Translations under genes and position numbers: made by a program | IMG/VR virus record: IMGVR_UViG_3300049737_000147 | Coordinates: 1-35,363 of that record | From: a virus | Strand: one strand, 5' to 3' | DNA length: 35,363 nt | In this document: positions 1 to 35,363 of the stretch, piece by piece | Position numbering within the stretch: the first letter of the stretch is position 1 | Layout of the letters: each line of letters begins with the position of its first letter | The notes under the pieces: generated by a model | Told to the model about the DNA's origin: nothing | The model's input: only the letters and a program-made list of their open reading frames with translations | The model's database searches: none

Positions 1-1701
1 AGGCTTTAGCAAAAAATCGTCTAGGTTTTTTACAACTGTTTTAATATTTAGTGATGCGGCTCCAAGCAACATTGACATACCAGATGCTGTACGAGTCATG
101 CTTTGTACGCCTGTCTGACCATGTGAATAACTAGGAATGCCTGTTTGTTCGTCTGCAAGCTGTCGGAACTTATCGAACATCATTAAATTTTCTTGAGATG
201 TGTTCGGAAACTTTAGACCATGAATTGCTTGGCCTTGCATTCCTGACTGACGCCTGAAGACTTTGCCCGGATAAATTTCCATGCTTTGTCCACCAACAAG
301 CATAGTCTCATCTACGTCAAAAATTACTGAGCCACTTAACGCCAGATTATCAATAGCCATTCTTGCATGACCATTCATAATCTGTTGACTATCATTCATG
401 TTTTCAGCAACGCCTACACCAAAGAAACTGTATGGGTTTCTCTCGTATGGGAATGCGTTGTAGGGAATACGATGTGGCGTAAAGGGATTAACAACAGCCC
501 TGAGTACAAGGCCATTACAAATCCAAGCATTAATTTGTATTTCATCAAGAATGTCTACCTCTTCTGGAAGTTCAATACCAACATCTTTAGCATACTCTGC
601 ATCCATTAAGCCCCAGTACTCAAGCACTTCAAAACGACTAGCACCCATATCTGCCATGCGTTGGTCGTCTTTTAATTCATACTCGTAGTCTTCTTCTGTG
701 TAGTTGGGGCCAAGCATCATACAATCACGAATAGCATCTTCGTTAAAGTATGGCATTTTTCGTAAAGCTCTCAGTTGAGATTTGTTTAGCTTGTGTCGGT
801 GTACTATATACTCACACTCTTCAATAGATGTTGCATTAGGATCAGGAAAGAAATCCCAGACACTTACAAATTCAATGCGCGGTACACGAATAGAAACAGG
901 TGTATACTCACGACCTCCTTCATTATCTTCCCACGTATGTAAAGTCTTATTAAAATTAAACGGCCCTTTTACAATACCTGTACCAAAAAGAGCAGATTCA
1001 AAAATAGCGTTACGCATTTCAGTAGAACCACTAGACTCATCAATTTGATCGTGAATGAGTTTTTCCATATTCCTTGCGGCTTCTTTAGCCGGTGAAATTT
1101 CAGGAATATTTGGAATGGGGCTTGGGCCTTCAACAAATGTAACTTGATCACTTTTTTCAAAGTCTTCAAATATACCTTCACCACTAGTCAACCTAGCTCC
1201 GGGTTTTAGTACACGACCATCTCCAGCATAACCAACACCACCTTCTGGACGTTCTTCTTGCATAGGCGGTTGGGGGGTTGCGTTTGCTTCAATTCCGGGG
1301 GCGGCTTGATCATCAAGGTGCATATACTCACTAACGCCTTCGGGCAGTGGAGTATGTGCTACACCAATCGGAAACTTTCCTGTACCAAAGATTACGTCTA
1401 TTAGCTGTCCATAGGCGGCTAGTACTTTAGTCTTTGTAACTTTAATAAATACACGAGACTTTTCAGATTCTCTAAACTTTACGTTTTTAGGATATAGTCC
1501 ACGAAAATTATGATATGCAGTCATCCAACGATTTTCGTCAGAGTCTTTTGCTATTTTAGAATCTGTAAATCTTGCTTCAACAAGACCAGCAAGGTTTGAT
1601 TTAATCTGGGCATCTGCATTAATAGATAAACCATCTTCACCCTCTACTGGTTCAAAGTAAAGATTATTAGCACTATCAATTATTGTATTGTTTTCTGCCA
1701 T
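1..1701 (-). CDS. Portal protein, C-terminus cut off by window edge
   Basis: This reading frame is open from an ATG at 1701 down to base 1, giving 567 residues and no stop in the window. It is preceded by AGGA about 6 nt upstream. Its place two small genes after the large terminase, its size, and its content identify it as a podovirus-type portal: the dodecameric ring at the capsid vertex through which DNA is packaged and ejected. The last visible part reads SYSHGQTGVQSMTRTASGMS and then a stretch on multiple copies of MLLGAAS and IKTVVKNLDDF, which is typical of portals of marine podovirus-like phages. The N-terminal third carries an acidic, Pro/Gly-rich segment (around residues 145-200) that looks like a disordered insert. 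Other portal families are unlikely given this motif and context. The missing C-terminus, and the capsid genes expected after it, lie to the left of the window. Confidence 0.85.
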   Translation of the reverse strand, partial: MAENNTIIDSANNLYFEPVEGEDGLSINADAQIKSNLAGLVEARFTDSKIAKDSDENRWMTAYHNFRGLYPKNVKFRESEKSRVFIKVTKTKVLAAYGQLIDVIFGTGKFPIGVAHTPLPEGVSEYMHLDDQAAPGIEANATPQPPMQEERPEGGVGYAGDGRVLKPGARLTSGEGIFEDFEKSDQVTFVEGPSPIPNIPEISPAKEAARNMEKLIHDQIDESSGSTEMRNAIFESALFGTGIVKGPFNFNKTLHTWEDNEGGREYTPVSIRVPRIEFVSVWDFFPDPNATSIEECEYIVHRHKLNKSQLRALRKMPYFNEDAIRDCMMLGPNYTEEDYEYELKDDQRMADMGASRFEVLEYWGLMDAEYAKDVGIELPEEVDILDEIQINAWICNGLVLRAVVNPFTPHRIPYNAFPYERNPYSFFGVGVAENMNDSQQIMNGHARMAIDNLALSGSVIFDVDETMLVGGQSMEIYPGKVFRRQSGMQGQAIHGLKFPNTSQENLMMFDKFRQLADEQTGIPSYSHGQTGVQSMTRTASGMSMLLGAASLNIKTVVKNLDDFLLKP

Positions 1702-1703
1702 GT

Positions 1704-1820
1704 TTATCCTATTGGTGTTAGGCTAACGAGAGAATAGATAAGTGTAAAACCTACAACAATACCTAGACTATAAATTCCATAAGTGTTTAGTGGTCGCCAA
1801 ACTTTAAAATTTCTTTTCAA
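1704..1820 (-). CDS. Small single-span membrane protein, TTG start
   Basis: A 38-codon gene lies between the beta-strand protein and the portal. It starts at TTG (1820) behind a clear AGGAG with 6 nt spacing, overlaps the end of the upstream gene by 17 nt, and its TAA is 2 nt before the portal ATG. The product begins MKRNFKVWRP, followed by a hydrophobic run YSLGIVVGFTLIYSLVSL, so a basic N-terminus followed by one membrane helix is expected. Function is unknown. A holin or small inner-membrane protein is possible from size and topology, but its place inside the packaging operon does not argue for lysis. The ribosome-binding site and snug fit between neighbours are the main reasons to call it real. 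Confidence 0.6.
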   Translation of the reverse strand: MKRNFKVWRPLNTYGIYSLGIVVGFTLIYSLVSLTPIG

Positions 1821-2088
1821 AAAATACTCCTGCGTAATTACCACGTTTTTCTACGCCAATTTTTAATTTATCATTTATGCTTTTACTTGCACTAACAGAA
1901 GAAGACCTATTACCAAACTTATCTGTAGATGCTTCACCACGAACTTGAAAACCTTTGCCTTTGTATGTAGCACCAACACCGGCTCTTTGATAATCATCAG
2001 ATCCTGATACAGAAGCAGATAAATCTAAATCTCCTACGCTTTTATGAGCTACTAAACTACCATTATTATAAGTATGTCTTTTCTTCAT
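1804..2088 (-). CDS. Beta-strand-rich small protein of unknown function
   Basis: The ATG at 2088 comes 1 nt after the large terminase stop; the longer frame reaching back into the terminase gene is not needed. The 94-residue product is made of alternating polar and hydrophobic residues, for example AGVGATYKGKGFQVRGEAS and KLKIGVEKRGNYAGVFFEKKF (read here in two parts), which is the pattern of amphipathic antiparallel beta strands. It ends in Phe, as bacterial outer-membrane beta-barrel proteins do, but there is no signal peptide. It could be a small virion or tail decoration protein, or a mimic of an outer-membrane strand set. I do not recognise a family. Translation is probably coupled to that of the terminase, since only a weak GGA precedes the ATG. 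Confidence 0.65.
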   Translation of the reverse strand: MKKRHTYNNGSLVAHKSVGDLDLSASVSGSDDYQRAGVGATYKGKGFQVRGEASTDKFGNRSSSVSASKSINDKLKIGVEKRGNYAGVFFEKKF

Positions 2089-2089
2089 A

Positions 2090-3772
2090 TTAGTATCCAA
2101 ACGTCCCATCTGCTGGTTGATAAATAGTCTCACGGTGTAATCGACGCATACGACTAAACGTATCGTCAATACGAGGTCTAGACATAATCAAATACCTCAA
2201 CGCATCATACGCATGGTCTGGTGCGTGGGTATTTACATCTTCAGGATTGCTTTTATCCAGAGGAATACTCTGTAGTTCGCGTATCAGGTTAGGACAAGTA
2301 TTAAATATTTGTAATTTGGGCCTTCCGCTTTGCTGAACTTTTAAGTATTCGTGGATTTGAATTTTTCCTGCAACTCTGTTTTTATCTGCTCGTCGTAGCT
2401 TATGTCCAGCTTTGACAAGCGTTTCTCCAACTGTTGGGCCTGTCTGCCCTGTGCGATTCCAACACGCTGTATCTAATACGCCCGGAACGCTCATTGGATC
2501 ATTTAGTTCCATTTCTGCTATTAAGTGCGCTAAGTCTGTAGCTAATAGTCCTTTACGATAAAGTTCTCTATATATTATTAACGTATTATCGTCTCGATCT
2601 ATTGCACCCCAAACACAAGCTGATTCTGAAGCGTATCCATAGTCAATGCCTTTTATGCGATCCCAGTTTATAGGAATTTCAAAAGGATCAATAATATGAA
2701 CATCTCTGTCGAACTCTGTGAAGGCCGCACCTTCTGCAACCTCCCAATCACCTTCTAGTAGCTGTCGTCGTTGCGTAGGTGGCAACGCCTTTAGCATCTG
2801 TTCATAACGACCATCATATGCTAGGTATGGATTATCTTCTAGCCTTGCTGGTATAAACTTACGGCTTAGGCCGTCTTCACCCTTAAATGATTCGTTAGGT
2901 GGTGAAGGAGTAATATATCTTTTCTTTACCCAATGCGCTCCAACACCACCGGGGTTAGCGGTACACCGCATATAAGGTATAATCTCTGGATCTGTTGTAC
3001 GCAGTCGTGAAGCCAAGTAGTTCCAAGAAAACTCTGTAGCTTGGTGCGTAATCTCATCAAATCCAATCCAACTATACGCTTGTCCTTGGTAGCGATAAAC
3101 ATCTGCATCTCTCTCCAAGAATCCAAATTCTATTTTAGCTCCAGACGGAAAGTTCCAGAGCTTCTCTACTTCTTTGTACTTACAACCGGGAAAGGCTTTC
3201 GGGTAGAGTTCACGAGATTTATCTATGAGTTCACGTAACTCTGGCATAGAACGCCGCAGGATTAATGCCCTATGCGCGGCCCGATGAGCATAACGAAGAG
3301 GGTCAACCAGCATCGCGTAGCTCTTGCCTCCACCAGCCGCACCACCATACAAAACATCAGTCTCAGAAGCGGCGAGAAAGTCAGTTTGTGGCCCAGTGTT
3401 AGGCTTAAAGATGACATTCTCTTCTGCGACAGTCCTTAACGCCTTGGGCAAATCATCCGTGGATGTTGTTGTAATTTTGCCTTCAGACTTTGCCTCAGTT
3501 CCTTCTAATTTATTTAAAGTACTCTTAGAAGTGTCAAGCGACCTTTTATAGTTTTCTAGCTTGGTGCGTACCTGCGCTAATCGTTTTTCTTTCTTTCGTA
3601 CAGTTTTCCTTGCGTCGATCTTGGCCTTGGTTTCGGAGTGGTAGTTGTAGCCTCGACCTGACGAACCTTTGGGTCTGCCAGTTTTCTTACGAGGTGTTCC
3701 ATCCTTTTTAAGTATAAAATCCCCGTTGTCGTCTCGCATATACGCATCAGGGTTTTCCTCCCAATCACTCAT
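2090..3772 (-). CDS. terL: Terminase large subunit
   Basis: This 560-aa protein is the ATP-driven DNA-packaging motor with a C-terminal RNase H-fold nuclease that cuts concatemers. Walker A is at residues 143-151 (GGAAGGGKS) and Walker B with catalytic Glu at about 236-240 (IGFDE). The nuclease domain begins with GIDYGY (375-380, Asp377), followed by Asp434 in GVLDTAC and Asp519/Asp523 in APDHAYDALRY. The first 110 residues are unusual: a GRPKGS AT-hook-like motif at 32-37 followed by a Lys/Arg-rich coiled-coil segment, before the ATPase proper. The gene overlaps the end of the upstream small gene by 8 nt and is followed directly by the beta-strand protein. Length fits terminases of podovirus-like phages. 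Confidence 0.95.
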   Translation of the reverse strand: MSDWEENPDAYMRDDNGDFILKKDGTPRKKTGRPKGSSGRGYNYHSETKAKIDARKTVRKKEKRLAQVRTKLENYKRSLDTSKSTLNKLEGTEAKSEGKITTTSTDDLPKALRTVAEENVIFKPNTGPQTDFLAASETDVLYGGAAGGGKSYAMLVDPLRYAHRAAHRALILRRSMPELRELIDKSRELYPKAFPGCKYKEVEKLWNFPSGAKIEFGFLERDADVYRYQGQAYSWIGFDEITHQATEFSWNYLASRLRTTDPEIIPYMRCTANPGGVGAHWVKKRYITPSPPNESFKGEDGLSRKFIPARLEDNPYLAYDGRYEQMLKALPPTQRRQLLEGDWEVAEGAAFTEFDRDVHIIDPFEIPINWDRIKGIDYGYASESACVWGAIDRDDNTLIIYRELYRKGLLATDLAHLIAEMELNDPMSVPGVLDTACWNRTGQTGPTVGETLVKAGHKLRRADKNRVAGKIQIHEYLKVQQSGRPKLQIFNTCPNLIRELQSIPLDKSNPEDVNTHAPDHAYDALRYLIMSRPRIDDTFSRMRRLHRETIYQPADGTFGY

Positions 3773-3989
3773 AGCGATCTACAATCTTTTTTAAACCAGT
3801 ATGAGATATAGTTCTATCTGTATCATACTCTAACCAAGTAGCCGCTTCACGTAAAGATAAAACTTTATTTTTAACGAGAGGAACGATTTTATTGAGAGCT
3901 TTTAGTTCTACTTCTATTTCCTCTAAGTGTTCACCATCTTCCATTAGTTTATAACCAAATGGGATGGTACTGCTACTACGCCTCTTCAT
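3765..3989 (-). CDS. Small helical DNA-binding-like protein between terminase genes
   Basis: This 74-aa protein has TIPFGYKLMEDGEHLEEIE near its N-terminus, then SLREAATWLEYDTDRTISH and a final GLKKIVDRYE. The arrangement (PFGY at the start, a helical linker, SLREAA-W-L, then a final helix) resembles the 'Recombinase' helical domain of large serine recombinases, but with no catalytic domain. It overlaps the small terminase by 14 nt and the large terminase by 8 nt, so the three are translationally coupled. It may help the terminase recognise DNA or act as a second small-terminase component. It is not an integrase. Confidence 0.7.
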   Translation of the reverse strand: MKRRSSSTIPFGYKLMEDGEHLEEIEVELKALNKIVPLVKNKVLSLREAATWLEYDTDRTISHTGLKKIVDRYE

Positions 3990-4368
3990 ATTGACCCTCT
4001 ATAACTACCTCCTGTTTGGCTGGTAGTATAAAGAGTCCGTTTGTATTCTGCAAGTTTACGTCTAGTTTATCTGTTTTAGATATGCCTACACGGTCTAGGA
4101 CTGTCTGTGCGGCCTGTAGACGGACGTTAGCTTGGGGTATGGGGTTAGTACTGTCCATAACCTCAACAAGCTTTAGAGAGGCTTTGGGGGCATTCTGAGC
4201 TAATATATTCTCAGCTAGTTCTATTATCTCTGTTTTAAGGGCTTTAACTACGGATGTATAAGAGCCTTCAGCATACCCCGCTAATTCTGCGGCACGTTTA
4301 GTATCACCATTGCAAGATACAAGGTTATCTAAAAACGATTGTTGCATTATAGTTAATTCTTTATTCAT
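3976..4368 (-). CDS. terS: Terminase small subunit
   Basis: This 130-aa protein opens with a helix-turn-helix-like segment (LTIMQQSFLDNLVSCNGDTK followed by RAAELAGYAEGSY), which is the DNA-recognition pattern of small terminases. A central helical region with ANVRLQAAQTVLDRVGISKT follows and would form the oligomerisation part. It is the first gene of the leftward operon, directly upstream of the large terminase. The perfect leftward promoter ends only about 8 nt before the ATG and there is no Shine-Dalgarno sequence, so the mRNA is probably leaderless or nearly so. An alternative ATG eight codons in (4347) has no ribosome-binding site either. Confidence 0.85.
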   Translation of the reverse strand: MNKELTIMQQSFLDNLVSCNGDTKRAAELAGYAEGSYTSVVKALKTEIIELAENILAQNAPKASLKLVEVMDSTNPIPQANVRLQAAQTVLDRVGISKTDKLDVNLQNTNGLFILPAKQEVVIEGQYEEA

Positions 4369-4376
4369 AACTATAC

Positions 4377-4405
4377 ATTATATAGGTGATATGGGGTTTT
4401 GTCAA
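4377..4405 (-). promoter_or_regulatory. Leftward sigma70 promoter, perfect consensus
   Basis: On the minus strand TTGACA (4405-4400) is followed after exactly 17 nt by TATAAT (4382-4377). Both boxes match consensus completely. Transcription would begin near 4370, essentially at the ATG of the small terminase (4368), which implies a leaderless message. Host RNA polymerase could read packaging genes from the very start of infection. Confidence 0.85.
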
Positions 4406-4446
4406 GTAGTGTTTATAGTATTTTATGGTATTATTTGGCATAAGTC

Positions 4447-4475
4447 TTGACAAAACAAGAATCCAAGTATATAAT
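4447..4475 (+). promoter_or_regulatory. Rightward sigma70 promoter, perfect consensus
   Basis: TTGACA (4447-4452), 17-nt spacer, TATAAT (4470-4475). Its -35 box is about 41 bp from that of the leftward promoter, back to back. The expected start near 4482 would put a small stem (GTAGCCC-acc-GGGTAC, 4483-4498) at the extreme 5' end of the transcript. The leader to the first gene would then be about 540 nt and packed with hairpins. Confidence 0.85.
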
Positions 4476-4603
4476 AGACTATGTAGCCCACCGGGTACAT
4501 ATACATTTGCATAGCCGCCTTTTACCTTTAAGGTCTTTGAAGTGGGGCGACAAACTGGTTGACATTCAGAATCTTTGAAAATGTAGAACTATGAGTATAT
4601 ATA

Positions 4604-4620
4604 GGGGGGATGGGGGGTGG
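4604..4620 (+). other. G-run, possible quadruplex
   Basis: GGGGGGATGGGGGGTGG is two runs of six G and a final GG in an otherwise AT-rich region, just upstream of the palindrome cluster. A G-quadruplex could form on the plus strand or in the leader RNA. Only the base composition is seen; no function is implied. Confidence 0.35.
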
Positions 4621-4627
4621 TCACCTG

Positions 4628-4874
4628 CCTAGCCCTTCAAAGCTTTGAAGGGCTAGGAAGCCTAGAATACTTTAAAGTCTTGCAGACTTTAAAGTATTCT
4701 AGAAATCTACCGCCAGAGTCTCTAAAGATCTCTAAGATCTTTAGAGACTCTGGTTGCCAGACTCAGAAATCTTTAAAAATCTTTAGAGATTTTTAAAGAT
4801 TTTTAAAAAATCTATAAAAATCAAAGATTTTTTTAGATTTCACAGGCGCGTGTTGTAAAAACCTTAAGGTTTTT
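4628..4874. repeat. Cluster of six long unrelated palindromes
   Basis: Six inverted repeats stand head to tail: 4628-4657 (30-nt perfect palindrome, no loop); 4662-4702 (19-bp arms, 3-nt loop TGC); 4713-4753 (19-bp arms, loop CTA); 4767-4802 (16-bp arms, loop TTAG); 4808-4840 (15-bp arms with one mismatch, loop AAA); and 4857-4874 (18-nt perfect palindrome). Their sequences differ, so they are not copies of one repeat; only the geometry is shared. They lie inside the presumed leader of the rightward operon and could form strong RNA hairpins or DNA cruciforms. Confidence 0.9.
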
Positions 4875-4894
4875 AAGCCTAGCCAAATCGCTTA

Positions 4895-4950
4895 GTACTT
4901 CAAAACTTTAAAACCCCTCACTTGTGAGGGTTTTAAAGTTTATGAAGTAC
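4895..4950. repeat. Leader hairpin, copy A
   Basis: Two 27-nt arms flank a TT loop, with one bulged C (CCCC against GGG) and one small internal mismatch. The central 31 nt (4907-4937) are identical to 5731-5761 in copy B. A run of A before the GC stem and TTTT after it would also suit a weak bidirectional terminator or attenuator. It ends 72 nt before the ATG of the first early gene. Confidence 0.85.
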
Positions 4951-5004
4951 TTAAAGGCCCTCCGAAGCCGCTTCAAGCCGAAGGCTTGTGGCAACCAAAA
5001 CTTA

Positions 5005-5019
5005 CAATTCGGAGAATTG
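5005..5019 (+). promoter_or_regulatory. Ribosome-binding site held in a small hairpin
   Basis: CAATTC-GGA-GAATTG places the GGAG Shine-Dalgarno (5011-5014) in the 3-nt loop and closing base of a 6-bp stem, 8 nt before the ATG at 5023. A second hairpin with a 3-nt loop lies just upstream (CAAGCC-GAA-GGCTTG, 4974-4988). The arrangement decides the start codon and could make initiation depend on folding or on a bound protein. Confidence 0.6.
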
Positions 5020-5022
5020 ACT

Positions 5023-5442
5023 ATGGCGAAGCCAGACTTCAGCAAGATCCCAGCCTCTAAAGAGGCTTCACCCCGACAGATCTCAGCGATTGCAAATCGC
5101 TTTGCGAAGCTAACGAATCCAGAGGATTCGTGGATGCTGACCAAGAAATACACCGCAGTTCTTTACAGATTCCAAAAGGAATCTGGGAAGAACTTGACTC
5201 ACGGCGACATCCAGAAGTTCTTCAAAGTCTCTAAAGTTCCTAAGAACTTTAGTGACTTGCTCAGTACCGCTGAAGAGACTCCAAAGGAGTCTCCAAAGCC
5301 TTCAAAGAAGGCTCCCACTAAGACTTCTACGAAGTCTTCCAAGACACCGCCAAAAGTCTCTGAGGCTTCAGAGCTAAAAGCTCTGAAGAAGCAAGTCGCA
5401 GACTTGACTGCCGCCGTCCAGTTACTTCTGAAGAACTCTTAA
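5023..5442 (+). CDS. Hairpin-saturated early gene, small basic protein, paralogue 1
   Basis: The product has 139 residues. The first 85 form a compact helical domain with RQISAIANRFAKL, YTAVLYRFQKESG, LTHGDIQKFFKVSKVPKNF as landmarks. The rest is a Lys/Ser/Thr/Pro-rich tail (around 90-115, histone-H1-like) ending in a predicted helix, LKALKKQVADLTAAVQLLLK, suited to coiled-coil pairing. The N-terminal domain is clearly related to the product of 5833-6096. I recognise no named family. A nucleic-acid-binding role is inferred from the basic tail. The start at 5023 has a good GGAG and matches the paralogue. The coding sequence itself carries eleven perfect inverted repeats, and the stop codon lies inside a 24-nt palindrome. 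It is the first gene after the rightward promoter and is followed by a strong terminator. Confidence 0.85.
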   Translation: MAKPDFSKIPASKEASPRQISAIANRFAKLTNPEDSWMLTKKYTAVLYRFQKESGKNLTHGDIQKFFKVSKVPKNFSDLLSTAEETPKESPKPSKKAPTKTSTKSSKTPPKVSEASELKALKKQVADLTAAVQLLLKNS

Positions 5443-5452
5443 GAGTTCTTCA
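5052..5452 (+). repeat. Eleven perfect inverted repeats inside one coding sequence
   Basis: Positions, with arm length and loop: 5052-5067 (7, loop AA), 5085-5101 (7, GCA), 5114-5130 (7, AGA), 5166-5185 (8, AAAA), 5231-5252 (9, CTAA), 5275-5293 (8, AAA), 5297-5313 (7, AAA), 5320-5338 (8, TAC), 5366-5388 (10, AAA), 5392-5406 (6, GCA), and 5429-5452 (12, no loop, contains the stop codon). All arms are perfectly complementary and no two hairpins share a sequence. The series continues the cluster upstream of the gene without a break. Confidence 0.92.
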
Positions 5453-5464
5453 AAGTCTTCAAAG

Positions 5465-5489
5465 ACCCCAGCTTTGCTGGGGTTTTTTT
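5465..5489 (+). terminator. Intrinsic terminator after the hairpin-saturated gene
   Basis: ACCCCAGC-TTT-GCTGGGGT forms an 8-bp GC-rich stem with a 3-nt loop, followed by seven T (5483-5489). It lies 22 nt after the stop codon and should end most transcripts from the early promoter, or act as an attenuator before the next gene. Confidence 0.9.
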
Positions 5490-5522
5490 ATTTATAAACC
5501 CTAAACTCTAAAGGAGTTTTGT

Positions 5523-5699
5523 ATGGAATTTGTTATTGAATATCGTGAATTTAGTTTTGCAGTTGGTATGTGGCATAGAGATAGTGATTTTTCAGATATT
5601 ACATTAGCACAACAAGCATACAATAAAAATGTTTTAGAGATGCCAGAACTTAATTGGCGTTTAATTATGGTAATTAAAGAGCACGATGCTCAAAATTAA
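5523..5699 (+). CDS. Small hypothetical protein, 58 aa
   Basis: The ATG at 5523 follows AAGGAG with 7 nt spacing, and the frame closes at TAA 5697-5699. The product begins MEFVIEYREFSFAVGMWHRD and ends in IKEHDAQN; it is acidic with strand-like N-terminal residues. No family recognised. It sits between the two paralogous basic-protein genes, after a terminator and before hairpin copy B. The strong ribosome-binding site supports it. Confidence 0.75.
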   Translation: MEFVIEYREFSFAVGMWHRDSDFSDITLAQQAYNKNVLEMPELNWRLIMVIKEHDAQN

Positions 5700-5702
5700 T
5701 TA

Positions 5703-5793
5703 ACCGACTGAGGCTTTAGGGATTCTTAGTTTTAAAACCCCTCACTTGTGAGGGTTTTAAAACTTAGAAGCCCTTAGAGGACTGCCAGCCGGT
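5703..5793. repeat. Leader hairpin, copy B
   Basis: The inner stem pairs 5730-5745 with 5748-5762 around a TT loop, again with one extra C on the left arm. Its central 31 nt are identical to copy A. Weaker pairing continues outwards to ACCG (5703) against CGGT (5793). After the hairpin both copies continue with a related spacer (CCAAAACTT ... TTGGAGG here; CCAAAACTT ... CGGAG in copy A) to a start codon about 70 nt downstream. This shows that leader and gene were duplicated together. Confidence 0.85.
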
Positions 5794-5832
5794 TCTCATC
5801 CACCCAAAACTTCATTGCACTTGGAGGTGCTT

Positions 5833-6096
5833 ATGTCTCAGTTCGATTACACTACTCTCGACCCCAACAAACCTGCTTCATACCGTCAGTTTAACGGTGT
5901 TGCATATTACTTTGCTCAGTTGCACACCAAAGGTGACAAGACAAAAACATACATGGCAACTCGTATGTTCAAAGCTATCTTGTACAAGTTTTATAACGAG
6001 CAAGATATTCAAATGACTCATGGCGAGGCTCAAAAGTTCTTCAAAGCCAAGCGAGTTCCTGCTCAGTTTAAGAAGTTAATTACTATCCGTAAGTAA
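5833..6096 (+). CDS. Small protein, paralogue 2 of the early hairpin-saturated gene
   Basis: This 87-aa product starts at the ATG at 5833 behind GGAGGT. It aligns along its whole length with the N-terminal domain of the 5023-5442 product: PASYRQFNGVAYYFAQL against EASPRQISAIANRFAKL, FKAILYKF against YTAVLYRF, and MTHGEAQKFFKAKRVPAQF against LTHGDIQKFFKVSKVPKNF. The Lys-rich tail and C-terminal helix of paralogue 1 are missing. Its coding DNA has no inverted repeat with arms of 7 bp or more, which makes it a natural control. Function is unknown; the conserved THG--QKFFK block may be the functional core. Confidence 0.85.
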   Translation: MSQFDYTTLDPNKPASYRQFNGVAYYFAQLHTKGDKTKTYMATRMFKAILYKFYNEQDIQMTHGEAQKFFKAKRVPAQFKKLITIRK

Positions 6097-6109
6097 TTTA
6101 ACCCGTCTT

Positions 6110-6179
6110 GGGTGGGCATAGTTTGGTTGGCGCTATGCTTTAAAATGGTAAGCTCTGCTTACAAGTCAACCACTCACCC
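6110..6179 (+). ncRNA. Possible structured leader RNA
   Basis: The 106-bp gap before the next gene contains four complementary pairs: 6110-6114 with 6175-6179 (GGGTG/CACCC), 6116-6121 with 6133-6138 (GCATAG/CTATGC), 6124-6129 with 6167-6172 (TGGTTG/CAACCA), and 6148-6153 with 6157-6162 (GTAAGC-TCT-GCTTAC). The second and third cross, which would make a pseudoknot. It may be a cis-acting leader of the gene at 6203; this is pairing seen by eye, not a fold calculation. Confidence 0.35.
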
Positions 6180-6202
6180 TAAACTTTACTTGGAGATACA
6201 CT

Positions 6203-6472
6203 ATGCGTTTTTTAGATTCTGAAACTAGTCCAGCCTTTGGTGCAACTTATCATGCTATTAACACCGGCACTCCTCCACAGCCATTAAATATTCGTGGTCG
6301 GCAGTCTAATTGGAGAGATCGGTTTGAAAGGATGCAATCAATGGAATGGTTTGTTGTACCTTATGCTGATCGACATAAGACTCAGCAAGCGGCTTCAAGT
6401 TATCTTAGAGGACGTTATAGCTTTTACAAAATCAACAAAGACGGTGATATGTGTCTATTAAAACTTCGTTAA
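6203..6472 (+). CDS. Hypothetical protein, 89 aa
   Basis: The ATG at 6203 follows TTGGAGATACACT. The basic product (many Arg) contains RGRQSNWRDRFERMQSMEW, then VVPYADRHKTQQAASSYLRG and a final YSFYKINKDGDMCLLKLR strand pair. This order, with a small alpha-helix inside a short alpha/beta fold, hints at a nucleic-acid- or protein-binding module, but no family is recognised. A terminator follows its stop directly. Confidence 0.7.
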   Translation: MRFLDSETSPAFGATYHAINTGTPPQPLNIRGRQSNWRDRFERMQSMEWFVVPYADRHKTQQAASSYLRGRYSFYKINKDGDMCLLKLR

Positions 6473-6477
6473 TTTGT

Positions 6478-6499
6478 GGGGGCTTCGGCCCCCTTTTTT
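6478..6499 (+). terminator. Intrinsic terminator with UUCG loop
   Basis: GGGGGC-TTCG-GCCCCC is a perfect 6-bp GC stem with the very stable UUCG tetraloop, followed by six T. It starts 6 nt after the stop of the upstream gene. Confidence 0.93.
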
Positions 6500-6513
6500 A
6501 TTTGGAGGATATT

Positions 6514-6915
6514 ATGCTGTGGAAAAATGAATGCGGTCACCCCTTAGAAGATTATTTATTTAGCATTACTGGCCCAATTGATTCCTATGATGTGTGCTAT
6601 TACAGGCACAGTCTTGGAGATAAAAATGAATTTTGTTTGCGTTATGGCAATGAAGACCATGAATATCTTAGCAGTTGGGATTGTTCAACTATTGAACGGC
6701 GCATCTCTCATTTAAATAAATTTGGTGAAACTCCAACAGATAAAATGGAGTTGATAATGTTCAACAGTATGAAGAATAAAATACAAGAAAAAGGTTATTG
6801 GGATATCGCTTGGGATCTTACCCCTGAAGTAACAGAACTACAGCGGGTTGTAAGATATGATGATGCACCAGAAGATACTGGCAAAGATAACTGGCGGCTT
6901 GAAAGATTAAATTAG
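6514..6915 (+). CDS. Hypothetical protein, 133 aa
   Basis: The ATG at 6514 has GGAGG 8 nt upstream, so the longer frame from 6451, which would run through the terminator, is rejected. The product is acidic, rich in aromatic residues and Cys in its first half (MLWKNECGHPLEDYLFSITG, SYDVCYYRHSLGDKNEFCLR), with a more helical C-terminal half. No family recognised. It is alone between a terminator and hairpin copy C, so it needs read-through or its own promoter, which I do not see. Confidence 0.75.
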   Translation: MLWKNECGHPLEDYLFSITGPIDSYDVCYYRHSLGDKNEFCLRYGNEDHEYLSSWDCSTIERRISHLNKFGETPTDKMELIMFNSMKNKIQEKGYWDIAWDLTPEVTELQRVVRYDDAPEDTGKDNWRLERLN

Positions 6916-6916
6916 A

Positions 6917-6984
6917 GTGGGCTTCTACGTCTTTAAAACCCCCTTACAGGGTAAGGGGTTTTAAAGACTTAAGAAGCCCCCCCA
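6917..6984. repeat. Leader hairpin, copy C (compensatory variant)
   Basis: The inner stem pairs 6929-6947 with 6951-6968 around AGG. An outer stem pairs GTGGGCTTCT with AGAAGCCC(CC)CAC. The design is that of copies A and B (TTTAAAACCCC stem, one unpaired extra C on the left arm) but the top of the stem is CCTTAC/GTAAGG instead of CCTCAC/GTGAGG. Both arms have changed together, which supports selection for pairing. It ends 25-40 nt before the next start codon. Confidence 0.8.
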
Positions 6985-7008
6985 CCGACGACGACACCGG
7001 AGAACGCA

Positions 7009-7215
7009 ATGATAATATTTAATTACCCCAGCAAAAAAGTATTGAAAGAATGCATAGGTAAGCCTTTAAATTATATTGAAACAAGCTTGTTCGGAAATGA
7101 GTATGTTCGTAATGGTACTATGACCGGCGCTAATAGACCACATATCACTGGTCAGGGTCGAGAGTTTTTTGCAAACGTCACAATGGTTGACGGTTTAATT
7201 TCTAATGTAAAGTAA
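7009..7215 (+). CDS. Conserved phage-type small protein, 68 aa
   Basis: The ATG at 7009 follows CCGGAGAACGCA. The product contains KPLNYIETSLFGNEYVRNGT, then NRPHITGQGREFFANVTMVD. The ETS-FG-EY and TG-GREFFA-VTM pattern resembles small hypothetical proteins I know from cyanophage genomes. Strand-rich; function unknown. It is the first of a tightly spaced operon that runs to about 9490. Confidence 0.75.
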   Translation: MIIFNYPSKKVLKECIGKPLNYIETSLFGNEYVRNGTMTGANRPHITGQGREFFANVTMVDGLISNVK

Positions 7216-7228
7216 AGGAGATATTCTT

Positions 7229-7558
7229 ATGCCGTATGTATCAGGTTATGTCAGTGTAGATGTAGATGTTAGTGACTTTAGTGACGAAGTAGAAATATTA
7301 TTTTATAATATTGCTGATGTCATTAGTGCCGCCAAAGATAATAATTATACTCTTGAAGAAATTGTTGATTTTTGTTTTGGGCAGGGCCTAAACATTTCAG
7401 ATTATTTAATGAATACTTTAAGCCACGATCAGTTTACAACAATTTATAAAAGGTGTGTCACTAATTATATGGATGAGCTTGAGCTTAAAATTTCTAATCA
7501 AGAAGATACTATCTCTGAACTTAAAAAGAAACTAAAAGACTTAGAAGATCTATCATGA
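7229..7558 (+). CDS. Hypothetical acidic protein with C-terminal coiled coil
   Basis: 109 aa, ATG at 7229 behind AAAGGAGATATTCTT. It starts with a Val/Asp/Ser-rich strand pattern (YVSGYVSVDVDVSDFSDEVE), has a helical middle, and ends in a clear coiled coil of about 30 residues (ELELKISNQEDTISELKKKL). Likely a dimeric protein. No family recognised. It overlaps the next gene by 4 nt (ATGA). Confidence 0.75.
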   Translation: MPYVSGYVSVDVDVSDFSDEVEILFYNIADVISAAKDNNYTLEEIVDFCFGQGLNISDYLMNTLSHDQFTTIYKRCVTNYMDELELKISNQEDTISELKKKLKDLEDLS

Positions 7559-7761
7559 AATTTCGTATGACCTATATGAATAAAATATATAATATTAATA
7601 TACCAGTAACCGCCGAACAATTAGATAACTGGCAGAAAAATAGAATGACTGCGGCTGAAGCTATGCCGCATTTAACTCAAGCTCATTTTGATTTTCTGAC
7701 TCACGGCATATATCCTGACGATTCTTTCTTTGATTCTATTGAGGAACTTACTGATGTATGA
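7555..7761 (+). CDS. Hypothetical protein, 68 aa
   Basis: Starts in an ATGA overlap with the upstream coiled-coil gene and overlaps the next gene by 8 nt. The product has a two-strand start (KFRMTYMNKIYNINIPVTAE) and a helical rest (QLDNWQKNRMTAAEAMPHLT) ending in acidic residues. The TAEQLDNW and TAAEAMPHLT phrases recall small conserved phage proteins, but no function is known. Confidence 0.75.
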   Translation: MKFRMTYMNKIYNINIPVTAEQLDNWQKNRMTAAEAMPHLTQAHFDFLTHGIYPDDSFFDSIEELTDV

Positions 7762-8368
7762 ACTTCATGCTAAGGCTGTGCAAAATTATTCTAGATTATC
7801 AAGCGATAATCTTTCCGATATTGTATTAATGGTTGTGTTAAGTATTCAACAGCCGTGGTATGCCGTTGGCAAACAACTCAAAGATGTAAAATTAAATGGT
7901 ATCGACTCTAAATTTATATGGGGTAATAAAATTAAAACGTACAAGGCGCTCATGTCCCGAAAAGAATTTATTTATTCTCAGTACCTTGCAGTTCTTAATT
8001 CAAATAAATCTGATGATGATAGGGCGCTGTCGTTGATGAATGTATTCTTGCAAATTGATGGGTTAGGTATGGCAAAGGCTGGCTTTGTTTGTCAACTAAC
8101 TGCGGGGCTTGTTGGCTGTATTGACATTCACAATCTACGAATGTATAATATCCCAATGAAAGATTTAAAATTATCTAAGTCTTTAAAGTCAAAAGCTATA
8201 AAGAATCGTCGTGTTATGAATTATATTTCTATATGTCACGACATTGGTACAAAAAAGTTATGGGACAACTGGTGTAATTATTTAGCTAGTAAGTCTAAAA
8301 GATTTGAGGATGGCTTTCATGTATCCCAAGTACATTATAGCTATCTTCAAGATGCGGTAAACCTTTAA
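7754..8368 (+). CDS. HhH-DNA-glycosylase-like protein
   Basis: 204 aa, ATG at 7754 with GAGG nine bases upstream. Residues 98-113 (FLQIDGLGMAKAGFVC) fit a helix-hairpin-helix (hydrophobic-x-G-hydrophobic-G-x-x-x-A) and are followed by GCIDIHNLRMYNI at 121-133, which corresponds to the P-V-D-T-H-V-x-R segment of HhH-GPD glycosylases; Asp124 takes the place of their catalytic Asp. The N-terminal 90 residues are helical. A base-excision or DNA-modification role is inferred from these two motifs only; the protein may have lost activity and simply bind DNA. A perfect promoter sequence lies inside the gene over this very motif. Confidence 0.6.
   Translation: MYELHAKAVQNYSRLSSDNLSDIVLMVVLSIQQPWYAVGKQLKDVKLNGIDSKFIWGNKIKTYKALMSRKEFIYSQYLAVLNSNKSDDDRALSLMNVFLQIDGLGMAKAGFVCQLTAGLVGCIDIHNLRMYNIPMKDLKLSKSLKSKAIKNRRVMNYISICHDIGTKKLWDNWCNYLASKSKRFEDGFHVSQVHYSYLQDAVNL
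8121..8149 (+). promoter_or_regulatory. Perfect sigma70 promoter inside a coding region
   Basis: TTGACA (8121-8126), 17-nt spacer, TATAAT (8144-8149), with the same geometry as the two divergent promoters. It points towards the DUF932 gene 237 nt downstream, for which it could be a second promoter that bypasses the three upstream terminators. Because it encodes the conserved CIDIHNLRMYNI motif it could also be coincidence. Confidence 0.55.
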
Positions 8369-8385
8369 TCAACTGGAGACATATT

Positions 8386-9339
8386 ATGTCGGATGTAATT
8401 TCTATTTTTGGTACTCATCGTCCAGCAGATCCTTTTGCTGGCAAAGGTTATGGCGTTGCTGATTTTCCTGTGGCAACTCGCCCAATGCTTTTCTTCAATG
8501 ATGACACCGATCAGTGGTATGAGTCATCAAAAGTTGCTGTTGTTCGTACAGATACTATGGACGAGCTAGGTGTTCATGGGAAAAATTATAAACCTGTTGC
8601 ACCTCGTGAATTAATTGACGCTCAACGTGCAATTATTATGCGGAGTGGTTTAAAAACTAATGGTATCGTTGAAAAGATTGAGTGCAGTCACAACGGTGCG
8701 GCGACATTTGTAAAGTATCGTTTACCAGAGCATAACTATATTACTCCTGACGGCGACAACGCCACGCTTACTTTATTGGGCGTGACTTCCCTCAACAGTA
8801 CGTTTTCTTTTATTATGTCAGCAGGCGCTCGTCAATCTGCTTGTTTTAATGGTCAAGTGTTTGTTACTGGTGAGGCTGGTTTGTTTAAAGCTCGACACAC
8901 CAAAAACTTAGATATCCAACAAGCTTCTCGTGCAATTGTTAAGTCTCTTGAAGTGTTTGAAAAAGAACGGGAGTTGTGGCAGACTATGTACAAAACGAAA
9001 GTTACTCAGAAGCAGGCGATGTATAGTTTTGCAGAAGCCGCTGGCTGTCTTGAGTTAGTACAGGCCGCAGTTCACGAGAGTGGTGTATCTTGGTCAGCAG
9101 TATTCGACAAGCTCCCTCGACTGAACAGCACATTAACATATCTTGCCAAGGCTTGGGGTGAGTACTCTCAGAAGATGGGTAGTACTCAATGGGCGGTGTA
9201 TAATACACTTACAGATTGGGCTACTCATGCTCCAGCACCTACCAAGAAATCTCAAATTAACATTGCTTCGGTTAATCAGAAGCGTTCAGAGGTTGTACGT
9301 AAGGTATGTAACTCTGATGTCTTTCGTATCGCGGCCTGA
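8386..9339 (+). CDS. DUF932 family protein
   Basis: 317 aa, ATG at 8386 with GGAG upstream. The run FIMSAGARQSACFNGQVFVT and then LFKARHTKNLDI corresponds to the hallmark of DUF932 (phage/plasmid-like TIGR03299) proteins: a Cys-hydrophobic-Asn-Gly motif followed by a K-x-R-H-T motif. The early region (NYKPVAPRELIDAQ) also fits. These proteins are common on phages and plasmids; their function is not established, although links to DNA metabolism or host takeover are often proposed. It is by far the largest protein of the early block. The internal promoter at 8121 may serve it. Confidence 0.85.
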   Translation: MSDVISIFGTHRPADPFAGKGYGVADFPVATRPMLFFNDDTDQWYESSKVAVVRTDTMDELGVHGKNYKPVAPRELIDAQRAIIMRSGLKTNGIVEKIECSHNGAATFVKYRLPEHNYITPDGDNATLTLLGVTSLNSTFSFIMSAGARQSACFNGQVFVTGEAGLFKARHTKNLDIQQASRAIVKSLEVFEKERELWQTMYKTKVTQKQAMYSFAEAAGCLELVQAAVHESGVSWSAVFDKLPRLNSTLTYLAKAWGEYSQKMGSTQWAVYNTLTDWATHAPAPTKKSQINIASVNQKRSEVVRKVCNSDVFRIAA

Positions 9340-9490
9340 TAATGTTGATATTGAATCTCTTGTTCAGTTTTATATTTATATCAAGCCTAATCCTGATTAC
9401 ATGGGTCTGGCTGAATCGTTAAAAGATTCTCACTTTACTGAACTAGAAATATTTAATATTCTTCACAAAGTACGTGAAGGTTATTACTAA
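9317..9490 (+). CDS. Small hypothetical protein, 57 aa
   Basis: The ATG at 9317 overlaps the last 23 nt of the DUF932 gene. The product, MSFVSRPDNVDIESLVQFYI and onwards to NILHKVREGYY, is a helical protein that reads well only downstream of this ATG; the longer open frame (from 9143) is a shadow of DUF932. AAGG stands 12 nt before the ATG, so translation is probably coupled. A terminator follows directly. Confidence 0.65.
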   Translation: MSFVSRPDNVDIESLVQFYIYIKPNPDYMGLAESLKDSHFTELEIFNILHKVREGYY

Positions 9491-9497
9491 AAACTAT

Positions 9498-9519
9498 AGC
9501 GTCCTTCGGGGCGCTTTTG
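9498..9519 (+). terminator. Intrinsic terminator with UUCG loop
   Basis: AGCGTCC-TTCG-GGGCGCT (one G-T wobble) followed by TTTTG. It lies 7 nt after the stop of the upstream gene and closes the 7009-9490 operon. Confidence 0.85.
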
Positions 9520-9532
9520 TTTGGAGGTGATA

Positions 9533-9736
9533 GTGAAAACAAAAGAAAAAATATTTAATGTTCAAAGACTAATCAGATCAGCAATGAACGATGAAGACTA
9601 CTGTTCTTTTATTCTTGATTGTTTACATGAAGAACAAAGTAAATTTTCTTTAGAAAGATTAAATAAATTCTGGGACGATGCCGCTAAATCTAGTGACACC
9701 GTTGAAGAGTGGATCAACAACAACAGAGGAAAGTAA
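9533..9736 (+). CDS. Hypothetical protein, 67 aa, GTG start
   Basis: GTG at 9533 stands 6 nt after GGAGG. The product (MKTKEKIFNVQRLIRSAMND, ending EEWINNNRGK) is wholly helical and acidic with a basic start. No family recognised. First gene of the next operon, directly after a terminator. Confidence 0.7.
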   Translation: MKTKEKIFNVQRLIRSAMNDEDYCSFILDCLHEEQSKFSLERLNKFWDDAAKSSDTVEEWINNNRGK

Positions 9737-9737
9737 T

Positions 9738-9962
9738 ATGTATTACATAGCACCCCGAAACCAGCGCGGCAATGGCGGTATGATTATCTGGCAACATATT
9801 AAAAGCCTAAAGAATTTTAAACCTACTGATACTGTTGAGTATGTAGTCGCTAGAAATAAAAAAGAAAGGGAGAGGTCGCTACCAATTTATGTTGGTGTAG
9901 GTGGCAGGCTTATAAAAACTCAGCGGTATGAAATTACTTTTCTTGATCAATTTTTTAACTAG
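9738..9962 (+). CDS. Hypothetical protein, 74 aa
   Basis: ATG at 9738 one base after the previous stop, behind AGAGGAAAG. The product is a basic, strand-rich protein (MYYIAPRNQRGNGGMIIWQH; VEYVVARNKKERERSLPIYV). No family recognised. The start is chosen by the ribosome-binding site; the in-frame extension upstream is inside the preceding gene. Confidence 0.7.
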   Translation: MYYIAPRNQRGNGGMIIWQHIKSLKNFKPTDTVEYVVARNKKERERSLPIYVGVGGRLIKTQRYEITFLDQFFN

Positions 9963-9971
9963 GAGATAATC

Positions 9972-10154
9972 ATGCGATTAACTAAGCCCCAGCAACAAAC
10001 TCTCAAAACAAAGTGGATGTTATTGAGTGAGAAAAAAAGTTATTTATCTTTTCGACGCACAGTAGAGCTTGGTTTTTGTATGGACGGTGCAGTCATAGTA
10101 CCTTGGAATGGTATGTGGTTGGCTATAGAAACTGATGGATACGCACACACATAG
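9972..10154 (+). CDS. Small conserved-looking protein, 60 aa
   Basis: ATG at 9972 behind AGGAGATAATC. The product has KKSYLSFRRTVELGFCMDG followed by AVIVPWNGMWLAIETDGYAH. The S-YL-FRR and W-GMWL-IE-DGY-H pattern recalls a short protein conserved in marine phages; its Gly/Trp-rich end suggests a compact beta structure. Function unknown. Confidence 0.72.
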   Translation: MRLTKPQQQTLKTKWMLLSEKKSYLSFRRTVELGFCMDGAVIVPWNGMWLAIETDGYAHT

Positions 10155-10163
10155 GAGATAGTA

Positions 10164-10406
10164 ATGGGAACAGCTAGTATGTATGGTAATCAGGTGATGG
10201 ATGTGGAGTTAGACTGCGAGTGGATGTCTATCTATGTAACCATTGAGTATTTTGTGCATGGTGATGAGGAGAATCTAGTTGAAATTGTATCGGTTAAATC
10301 GCGTGGAGTTGATATCACTAGCTGGGTCAATAGTAATTATATATATGATCTCATTGCTGATGAGATAAGTAACGCTGACTATCATTGGAGTGATCATGGA
10401 GACTAA
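10164..10406 (+). CDS. Hypothetical acidic protein, 80 aa
   Basis: ATG at 10164 behind AGGAGATAGTA. Acidic protein with strand-like middle (SIYVTIEYFVHGDEENLVEI) and a C-terminus rich in Asp, His and Trp (NADYHWSDHGD). No family recognised. It overlaps the next gene by 11 nt. Confidence 0.7.
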   Translation: MGTASMYGNQVMDVELDCEWMSIYVTIEYFVHGDEENLVEIVSVKSRGVDITSWVNSNYIYDLIADEISNADYHWSDHGD

Positions 10407-10644
10407 AGAATTAAATAATTTTGCTTATGATGCAATTATAAGAATTTACAAGGGCGACGAACAGAGCAGTAACGAAGTAGAACTTTTACATGAAATAAAA
10501 TTTATGTGTGATCTGGATGATGCCCCTGATTTTAGGCGCTTACTTTTTAAGGCAGTTGATGCATTAGCTAATGTCTATCAGTATCAAACGGGAGGCTATG
10601 TGCATATCGCAACTATTATAAATAGGGAGTTTATAAATATATGA
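10396..10644 (+). CDS. Hypothetical protein, 82 aa
   Basis: ATG at 10396 has GGAG 6 nt upstream, so the GTG two codons earlier is not preferred. The helical acidic product (METKELNNFAYDAIIRIYKG; DDAPDFRRLLFKAVDALANV) is unlike any family I know. It overlaps the next gene by 4 nt (ATGA). Confidence 0.7.
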   Translation: METKELNNFAYDAIIRIYKGDEQSSNEVELLHEIKFMCDLDDAPDFRRLLFKAVDALANVYQYQTGGYVHIATIINREFINI

Positions 10645-11171
10645 ATATCTTTTATCTTGATGACTGTCCACGTAGGGCCGCTGAAGAGCAGTGTGATCAG
10701 CATATTGTTAAGATGCCCCTTGAGACTGCACAGATTTTGTCCACGGCTCATCGTGTTGTCGATGGCACAATGGTGATCGGACAATCTTCTTCAGGCCGTA
10801 AAGCTAAACGCTGGGTGCTAGATAAATATGATGACAAGTTTTATCTTGCGGCCCATGTCAATCATCCCAGCACTGTCTGGGCTAGGCAAAGTAAACAACA
10901 TTATCAATGGTTGTATGAACACTTTGAAGCCCTTAGTATGGAGTTTCAAAGCCGCTTCAAACACAGCCATAAAAGCTGGAACAAATTAAAGTTCTTTACG
11001 AGCAAGGCTCCACAAAACATTGAAGTCTCTGGTTTTGTTGAGCCGCCTCAGTGTATGCCTGATGAGTACAAAGATACTGATACTATCAAAGCGTACAAAA
11101 AATATTATGACTTTAAGTTCCATGATTGGATAGAAAAGGGGAGGCCCATGCGATGGACAAAGAGCGCGTAA
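10641..11171 (+). CDS. Conserved phage protein of unknown function (NIFYLD family)
   Basis: 176 aa, ATG at 10641 in an ATGA overlap. The N-terminus MNIFYLDDCPRRAAEEQCDQ, then HIVKMPLETAQILSTAHR, and later HPSTVWARQSKQHYQWLYEH form the signature of a protein widely found in phages of marine bacteria (N-I-F-x-L-D-x-x-P, C-D-x-H-x-V-K-M-x-x-E-x-A-Q, H-P-x-x-x-W). The invariant-looking Asp, His, Lys and Glu residues suggest an enzyme, and a nucleotide or DNA-repair role is often guessed, but I cannot support one. The C-terminus overlaps the following small membrane gene. Confidence 0.75.
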   Translation: MNIFYLDDCPRRAAEEQCDQHIVKMPLETAQILSTAHRVVDGTMVIGQSSSGRKAKRWVLDKYDDKFYLAAHVNHPSTVWARQSKQHYQWLYEHFEALSMEFQSRFKHSHKSWNKLKFFTSKAPQNIEVSGFVEPPQCMPDEYKDTDTIKAYKKYYDFKFHDWIEKGRPMRWTKSA

Positions 11172-11266
11172 AACATTTTATTGCTACGATGCCTGAGTAC
11201 TGGTATGCGTTAGCTATAATTGTTTTTTTTAGCATTGGTTTTATGATAGGAGATTATATAAAATGA
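11153..11266 (+). CDS. Small single-span membrane protein, 37 aa
   Basis: ATG at 11153 lies inside the end of the upstream gene behind GGGGAGG (12 nt away); the TGA (11264-11266) overlaps the next ATG. The product has a polar, basic N-terminus (MDKERVKHF) and one hydrophobic helix (YWYALAIIVFFSIGFMIGDY). Its position, overlapped by genes on both sides, favours a real gene. It could be an inner-membrane accessory protein or a small holin-like protein, with no direct evidence for either. Confidence 0.6.
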   Translation: MDKERVKHFIATMPEYWYALAIIVFFSIGFMIGDYIK

Positions 11267-11490
11267 AAAAGTATATTCATGTTAATCAACACAAAATTCG
11301 TGCGAACAAAAAGAATGGAACAGACGACCCAGTTATAACAATTAAAACTGGTAGAACTAATACATATTGTCACGAGGTTGAAATACTTGGTAACAGCGTG
11401 TTAAGATATAGCGGGAACGACAAGCCTATTCTCTCGTGTGGTGCGCGTGTTGTTATTGAAACTAATTCTGATATTAAAATTGTGAGGTAG
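11263..11490 (+). CDS. Conserved phage-type small protein, 75 aa
   Basis: ATG at 11263 in an ATGA overlap, with AGGAGATTATATAA upstream. The product reads KKYIHVNQHKIRANKKNGTD, DPVITIKTGRTNTYCHEVEI, and later SCGARVVIETNSDIKI. The IHVNQH, P-(I/L)T-KT and SCGARV-IET blocks match a short, strand-rich protein I know from cyanophage genomes; function is unknown. A compact beta fold is likely. Confidence 0.75.
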   Translation: MKKYIHVNQHKIRANKKNGTDDPVITIKTGRTNTYCHEVEILGNSVLRYSGNDKPILSCGARVVIETNSDIKIVR

Positions 11491-11492
11491 TG

Positions 11493-11798
11493 ATGAGTAT
11501 TGATGATATAACACCGGAAGAATGGGACAATATTTTTAAACCAAAAACAACTTGTGGAAAACTTTTTCATCCTCAAGATAATCATACCGCTAATCCTGTA
11601 ACAAAGCCTGAGCATTATAATAAAGGTGGTGTCGAAGCTATTGATTATATTAAACAACAATTGGGTGATGGCTTTGGTGACTACTGTGCTGGGAATGTCC
11701 ATAAATATCTTCATAGGTTTCGTTACAAGAATGGGGTAGAGGATCTGCGAAAGGCTCGTGTCTATCTTGATTGGTTAATTGAGGATATAGTAAATTGA
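11493..11798 (+). CDS. DUF3310 protein, nucleotide-kinase-like (T7 gp1.7 type)
   Basis: 101 aa; the ATG at 11493 is preferred over the GTG one codon earlier. The C-terminal two thirds hold the DUF3310 pattern: KPEHYNKGGVEAIDYIKQQ, then YCAGNVHKYLHRFRYKNGVE and DLRKARVYLDWLIED. In T7, gp1.7 of this family phosphorylates dGMP/dTMP; activity here is inference from the family. It fits with the MazG-like protein, the HD protein and the ribonucleotide reductase in nucleotide supply. TTG of the next gene overlaps its stop (TTGA). Confidence 0.85.
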   Translation: MSIDDITPEEWDNIFKPKTTCGKLFHPQDNHTANPVTKPEHYNKGGVEAIDYIKQQLGDGFGDYCAGNVHKYLHRFRYKNGVEDLRKARVYLDWLIEDIVN

Positions 11799-12283
11799 AA
11801 AAACTTATTCAACAGCTTAAACAAGACAATCTTTTTTATTATTCTGAACTACATGGACGTAAACATTATGCTAATGTTATGAGAGCAGGTTTAGAATTAG
11901 CCGCTCACTACAATCTTAATCCAAAACTTTTTAAATACTTTGCGTACCTTCACGATTCTTGTAGACACAATGAAGATTACGATCCTAATCATGGGCCTCG
12001 TGCCTCAGAATATATTAATAAAATCAAAGACTTAATTGATCTTTGTACAGTTGAGCGTTGGCAGTTACAATCTGCCTGTGCGCTACATACTTCTGCAAAA
12101 CCTTGGGATAATAAAAAATATACTCTCTTTGAAAAATGTGCGTTCGATGCTGACCGCTCTGATATCGGCAGAGTTTGTTTAGAAGTCGATCCAAAATATT
12201 TATTTACTCAAAAAGGAAAGGAGATTTTTGTACATGAAAGACACGATTATAAACAAAATAGATGGGCGGCAGTATACGCCTGA
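11795..12283 (+). CDS. HD-domain phosphohydrolase-like protein, TTG start
   Basis: 162 aa, starting at TTG in a TTGA overlap. Motifs of a metal-binding HD domain are present in order: HGRKHYANV (His20/His24), YLHDSCRHNEDYDPNHG (His53-Asp54, His66), ACALHTS (His98), and FDADRSDIGR (Asp118/Asp120). HD proteins hydrolyse phosphate esters of nucleotides; some phage versions act on dNTPs or on signalling nucleotides of defence systems. Substrate is unknown. It overlaps the following membrane protein gene by 50 nt. Confidence 0.8.
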   Translation: MKKLIQQLKQDNLFYYSELHGRKHYANVMRAGLELAAHYNLNPKLFKYFAYLHDSCRHNEDYDPNHGPRASEYINKIKDLIDLCTVERWQLQSACALHTSAKPWDNKKYTLFEKCAFDADRSDIGRVCLEVDPKYLFTQKGKEIFVHERHDYKQNRWAAVYA

Positions 12284-12569
12284 AGAAATTGAATATAGTT
12301 CTCGTATTCAAAAAAGTGTTACTCCTAAAGGTACTTTAGATTGGTATCTTAAATGGATTGCTAGTGTGTGGTTGATTGTTGCAATATCTTTTAGAAGCAC
12401 AGGCATTCCTGAACTACATTTTTATGATATGCTTTTCAGTTTCTTTGGTACAGTTTTATGGTCTGTAGTTGGGTTTATGTGGAGGGATCGTGCGTTAATT
12501 GTAATCAATATTATTGCGGCTGTCATGCTTTTTGGCGGCTTACTTTCTCAAATATTTAATGGAGTTTAA
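12234..12569 (+). CDS. Three-span membrane protein, 111 aa
   Basis: ATG at 12234 is preferred over TTG 12228; AAAGGAGA lies about 10 nt upstream within the HD gene. The cytoplasmic N-terminus (about 45 residues) includes TPKGTLDWYLKW, followed by three hydrophobic helices: ASVWLIVAISF, DMLFSFFGTVLWSVVGFMW, and LIVINIIAAVMLFGGLLSQI. The TPKGTLDWYLKW-I start and a central W-DRALI resemble membrane proteins conserved in marine phages. Function unknown; a holin is conceivable but no lysin gene is near. Confidence 0.7.
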   Translation: MKDTIINKIDGRQYTPEEIEYSSRIQKSVTPKGTLDWYLKWIASVWLIVAISFRSTGIPELHFYDMLFSFFGTVLWSVVGFMWRDRALIVINIIAAVMLFGGLLSQIFNGV

Positions 12570-12570
12570 C

Positions 12571-12882
12571 ATGGGTTTTGATGAATATCAACAAGCCGCA
12601 TCATCTACAGCATTATACAAAGATAAATTTTATCCGATTGCATCATTGATGGTGGAGTCAGCAGAACTATCTGACCTTTTTATAAAACCAATGCTAAGAG
12701 GAGATGCCCGAACAATCGAAAGACAAGATGTTATTTCTGAGGCAGGAGATGTTTTGTGGAATCTTGCCATGATATTAAAAGATCATGGGGTTGACTTCTC
12801 AGAAGTTGCCAAGTATAATCTATCTAAACTTCAAAGTCGTTCTGACCGTGGAGTTATTAAAGGATCTGGAGGTAATCGTTGA
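12571..12882 (+). CDS. MazG-like nucleotide pyrophosphohydrolase
   Basis: 103 aa, ATG at 12571 with GGAG 6 nt upstream. The family's metal-binding signature is present: Glu29-x-x-Glu32 with Asp35 (VESAELSD) and Glu57-x-x-Asp60 (SEAGDVLWNLAMI). The final NLSKLQSR also fits. MazG enzymes turn NTPs/dNTPs into monophosphates; phage versions may adjust nucleotide pools or ppGpp, but the substrate cannot be read from sequence. Next gene starts at TTG in a TTGA overlap. Confidence 0.83.
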   Translation: MGFDEYQQAASSTALYKDKFYPIASLMVESAELSDLFIKPMLRGDARTIERQDVISEAGDVLWNLAMILKDHGVDFSEVAKYNLSKLQSRSDRGVIKGSGGNR

Positions 12883-13115
12883 AGATTATACAAGGTAATT
12901 TTAGTAAAGATAAGAAAAAAACTTTAAACGAAAAAGTCTCTGAAGGTCTTTCAAAATTAGAAGAATCTTCAGAAGAAGAAATTTTAAGGTATCCTTTTAT
13001 TTTGATTGTTGATACTGGTGAAGATTTAAAAGTAGTTTCTGATGTTGAAATGGAAAAGTTTAATTTGCTTTTAGATCTTGTTAAGATGACTGTTCTTACC
13101 GGAAGTTATGAATAG
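12879..13115 (+). CDS. Hypothetical acidic protein, 78 aa, TTG start
   Basis: TTG at 12879 overlaps the previous stop (TTGA) and follows GGAGGT. The product is Glu/Lys-rich and helical at first (LNEKVSEGLSKLEESSEEEI), then YPFILIVDTGEDLKVVSDVE as strands and a closing helix. No family recognised. Confidence 0.7.
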   Translation: MKIIQGNFSKDKKKTLNEKVSEGLSKLEESSEEEILRYPFILIVDTGEDLKVVSDVEMEKFNLLLDLVKMTVLTGSYE

Positions 13116-13123
13116 GAGAAAGC

Positions 13124-13330
13124 ATGGAGGAAGATAAGTTTAATATTGAAGATGCTGTGTGTCGGGCATTTATTTTGTCGTTAGGTACTAGCCTACCGTC
13201 ACCCAGCACAGTCCAGAATATGATTAGTTGGATAAAAATTCAGGCTCGTAAAGAGCAAGAACAATTATCGACTGATTATGTGTATAGTTGTATCCCTCGT
13301 TACATTAATTTTATGTTTAATAAATCTTAG
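13124..13330 (+). CDS. Hypothetical protein, 68 aa
   Basis: ATG at 13124 behind AGGAGAAAGC. Helical protein (DAVCRAFILSLGTSLPSPST; MISWIKIQARKEQEQLSTDY). No family recognised; immediately upstream of the SSB gene, so probably part of the replication operon. Confidence 0.72.
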   Translation: MEEDKFNIEDAVCRAFILSLGTSLPSPSTVQNMISWIKIQARKEQEQLSTDYVYSCIPRYINFMFNKS

Positions 13331-13341
13331 GAGATTTAATT

Positions 13342-13773
13342 ATGGCTCTTGTTGAAGGTGTTGCATACTGGGCGTCTATCACCACACCAAACACAACTTA
13401 CACTCCGGTGTATACTGTGAATCTTGTGGTGACTGATGATGTCGCAAATGATTTTCGATCTCGCGGCTTCACAGTTAAAGACATGGAAGAAGGCCCAGCA
13501 CTTCTTATCAAGCGAAAAGTAAATGGCCCCAACGGTATGGTGCGCTCTGCCCCTAAGCTGTTGGATAAAAACAAACAGCCTTTAAATGTTAGTGTCGGTA
13601 ACGGCAGTAAGGTTAGGGTGCAATACAAAGAGTGGGAGTCCACTTGGAATGGTACGTTGTACAAAGGCTTAGATTTACAGGCGGTACAGGTAGTTGAACT
13701 TATAGAATATGCCAGCCCTGACGGTGCAGAGTTTGATGTTCTTGATAGTAACGACGATGGAGATGAGTTGTAA
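13342..13773 (+). CDS. Single-stranded DNA-binding protein (T7 gp2.5-like)
   Basis: 143 aa, ATG at 13342 behind AGGAGATTTAATT. It reads like the SSB of T7-like marine phages: an OB-fold with GVAYWASITTPNTTYTPVYT, ALLIKRKVNGPNGM, and NGSKVRVQYKEWESTWNGTL. It ends in a strongly acidic tail (EFDVLDSNDDGDEL), which in gp2.5-type proteins contacts the polymerase and helicase. The canonical final Phe of T7 gp2.5 is not present; the last residue is Leu. It directly precedes the primase-helicase and polymerase. Confidence 0.88.
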   Translation: MALVEGVAYWASITTPNTTYTPVYTVNLVVTDDVANDFRSRGFTVKDMEEGPALLIKRKVNGPNGMVRSAPKLLDKNKQPLNVSVGNGSKVRVQYKEWESTWNGTLYKGLDLQAVQVVELIEYASPDGAEFDVLDSNDDGDEL

Positions 13774-13994
13774 TGAATTATAGATACACTGACGAAGATA
13801 AAACTTATGATGTTGAGAAGTTGTCTGGTGAAGGTCAGGCAACATTTAATCTACTTGTTACTGTCCAACAAAGGATGGATGGTATTCAAGGAGACTTAAC
13901 AATTCTTCAGGCTTCAGCGGTTGCTCTGCATCAAAAGATGAAAGAGTTTCTGGATGACGATGCAATAGTTGAGGATGATGAAACGGAGGAGTAA
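13773..13994 (+). CDS. Small acidic protein, DUF6447-like
   Basis: 73 aa; ATG shares one base with the SSB stop (TAATG). A short beta hairpin start (YRYTDEDKTYDVEKLSGEG) is followed by a helical hairpin (LLVTVQQRMDGIQGDLTILQ) and a very acidic end (DDDAIVEDDETEE). This order resembles DUF6447 proteins of phages, a family without a known role. Between SSB and primase-helicase it may be a replication accessory protein. Confidence 0.65.
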   Translation: MNYRYTDEDKTYDVEKLSGEGQATFNLLVTVQQRMDGIQGDLTILQASAVALHQKMKEFLDDDAIVEDDETEE

Positions 13995-13997
13995 ATC

Positions 13998-15653
13998 ATG
14001 GGCGAATTTGTGGAGTACCACAAGCCTTGTCCAAGTTGTGGAGGCAGTGATCCTGTCTCCATAAACTCAGATGGTTCTGCAAAATGTTTTAGTTGTGGAA
14101 CCTTTTTTAAAGATTACGAATCTGCGATGGGAGGAAACGTGGCAGACTTTAATAGCTTTAAAAGATCAAACGATAACACTTCATTCACCAACAGCGTGTA
14201 TCACGCCCTCACCGATAGATCTATTTCTCTTGAGACTGCAAAGAAGTTTGGTGTTCGTTCAGTCAAAGATGAGAAAGGTAATATTATTCAGCATCACTAT
14301 CCGGTATACATAAACAATGAAGAAGTTGCTACAAAAGTTCGCAATCCTAATAAAGCATTTACTTGGTCAGGCTCACCCAAAGGAACTGGGCTTTTTGGTC
14401 AGCAAGTGGCACAGTCGGGCGGCAAATACATTACGATCACTGAAGGTGAATGTGATGCTATGGCGGCATACGAACTGCTTGGTAGTAAGTGGCCCGTCGT
14501 ATCTGTTAAGAATGGAGCACAAGGCGCGGCAAGGGACGTTCAAGAAAATCTTGAGTTCCTTGAATCGTTTGATACGGTGGTCATTTCATTCGACAACGAC
14601 AAGCCGGGACGAGAAGCCGCAAAGAAAGTGGCGCGTATTATCAAGCCCGGAAAAGCTAAGATACTCACACTACCTACTGAGTTCAAAGACCCTAACGAAA
14701 TGCTCAAGCTGGGTCATCACAAGGCTTACGTTACTGCGTGGTGGGCTTCAAAACTTTACACGCCGTCTGGGATTTTAAACGTCAGTGAAGAACGTGAGAA
14801 CTACAAGAAGCGTGAGCGTAAAGAGTCTATCCCCTATCCTTGGAGTGGTCTTAATGCAAAGCTTGATGGCTTGCGGCAAGGAGAATTAATCACGCTGACA
14901 GGCGGCACAGGCTTAGGTAAGTCTAGCGTTACTCGTGAGCTTGAACACTGGCTCATCACCAACACCAACGACAAGGTAGGTGTCATAGCTCTTGAAGAAG
15001 ATTGGCGTCGAACTGTAGATGGTATTCTTTCTATTGAAGCTAATGCCAAACTACACATCGATAGTATTCGTGCTGAGTTCAGTGAAGAAGATCTAGATAA
15101 TTTCTTTAATGTTTTGTACGACGGTGAAAATAAGAACCGCGTTTTTGTTCATGCCCACCTTGGAATGAATGATGTTGATAGTGTATTTTCTAAACTACGC
15201 TTTATGGCAATGGGGCTTGAATGTAAGTGGATAGTATTTGATCACTTACATATGTTATTGTCGATGACTACGGACGGTGATGAGCGCCGCAACATAGATG
15301 CTATTATGCACAACTTTAGAACGCTGGTAGAAGAGACAGGCGTAGGTCTTATCCTTGTGTCACACCTCAGAAGAGTTGATGGTAATCGCGGTCACGAGAA
15401 TGGTATTGAAACAGGACTCAATCATCTACGTGGCTCACAAAGTATTGCTCAGTTATCAGACTGTGTAATATCTTTGGAGCGTAACCAGCAAGCAGAAGAT
15501 CCTATTGAAGCCAGCACAACAAAGGTGAGGGTCTTGAAGTCTAGGTACACAGGAGATGTCGGCTTGGCTACCCATTTGTTTTATGACAAAGACAGTGGTA
15601 GACTCAGCGAGATCGCTATGGAAGTAGAAGAACAGGATGAGCTTGAGTTATGA
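13998..15653 (+). CDS. DNA primase-helicase (T7 gp4-like)
   Basis: 551 aa, close to T7 gp4 (566). Domains in order: zinc-binding Cys4 (Cys11, Cys14, Cys30, Cys33) for primer-site recognition; TOPRIM-type primase with Glu149 (ITITEGECDA) and Asp199-Asn-Asp201 (VISFDNDKPG); and a RecA-like hexameric helicase with Walker A TGGTGLGKSS (301-310), Walker B WIVFDHLHML (411-420) and LILVSHLRR (451-459). The C-terminus is acidic (VEEQDELEL), like the tail with which gp4 binds DNA polymerase. ATG at 13998 with GGAGG upstream; the stop overlaps the polymerase start by 4 nt. Confidence 0.96.
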   Translation: MGEFVEYHKPCPSCGGSDPVSINSDGSAKCFSCGTFFKDYESAMGGNVADFNSFKRSNDNTSFTNSVYHALTDRSISLETAKKFGVRSVKDEKGNIIQHHYPVYINNEEVATKVRNPNKAFTWSGSPKGTGLFGQQVAQSGGKYITITEGECDAMAAYELLGSKWPVVSVKNGAQGAARDVQENLEFLESFDTVVISFDNDKPGREAAKKVARIIKPGKAKILTLPTEFKDPNEMLKLGHHKAYVTAWWASKLYTPSGILNVSEERENYKKRERKESIPYPWSGLNAKLDGLRQGELITLTGGTGLGKSSVTRELEHWLITNTNDKVGVIALEEDWRRTVDGILSIEANAKLHIDSIRAEFSEEDLDNFFNVLYDGENKNRVFVHAHLGMNDVDSVFSKLRFMAMGLECKWIVFDHLHMLLSMTTDGDERRNIDAIMHNFRTLVEETGVGLILVSHLRRVDGNRGHENGIETGLNHLRGSQSIAQLSDCVISLERNQQAEDPIEASTTKVRVLKSRYTGDVGLATHLFYDKDSGRLSEIAMEVEEQDELEL

Positions 15654-17404
15654 AGAGCATAGTATTTGACATAGAAGCAGACAGCTTAGAGCCTACAAAG
15701 ATTTGGTGTATTGCCGCAGTTGATCCTGACTCTGGTGAAACCAAAACCTTTGGGCCTACTGAGATTATTAATGGCCTTGCGTTTCTTACGACGGCTGAAA
15801 AGTTGATAGGTCATAACATTATTGGTTATGATCTCCCAGCCATAAAGAAAATACACAACGTAGATCTAACAGAAGGGCGGGCAATTGTTGATACTCTGGT
15901 TCTCTCTCGCCTCTTTAATCCTACAAGAGAGGGTGGTCATAGCCTAGAGTCTTGGGGTTATCGCATTGGCTTACAGAAAATAGATCATACAGAGTTTGGA
16001 GAATACTCTCCAGAAATGTTAAACTATTGTAGGAATGATGCAGTTCTCAACGCTAAGATGTTTAACAATCTTAAAACAGAATCTCGTGGCTTTAGTCGGC
16101 AGTCTGTTGTTCTTGAACACGAGGCACTAAAAATTATTGCAGACCAAAGAGAACGTGGCTTTTTGCTTGATGTAAAATCTGCAACCTTGTTTGAGGCTGA
16201 ATTAACTGATCGCCTTAAAGAAGTAGAGCGTGAGGTTCAAAAGACCTTTAGACCTAAGCAACTTAAAACTGTTTTACTTCCTTTCTTTACAAAGACAGGT
16301 GCGCTTTCTAAGATGGGTCAGATAGAAGGTTCGCCAAAGAAAAGCAGGCTAACGAAAGAAGAGTATGAAGACATAGCCACTAAGCGTAAAGCTATTCGCA
16401 TTGAAGAAGTACCTTTCAACTTAGGGTCACGAAAACAAATAGGCGAATACCTAATTGACTTTGGCTGGAAGCCGAAAAGATTTACACCTACGGGCCAGCC
16501 CATCGTTGATGAGTCTACGCTCAGTAAGATTAAAGATATTCCAGAGGCCACACTGATTGCTGAATACCTTTTGCTTCAGAAACGAATAGCACAAGTTAAA
16601 TCTTGGTTGAAGGCAACACATGAAGATGATCGTGTGAGAGGCTTTGTAAATCCTAATGGTACTATCACAGGCCGTATGACGCACAACAGTCCTAACATGG
16701 CACAAGTTCCTAGTGTAGTAGCGCCTTACGGTAAAGAATGTAGATCTTGTTGGACAGTACCAGAAGGCTATAAGCTAGTAGGTATTGATGCCAGCGGTTT
16801 AGAATTACGAATGCTTGCACACTATATGAAGGATGAGGACTTCAAAAATGAAATACTCCACGGAGACATACACTCAGCTAACCAAAAGCTTGCAGGACTT
16901 GAATCAAGAAATCAGGCGAAAACATTTATCTATGCACTCTTGTACGGAGCAGGAGATGAGAAACTTGGTAGTGTGGTCGGAGGAAATAAGCGTGATGGTA
17001 CGAAACTTAGAAAGCGTTTCTTCGATAATCTCCCTGCATTTAAACATCTTAAAGACAGGGTTGGACGAGCGGCTTCAAAAGGCTTCCTTAAAGGACTAGA
17101 TGGTCGTAAGTTATATGTTCGTTCTGAACACGCCGCACTGAACACACTGCTTCAAAGCGCAGGAGCTATCGTCATGAAGCAGGCGATGGTAAATCTTAAT
17201 CAGCTAATCAGGCTCAATACATTAGACGCACACTTTGTCTGCAACGTACATGACGAATGGCAGTTAGAAGTAAAAGAATCTGTGGCTGATTCAACAGGAC
17301 AACTGGGGGTTGATGCCATAAGGCAGGCAGGCGTAGGACTAGAACTGTTTTGTCCTCTTGATGGTGAATATAAGATAGGAGATAACTGGAGTGAAACACA
17401 CTAA
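15650..17404 (+). CDS. DNA polymerase, family A, with 3'-5' exonuclease
   Basis: 584 aa. The exonuclease has Asp7 and Glu9 (VFDIEADSL). Polymerase motif A is LVGIDASGLELRMLAHYM (Asp380), motif B RNQAKTFIYALLYG (420-433), and motif C NVHDEW (His534-Asp535-Glu536). At the position equivalent to E. coli Pol I residue 762 there is Tyr428, as in T7. It is about 120 residues shorter than T7 DNA polymerase (704 aa), so the thioredoxin-binding insertion appears reduced or absent, which suggests a different processivity aid. Overlaps the helicase end (ATGA) and the nuclease start (14 nt). Confidence 0.96.
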   Translation: MKSIVFDIEADSLEPTKIWCIAAVDPDSGETKTFGPTEIINGLAFLTTAEKLIGHNIIGYDLPAIKKIHNVDLTEGRAIVDTLVLSRLFNPTREGGHSLESWGYRIGLQKIDHTEFGEYSPEMLNYCRNDAVLNAKMFNNLKTESRGFSRQSVVLEHEALKIIADQRERGFLLDVKSATLFEAELTDRLKEVEREVQKTFRPKQLKTVLLPFFTKTGALSKMGQIEGSPKKSRLTKEEYEDIATKRKAIRIEEVPFNLGSRKQIGEYLIDFGWKPKRFTPTGQPIVDESTLSKIKDIPEATLIAEYLLLQKRIAQVKSWLKATHEDDRVRGFVNPNGTITGRMTHNSPNMAQVPSVVAPYGKECRSCWTVPEGYKLVGIDASGLELRMLAHYMKDEDFKNEILHGDIHSANQKLAGLESRNQAKTFIYALLYGAGDEKLGSVVGGNKRDGTKLRKRFFDNLPAFKHLKDRVGRAASKGFLKGLDGRKLYVRSEHAALNTLLQSAGAIVMKQAMVNLNQLIRLNTLDAHFVCNVHDEWQLEVKESVADSTGQLGVDAIRQAGVGLELFCPLDGEYKIGDNWSETH

Positions 17405-17903
17405 ATACCCCTATAAAAGATATTTAGAAAATAAATCTAGGGTTACTCTGGATGGTAAGAGGTACAGACTAGGTAATCCTAACCATCCATTTAATTCAAT
17501 TTATAAAAGGTTTGGTATGGACGCGGCCTTTACAGTAATGGGGCTTGTTCCTTCTGGTCTAGCGCAAATTAAATTAACTGTAAATAATCTTTTTGCCAAA
17601 GTAAAGAGTGGTCATATATATTTAATGACTAACCCTGCTTATCCCGGCTGGTGTAAAGTAGGGATGGCTGTTGATGCTGAAGATCGTGTCAATCAATTCC
17701 AGACAGGATCACCATTTAGAGACTATAAGCTTTTTAAATTTTTTGAAACTGATGATAGGCGAGGGTCTGAAAAGAAAGCACATGATATACTGGAAGAAAA
17801 AATAGATGAACGCAGAGGCGAATGGTTTCATATAAATCCTGAAGATGCTGAAAAAATATTAACTGAATTTTTTAAAAAAGAAGGTGATGAAAGTGAAACT
17901 TGA
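17391..17903 (+). CDS. GIY-YIG superfamily nuclease (T5orf172/MUG113-like)
   Basis: 170 aa, GTG start at 17391 overlapping the polymerase stop. The C-terminal domain has SGHIYLMTNPAYPGWCKVGM (GIY and YIG equivalents at 74-92), an Arg at 99 in DAEDRVNQFQTGSPF, EKKAHDILEE, and a final GEWFHI with the catalytic-type Glu144. These are the marks of the T5orf172/MUG113 branch. The N-terminal 60 residues are basic and may bind DNA. Such nucleases are often mobile (homing-like) and settle beside replication genes, as here between polymerase and exonuclease. A housekeeping repair or host-DNA-degrading role is also possible. Confidence 0.8.
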   Translation: MKHTKYPYKRYLENKSRVTLDGKRYRLGNPNHPFNSIYKRFGMDAAFTVMGLVPSGLAQIKLTVNNLFAKVKSGHIYLMTNPAYPGWCKVGMAVDAEDRVNQFQTGSPFRDYKLFKFFETDDRRGSEKKAHDILEEKIDERRGEWFHINPEDAEKILTEFFKKEGDESET

Positions 17904-18765
17904 CACATTGATTGACGATATATATGGACAGCTTGATAAGTTATTTGAAGGAAAAGCATTTAATTTATCAGATGAAGATCTGGACATGACCGCATCACGT
18001 ATCAAAGATTCCCTTCTGGCTTGGGCTAGACCATCAGAAAGAAACTCAGAGTTCTCTCTGCGTATGTCTAATGTTGGTCGGCCTGCCAGACAGCTTTGGT
18101 ATGAGCAAAATATACCAACAGAAAGCACAACACCTCACCCATCTTTACAGATAAAGTTTCTTTACGGTCACATCCTAGAAGAAATTCTTTTGATGCTTGT
18201 TCGTGCCGCAGGACACAATGTCACTGACGAGCAAAAAGAAATTACAGTCAAAGGTATTAAAGGCCACATTGATTGTAAGATTGATGGTGAAGTGGTTGAT
18301 GTAAAGACTGCATCTAAGTTTGCATTTAATAAATTCCGTGAGGGTCGCCTAGCTGAAGACGATCCTTTCGGATATATGTCACAGCTTGCAGGCTATGAGG
18401 AGGCTGAGAAGTCTTCTGAGGGCGGCTTTCTTGTTATTAATAAAGAGAGTGGGGAGCTATGTCTTTATCGCCCAGAAGAGCTTGACAAGCCTGCTATCAA
18501 TAGACAAATACAAGATGTAAAGAAAGCCTTGAAGTTGGCTACGCCTCCACCACGATGCTATGAGTCTGTGCCAGAAGGCAAGAAAGGTAATATGAAAATA
18601 CATCGCAACTGTAATTACTGTGCTTATAAGTTTGAATGCTACAAAGATGCTAACAATGGTACAGGGCTTAGAGTTTTTAAATATTCTAGTGGGCCAACGT
18701 ACCTAACTCACGTAGAAGTTGCGCCAAGAGTAGAGGAGGTGTTTAATGAATCGACGCCTTTCTAA
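17887..18765 (+). CDS. PD-(D/E)XK exonuclease, Cas4/RecB-like
   Basis: 292 aa, ATG at 17887 behind AAGAAGG, overlapping the nuclease gene by 17 nt. The catalytic core is GHIDCKIDGEVVDVKTAS (Asp129, Asp138, Lys140) with a supporting Gln in YMSQLAGY (Gln166). Four cysteines near the end (Cys224, Cys242, Cys245, Cys251; the last three as C-x2-C-x5-C) resemble the iron-sulfur cluster of Cas4/AddB-type nucleases. Likely a 5'-3' exonuclease for degrading host DNA and for recombination, the counterpart of T7 gp6. Confidence 0.85.
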   Translation: MKVKLDTLIDDIYGQLDKLFEGKAFNLSDEDLDMTASRIKDSLLAWARPSERNSEFSLRMSNVGRPARQLWYEQNIPTESTTPHPSLQIKFLYGHILEEILLMLVRAAGHNVTDEQKEITVKGIKGHIDCKIDGEVVDVKTASKFAFNKFREGRLAEDDPFGYMSQLAGYEEAEKSSEGGFLVINKESGELCLYRPEELDKPAINRQIQDVKKALKLATPPPRCYESVPEGKKGNMKIHRNCNYCAYKFECYKDANNGTGLRVFKYSSGPTYLTHVEVAPRVEEVFNESTPF

Positions 18766-19015
18766 AAAAATAAATCAAAAAACAATTGACATCTTTCTTG
18801 AATGGCTCAGTAGTGTTATATCGGAAGAGCAAGCCTCCCAGATTGTACGCAAAAACTACAAAGAATATGTTCCTGAGAATGCTTATTACTGGAGCAAACA
18901 CACCATTTTAAATTCTGTTTTTTCGCCACGTTGGGTTAAGCGTAAATTAAAAAGAAAGCTTAGACAAAACCCACAAAAAAAGCTAGACAGTTACTGCATG
19001 AATGACTTAAAATGA
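18746..19015 (+). CDS. Conserved-looking basic protein, 89 aa
   Basis: ATG at 18746 overlaps the exonuclease end and follows GAGGAGG. The product is basic and helical: KKINQKTIDIFLEWLSSVIS, then EQASQIVRKNYKEYVPEN, then FSPRWVKRKLKRKLRQNP. The ordered pattern (INQ-TID-FL-WL, F-P-W-(K/R)-K) resembles small proteins next to exonuclease genes in other T7-like marine phages. No function known; DNA binding is plausible. Confidence 0.72.
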   Translation: MNRRLSKKINQKTIDIFLEWLSSVISEEQASQIVRKNYKEYVPENAYYWSKHTILNSVFSPRWVKRKLKRKLRQNPQKKLDSYCMNDLK

Positions 19016-19152
19016 AAGTATTAACAATAGAGGCGTTAATTTTTTTCTGCGCCAAGCAGTTAGCAGACGAAGAAACAATAGATAATGATCTCTTGTTTGA
19101 GTTGTATACTGTATTACATTTACACTTTGAAGGGATACCAACATTACATTGA
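19012..19152 (+). CDS. Small hypothetical protein, 46 aa
   Basis: ATG at 19012 in an ATGA overlap; TGA 19150-19152 overlaps the TTG of endonuclease I (TTGA). The product, MKVLTIEALIFFCAKQLADE through EGIPTLH, is a short amphipathic helical protein. No family known. The exact packing between neighbours is the main evidence. Confidence 0.62.
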   Translation: MKVLTIEALIFFCAKQLADEETIDNDLLFELYTVLHLHFEGIPTLH

Positions 19153-19628
19153 AACCAAAAATAAAAAAAGGGTATAGGAAGGCGCGTGTCAAACGGCCTG
19201 TCGATAAAGCACCTGTCCGTGGATATGATTCTAATTGGGAGTATGAGTTACACTCAGGCATCCTTAATGATTGGAAGATTCATTCTGAAAAGGCAGAATA
19301 TATTGTCGAGCATACTTATCATCCAGACTTCATCCGCACAGTAGACGGCAAGAAGATATATCTTGAAGCTAAAGGCCGCTTCTGGGATCATCAAGAATAT
19401 AATAAGTATGTGTGGATTGCTAAAGCTTTACCAGAAGACATAGAGCTAGTATTTTTATTTGCAGATCCCAATGCTCCTATGCCACAAGCAAAGCGCCGTA
19501 AGGATGGTACAAGACGTAACCATTCTGAGTGGGCTTCTTCTAAAGGTTTTAGATGGTTTTCTGAAGATAGTATTCCAGAAAGCTGGATAGATGTTTCAAA
19601 GAGGGAGATCATAGGTGATGATGAATGA
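19149..19628 (+). CDS. Endonuclease I, Holliday-junction resolvase (T7 gp3-like)
   Basis: 159 aa (T7: 149), TTG start in a TTGA overlap. Family residues are in place: NWEYELH near the start (Glu31/Glu33), HTYHPDFI (Asp60), and YLEAKGRFW (Glu73, Lys75). The enzyme is a domain-swapped dimer that cuts branched DNA, resolves replication intermediates before packaging, and helps break down host DNA. Its place beside the exonuclease and polymerase matches T7-like order loosely. Basic N-terminus (KIKKGYRKARVKRP) fits DNA binding. Confidence 0.9.
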   Translation: MKPKIKKGYRKARVKRPVDKAPVRGYDSNWEYELHSGILNDWKIHSEKAEYIVEHTYHPDFIRTVDGKKIYLEAKGRFWDHQEYNKYVWIAKALPEDIELVFLFADPNAPMPQAKRRKDGTRRNHSEWASSKGFRWFSEDSIPESWIDVSKREIIGDDE

Positions 19629-19779
19629 TCGAAAGCAAGAGCGCCTAGAAAAATTTAGTCGTCACAAAAGAAAAAAATACGAAGAAAAAGTAGACGGCAA
19701 ATATAAACCAATAAAGAAAAGAAATAAATATAAACTAAATGTAAATGACCTAAATAATATTGACGAGATGGAGGAATAA
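19618..19779 (+). CDS. Small highly basic protein, 53 aa
   Basis: ATG at 19618 (a second in-frame ATG follows at once) lies 10 nt after GGGAG and overlaps the endonuclease end by 11 nt. About a third of the residues are Lys or Arg (KQERLEKFSRHKRKKYEEK; YKPIKKRNKYKLN), with an acidic end (NIDEMEE). Presumably binds nucleic acid; no family recognised. The next gene begins at TTG 3 nt after its stop. Confidence 0.65.
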   Translation: MMNDRKQERLEKFSRHKRKKYEEKVDGKYKPIKKRNKYKLNVNDLNNIDEMEE

Positions 19780-19781
19780 CA

Positions 19782-21641
19782 TTGGACGCCTATCAAGAAT
19801 ACATACACAAAAGTCGTTACGCACGATACCTTCCAAGTGAGGAGCGTAGAGAAACATGGAAAGAAACAATAACGCGCTACATTAAATATTGGGGAGATAA
19901 ACTCAATGATGATGAGCGTGTAGAAATATTTAAAGCTATCCACGATCTTGAAGTCATGCCGTCTATGAGGGCTTTGATGACCGCTGGTGAAGCATTAGAT
20001 CGTGACAACATGGCAGGATTTAATTGTAGTTATCTTGCTATTGATAGCCCACGTTGCTTTGATGAAATGATGTATGTTCTTATGTGCGGTACAGGTGTTG
20101 GTTATAGCGTAGAAGAACAATACGTTTCTAAACTTCCAGAGATCGCAGAGGATTTCCATGCAACAGATACAGTCATACACGTACCGGATTCAAAAGTTGG
20201 ATGGGCGAAATCGTTTAGGGAACTGGTATCGTTGTTGTATTCAGGTCAAATACCAGAATGGGATACATCTAGAGTTCGACCTGCGGGTGCCTCACTCAAA
20301 ACTTTTGGAGGTAGAGCAAGCGGCCCAGAACCTCTTATCGACCTCTTTAAATTTACAGTTAGATTATTTACGGGAGCGGCTGGACGAAAGCTTACGTCCC
20401 TTGAATGCCACGATCTTTGCTGTAAGATTGCTCAAATCGTCGTCGTCGGAGGAGTCAGACGATCAGCTTTAATTAGTTTATCTGATTTATCAGACGATGC
20501 ACTACGACAAGCAAAGCATGGAGCATGGTATAATACTGAGGCACAGCGTGGCCTTGCAAATAACAGTGCTTGTTATAATAGCAAGCCTTCTTTTGAATTA
20601 TTTTTAGATGAATGGAGAAGTCTTTATGAATCAAAAAGTGGAGAACGAGGAATCTTCAGTAGAGCCGCAAGTCAAAAACAAGCTTCAAGAAATGGTAGAA
20701 GAGATAGTGAAAGAGATTTCGGTACGAATCCCTGTTCCGAAATTATATTACGAAAATCCCAAACTTGCAACCTTTCAGAAGTTGTCGTCAGACCGGAAGA
20801 TACGGCTAGATCTCTTGGGAGAAAAGTACGTCTTGCAACTATCTTGGGTACTCTCCAAGCTACCCTCACGGACTTCCGATACCTCAGAGGAATCTGGAAA
20901 GCCAACACCCAAGAAGAGGCGCTCTTAGGAGTAAGCCTTACAGGTATTCTTGACAATCCTTTGCTTACTCTTGAGAACAAAGATCTTGATGGACTGCTTG
21001 AAAACTTACGTGACATAGCTATTGAAACAAATAAAGAGTGGGCAGAACGCTTAGGTATTTCTCAGAGTACAGCCATTACCTGTGTTAAGCCCAGCGGCAC
21101 AGTCTCTCAGTTAGTTGATTCTGCATCAGGTATCCACGGACGCTATGCACCATATTATATTCGTCGTGTTAGAGCAGATATGCGTGACCCTCTGTGTGCT
21201 GTCCTAGAAGACGCTGGCGTGCCTTGTGAGAAGGATAGTTTTTCACCCAGTACTAAGGTATTCTCCTTCCCTAAGAAGGCTCCAGAGAGCGCTGTGTTTG
21301 CCTCAGAGCAGACAGGGATGGAACAGTTAGAGTTATGGGCTAAGTACCAGAAGCATTGGTGTGAACACAAGCCTAGCATTACTGTATATTATCGTGACTC
21401 AGAGTTTCTGGAGATCGGTAATTGGGTCTACAACAACTTTGATGATATATCAGGTATATCTTTTTTACCGTATGACGAACACAGCTATGCTCAAGCACCA
21501 TATGAGCAAATAACAGAAGAGCAATACAATGAAATGGTTGAAGGATTTCCAACAGAGTTTGATTGGAATCTTAACGAGGCTGATGATTTTACTGAAGGAG
21601 CGCAAACACTAGCCTGTGTTGGCGGGGCTTGCGAACTCTGA
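19782..21641 (+). CDS. Ribonucleotide reductase, class II monomeric (adenosylcobalamin-dependent)
   Basis: 619 aa, TTG start 5 nt after GAGGAA. All cysteines of the Lactobacillus leichmannii-type reductase have counterparts at matching spacing: Cys82 and Cys329 (disulfide pair), Cys318 (thiyl radical, in TNPCSE with Asn316 and Glu320), and C-terminal Cys612/Cys617 (in CVGGACEL). The distances 318-329 (11) and 612-617 (5) equal those of 408-419 and 731-736 in that enzyme. It makes dNTPs from ribonucleoside triphosphates without oxygen dependence but needs B12 from the host. About 120 residues shorter than the bacterial protein. ATP/dNTP control may be reduced. Confidence 0.93.
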   Translation: MDAYQEYIHKSRYARYLPSEERRETWKETITRYIKYWGDKLNDDERVEIFKAIHDLEVMPSMRALMTAGEALDRDNMAGFNCSYLAIDSPRCFDEMMYVLMCGTGVGYSVEEQYVSKLPEIAEDFHATDTVIHVPDSKVGWAKSFRELVSLLYSGQIPEWDTSRVRPAGASLKTFGGRASGPEPLIDLFKFTVRLFTGAAGRKLTSLECHDLCCKIAQIVVVGGVRRSALISLSDLSDDALRQAKHGAWYNTEAQRGLANNSACYNSKPSFELFLDEWRSLYESKSGERGIFSRAASQKQASRNGRRDSERDFGTNPCSEIILRKSQTCNLSEVVVRPEDTARSLGRKVRLATILGTLQATLTDFRYLRGIWKANTQEEALLGVSLTGILDNPLLTLENKDLDGLLENLRDIAIETNKEWAERLGISQSTAITCVKPSGTVSQLVDSASGIHGRYAPYYIRRVRADMRDPLCAVLEDAGVPCEKDSFSPSTKVFSFPKKAPESAVFASEQTGMEQLELWAKYQKHWCEHKPSITVYYRDSEFLEIGNWVYNNFDDISGISFLPYDEHSYAQAPYEQITEEQYNEMVEGFPTEFDWNLNEADDFTEGAQTLACVGGACEL

Positions 21642-21868
21642 TGCCGTTAAAAGATGCAACAATAATAGGCTTCCGTGTACTAGTAGATTCAGAAGGCTTG
21701 ATAATGACTGAGCAAACTGAATTACCGGATGAACATATACCCAAAGCCTTCAAGGAAGAAGAAGCTCAAGTATTAATTCGTGCGGCTATTAGATCCTTTA
21801 AAGAAATTACGGGGGATATACACGTTAAATTAGAGTCAGAGCTAGATGCTATTAACAGGGTTTGCTAA
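21641..21868 (+). CDS. Hypothetical protein, 75 aa, last gene of the rightward block
   Basis: ATG at 21641 shares one base with the reductase stop. Product: MPLKDATIIGFRVLVDSEGL, then acidic TEQTELPDEHIPKAFKEEEA and a helical rest. No family recognised. Its 3' end overlaps the convergent gene by 17 bp. Confidence 0.65.
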   Translation: MPLKDATIIGFRVLVDSEGLIMTEQTELPDEHIPKAFKEEEAQVLIRAAIRSFKEITGDIHVKLESELDAINRVC

Positions 21869-22148
21869 CATCCATTGCAGATGTAATTAAACCGCCTGTA
21901 GTAGCCCTGTGGCGAGCAGTTTTCTTTGCAATCTTTTTAGGTTGCTTTGAAAATTGCTTGCCTTTTTTTGTGTCTTCTCTTTTCTTTGCGGAAGTAGCCG
22001 CATACTCCGCTGAAGATAAAGAATCTCTAGCACTCTTAGGAAGATAGCGTTCTCCTGTAGCCTTTGACCCCTGTGTTGAAGGCTTACCAGACTTAGTACC
22101 CCAATCTTCTTTTGTCCAATCAGCTAAAGACTTTTGAGATTTTTTCAT
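21852..22148 (-). CDS. DUF5872-like basic protein
   Basis: 98 aa, ATG at 22148, 4-nt overlap with the upstream gene. Sequence blocks SLADWTKEDWGTKSGKPSTQ, GSKATGERYLPKSARDSL, and KKREDTKKGKQFSKQPKKIA are those of DUF5872, small Lys-rich proteins found in phages and large DNA viruses. Role unknown; DNA or chromatin contact is a guess from composition. Last gene of the leftward virion block. Confidence 0.75.
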   Translation of the reverse strand: MKKSQKSLADWTKEDWGTKSGKPSTQGSKATGERYLPKSARDSLSSAEYAATSAKKREDTKKGKQFSKQPKKIAKKTARHRATTGGLITSAMDVSKPC

Positions 22149-22372
22149 TTATAACCGCCGCCTTTTTCTTTGTATTGTTTAGCAAGCATCTGTGCTTTAC
22201 GTGCAGACCACTGCCCCGGCTTACCCCCTTTGCTACCCGCTTTAATCTTTTCAAATAAGCGTTTACGCATAGTAGGCTTAGTGTAGTTACCTGCTTCGTT
22301 AACTTTACTTTTCTTTTTTGCTTTACCGCCCTTTTTAAAAGGGTCACGATCTAAATCAAAAATACTTTGCAT
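22145..22372 (-). CDS. Small basic protein, DUF6321-like
   Basis: 75 aa, ATG at 22372 sharing a base with the upstream stop (TAATG). The core NEAGNYTKPTMRKRLFEKIK, then SKGGKPGQWSARKAQMLAKQ and YKEKGGGYK, is a motif seen in many marine phage proteins (DUF6321-like). Probably nucleic-acid-associated; often occurs together with the DUF5872 type, as here. Function unknown. Confidence 0.72.
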   Translation of the reverse strand: MQSIFDLDRDPFKKGGKAKKKSKVNEAGNYTKPTMRKRLFEKIKAGSKGGKPGQWSARKAQMLAKQYKEKGGGYK

Positions 22373-22809
22373 TAGCCATGTTCCATATCTGATATAGACT
22401 TATAAGAAACTATACCGCCTTTAGCTCTAGCTGTACGATCAAAGTCTCCGCGAGAGAGGTTAGGATTAGCTGACGAAAGCCTTTCTAATTTTTGATCTGA
22501 TATGTCAGCCGCCTTCGCCACTTCCATGGCAAATGCACGATCTCTGTCCTGTTGCTCTTTTGTTCTAGTTGGTCTTGGTGTACTAGGGCTTGTAGAAGAG
22601 GATGGTGTAGCTGTCGAACCGGTTATGTTTTGTTCAACCCATTCTCCTACTGAGGTATGGCTTGGACTCCATGAGGCCGCAGTATTAAGAACGTTTATCC
22701 CCAGTGGTGCTACTGCACCAACAAGCGCATCTACAACTTTTCCCGGAATTGTTGTTGGTCTTGCTTGTGGTGTCATTTTTCTTTCTAGTTTTTTTATATC
22801 TACAGTCAT
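22372..22809 (-). CDS. Hypothetical protein with low-complexity linker, 145 aa
   Basis: ATG at 22809. N-terminal part KLERKMTPQARPTTIPGKVV and a hydrophobic ALVGAVAPLGINVLNTAA, then a Ser/Thr/Pro linker (around 68-85), then a helical charged part and RAKGGIVSYKSISDMEHG. Looks like a virion-associated or structural accessory protein. No family recognised. Confidence 0.65.
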   Translation of the reverse strand: MTVDIKKLERKMTPQARPTTIPGKVVDALVGAVAPLGINVLNTAASWSPSHTSVGEWVEQNITGSTATPSSSTSPSTPRPTRTKEQQDRDRAFAMEVAKAADISDQKLERLSSANPNLSRGDFDRTARAKGGIVSYKSISDMEHG

Positions 22810-22810
22810 T

Positions 22811-23077
22811 TTAATCTCCCGGTGGAAAGCCTAACATCTTCTCATTTGAAATTATCCAAGCCTTTGGGATTGCCAGTTCTGCATCACCCTGTACAGGCTT
22901 ACCATCTTCTAAAAGCATATGAGGACATATAATTATTATGTCATCGTCTTCGTGTATTATTATTCCGCATGAAACTGCTATGGCGGTTGTAATTTGTTTC
23001 AGTTCGCTAATGTCTCTCCAGCCTGTGTTAGCACCTCCAGAGGCATCGTGCCATACAACTTTGTGTATCGTTACCAC
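22811..23077 (-). CDS. Conserved-looking small protein, 88 aa
   Basis: ATG at 23077, overlapping the large upstream gene by 7 nt. It reads VVWHDASGGANTGWRDISEL, then IAVSCGIIIHEDDDIIIICP, and a final IPKAWIISNEKM. The W-D-x-x-G---GW plus S-G-(I/V)-I pattern recalls small beta-rich proteins present beside virion genes in marine phages. Function unknown. Confidence 0.7.
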   Translation of the reverse strand: MVTIHKVVWHDASGGANTGWRDISELKQITTAIAVSCGIIIHEDDDIIIICPHMLLEDGKPVQGDAELAIPKAWIISNEKMLGFPPGD

Positions 23078-25947
23078 TTGACCTTATCAGCCCAGTAAGC
23101 CGCTGACATATTGCCACGCTTGATGTTCTTTCTGTGACGGGCTTTGAAGCTCTTGCGCTTGGCTTTCATACGCTTAGATTCACCAGCCTTTGGCTTGCCA
23201 GCAGTCTTAGCACCTTGCTCACCAAAACGGATTATCTTTTCTTTACCGTCTTTGCAGGCTTTGACAACGTGAGACTTTTTAGGGTGGCTTGCTGTGCGCT
23301 TAGGCTTGTTACAGGCCATCTTCTTCTTGTCGATCTTGCCACCTTTGGCAACGTCAATTCTACCTTTAAAGTTAAAACCATAGGCATCTTCGTCTTCTGA
23401 AATGTCTTGGCCTAAATAAGTTAATTTAGAATAATCATCTTTAGGATTTGCCCTGCCCTGCGCTGTACTTTTTGATTTATCAAAATCATATCTATCTGGC
23501 AATACTTCAAACTGCCCCTCTGATGTTTCTTTAAAATTAAACGCGCCTAACGATGTAAACATTTCAAACACAGGATCAGTAAAAGATGCTTTTGCTAAAT
23601 CATATACGTTAGTGTCTGCTCGTTTTTGTTTATAAAAATCATTTACTGCTTGACCATCTGCCATTGTTGGGTAGTCTTTATATGTTACATAACTTCGTCC
23701 ATCTTTTTTGGCATTCAACATTGCATTTTTTAGTACAGTTTGTTGTTGTTGTCCCAAACTACCAACATCTATATCATCACCGTCACGCTGTAATCCTAAA
23801 ACATTACCTAATAAAAATTTTCCAAAAGCTTTTGCGTTGGTAGGAATTATAGTTATTCCGGTTCCTTTTTTCTCAGGGGGCTGTTCTTTTGTCTTTTGTA
23901 CCGCTACCGCTCTTATACCAGTGCGCTTTGGCTCTTCTCTCTGCACAGGCTTTCTTACTTCACGCCTAGCAGGTTGAGCTTGAGGTTTAGCTTCTGATCC
24001 TAAAACTAATGTGTCACCAGCACGGATACGGTCTGGGTTTTTTATGTTATTAAGCTTAACAAGATCAGCTATGCTTACACCAGTGTCTCTAGAAATGTGA
24101 GAGAGCGTGTCACCTTTTTTTATAACGCGGCTTGCTGGCCTTTTTACTTCATCTTGGTCACTCATAAGCTTTGAAAAGAAACCTATGACGCCGCCTTCTG
24201 CCGCACCAAAACGCTTATCATTAGGATCAAAACGTCTTGCGCTAACGGCCTTCCACTGCTCTGGCTTAAAAAGAATATAAGAATAGTTATCTGGGTCTGT
24301 TGTAAAAGAAGGTTCTACTTGGTTTACATATTGAATACTGTCAAAGCCATAGCTTTCTACAAATTTTCTGAAGTCTTGATGTAATCCCGCAAGTTCCATA
24401 GACATTGCTTGAGCTTGTTCAAATTGTGAAATACTTGAAATTTCTATATCTCTAGACGTTCGAGAAAGCATCTGTGCTTTTTCATTTAATTTTTTAAATG
24501 GTATAGATTTTGATAAGCTTTCTCTGGAAGTGTTTAATTGAACAGCCATTGCATCAAGAAACATATCAATGCCGCCGTTGTCAAAAATAGAATCGTCTAA
24601 AAGAGCACCTTTATCAAATAGAGTTTCAATTTTCCAACTGCCATCATTGCCAATTTTCAAAGGGTTTTTAACATTTACATAACCTTTTTGTATTGAGGCA
24701 GGACGAACATTACTACCATAAACATTGTCTCCCCAACCACGCATTTGACCAAGTAATTTAGCAACAGCCTTTACTTCGTGTTCCAAAAGAAGGTTATCTC
24801 TAGTTGTGTTGCCTGTTTCCATACCTAAATACTGAGTAGCAACAGCCTCTATAATTTCTTCCCAGCCGGTAAGAGGCTTTTCGCCTATGCGCCTTCTACC
24901 AACGGCGGTTATTTCTTCGGGCCTTGTATCAAAGTTATCAAGCTGACCTTTTTCTGCAATACTGAGTTTGGTGTAGGCTTTTAAATCGTTAGGGTCTAAT
25001 TCCAAGTCTCGTAGAAAATCATCTAGATAAGAATTAACTTGCAAAGTTAAGTCGTAAATTTTATTAAAGTCTTCTGGCTTTATATACAGACCGGCCTTTT
25101 CAAAAGTTTCTCCAAGCTTGTTTCCTTCAATGCCCATTGAAAACAAAGCCATATGCTTACCAAATTCATTATCATCTACCAGAGCTTTTAATCCAAAATA
25201 ATTTGCTTGCCCTAGTGTACCAACGTGGGGGCCAATTTCGTTTGTCATCCAGAAACGAGCGTCCCACTCTGTATCTTGAAGCGAGCTTACGCCACGAAAT
25301 TGTGGACGCTTTTCAACACTCTCAGCTAAAAAATCTTCAAGGGCTTTTTCTTTATTTTCTATTTGAGCAGGAAGTTTTTTCATCTGTGTAGATAAATCAT
25401 CAAAATCTGGCATAGACTCACGCAAGTTTTTATATTCAGGCATTCCTTTCAGAGTAGCAATTGCCCTAGTTAAAACTTTTTCTCTACCATTCTCTGACAG
25501 CAAGCGATTGTTTTCGGCCTTACCAAGACGAGCAGATAAATAATTATATAAAGCTCTGTCAACTTCAGGATCATAATCCTGCGCCTCATCTGCTGAATTA
25601 AACTGACTTTTATACACATTAAATGTTGAACCTTCTAAATCAACATCAACCATTTTTTCTAGTTGAGTAGCGATAGAATAGTCAACGTCTTGCTCTAGTA
25701 CCATGTCTTCTATTTCAGGATCTAGTTTTTGAGAGCTTCCTCCCGCAGAATAATGTCTTGCATATTTTTCAACATAATCTGCTAATTCTGTTGAATCAAC
25801 ATCTACATCAGGATTAAGAAATAAACTAGACTCTAACTTTTCGGTCGAGGTTTTTATTTTTTCAGCAACTTTAGTTTCGTCAAATAGATTATCTGCACCA
25901 GCTACGATGCCTCTTGTAATTATTTTTGTGAGTGCGCCTATTGCCAT
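23071..25947 (-). CDS. Large virion protein with ART-PolyVal-like, LysM and basic C-terminal domains
   Basis: 958 aa, ATG at 25947 sharing a base with the upstream stop. N-terminal 200 residues are helical and acidic. Residues about 212-577 look like an ART-PolyVal ADP-ribosyltransferase-type domain: FRGVSSLQDTEWDARFW, GPHVGTLGQANYFG, GYVNVKNPLKIGNDGSW (422-438), and FDSIQYVNQVE ... YSYILFKPEQWKAV (535-568) with RRFDPND after it. A LysM peptidoglycan-binding domain follows (about 606-649, VIKKGDTLSHISRDTGVSIA and DRIRAGDTLVLG). The last 90 residues are Lys/Arg-rich with KACKDGKEKIIRFGEQGAKT and MSAAYWADKVKW, a module seen in other marine phages. Probably ejected with the genome: LysM for wall contact, the ART-like domain for modifying a host protein. 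Confidence 0.8.
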   Translation of the reverse strand: MAIGALTKIITRGIVAGADNLFDETKVAEKIKTSTEKLESSLFLNPDVDVDSTELADYVEKYARHYSAGGSSQKLDPEIEDMVLEQDVDYSIATQLEKMVDVDLEGSTFNVYKSQFNSADEAQDYDPEVDRALYNYLSARLGKAENNRLLSENGREKVLTRAIATLKGMPEYKNLRESMPDFDDLSTQMKKLPAQIENKEKALEDFLAESVEKRPQFRGVSSLQDTEWDARFWMTNEIGPHVGTLGQANYFGLKALVDDNEFGKHMALFSMGIEGNKLGETFEKAGLYIKPEDFNKIYDLTLQVNSYLDDFLRDLELDPNDLKAYTKLSIAEKGQLDNFDTRPEEITAVGRRRIGEKPLTGWEEIIEAVATQYLGMETGNTTRDNLLLEHEVKAVAKLLGQMRGWGDNVYGSNVRPASIQKGYVNVKNPLKIGNDGSWKIETLFDKGALLDDSIFDNGGIDMFLDAMAVQLNTSRESLSKSIPFKKLNEKAQMLSRTSRDIEISSISQFEQAQAMSMELAGLHQDFRKFVESYGFDSIQYVNQVEPSFTTDPDNYSYILFKPEQWKAVSARRFDPNDKRFGAAEGGVIGFFSKLMSDQDEVKRPASRVIKKGDTLSHISRDTGVSIADLVKLNNIKNPDRIRAGDTLVLGSEAKPQAQPARREVRKPVQREEPKRTGIRAVAVQKTKEQPPEKKGTGITIIPTNAKAFGKFLLGNVLGLQRDGDDIDVGSLGQQQQTVLKNAMLNAKKDGRSYVTYKDYPTMADGQAVNDFYKQKRADTNVYDLAKASFTDPVFEMFTSLGAFNFKETSEGQFEVLPDRYDFDKSKSTAQGRANPKDDYSKLTYLGQDISEDEDAYGFNFKGRIDVAKGGKIDKKKMACNKPKRTASHPKKSHVVKACKDGKEKIIRFGEQGAKTAGKPKAGESKRMKAKRKSFKARHRKNIKRGNMSAAYWADKVKW

Positions 25948-28900
25948 TACACGGCCCTCGCCAGTAAACTTCTTGGAAAATCTTCTTCATCTGTAAATGC
26001 AGTACCTGCTTGTTCGTTGTAGGGCAGTCCCGTCATTTTATCTATACGCTCATCAGGCTCCGAAGGTACTTGTGGAACATCTGTAACTTCACCACCTTTC
26101 TTAAAAGGTGTTCGTAGAGGTCTGCCCACGATAGATTCTTTTAAAGCTTTGTCTCCTTCTCCCAAAGCACTACGATAATCAGCCATCGCCTCAGCACCCA
26201 ATACTGTTTTGCCTGCACCGTAAAAAGGAACTTTAGTTCCAAAAGCCCTAACAGGGCCATACTTTACAGCGTCTACAACTTCACCATATAACGGCCCTAG
26301 AAAGGCTTGTGGAATACCTATTACACCATCATACTCTACGCTATCACGTACACGTAAAATACCATCAAGGGGCAGACCGTTCCCTCCCCAGCGAGCTATA
26401 GACTCATACATAATCTCTGCGGCGTTTTTTTCGTCATATCCTTCACCCCTATTACGAGCATAGTTTGTAAAGCCTGCCGCCGCTGTCATAGCAATAGCTG
26501 TAGGAACAAGTGTCTGTGCCGCTATATCTTTATCTCTGAGTAGGCGCTTACCACCACGCTTTAAAATATTATTAGTAAAGGCAGTTGGATAACCTAACAA
26601 GTTAAAGAAAATAGATCCTATCGGCGTGTATTGAAAACGAGGCTTAAGTCCAGAAGCTCTGTCAGGCTGTAAAATAATTTGATTTGTATATCGTGCGGCC
26701 CCGTCTACAACATCACGATAATATGTTGCATTTTTATCTGCACCATCAGCCAGCCAAGCTTTACCACGCTCTACATCTATACCAAGTTCTGCAAGATCAT
26801 CTAATTTGTTTTGCATTCTTCGTGTTATTGGAGCATTTCCATGCTCTGCTATATCTGATAAATGTTCTTTTATCATTATTTTACCAGTTTGAAAAGATGC
26901 GTTCTGTACCATTTTTGTCCATTGATCTAGCATAGTAAATCTAAAAAATTTATTACTAATCTTTTGCATTGTTTCGTTAGCTAACTCTTCTCCTGCAAGG
27001 CGATCTGCCATAGACGCAAGCTGTTGTTCTAAAGCTAGTCCTACACTTTGTATTTCTCTCCAAGATTCATCTTCTGTTAAACCAAATTGATCTTTAAGTT
27101 GCTTTTGAGTGTCCCTTGTAATTTTTAAAAACGACAAATTCCATGTATCTACCAACTCATTCCAATCTTCATTTAGTTTACCCAAACCAATTTTGTGTGC
27201 GGCGGCAATTCCTTTTGCAGTATTAGAACCGCCAGCAACACCTATGTTTAACATAATTTCTGTCAGGCTAGAAACAGGAGCAAGAGCTAGATAACCTAAG
27301 CGATTAGTAAGCTCATAGCCTTGGATAAATTTATTTTTTGCACCCACATCATCAGCATCAATAGACTCAGATGTAATAGTTTGATAAAGATCTTTAATTC
27401 TCTTTTTTTCATCAAGAGTAAACTCTTTGCCTGTGGCTTGTTTTACCTCTGAAGCAATTTGATTGATCCACTTATTTTCAAATCCTTTTTTACCTTTAAA
27501 GCCATTAACACCAAAAACTTTCTTTTTAGCTAACGCTCGTCCAGCCGTATCCATATAATTATAAAACGTAGACTTAACATCATTATTTAAAAATTTTTCA
27601 AACTTAGCGTCATCGGTAATGTTTTCAAACTTTCTTTTTGCTGAAAAGAAATAATTACCACTGCCGCCTGCTAATTGATTTTTTTTATTTAGCATCTGCT
27701 TAACAATTTTCTTTGCGCCGTCTATGTTTTTAGCTTCGCCAGCTTCTACTAAAAGGTTTGCAAATTGATTTGGGCCACTGCCACCACCAAAATCTTCTTC
27801 TATTGCAGAACGCTTCCATTGACGAGGCACATAGTTTTCTCTCATGGTTATAAAACCTTCACGAGCTAACAAACGACCAGCAGTGCGATATCCTTTTCTT
27901 ATTTGGCCCGCCGCAATATTAACGGCTTGAGAATATTCTTGTGCTTCTGAAGCTTGCCCTCTAATAGATAATGACAAAGCATCATTTACTTCTACAGCTA
28001 ATTTACTATTAAATCTTTTAGTTGATATAGGCAGAATAGCAGTCCTATAAATATCCATAAATTGATTTGTTAAAAGCCTAGCCGTTCCTGCATAATCTTC
28101 TTCAATAAGCTTTTGACCTTGCTGACCAATAACACTTTTTGTTGGATCTGTTCCCATAGCAAACTCAGTATTTACTTTTTCCATAAGCAGTTTTGCTGTG
28201 GGAGATACTTCAGTGTAAGGCGCAAGAAATCCTGCGGCTTTTCCGAAAGAAACACTAGAAGTAAATCGGCTTGATATTTTATAAAGGCCATTTAAAAATT
28301 GATTTCTTTTGTCTTCAACAGGCGCATTCTTGTGGGCGGCGGCTAGTGCGGCATCAACAACCTGATCGTATGTATCCTGCCCACCACCAAGACGACGAAC
28401 AATTTCGTCGATTTCAGTTAAGTCTGAAAAATCTTCGGGTGTTAAATTCTGACCTTTACTAGCAACTTTTGTTGAAAGACCAGTAATAACCTGATCTAGA
28501 TCTTCTGTAACAGCCCCTAAGAGCTTTTGCATTTCTGTAGCAAAGTCTTCACCCCTGAGAGCCTCCGCTTCGCGTAGAGAGCCAGTGACAAGCTCTTTCA
28601 TACCCCTTTCAAAGTTTTGTGCGGCTTCTGTTGGAGACTGCATAGCCTGTTGCAAGGCTATTTTAAAATTTTCTGGGGCCGTAGCGGTTTTTAAAAGACT
28701 TTCAATTTCTTGCGCGGCTATACTAGGTTGTTGCTGTACTGCATCCATAATTGCAAGTTTAAACTTTTCAGGCGCTGTAGCCTGATTTAGTAGTTGCTCG
28801 ACAGTCTTTGCGGCTTCAGAAGGATTAGTTTGAATTGCTTGTTCTATGGCAAGCCTAAATTTTTCAGGGGCTGTAGCAGTTGCTAAGGTTTTTACAATTT

Positions 28901-29729
28901 GGCTGGCAGGTTCGCTTACCTGAAGGTCTGTATTAGCGTCTTCGATTTGTCTGCGCCGTGCATATTTGTTTGCAATCAATCTAGAACCGTAACCTAAAGC
29001 ACCACCAAGTCCTGCACCAACAGCAGTGCCAACAGCTATTTCAGCAGGTGAATATTCATCCCTTTCCCCTAACTCTTTTTCCAGCATTTGCTGTCCTGCG
29101 GTAGCAGTCCCACCAACTATAGCGCCCTGTGTCACATAGCCTTTTACATTTGTAGGATTAGCTACTTTTAAAGCTTGATTCAAAGCTTTTTTTGCAACTT
29201 GTCCTGTGGCGGCACGAGCGCCTACAGCGCCTGCGACTCCAGCAGGGCCAGAAAAACTGCCTGTAATTGCCGCAAGAGCCAAAGTACTTGCGTTAGCATA
29301 ATTAAAAATAGCATCAGTACCATAATCACCTATTGCTTTTAAAACTTCACCGGCTCCTGTAACTTCAGAAGCTTCAAAAGAAGAACGCAACCAACGATAA
29401 TCTTCTTTTATGTTTTCAGGCGCATCTTCCAATGCCATTGCTTTAGCAACAGCAGTTTCAGTACGCATAAAGTCATCACGCAAAAACTCTATAGGATCAT
29501 CATCGGTTTCGGGATCTGTCGCCCCACCTGTCGCTAAATCAAAATTAATATTAGTTGTAGACAAATAATCCAAAACATTTTCAAAGCGGTCAATTACTTC
29601 TGGGCTATAGCTCCAATCAGTAGTGCTTTGGGCCATTGTTGCCTGTGCTGGATTTTTTGTTTCTGGAGACTGTAATAAATAGCTTCCGTCTGCTATTGCC
29701 TCTCTACGTGCTTTAGCAAAATCAAACAT
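25947..29729 (-). CDS. Very large internal virion (ejection) protein
   Basis: 1260 aa, ATG at 29729 directly after the upstream stop. It is comparable in size and place to T7 gp16, the largest internal core protein. Visible parts: a Gly/Ala-rich, membrane-like region (150-250, including GTAVGAGLGGALGYGS glycine zipper); three exact-spaced repeats with core ATAPEKFKLAI at 285, 317 and 349 (32-residue period); a long helical body; and a C-terminal tail with FKKGGEVTDVPQVPSEPDER followed by a motif ending KMTGLPYNEQAG. No lytic transglycosylase motif is obvious. Likely ejected and able to form part of a trans-envelope channel. Confidence 0.75.
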   Translation of the reverse strand: MFDFAKARREAIADGSYLLQSPETKNPAQATMAQSTTDWSYSPEVIDRFENVLDYLSTTNINFDLATGGATDPETDDDPIEFLRDDFMRTETAVAKAMALEDAPENIKEDYRWLRSSFEASEVTGAGEVLKAIGDYGTDAIFNYANASTLALAAITGSFSGPAGVAGAVGARAATGQVAKKALNQALKVANPTNVKGYVTQGAIVGGTATAGQQMLEKELGERDEYSPAEIAVGTAVGAGLGGALGYGSRLIANKYARRRQIEDANTDLQVSEPASQIVKTLATATAPEKFRLAIEQAIQTNPSEAAKTVEQLLNQATAPEKFKLAIMDAVQQQPSIAAQEIESLLKTATAPENFKIALQQAMQSPTEAAQNFERGMKELVTGSLREAEALRGEDFATEMQKLLGAVTEDLDQVITGLSTKVASKGQNLTPEDFSDLTEIDEIVRRLGGGQDTYDQVVDAALAAAHKNAPVEDKRNQFLNGLYKISSRFTSSVSFGKAAGFLAPYTEVSPTAKLLMEKVNTEFAMGTDPTKSVIGQQGQKLIEEDYAGTARLLTNQFMDIYRTAILPISTKRFNSKLAVEVNDALSLSIRGQASEAQEYSQAVNIAAGQIRKGYRTAGRLLAREGFITMRENYVPRQWKRSAIEEDFGGGSGPNQFANLLVEAGEAKNIDGAKKIVKQMLNKKNQLAGGSGNYFFSAKRKFENITDDAKFEKFLNNDVKSTFYNYMDTAGRALAKKKVFGVNGFKGKKGFENKWINQIASEVKQATGKEFTLDEKKRIKDLYQTITSESIDADDVGAKNKFIQGYELTNRLGYLALAPVSSLTEIMLNIGVAGGSNTAKGIAAAHKIGLGKLNEDWNELVDTWNLSFLKITRDTQKQLKDQFGLTEDESWREIQSVGLALEQQLASMADRLAGEELANETMQKISNKFFRFTMLDQWTKMVQNASFQTGKIMIKEHLSDIAEHGNAPITRRMQNKLDDLAELGIDVERGKAWLADGADKNATYYRDVVDGAARYTNQIILQPDRASGLKPRFQYTPIGSIFFNLLGYPTAFTNNILKRGGKRLLRDKDIAAQTLVPTAIAMTAAAGFTNYARNRGEGYDEKNAAEIMYESIARWGGNGLPLDGILRVRDSVEYDGVIGIPQAFLGPLYGEVVDAVKYGPVRAFGTKVPFYGAGKTVLGAEAMADYRSALGEGDKALKESIVGRPLRTPFKKGGEVTDVPQVPSEPDERIDKMTGLPYNEQAGTAFTDEEDFPRSLLARAV

Positions 29730-31295
29730 TTATGATCTATTCCTTCTAGCAATTTCTGCATTTAATTTTTCTTGGATAGTTGGGCCAAGTCTATCATTAT
29801 ATAACCTAAAAATATCTTCGTCACCAAAAACATTTCCAAAGTAGCCAAGAGTACCTGAGTTTTTAGTAAATCTTTGTACATCCCTTAACTCTTGATTTGA
29901 CATTTTATCTAAATTTTCTTGTTTAAAAAACGTATTTAAATCTGCTTCTACTACTTCTTTTATGCCTAAAGGCACTTCTTCATAGTCATTATTAAAATAT
30001 TCAATTGTTGCCTGCAATGTTATCAAGGGGTTTTGTCTATCATTACCCGCCAGCAGTGTTGGTCGATTATTAAAAGCTTTGCGATCTAAAACCTGTGCTG
30101 TAGCGGCAATACCAGTTAGCTGACTACGTGTAGCCCTATCACCAAAAGCAACTTCTAAGGCTTTCCTGCCTAAATAAATCTGCTCTCCAAAAACAGTGAT
30201 CACTGCATCTCTTTGTTCTGCTGTTCCGTTATCACCAACTTTAGCGTCAACTTGTTCACGCAAAGCAGTTAAACCGTCTGTATTTAAAGCATTTGTAGCT
30301 TCTCCATATATAGACATGGCGCCTTTTTTAGACATTCTAGTGCCATCTCGTTTAGCATCACTTTTAATTTTCATCATAGAAGCTAAAGAAATTCTTTCAC
30401 CATTACCGCTAAGACTAAAAAAACTTTCAGGTTGGTCATCATAGCCATTAACTTGTATCCATGTTTCCGTTATTGCTTCACCAAACTCATTTGTAGTAGT
30501 AATACTAACTGGTTTTTTTGATTTAGCCGCCAGTGGAAGATCTCCAGATTCTGCTAGTTGTTTTGTAATTCTAGAAGCTATAAAAGAATCTCCAGTTGTA
30601 GAATAAAATTTATCAAAAGAGTCTTTAAATTCTTTAGAAGTTTGATACATTTTATCAGAAGTAACAGAACGATAAACAGCACCATCTGTATTACGATCAT
30701 CTTCATCTAAAAAATAAGACGTTAGTTTTCTTAAACCTCTACCCATTACACCTGCATCAACACCAGAGGCTTCTCTTAAGGCTTTAGCATATGCCAAGCG
30801 ATCACCACCCGTTGTTGAAATAATATTCTGGGCCTGCTCTAATTGTTTATCAAAAGCATTTATATATTCTTCAAGAGATTCAGAAGCCATTTTTTCTGCT
30901 AAATTTTGTACGTGTGTATCACTGTAAGGCTGATTATCTTTTGCAAGCCTTGTATCTAAAGATGCTTTATATGTTTGAACAAGTTCGTCATTAAAAAAAG
31001 CTTGTTTACCGCCAGCATAGCTTGCCGCTGTTCTAGCCCGTTCTGCAACCCTTTGTGCGTTATCAACAGCAGAGCGTACAATAGCTCTTTCGTCCAAAAC
31101 ACTTTTTTGATTCATAAACTTATTATATTTTTCTACTTGTCGCCCCTGTAAAACATTACCAATAACTTGACCAGTAAGATTTAAAAGCATATTTTTATCG
31201 GCGGTTTTTTCGCGCCTCCTACGGTTTTGTCGAGCGTCTGCTAACAAAGCCGGAGCATTAACTAGCGGGCTTTTAGTCAAATCAAATTCTGCCAT
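29730..31295 (-). CDS. Virion protein of unknown function, probable internal core component
   Basis: 521 aa, ATG at 31295 sharing a base with the upstream stop. Helical throughout, with a basic N-terminal part (LLADARQNRRRREKTADKN) and long Ala/Gln/Lys-rich helices (VRSAVDNAQRVAERARTAAS). No signature domain. Position between other large virion genes suggests an internal or ejection protein comparable to T7 gp15; this is inference from order and size. Confidence 0.65.
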   Translation of the reverse strand: MAEFDLTKSPLVNAPALLADARQNRRRREKTADKNMLLNLTGQVIGNVLQGRQVEKYNKFMNQKSVLDERAIVRSAVDNAQRVAERARTAASYAGGKQAFFNDELVQTYKASLDTRLAKDNQPYSDTHVQNLAEKMASESLEEYINAFDKQLEQAQNIISTTGGDRLAYAKALREASGVDAGVMGRGLRKLTSYFLDEDDRNTDGAVYRSVTSDKMYQTSKEFKDSFDKFYSTTGDSFIASRITKQLAESGDLPLAAKSKKPVSITTTNEFGEAITETWIQVNGYDDQPESFFSLSGNGERISLASMMKIKSDAKRDGTRMSKKGAMSIYGEATNALNTDGLTALREQVDAKVGDNGTAEQRDAVITVFGEQIYLGRKALEVAFGDRATRSQLTGIAATAQVLDRKAFNNRPTLLAGNDRQNPLITLQATIEYFNNDYEEVPLGIKEVVEADLNTFFKQENLDKMSNQELRDVQRFTKNSGTLGYFGNVFGDEDIFRLYNDRLGPTIQEKLNAEIARRNRS

Positions 31296-31885
31296 TATTG
31301 TTCACCTTGATTACTTGGGGGCGGTGGAGGTGCTTGCTCTCCTGCCGGTTGTGATAATAAACTATTTATTTGTTCTTGCGGAATAGCTTCTACCTTTGCC
31401 TGCATTTGTTTATCTAATGAAGGCATGGCTGTTTTAGCTTGTTCCATATCTGTCTGAACTTGTCGGCCTTTTACTTCTGCAAAAGATGAGCCTATAGTTT
31501 CTTCTTCATCTAGATCATCTTCCATATCATCCCTAAAGAATGTGGGGTCTATGTCAGCCCTTTCACAAAAAGCTAAAAAGATATATGCTGTAGGCTCAAT
31601 AAGAAGTTGCATTAAGGAAAAATTCCACTTGCCTTCGTAGAAGCCACTAAACAAAACAGTCTGAACAACTTCCATAAGTGGAAAACCATCAGCCATCAAC
31701 TTAATAAACTGAGAATAGTTTTCTTCTTGAATAGCATTTTCAAAAATATAATTCAAAGCTTTATGAAGGTTTGAAAACTGTGGTGGCCTATCGTGTGGCG
31801 CAGGGTTTTCTGGATCTGTAGTCAGACTAATCCCCGGAATAGGAAACTTCCGTTGTAAGTTGATGTCTAGAATATCTTGGTTCAT
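31295..31885 (-). CDS. Virion-associated protein, 196 aa
   Basis: ATG at 31885 in an ATGA overlap. N-terminal half: RKFPIPGISLTTDPENPAPH, HKALNYIFENAIQEENYSQF, then MADGFPLMEVVQTVLFSGFY. These P-I-P-G-(I/M)-S-L-T and MADGFP-like segments are shared by structural-region proteins of marine phages. C-terminal part is acidic then Pro-rich (QAPPPPPSNQGEQ). Possibly an assembly chaperone or minor virion protein. Function unknown. Confidence 0.68.
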   Translation of the reverse strand: MNQDILDINLQRKFPIPGISLTTDPENPAPHDRPPQFSNLHKALNYIFENAIQEENYSQFIKLMADGFPLMEVVQTVLFSGFYEGKWNFSLMQLLIEPTAYIFLAFCERADIDPTFFRDDMEDDLDEEETIGSSFAEVKGRQVQTDMEQAKTAMPSLDKQMQAKVEAIPQEQINSLLSQPAGEQAPPPPPSNQGEQ

Positions 31886-33285
31886 GCCGCAAGTTCCTCA
31901 TAGGCCAAAGCAAGCCCAGCTTGAAGGCTAGGAGCGCCGTAATACCCCTGTGAATACATATTAGTAAAGTTTGAGTTTAAAATATCTTGTTGTATCTGAG
32001 TAAAGTCTGAATAGCCGCCCATGCCTGCCATCATGTTAGAAGTAGAAAGACCGGGAGAACTTTGAATAGGTGATGTTTGTAAAGCACTCATATCTACAAA
32101 CTCATACGGATCTCTTAAATCAGCGAACTGATTTTGTGATTCTGATGGATTATACTGATCAATAAGGTTTCCCATACCTGCTAAAGACATTTCAACGCCC
32201 TGAGATTTTAAGAACTTTCTGCCTGTTGTTCCTGCGCGAGCCGCTAAAGACTTCGGAGGTTGGAAACCGCCAGACACAAGTGTCCCGTCGGAGTTCACGA
32301 GCGGGTTATCAATAACCGCACCAAACTCTGTACCGACCTTACTAGCGTCTGGAGTATAAGAACTAACATCCATAGCAGTTGATTTAAATGGGTCAGCCGC
32401 TATAGGTCGGGTGTTAGACATAGATAAATCTCCAGCATCTAATCCAACATCAACAAAGTTCATTGTTTCTGGAGCTAACAAAGAAGAGGACGGTGCAGTG
32501 CCACCAACTGTAACCCCAAGCTGTTGGTCGGCTGGAAGTGTCATTGTTTCAAGATCAACTTTTGTTGCCATATTACCTATGTCGTAGGTTGTCCCTTCTC
32601 TACCAAGCCCTAACTTTTCATTAAAACTATAATTAGGATCATTAATATCTAATGACCTAAAAGAACGCTCTCCTGTTACTGGATCGTAACCTACATCAGA
32701 AGCACTTAAAGTATCTCCTCTAGCAAAACTTTCTTCTAAATTTGCCTGTATGCCAAACTTGTTCATACTAGAATCAATTGTTGATTTAGAAAACAATTGT
32801 CCTAAATCAGAGCCTGCTGTGCGCCAAGCGTCTTGAGTTTTTGACCAAGCCGTATCAAAATTCAATTCTGTAATATCTATTTTACCGGCTGTAAGGTCTT
32901 TCATAAAAGTTCCAAACTGTTGTCCACCCGGAAGACTATTAATTGTAGCGCCTACCATGTTTCCAATAGTATCTGTAACAGCAGAAGTAACAGACTTAAA
33001 GGCTGTACCAACACGAGTACCTACCTTGACTGCGGCATTAAGAAAGTGTCCAGCGCCTTTAACAACAGCGCCCAATGCTCCACCTAATTGTGTTCCCATC
33101 ATTCCGGTAGCTAGTCCTCCTAGTGCCGGTAGCGCATAGGGCATAATAAGTGCCAGACCTAATTGACCTACAATGCCAATCTTGCCCATAAACTTACCGA
33201 CTTTCTTAAAGGCACTTTTAATACCTTTCCCTATTTTTTTGAAAACTTTCTTAATACCCTTAAAAATCTTTTTAAAGAATCCCAT
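31882..33285 (-). CDS. Virion protein with cationic amphipathic N-terminus
   Basis: 467 aa, ATG at 33285 behind a short AT-rich gap of 5 nt. The first 33 residues (MGFFKKIFKGIKKVFKKIGK, then GIKSAFKKVGKFM) form an ideal cationic amphipathic helix with Phe/Ile on one face and Lys on the other, like membrane-active peptides. A hydrophobic Gly/Ala-rich segment follows (IGIVGQLGLALIMPYALPAL, then GGLATGMMGTQLGGALGAVV). The rest is Ser/Thr/Asp-rich and probably extended. An ejection protein that inserts into the host membrane is the best guess; there is no known-family evidence. Confidence 0.68.
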   Translation of the reverse strand: MGFFKKIFKGIKKVFKKIGKGIKSAFKKVGKFMGKIGIVGQLGLALIMPYALPALGGLATGMMGTQLGGALGAVVKGAGHFLNAAVKVGTRVGTAFKSVTSAVTDTIGNMVGATINSLPGGQQFGTFMKDLTAGKIDITELNFDTAWSKTQDAWRTAGSDLGQLFSKSTIDSSMNKFGIQANLEESFARGDTLSASDVGYDPVTGERSFRSLDINDPNYSFNEKLGLGREGTTYDIGNMATKVDLETMTLPADQQLGVTVGGTAPSSSLLAPETMNFVDVGLDAGDLSMSNTRPIAADPFKSTAMDVSSYTPDASKVGTEFGAVIDNPLVNSDGTLVSGGFQPPKSLAARAGTTGRKFLKSQGVEMSLAGMGNLIDQYNPSESQNQFADLRDPYEFVDMSALQTSPIQSSPGLSTSNMMAGMGGYSDFTQIQQDILNSNFTNMYSQGYYGAPSLQAGLALAYEELAA

Positions 33286-33290
33286 TGTGA

Positions 33291-35363
33291 TTACTCTCCT
33301 CCACTCATTACACCTGAAACAAGATTCATCAGGCTTGATATTGTAGTGCTAGATTCTTTACTAGCGGCTGTTTCATTTCCAATAGCCGCAATGTAAAGCT
33401 GTGTGTTTAATGCTTTATCATTTTCAAAAGATGTTCTTAAATATGCCGCCTCGTCCCTTACCGCAAGAAGTTCTGATTCATACTTCATTGCATCCATCTG
33501 AAAGTTTTGCTGGACATTAAGTTTATTCATTTCATTTTCAGCGGCTGTATTCATCATTGCTGTTTTACGATCATACTCAATAGCAGATTGAGAAGCGATA
33601 AAAGCATTCTGTGCATTAAACTGTTCACGGTTTGCAGATATCTGAGCATTAGCAATTGATGCCGCAGAAGACGCTCTAATGTTAGCCGCAGAAATACTTG
33701 CGTCTGCACCTATCTGAGTAGATTGTATTTGAGCGGCAGTCTGCATACCAGTAGTTTGAATTTGCGTTTGAGACTGTAGCTGTGCAATACCTTTACGTGT
33801 TGAAGCATCTAAACTTGCAATATCAAACTGATTAGCCAACTGCTTATCAAGAGAAGTCATCGCATTAGTTTGACCAGCATTAAACTGTGACATTGCATTT
33901 AACTGTTGAGAATTAAACTGAGAGATTTGTGACGCCATAGAAGCATTAAATTGATCTACTTGATTTTGACTCTGAGCATTAAACTGCTTTGCGGCATTCT
34001 GCATAGACTGATCAGATAACAAAGCCTGTTGTTGATTTTGAGCATTCATAATTGCTGATTGTTGATCAGCATTAAAGTTTGCCATATCCATCTGTAAAAA
34101 AGCCTGAGCATTCTGGGCCGCTAGTTTTGTACGATTATCAGCATTTGCAAGATCTAAAGAAGCCATAGCTGTAGCGTTTTGCATAGCGGCTTGCTGTTCT
34201 GCATTAAAATCAGTCATCGTCATAGACTGCATAAACTTACTATTAGCTAATTCAACCTGCTGGTCTGCACTAAACTTAGTCATATCTACGTTAGCAACCA
34301 TGTTGGCATTTTGAACTGCTCGTTGTTGATCAGCATTAAGCTGTGCAACATTCATTTGAGAAGCAATCTGTCCCTGCAAAAGATTTGTTTGCATACGACT
34401 ATTTAAATTAGCAAGTTCTGTTTGCTGTGCGGCAGATAAGTTTTCTGATGCAGATTGATTTAAAGACGAAAGATTAGCAAGCTCCATCTGTTGTTCGTTA
34501 CTAAGATTAGCTAACTCCATCTGTTGCTTAAAGCCAGCATTCTTAGCAAGGAAGTCAGCGGCTACTTGCATAGTTTGCATACGTTGAACATTCTCAGCAG
34601 ACATATTTTCTTTGTTTGTCTGGAACTCAAAATTAAGATTAGCCATTTCCGTTTGCTGTTCATTGCCAAGATTAGCAAGGTTCATCTGTTGTTGTTGTTG
34701 AGATTTTTGAACAGCGGCTTGTTGTTGATTTTGAAGATTCTGCATACGTGTTTGTTGTTGCTGTGTGGCAGAAGTAATCATTGTGTCTTGAGCAAACTGA
34801 CTTTGCATTGCAGACATTTGCTGGGCCATCTGAGCCGTCTGAGAACCTGCTGTTTGGCTATTAGCGTTGTTTTGTAGTCTTCGCTGTGCGTCTAGATTAG
34901 CTTGAGCTACATTAGCCTGTTGCTCGTTTGAGAGGTTCTGAGCGGCCCTTTGTTGTAATGCCTGTGCATTTTGCTGTGCCATAGGCATTGCACTAACAAT
35001 AATAGCATTAAACAAAGAATCTCTAGCTACGTTAGAGGCTGTCATACCTCTTGCCGCCATTTTTTGTTCTACTGCGGCAACAGCGGCCCTAGCCCATACA
35101 GGAGTCTCACCATCTTCAAGACCTGCAAGGAGTGTTTCCATTTGAGAAGATACCAAAGCTTCTGTAGGCAGTGCCGCAACAGCCGCACGAACTTCTACAG
35201 GCTGGTCATCAATAGCGGCTTCTACGGTTGCAGGATCTTCTACAATAGTTTTAGTTAAGTCTGGAGGAAGTTGACCAACCTGTGCAATCATATCAGCCGC
35301 CTCACCTTTAGCGGCAGTCCCTTTGACTTTTCGCATCTTGGCGGCTTGATAGCCTACAGTCTC
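33291..35363 (-). CDS. Gln/Asn-rich hendecad-repeat virion protein, N-terminus cut off
   Basis: There is an ATG at 35336, but the frame stays open to the right edge (9 more codons, ...GYQAAK) and no ribosome-binding site precedes that ATG, so the true start probably lies outside the window. From the ATG, 681 residues. The first 130 are acidic and helical. From about residue 200 to 600 the protein is Gln/Asn/Ala-rich with an 11-residue period: e.g. KQQMELANLSN and EQQMELANLSS (270-291) in tandem, then variants of xQQ-x2-LANxxx, later KQFNAQ/DQFNAS/SQFNSQ/SQFNAG at the same spacing. The end is more ordinary helix. A long right-handed coiled-coil rod or tail fibre/virion connector is likely. Confidence 0.75.
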   Translation of the reverse strand, partial: ETVGYQAAKMRKVKGTAAKGEAADMIAQVGQLPPDLTKTIVEDPATVEAAIDDQPVEVRAAVAALPTEALVSSQMETLLAGLEDGETPVWARAAVAAVEQKMAARGMTASNVARDSLFNAIIVSAMPMAQQNAQALQQRAAQNLSNEQQANVAQANLDAQRRLQNNANSQTAGSQTAQMAQQMSAMQSQFAQDTMITSATQQQQTRMQNLQNQQQAAVQKSQQQQQMNLANLGNEQQTEMANLNFEFQTNKENMSAENVQRMQTMQVAADFLAKNAGFKQQMELANLSNEQQMELANLSSLNQSASENLSAAQQTELANLNSRMQTNLLQGQIASQMNVAQLNADQQRAVQNANMVANVDMTKFSADQQVELANSKFMQSMTMTDFNAEQQAAMQNATAMASLDLANADNRTKLAAQNAQAFLQMDMANFNADQQSAIMNAQNQQQALLSDQSMQNAAKQFNAQSQNQVDQFNASMASQISQFNSQQLNAMSQFNAGQTNAMTSLDKQLANQFDIASLDASTRKGIAQLQSQTQIQTTGMQTAAQIQSTQIGADASISAANIRASSAASIANAQISANREQFNAQNAFIASQSAIEYDRKTAMMNTAAENEMNKLNVQQNFQMDAMKYESELLAVRDEAAYLRTSFENDKALNTQLYIAAIGNETAASKESSTTISSLMNLVSGVMSGGE

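Follow-up and report, generated by a model that had tools for sequence, protein, structure and literature searches.

A row of about twenty hairpins through the leader and coding sequence of the first early gene in an HMO-2011-like phage

The virus record analyzed here, a stretch of 35,363 bases that we call the window, carries an array of about twenty hairpins that extends from the leader of the first early gene through that gene (gene A) to its terminator (Table 1). The array is real and restricted to one locus, and chance is excluded as its source. There are ten inverted repeats with arms of at least 9 bp in the window, and all of them lie within 4628-5452. When compared with dinucleotide shuffles, the folding z-score is about -17.6 for the leader and -10.7 for gene A, against -0.25 for gene B, and the MFE is -415 kcal/mol over 1011 nt. 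None of 300 synonymous codon shuffles of gene A reached the observed hairpin content; eight stems of at least 7 bp are observed in the gene, while synonymous recodings have a mean of 0.3. The excess over synonymous shuffles holds as well for two relatives (L009 and L035), and it is absent from gene B and two other window genes. The Rfam 15 covariance models, applied at gathering score, gave no match across the whole window, and the sub-threshold matches are generic hairpins that occur on both strands. Our overall reading, which we offer as a possibility that is well short of probable, is that the locus is a previously undescribed cassette in which the entire first transcript is laid out as generic hairpins, mended by template switching and free in sequence, and that this cassette is exchanged and sometimes lost among close HMO-2011-type phages.

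The minus strand of the window encodes the terminase and tail side, and the plus strand encodes the replication genes, which include a T7-like primase-helicase, a family A DNA polymerase, a Cas4-like nuclease, a ribonucleotide reductase, and a T7 endonuclease I-like gene. The isolates nearest by terminase are the Pelagibacter phages HTVC115P (66%), HTVC103P, and HTVC104P, followed by Roseobacter CRP-1 and Puniceispirillum HMO-2011, and the window phage is therefore assigned to the HMO-2011-like marine phages. It resembles HTVC115P, HTVC103P, CRP-1, and HMO-2011 in its TerL (47-66% identical), in the divergent arrangement of terminase and early genes, and in an element E-like sequence; unlike the window phage, the isolates of this type that were examined have no array at the homologous place. 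We note that the two near-consensus sigma-70 promoters between the terminase and the early genes point apart. The plus-strand promoter, P1, is retained in every relative that has this region, including L036, which is discussed below. The array begins immediately downstream of element E, which is found with early cassettes of types I, II, III, X, N, and IV and, in a looser form, in HTVC103P, HTVC115P, and CRP-1. This element may be an activated promoter, an origin, or a packaging site. Depending on the phage, its run consists mainly of G or mainly of C, as though the strand were indifferent.

Table 1. Promoters, conserved element, hairpins, and genes of the early region, in window positions
Feature	Position	Strand	Remarks
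Divergent sigma-70-like promoter, terminase/late side	4370-4405	-	Read from the sequence
P1, sigma-70-like promoter (TTGACA-17-TATAAT)	4447-4475	+	Read from the sequence; its predicted transcript covers the array and gene A
Element E: GTTGACAYYCA-N-TGAGTATATATA, then G-run or C-run, then CCTGC (ATGG/CCTGC)	4558-4628	.	Conserved in relatives
H1, 30-nt perfect palindrome	4628-4657	+	Loop in relatives GAA or its inverse TTC
H2, 19-bp arms, loop of 3	4662-4702	+	Loop TGC in the window; GTA and TAC in relatives
H3, 19-bp arms, loop of 3	4713-4753	+	Loop CTA in the window; TAG in 7/19 relatives
H4, 16-bp arms, loop of 4	4767-4802	+	Multi-base compensatory changes
H5, 15-bp arms with one T.T mismatch, loop of 3	4808-4840	+	
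H6, 20-nt palindrome	4856-4875	+	
Leader hairpin A, long and imperfect, 28-nt arms, 82% complementary	4894-4951	+	Kept in array-less L036/L037
Small hairpin CAAGCC-GAA-GGCTTG	4974-4988	+	
Ribosome-binding-site hairpin CAATTC-GGA-GAATTG, Shine-Dalgarno in loop	5005-5019	+	Stem covaries in L035 (CAAATC-GGA-GATTTG)
Gene A, 139 aa: four-helix domain, K/S/T/P-rich linker, C-terminal helix	5023-5442	+	Predicted model
Ten hairpins inside the gene A coding sequence	5052-5406	+	
Hairpin across the gene A stop codon	5429-5452	+	Weaker form remains in L036
Intrinsic terminator, end of the array (hairpin 5465-5483)	5465-5490	+	
Gene B, 87 aa, paralogue of the gene A domain	5833-6096	+	No in-gene hairpins

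A sequence-only reading of this DNA had named six leader palindromes plus leader hairpin A, and all of these are present at 4628-4951. It had also treated leader and gene as a single coherent array of unrelated palindromes with short loops, and our analysis agrees. The palindrome that it gave as 18 nt is there, but its length is 20 nt. The spacing of one unit roughly every 40 bp is true as an average, but the distance between neighboring hairpin centers ranges from 39 to 57 nt in the leader and from 21 to 66 nt in the gene. Likewise, the array does continue across the start codon as claimed, but its style changes there, as arms of 15-19 bp give way to arms of 6-11 bp and loops closed mostly by T-A to loops closed mostly by C-G; one of the in-gene hairpins is CTTCAGAGCT. 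As assessed with a broken-stick model, the tiling of the array is not clearly more regular than random (P 0.05-0.7). By eye, the hairpin centers show no helical phasing in the leader of the window, and a rough look for contig ends clustering in the array gave no clear pattern.

Relative contigs were gathered by searches with gene A, gene B, and the DNA pattern of the upstream element. The array recurs in viral metagenomes, in related contigs with changed sequences, and among the close relatives that were found, most have it and appear to hold it by selection. Every contig with a type I gene A and sufficient sequence has the array, with stems that are altered yet still paired. In L035, the gene A protein is 43% identical, the number of leader hairpins is equal, and the in-gene hairpins are at matching codon positions with mostly different sequences; in L009, the first in-gene hairpin is swapped for a different hairpin that codes for other residues. 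The type II cassette, in which gene A is 26-32% identical, has a row of five or six short hairpins immediately downstream of this conserved element, and the type III cassette (L173, L175, L177) has its own palindrome row at that place. In both of these types, an apparent separate promoter for gene A lies downstream of the hairpin row, which is therefore not simply the leader of gene A there.

The array is also missing from some relatives. L036 and L037 keep the promoters, the element, the leader length, leader hairpin A, and a gene A with the C-terminal helix, and L036, whose contig reaches far enough, keeps the terminator as well. There is no excess structure in their leader or gene (z -0.7 and -1.1), and the array is nowhere in the 47.6-kb contig of L036. 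In the more distant L150 and L153, the element is present but no hairpin row follows it. Array-less relatives that retain the layout, which the sequence-only reading had named as the finding that would count against it, thus exist in L036 and L037 and, more distantly, in L150 and L153; the array is therefore dispensable for the layout of the locus in some lineages. There is no array in the homologous region of HTVC115P, HTVC103P, or CRP-1, and no hairpin cluster in the parts examined of HMO-2011, HTVC033P, and CRP-738 (bases 1-50,000 of each) and of HTVC104P (4,400 to the end), the terminase-early junction of HTVC033P falling outside the part examined. The TerL tree intermixes the cassette types: some type I branches contain type II members, and L036 and L037 group with type II and L035. 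The cassette is therefore exchanged, or changes, faster than the backbone, and the data suggest frequent cassette exchange at the terminase-early junction. The L036 state is most simply read as a loss of the array because the window phage and L035 share hairpin positions while the gene A of L036 groups with that of L035 (a grouping with weak support in the gene A tree). We note that types I, II, X, and N have terminases that are about 90-95% identical, yet their early cassettes are very different.

The arms and loops suggest that template switching in replication keeps mending the arms. Over 140 unique hairpins, including terminators, only 47 of the 1641 stem pairs (2.9%) are not Watson-Crick pairs. 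Among otherwise equal stems, the H3 loop is CTA in 12 genomes and TAG in 7, and loops are also seen as exact reverse complements in H2 (GTA/TAC), in H1 (GAA/TTC), and in an in-gene stem (AAA/TTT and AGA/TCT). Inversions occur in all four stems that have arms of at least 10 bp and variable loops; in these, exact reverse complements make up 5 of 16 loop pairs, and 5 of the 9 pairs that differ at all three bases. The 13 shorter stems have loop inversions in 0 of 24 loop pairs. For the whole set, 5 of the 10 loop pairs that differ at all three bases are reverse complements, where about 1 in 27 is expected (binomial P about 1.5e-5, calculated from loop pairs that are not fully independent). In one comparison (L006 with L008), a single inverted loop (CTA/TAG) is the sole difference over about 2.7 kb around the array. 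The loops were read from assemblies, in which phasing needs an assembler word longer than the arm; most current assemblers satisfy this for arms of 10-19 bp.

Arm homogenization together with spacer inversion is a described signature of template switching, and in yeast, the spacer inversions altered amino acids and were found only where the arms exceeded 9 bp (PMC8604942); template switching has also been proposed to create and maintain RNA stems (PMC8794818). The array shares with the inverted repeats of yeast coding genes and of RNA genes in these studies its near-perfect arms, its multi-base compensatory changes, the restriction of spacer inversion to long arms, in this case longer than 9 bp, and the amino acid changes inside a coding gene. 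It differs from those repeats in consisting of about twenty consecutive repeats at one phage locus and in bearing separate signs of selection on folding. We propose that DNA polymerase, by switching templates in replication, would recopy a mutated arm from its partner arm and would sometimes flip the short loop. Because the loops flip on a short time scale, such a process could be read directly from metagenomic reads.

Besides template switching, selection appears to act on folding. Among 12 type I leaders, divergence is 6.9% in stems and 20.4% in linkers and loops, although linkers are harder to align and the true ratio of linker to stem divergence may be smaller. Neutral homogenization predicts stems that change as fast as linkers, so with slower stems, mutation alone seems to be insufficient. 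Loop inversion is absent from the in-gene stems with arms of 7-8 bp, which are nonetheless near-perfect and far above the synonymous expectation. A 5'-C...G-3' pair closes the loop of 30 of the 35 unique in-gene hairpins, compared with C-G in 62 of 248 stem pairs overall, and the closing pair is never G-C or A-T, a bias that speaks for a folded single strand. The ribosome-binding-site hairpin keeps a constant GGA loop while its stem covaries between the window phage and L035.

As to which strand is selected, RNA is favored by the end of the array at the terminator of the first transcript, by the density of the in-gene hairpins, and by the Shine-Dalgarno hairpin. A comparison of type I with types II and III puts the highest density of in-gene hairpins in the cassette whose gene A lacks a visible promoter and must depend on read-through from P1 across the array. 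A DNA element such as an origin is favored by the GC-skew minimum, the strand-indifferent G/C run, and the retained noncoding stretch. RNA and DNA could not be separated by their mismatches, because the independent cases are too few and two counts leaned in opposite directions: over the 140 unique hairpins including terminators, G.T was counted 15 times and A.C 6 times, both being rare, while an alignment-based count gave 43 G.T and 74 A.C.

In the reading that we prefer, the short inverted repeats within and next to the first early gene of this HMO-2011-like phage would form a cassette, retained as a folded single strand that is useful at the locus, the likeliest strand being the first transcript. 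All the way from leader start to terminator, this RNA would fold into local hairpins of a generic kind with hardly a gap between them, displaying the Shine-Dalgarno in a loop, and the row would shield an early, long-untranslated message from nucleases, from Rho, or from pairing with other nucleic acids. We judge it somewhat short of an even bet that the first transcript folds into such a row and functions at the RNA level; that selection acts on the RNA and not on the DNA, and that it does so for the protection gained, we infer. Comparison among the phages supports the array itself, its persistence with changing sequence, the template-switch footprints, the slower change of stems than of linkers, the loop-closing bias, and the losses in some lineages. 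Against this reading stand the tolerated mismatches, which show no strand bias that singles out RNA, the existence of L036 and L037, which live without the array, the position of the type II and III rows upstream of an apparent gene A promoter, the tiling, which is not significantly regular, and the absence of an Rfam match. None of the data names a nuclease, Rho, or any other partner.

The retention of element E and of a roughly 300-500-bp noncoding stretch even after loss of the array would also be expected if the array were part of an AT-rich, noncoding replication origin beside the conserved element, with hairpins on displaced single-stranded DNA guiding or protecting initiation and template switching as a by-product. 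The cumulative GC skew has its minimum at about 3 to 6 kb, around the array, and its maximum near 22 kb, but this signal is confounded since skew follows the direction of transcription. That loops invert shows contact between the arms at the DNA level, and the cassette is swapped among near-identical backbones as origin/initiator modules are; however, the hairpin-less L036, L150, and HTVC103P keep the region and presumably replicate, there is neither an iteron consensus nor a recognizable initiator, gene A having no structural match with E below 0.1, and a hairpin with the Shine-Dalgarno in its loop is an RNA feature. An origin is unlikely in our estimate, although a serious contender. We consider it rather unlikely that the array has no function at all and that template switching in a heavily transcribed, replication-prone stretch perfects quasi-palindromes that drift then carries. 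The homogenized arms and inverted loops, the lack of any sequence common to the palindromes, and the array-less state of L036 and L037, in which no replacement is seen, all fit this, as does quasi-palindrome mutation in yeast, which is transcription-associated and was seen only under high transcription (PMC3820800). Neutral homogenization should not slow the stems, yet they change one-third as fast as the linkers; nor does it account for short in-gene hairpins that are near-perfect without inversion and far above synonymous expectation, for the C-G closing bias and the covarying ribosome-binding-site hairpin, which indicate folding, or for the confinement to one locus, which template switching alone leaves unexplained.

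Several alternative forms of the cassette, including none, on close backbones are what a host interaction predicts, and the row might act as a sponge or decoy RNA that titrates a host factor binding double strands or hairpins, such as an RNase or the sensor of a defense system. Generic hairpins with free loops and sequences fit a target that is read by shape, and the locus is the first to be expressed; but the data point to no partner, RNase III-type enzymes would need longer arms than the 7-8 bp found inside the gene, and Rfam holds no comparable RNA family, and we regard a sponge as improbable. The decoy suggested in the sequence-only reading is not supported in a form that reads loops, since the loops vary and invert. 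Its suggestion of a multi-site regulator is not supported in a sequence-specific form, as the palindrome sequences differ within and between phages. Operators for a repressor, or hairpin promoters like those of the N4 virion RNA polymerase, are accordingly a highly improbable reading: the palindromes do adjoin the gene for a possibly oligomeric small protein and have 3-nt loops like N4 promoters, but stems and loops lack a consensus, the loops invert freely, and the large proteins examined are terminase, primase-helicase, DNA polymerase, ribonucleotide reductase, tail, lysis, or unassigned proteins, none of them matching an RNA polymerase family. The operator, N4-promoter, and REP readings were rejected because no sequence or loop is shared.

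Several known systems resemble the array in part. The RNase III sites of T7 early mRNA are processing hairpins that are few, irregular, and intergenic; they have in common with the array an early transcript, repeated hairpins, and an untranslated leader, but the array runs through coding sequence to the terminator and lacks a processing signature. A lambda-type origin lies inside the initiator gene, and the lambda iterons share one sequence that is bound by O. The likeness there is in repeats in or beside the gene for a small early protein and in a module exchanged among related phages, whereas the array has no iteron consensus, its palindromes being mutually different and changing between relatives, and the gene A model gave no match to an initiator. 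REP/BIME elements are dispersed copies of one palindrome family, unlike this array, which occupies one locus and has units unlike each other. The hairpin promoters of the phage N4 virion RNA polymerase (reviewed in PMC4496689) are likewise small hairpins with 3-nt loops in early-region DNA, but the loops of the array are not conserved, and the large proteins of the window include no RNA polymerase match. No description of hairpin arrays in phage early regions was found in the literature searched. The mutational mechanism is thus known, while an array of this size that runs through a leader and a coding gene and is apparently exchanged and lost as a cassette was not found described. It would be a natural case of template switching and selection jointly holding a long series of stems, where earlier work dealt with single hairpins and RNA genes. 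Because the array shapes a coding gene, with other amino acids encoded at the same hairpin position, it would also show how far structure overrides coding, and its function could be sought by a ready comparison, since near-identical backbones carry related cassettes that either have or lack the array.

The predicted model of gene A has a mean pLDDT of 71.5; a fold search against PDB and BFVD returned nothing with E below 0.1, and no Pfam family scored above cut-off. Together, the paralogues gene A and gene B make up a small helical protein family that heads the early region and has no known relatives beyond these phages; with the patterns used, it was not found in 84,980 prokaryote genomes. 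A long hairpin with CCCCTCACTTGTGAGGG at its tip is present in two copies, one before gene A (4894-4951) and one before gene B (5718-5774); similar hairpins precede other early genes of relatives, and the long hairpin persists in array-less phages. In several plus-strand genes, the Shine-Dalgarno lies within or at the loop of a short hairpin before the start (5005-5019, 5503-5519, 5818-5831, 13324-13341). The type III contigs L173, L174, L175, and L177 contain several copies of one conserved palindrome, TATATATCTCAAAGGTTTTTGAGAGATATA, across the early region downstream of gene A. The T7 endonuclease I-like gene of this palindrome-rich phage (19149-19628; PF05367, slightly below cut-off) belongs to a type of enzyme that cuts cruciforms. 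Finally, a 200-bp patch of the window (11266-11462) has 78% DNA identity to Methylophilales phage Melnitz, the two phages being otherwise dissimilar.

Follow-up and report, generated by a model that had tools for sequence, protein, structure and literature searches.

Small perfect hairpins form a conserved array from the leader to beyond the stop codon of the first early gene in uncultured phages

INTRODUCTION

Why should the coding sequence of a phage gene be filled with perfect inverted repeats? The question is raised by the first early gene (gene 1) of IMG/VR virus record IMGVR_UViG_3300049737_000147, all 35,363 nt of which were analyzed here and are referred to as the window. An initial annotation, made from the sequence alone, had described eleven such repeats in about 430 nt of this gene. 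It had offered as explanations a structured mRNA that resists nucleases or controls translation, hairpins acting in the DNA, autoregulation by the gene's own product, or template switching by the phage polymerase.

RESULTS

Extent and parts of the array

All eleven repeats were present where the initial annotation had placed them, the one at 5114 being better given as 5113. The feature itself proved to be about twice as long as described (4628-5487). It comprises some 20 small perfect hairpins across the leader and gene 1, about 0.9 kb in all, beginning a few nucleotides downstream of a promoter-like block and running through an untranslated leader of about 400 nt, the Shine-Dalgarno sequence, the gene and its stop codon to an intrinsic terminator. 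Loops are 3 or 4 nt long in about 93% of the hairpins, and the stems of the leader are longer (arms of 13, 19, 19 and 16, plus shorter ones). RNA of positions 4610-5490 folds at -384 kcal/mol, compared with -226 for shuffled sequences (z -20.35). The parts of the locus are as follows.

4559..4620, + strand: promoter-like block, TTGACA (4559) ... TATATATAGGGGGGATGGGGGGTGG (4596-4620), unique in the window; putative promoter
4628..5019, + strand: untranslated leader with the long hairpins of the array; helices 2, 3, 4, 8, 9 and 10 have pairs changed on both sides
4628-4657, 4662-4702, 4713-4753, 4767-4802 and 4816-4832, + strand: first five leader hairpins
4856-4875, about 4900-4945, 4974-4988 and 5005-5019, + strand: remaining leader hairpins
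5005-5019, + strand: Shine-Dalgarno GGAG inside the hairpin CAATTC-GGA-GAATTG
5023..5442, + strand: gene 1, 139 aa
5052-5067, 5085-5101, 5113-5131, 5166-5185 and 5231-5252, + strand: first five hairpins of the coding sequence, conserved and covarying in relatives, with synonymous constraint
5275-5293, 5297-5313, 5320-5338, 5366-5388 and 5392-5406, + strand: last five hairpins of the coding sequence, likewise conserved, covarying and under synonymous constraint
5429..5452, + strand: hairpin TGAAGAACTCTTAAGAGTTCTTCA, a 24-nt palindrome across the stop codon, with three-way covariation in relatives (helix 24)
5465..5490, + strand: intrinsic terminator ACCCCAGC-TTT-GCTGGGGT with a T run behind it, where the array ends on the right
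5727..5775, + strand: separate intergenic hairpin TTTTAAAACCCCTCAC..GTGAGGGTTTTAAAA, probably outside the array and of the kind preceding several early genes
5833..6096, + strand: hairpin-free paralogue, 37% identical to gene 1

The 5' half of the stop-codon hairpin encodes the C terminus of the protein, and its 3' half is untranslated. Only the last hairpin (5465-5483) is G+C rich and lies directly before a T run; the others were rejected as intrinsic terminators or attenuators. The promoter-like block recurs with its exact pattern in 12 related contigs, whether or not hairpins follow it. At 4602-4620 of the window a G-rich run, GGGGGGATGGGGGG, is conserved directly 3' of the TATATATA box, and in most relatives it is followed by a conserved stretch of the CCTGCC type.

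Hairpins like the one at 5727..5775 are repeated before genes in the relatives L026, L037 and L038. Long intergenic hairpins with arms such as CTTAG..TTTTAAAACCCC/GGGGTTTTAAAA..CTTAG precede several early genes and are repeated within and between genomes (window, 5712-5790 and 6925-6985; L037, 7865-7945; L038, 6920-6985, 7575-7650 and 7870-7945); they are perhaps RNA-processing or regulatory signals.

The excess of hairpins over chance and codon usage

Ten repeats with arms of at least 7 bp and loops of up to 4 nt were counted over 5023-5462, the same number as in the initial annotation. Such repeats could in principle be an artefact of codon usage, since AAG/CTT and TCT/AGA are complementary codons in a Lys/Ser-rich protein. 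Codon composition does raise the expected count, and the analytic expectation of 0.13 given in the annotation was 4- to 7-fold too low (0.6 to 0.9 from shuffling and resampling), but its conclusion of an excess holds. None of 10,000 codon-preserving shuffles of 5023-5462 reached 10 repeats (mean, 0.89; maximum, 5), nor did any of 10,000 versions whose codons were redrawn according to the codon usage of the phage (mean, 0.58; maximum, 5). Moreover, the untranslated leader shares the feature, and the array is conserved in at least 13 relatives. Chance or codon usage was therefore rejected, and we regard its probability as negligible. A genome-wide mutational bias was rejected as well: beyond the array, the window has perfect repeats at about the chance level (Markov expectation), and counts outside arrays were near that expectation in 11 genomes including the window, G009 being somewhat higher.

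The carrier phages

The terminase of the window shares 66% identity with that of Pelagibacter phage HTVC115P and 51% with its counterpart in HMO-2011, and the DNA polymerase of the window shares 49% with the polymerases of HTVC103P/104P/115P. The genome is laid out as in those Pelagibacter phages, with the late genes on one strand and the early genes on the other, and the array lies at the switch in gene direction, which is also the GC-skew minimum. No hairpin cluster was found in the parts examined of the genomes of HTVC115P, HTVC103P, HMO-2011, HTVC033P, CRP-1, CRP-235 and ctYwJ313. Many contigs of uncultured phages related to HTVC103P/104P/115P, most of them marine, carry arrays. In G001, a nearly whole 50-kb genome, the sole evident gap is the array, suggesting that assemblies tend to break there. 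The ends of G001 correspond to about 4990 and 5715 of the window, and many IMG/VR contig ends lie in or beside the array. Elsewhere in the window, 19782-21641 encodes a ribonucleotide reductase with a B12-dependent (class II) insertion domain (Pfam PF21995, PF02867), and 23071-25947 (- strand) encodes a virion-type protein of 958 aa in which a LysM-like stretch, VIKKGDTLSHISRDTGVSIADLVKLNN, was recognized by eye.

Conservation and covariation of the stems

Relatives with 69 to 80% protein identity each carry 8 to 10 such hairpins in the gene. The initial annotation had proposed that homologues be searched for compensatory changes, and these were found: 23 pairs had changed on both sides (62 cells), whereas sliding the partners by 1 to 3 columns left 0 to 4 such pairs and column shuffles gave 13. 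Covariation is plainest in the stop-codon stem, which reads GAAGAACTC/GAGTTCTTC, GAAGCTCTC/GAGAGCTTC or AAGCAGATCTC/GAGATCTGCTT (coding half/untranslated half) in different phages. For the comparison of wobble positions, stems were defined from the window sequence alone, which avoids circularity. In codons for the same amino acid, wobble positions differed in 3.0% of cases within stems and in 30.9% outside them, and in the N-domain the values were 0.3% and 26.3% (Fisher p 6e-7). Overall, conservation at wobble positions was 10 to 100 times stronger in stems than elsewhere. These comparisons of related sequences indicate that the hairpins are preserved by natural selection, even within the coding part. 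G.U pairs were not preferred over A.C mismatches (17 versus 21 events); since the phage's own terminators likewise show no preference (2 versus 3), the wobble test has no power to separate RNA from DNA.

Gain and loss of arrays in other lineages

L037 (protein 38% identical) and L053/L054 (about 40%) have arrays of their own, with different sequences, over leader, gene and stop. In three lineages (the clade of the window, L037 and L053), the array runs from just past the promoter-like block to the terminator. In L063-L068 and L073, most hairpins lie in the leader, and the gene itself shows a moderate excess. L066 carries about 50 hairpins (arms of at least 6) over the leader and several other early genes, 2.4 kb in all; its gene 1 homologue has essentially none, and its array ends without a strong terminator. 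The array is thus not tied to the gene 1 protein. A search for relatives of the first gene of L066 returned L066 only.

Arrays were absent from L038/L039, L046/L047, L055-L062, L069-L072 and L108/L109/L113/L117. Several array-free relatives, including the sisters L038/L039, keep the same promoter block, gene and terminator, which suggests that any benefit of the hairpins is conditional. Homologues without hairpins had been named in the initial annotation as grounds for refutation, and those in L038/L039 are of this kind; they confirm that the protein does not require the hairpins, as the annotation had argued, but this does not make the hairpins a product of chance. The pattern of presence and absence, together with L066, indicates that the array comes and goes and follows the first early transcript rather than the protein. 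Among the shared genes of 11 genomes, none tracked the presence of the array as a candidate hairpin reader.

Just upstream of the first gene, several relatives share a conserved, structured-looking block, TGCGCATAATGCG ... GGAGCTTGAC ... CTGTAGCTTTG ... GGCTGGCGGC (L046, 4320-4420; L055, 1660-1760; L066, 2520-2640), for which there was no Rfam match. In L066, a repeated element, GTGTTAT.GGGC.TTGACAGCTC...GGCTCGRCGGGRGCC, stands before early genes (4772-4870, 5823-5900 and 5970-6040) and is possibly a promoter or a structured leader.

A short core shared by hairpins with different stems

The repeats had been described as sharing no sequence. Their stems do differ, but a core, CTYYARAG, recurs around or beside many of the loops: 15 of its 26 + strand matches in the whole 35 kb fall within 4600-5490, and the coding sequence holds 7, compared with a mean of 1.1 and a maximum of 6 in codon shuffles. 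Leaders of hairpin-free sisters carry the same core, typically as ACTCCARAGT, and it is many-fold enriched in most of them. There it is strand biased (39 versus 6, p 5e-7), lying mostly on the coding strand, which would suit a single-stranded + product. Core sites are often spaced 18 to 24 nt apart, but periodicity is weak, as is the evidence of helical phasing (for motif copies, p 0.03 uncorrected; for hairpins, p 0.09). We infer that the array grew out of an older, repeated element of the leader, of which it is a more elaborate version.

Loop inversions and double changes

Where homologous triloops differed at all three bases, 4 of 8 were exact reverse complements (p 1e-4). The inverted triloops are CTA/TAG and GAA/TTC and, inside the gene, AGA/TCT and AAA/TTT, the latter two changing Glu or Lys to Leu. 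L006 and L008, which are 99.7% identical, differ by a CTA-TAG flip, and L029 and L033 by a GAA-TTC flip (genomes 99.4 to 99.7% identical). Inversion of loops between near-identical genomes indicates that the hairpins form in DNA too. Assembly error is a possible source of flips in palindromes of 19 to 20 bp and an unlikely one in stems of 7 to 10 bp. Double changes without intermediates were observed in stems. A template-switch mechanism that both creates and maintains hairpins has been published (PMC8794818), and its hallmarks, exact loop inversion on an unchanged stem and instantaneous paired changes, are present in the array. The flips are the mark that template switching or cruciform processing leaves in a sequence, and the former probably contributes to the upkeep of the hairpins.

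The gene 1 protein

The protein is predicted to consist of a helical N-domain (17-82), a disordered Lys/Ser/Pro linker (84-112) and a coiled coil (114-138). Its family is core, being found in 11 of the 11 compared genomes. Gene 1 had no Pfam, PHROG, PDB or BFVD relative above the cut-off, and no match to an initiator or DNA-binding family in those searches. In L035/L025/L036, the Lys/Ser/Pro linker varies in length through the gain or loss of entire hairpin modules (such as AAGCCTTCTACGAAGGCTT, KPSTKA; AAGACTTCAAAGAAGTCTT, KTSKKS), as if the hairpin were the unit of duplication. The paralogue at 5833-6096 had been claimed to be free of hairpins, and none was found there; its RNA folds little better than shuffled sequences (z -1.24).

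DISCUSSION

We propose, with slightly less than even confidence, that the hairpin array is a selected RNA structure of the first early transcript, comprising the leader and gene 1. Host RNA polymerase would make this first transcript, which would fold at once into about 20 short stem-loops with loops of 3 to 4 nt. Recognition would be mainly by shape, such that stem sequence is free if both arms change together while the short core CTYYARAG recurs. The folded RNA might serve as a multivalent platform for an RNA-binding protein, candidates being the gene 1 family protein or a host factor, and/or as a shield of the first message against decay or RNA-cutting host defence. Template switching at the DNA level would supply new or repaired hairpins and flip their loops. 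We infer the transcript, rather than the DNA, as the level of action, and with it the benefit and the identity of the partner. An RNA role is favored by the strand bias of the core, by array ends that match promoter and terminator in three lineages and by the indifference of the hairpins to start and stop codons. The stable predicted fold, the synonymous constraint and covariation of the stems, the separate arrays of divergent homologues, the near-uniform loop size, the chance level of repeats outside the arrays and the location of the L066 array on the first early genes also speak for a selected structure of the transcript. Several observations count against it: the Shine-Dalgarno sequence is buried in a hairpin, which is odd for a well-translated message; loop inversions point to hairpin events in DNA; G.U is not preferred over A.C, although that test lacks power; the L066 array ends without a strong terminator; and the sisters L038/L039 are hairpin free with the same gene, promoter and terminator. 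Of the options in the initial annotation, a structured mRNA is nonetheless the best supported, the nuclease resistance or translational control attached to it being candidate benefits. The L066 array, which lies on other early genes, makes autoregulation by the gene 1 product less credible as an explanation for all arrays.

The array might instead act in DNA, as a replication origin or protein-binding array that overlaps the gene of its own binder, in the manner of phage lambda. The palindromes would then extrude or form single-strand hairpins bound by a phage initiator, perhaps the gene 1 protein, and hairpin-free sisters would retain a plainer version in their repeated ACTCCARAGT sites. Watson-Crick pairing without an excess of wobble and the exact loop inversions are consistent with this, as are the persistence of repeated sites, often 18 to 24 bp apart, in the 400-bp untranslated leader even where hairpins are missing, the location at the gene-direction switch and GC-skew minimum, and the presence of the gene 1 family in all 11 genomes. 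We consider a DNA role credible and less likely than one in the RNA. Against it stand the lack of a single common sequence among the sites of one array, unlike iterons, the weak helical phasing, the coincidence of array end and terminator in three lineages, the strand bias of the core and the failure of gene 1 to match any initiator or DNA-binding family. The loop swaps between near-identical genomes, the double changes without intermediates and the published mechanism (PMC8794818) could also be read as signs of a functionless local hot spot at which template switching or fold-back priming makes perfect hairpins that the gene merely tolerates. Template switching accounts for the perfect pairing and the missing intermediates; it matches the arms of a stem but permits change, and does not account for the conservation of stem wobble positions or for the strict limitation of the hairpins to one transcription unit, beyond which repeats are at the chance level. 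Sister phages of the same organization lack hairpins altogether. Template switching, which the initial annotation had listed among its options, is thus credible as the supply of hairpins and not as their sole cause, and we regard a functionless hot spot as improbable.

The selected RNA structure that we prefer can be set beside several known systems. RNA viruses with genome-scale ordered RNA structure fold genome-wide. The array resembles them in having structure over coding sequence that is held by synonymous-site selection, and differs in residing in a double-stranded DNA phage, in extending over only about 0.9 kb (2.4 kb in L066) with the rest near expectation, and in consisting of discrete hairpins with 3- to 4-nt loops; it was not assigned to that class. 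The origin of phage lambda lies inside gene O, and its iterons share one sequence. Here, too, a nucleic-acid element lies within and beside an early gene that may encode its binding protein, but the hairpins share geometry and a short core, the spacing of that core is only weakly periodic, and gene 1 has no recognizable relative and no initiator homology was found. The hairpin promoters of phage N4 are few, with short stems and 3-nt loops, and are used by a giant virion RNA polymerase. The array has similar short stems and 3-nt loops able to form in phage DNA, but numbers about 20 hairpins, and no ORF of giant virion polymerase size was found: the largest were 1259 aa in the nearly complete G001 and 2144 aa in G009, and PF00940 was silent, as were its controls. 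REP and Rickettsia palindromic elements are copies of one mobile sequence. They too are palindromes within coding sequence, and mobile elements of this kind were rejected because stems in the array differ within and between genomes. Template-switch-made RNA hairpins, described as scattered events in rRNA and microRNA genes (Moenttinen and Loeytynoja, PMC8794818), are alike in their perfect stems, simultaneous compensatory changes and loop inversion. Unlike them, the array is dense, occupies one phage transcription unit and has strongly conserved stem sequence.

Rfam gave no match at the gathering score for the window and six related loci, and no description of such a hairpin array was found in the open literature, most subscription papers lying outside the search. 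There was no Pfam, PHROG or structural match either, and for most of the known systems that it partly resembles the array fails a defining test; we therefore class it as an element of a new kind. We put at about even the chance that it represents a new class of phage element, in which sequence-diverse, shape-conserved mini-hairpins extend over leader, coding sequence and stop, the protein has evolved to fit the stems, and arrays have arisen or been rebuilt several times, their geometry being what a phage or host factor would recognize early in infection. The array is an unusually clear case in which the shape of a nucleic acid, and not the protein, dictates coding sequence in a DNA phage, with amino acids and synonymous codons shifting in pairs that keep the stems even across the stop codon. 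It makes it possible to test in what way structured early transcripts or DNA hairpins may benefit a virus during the first minutes after infection, and how hairpins may be built by selection and template switching acting together.
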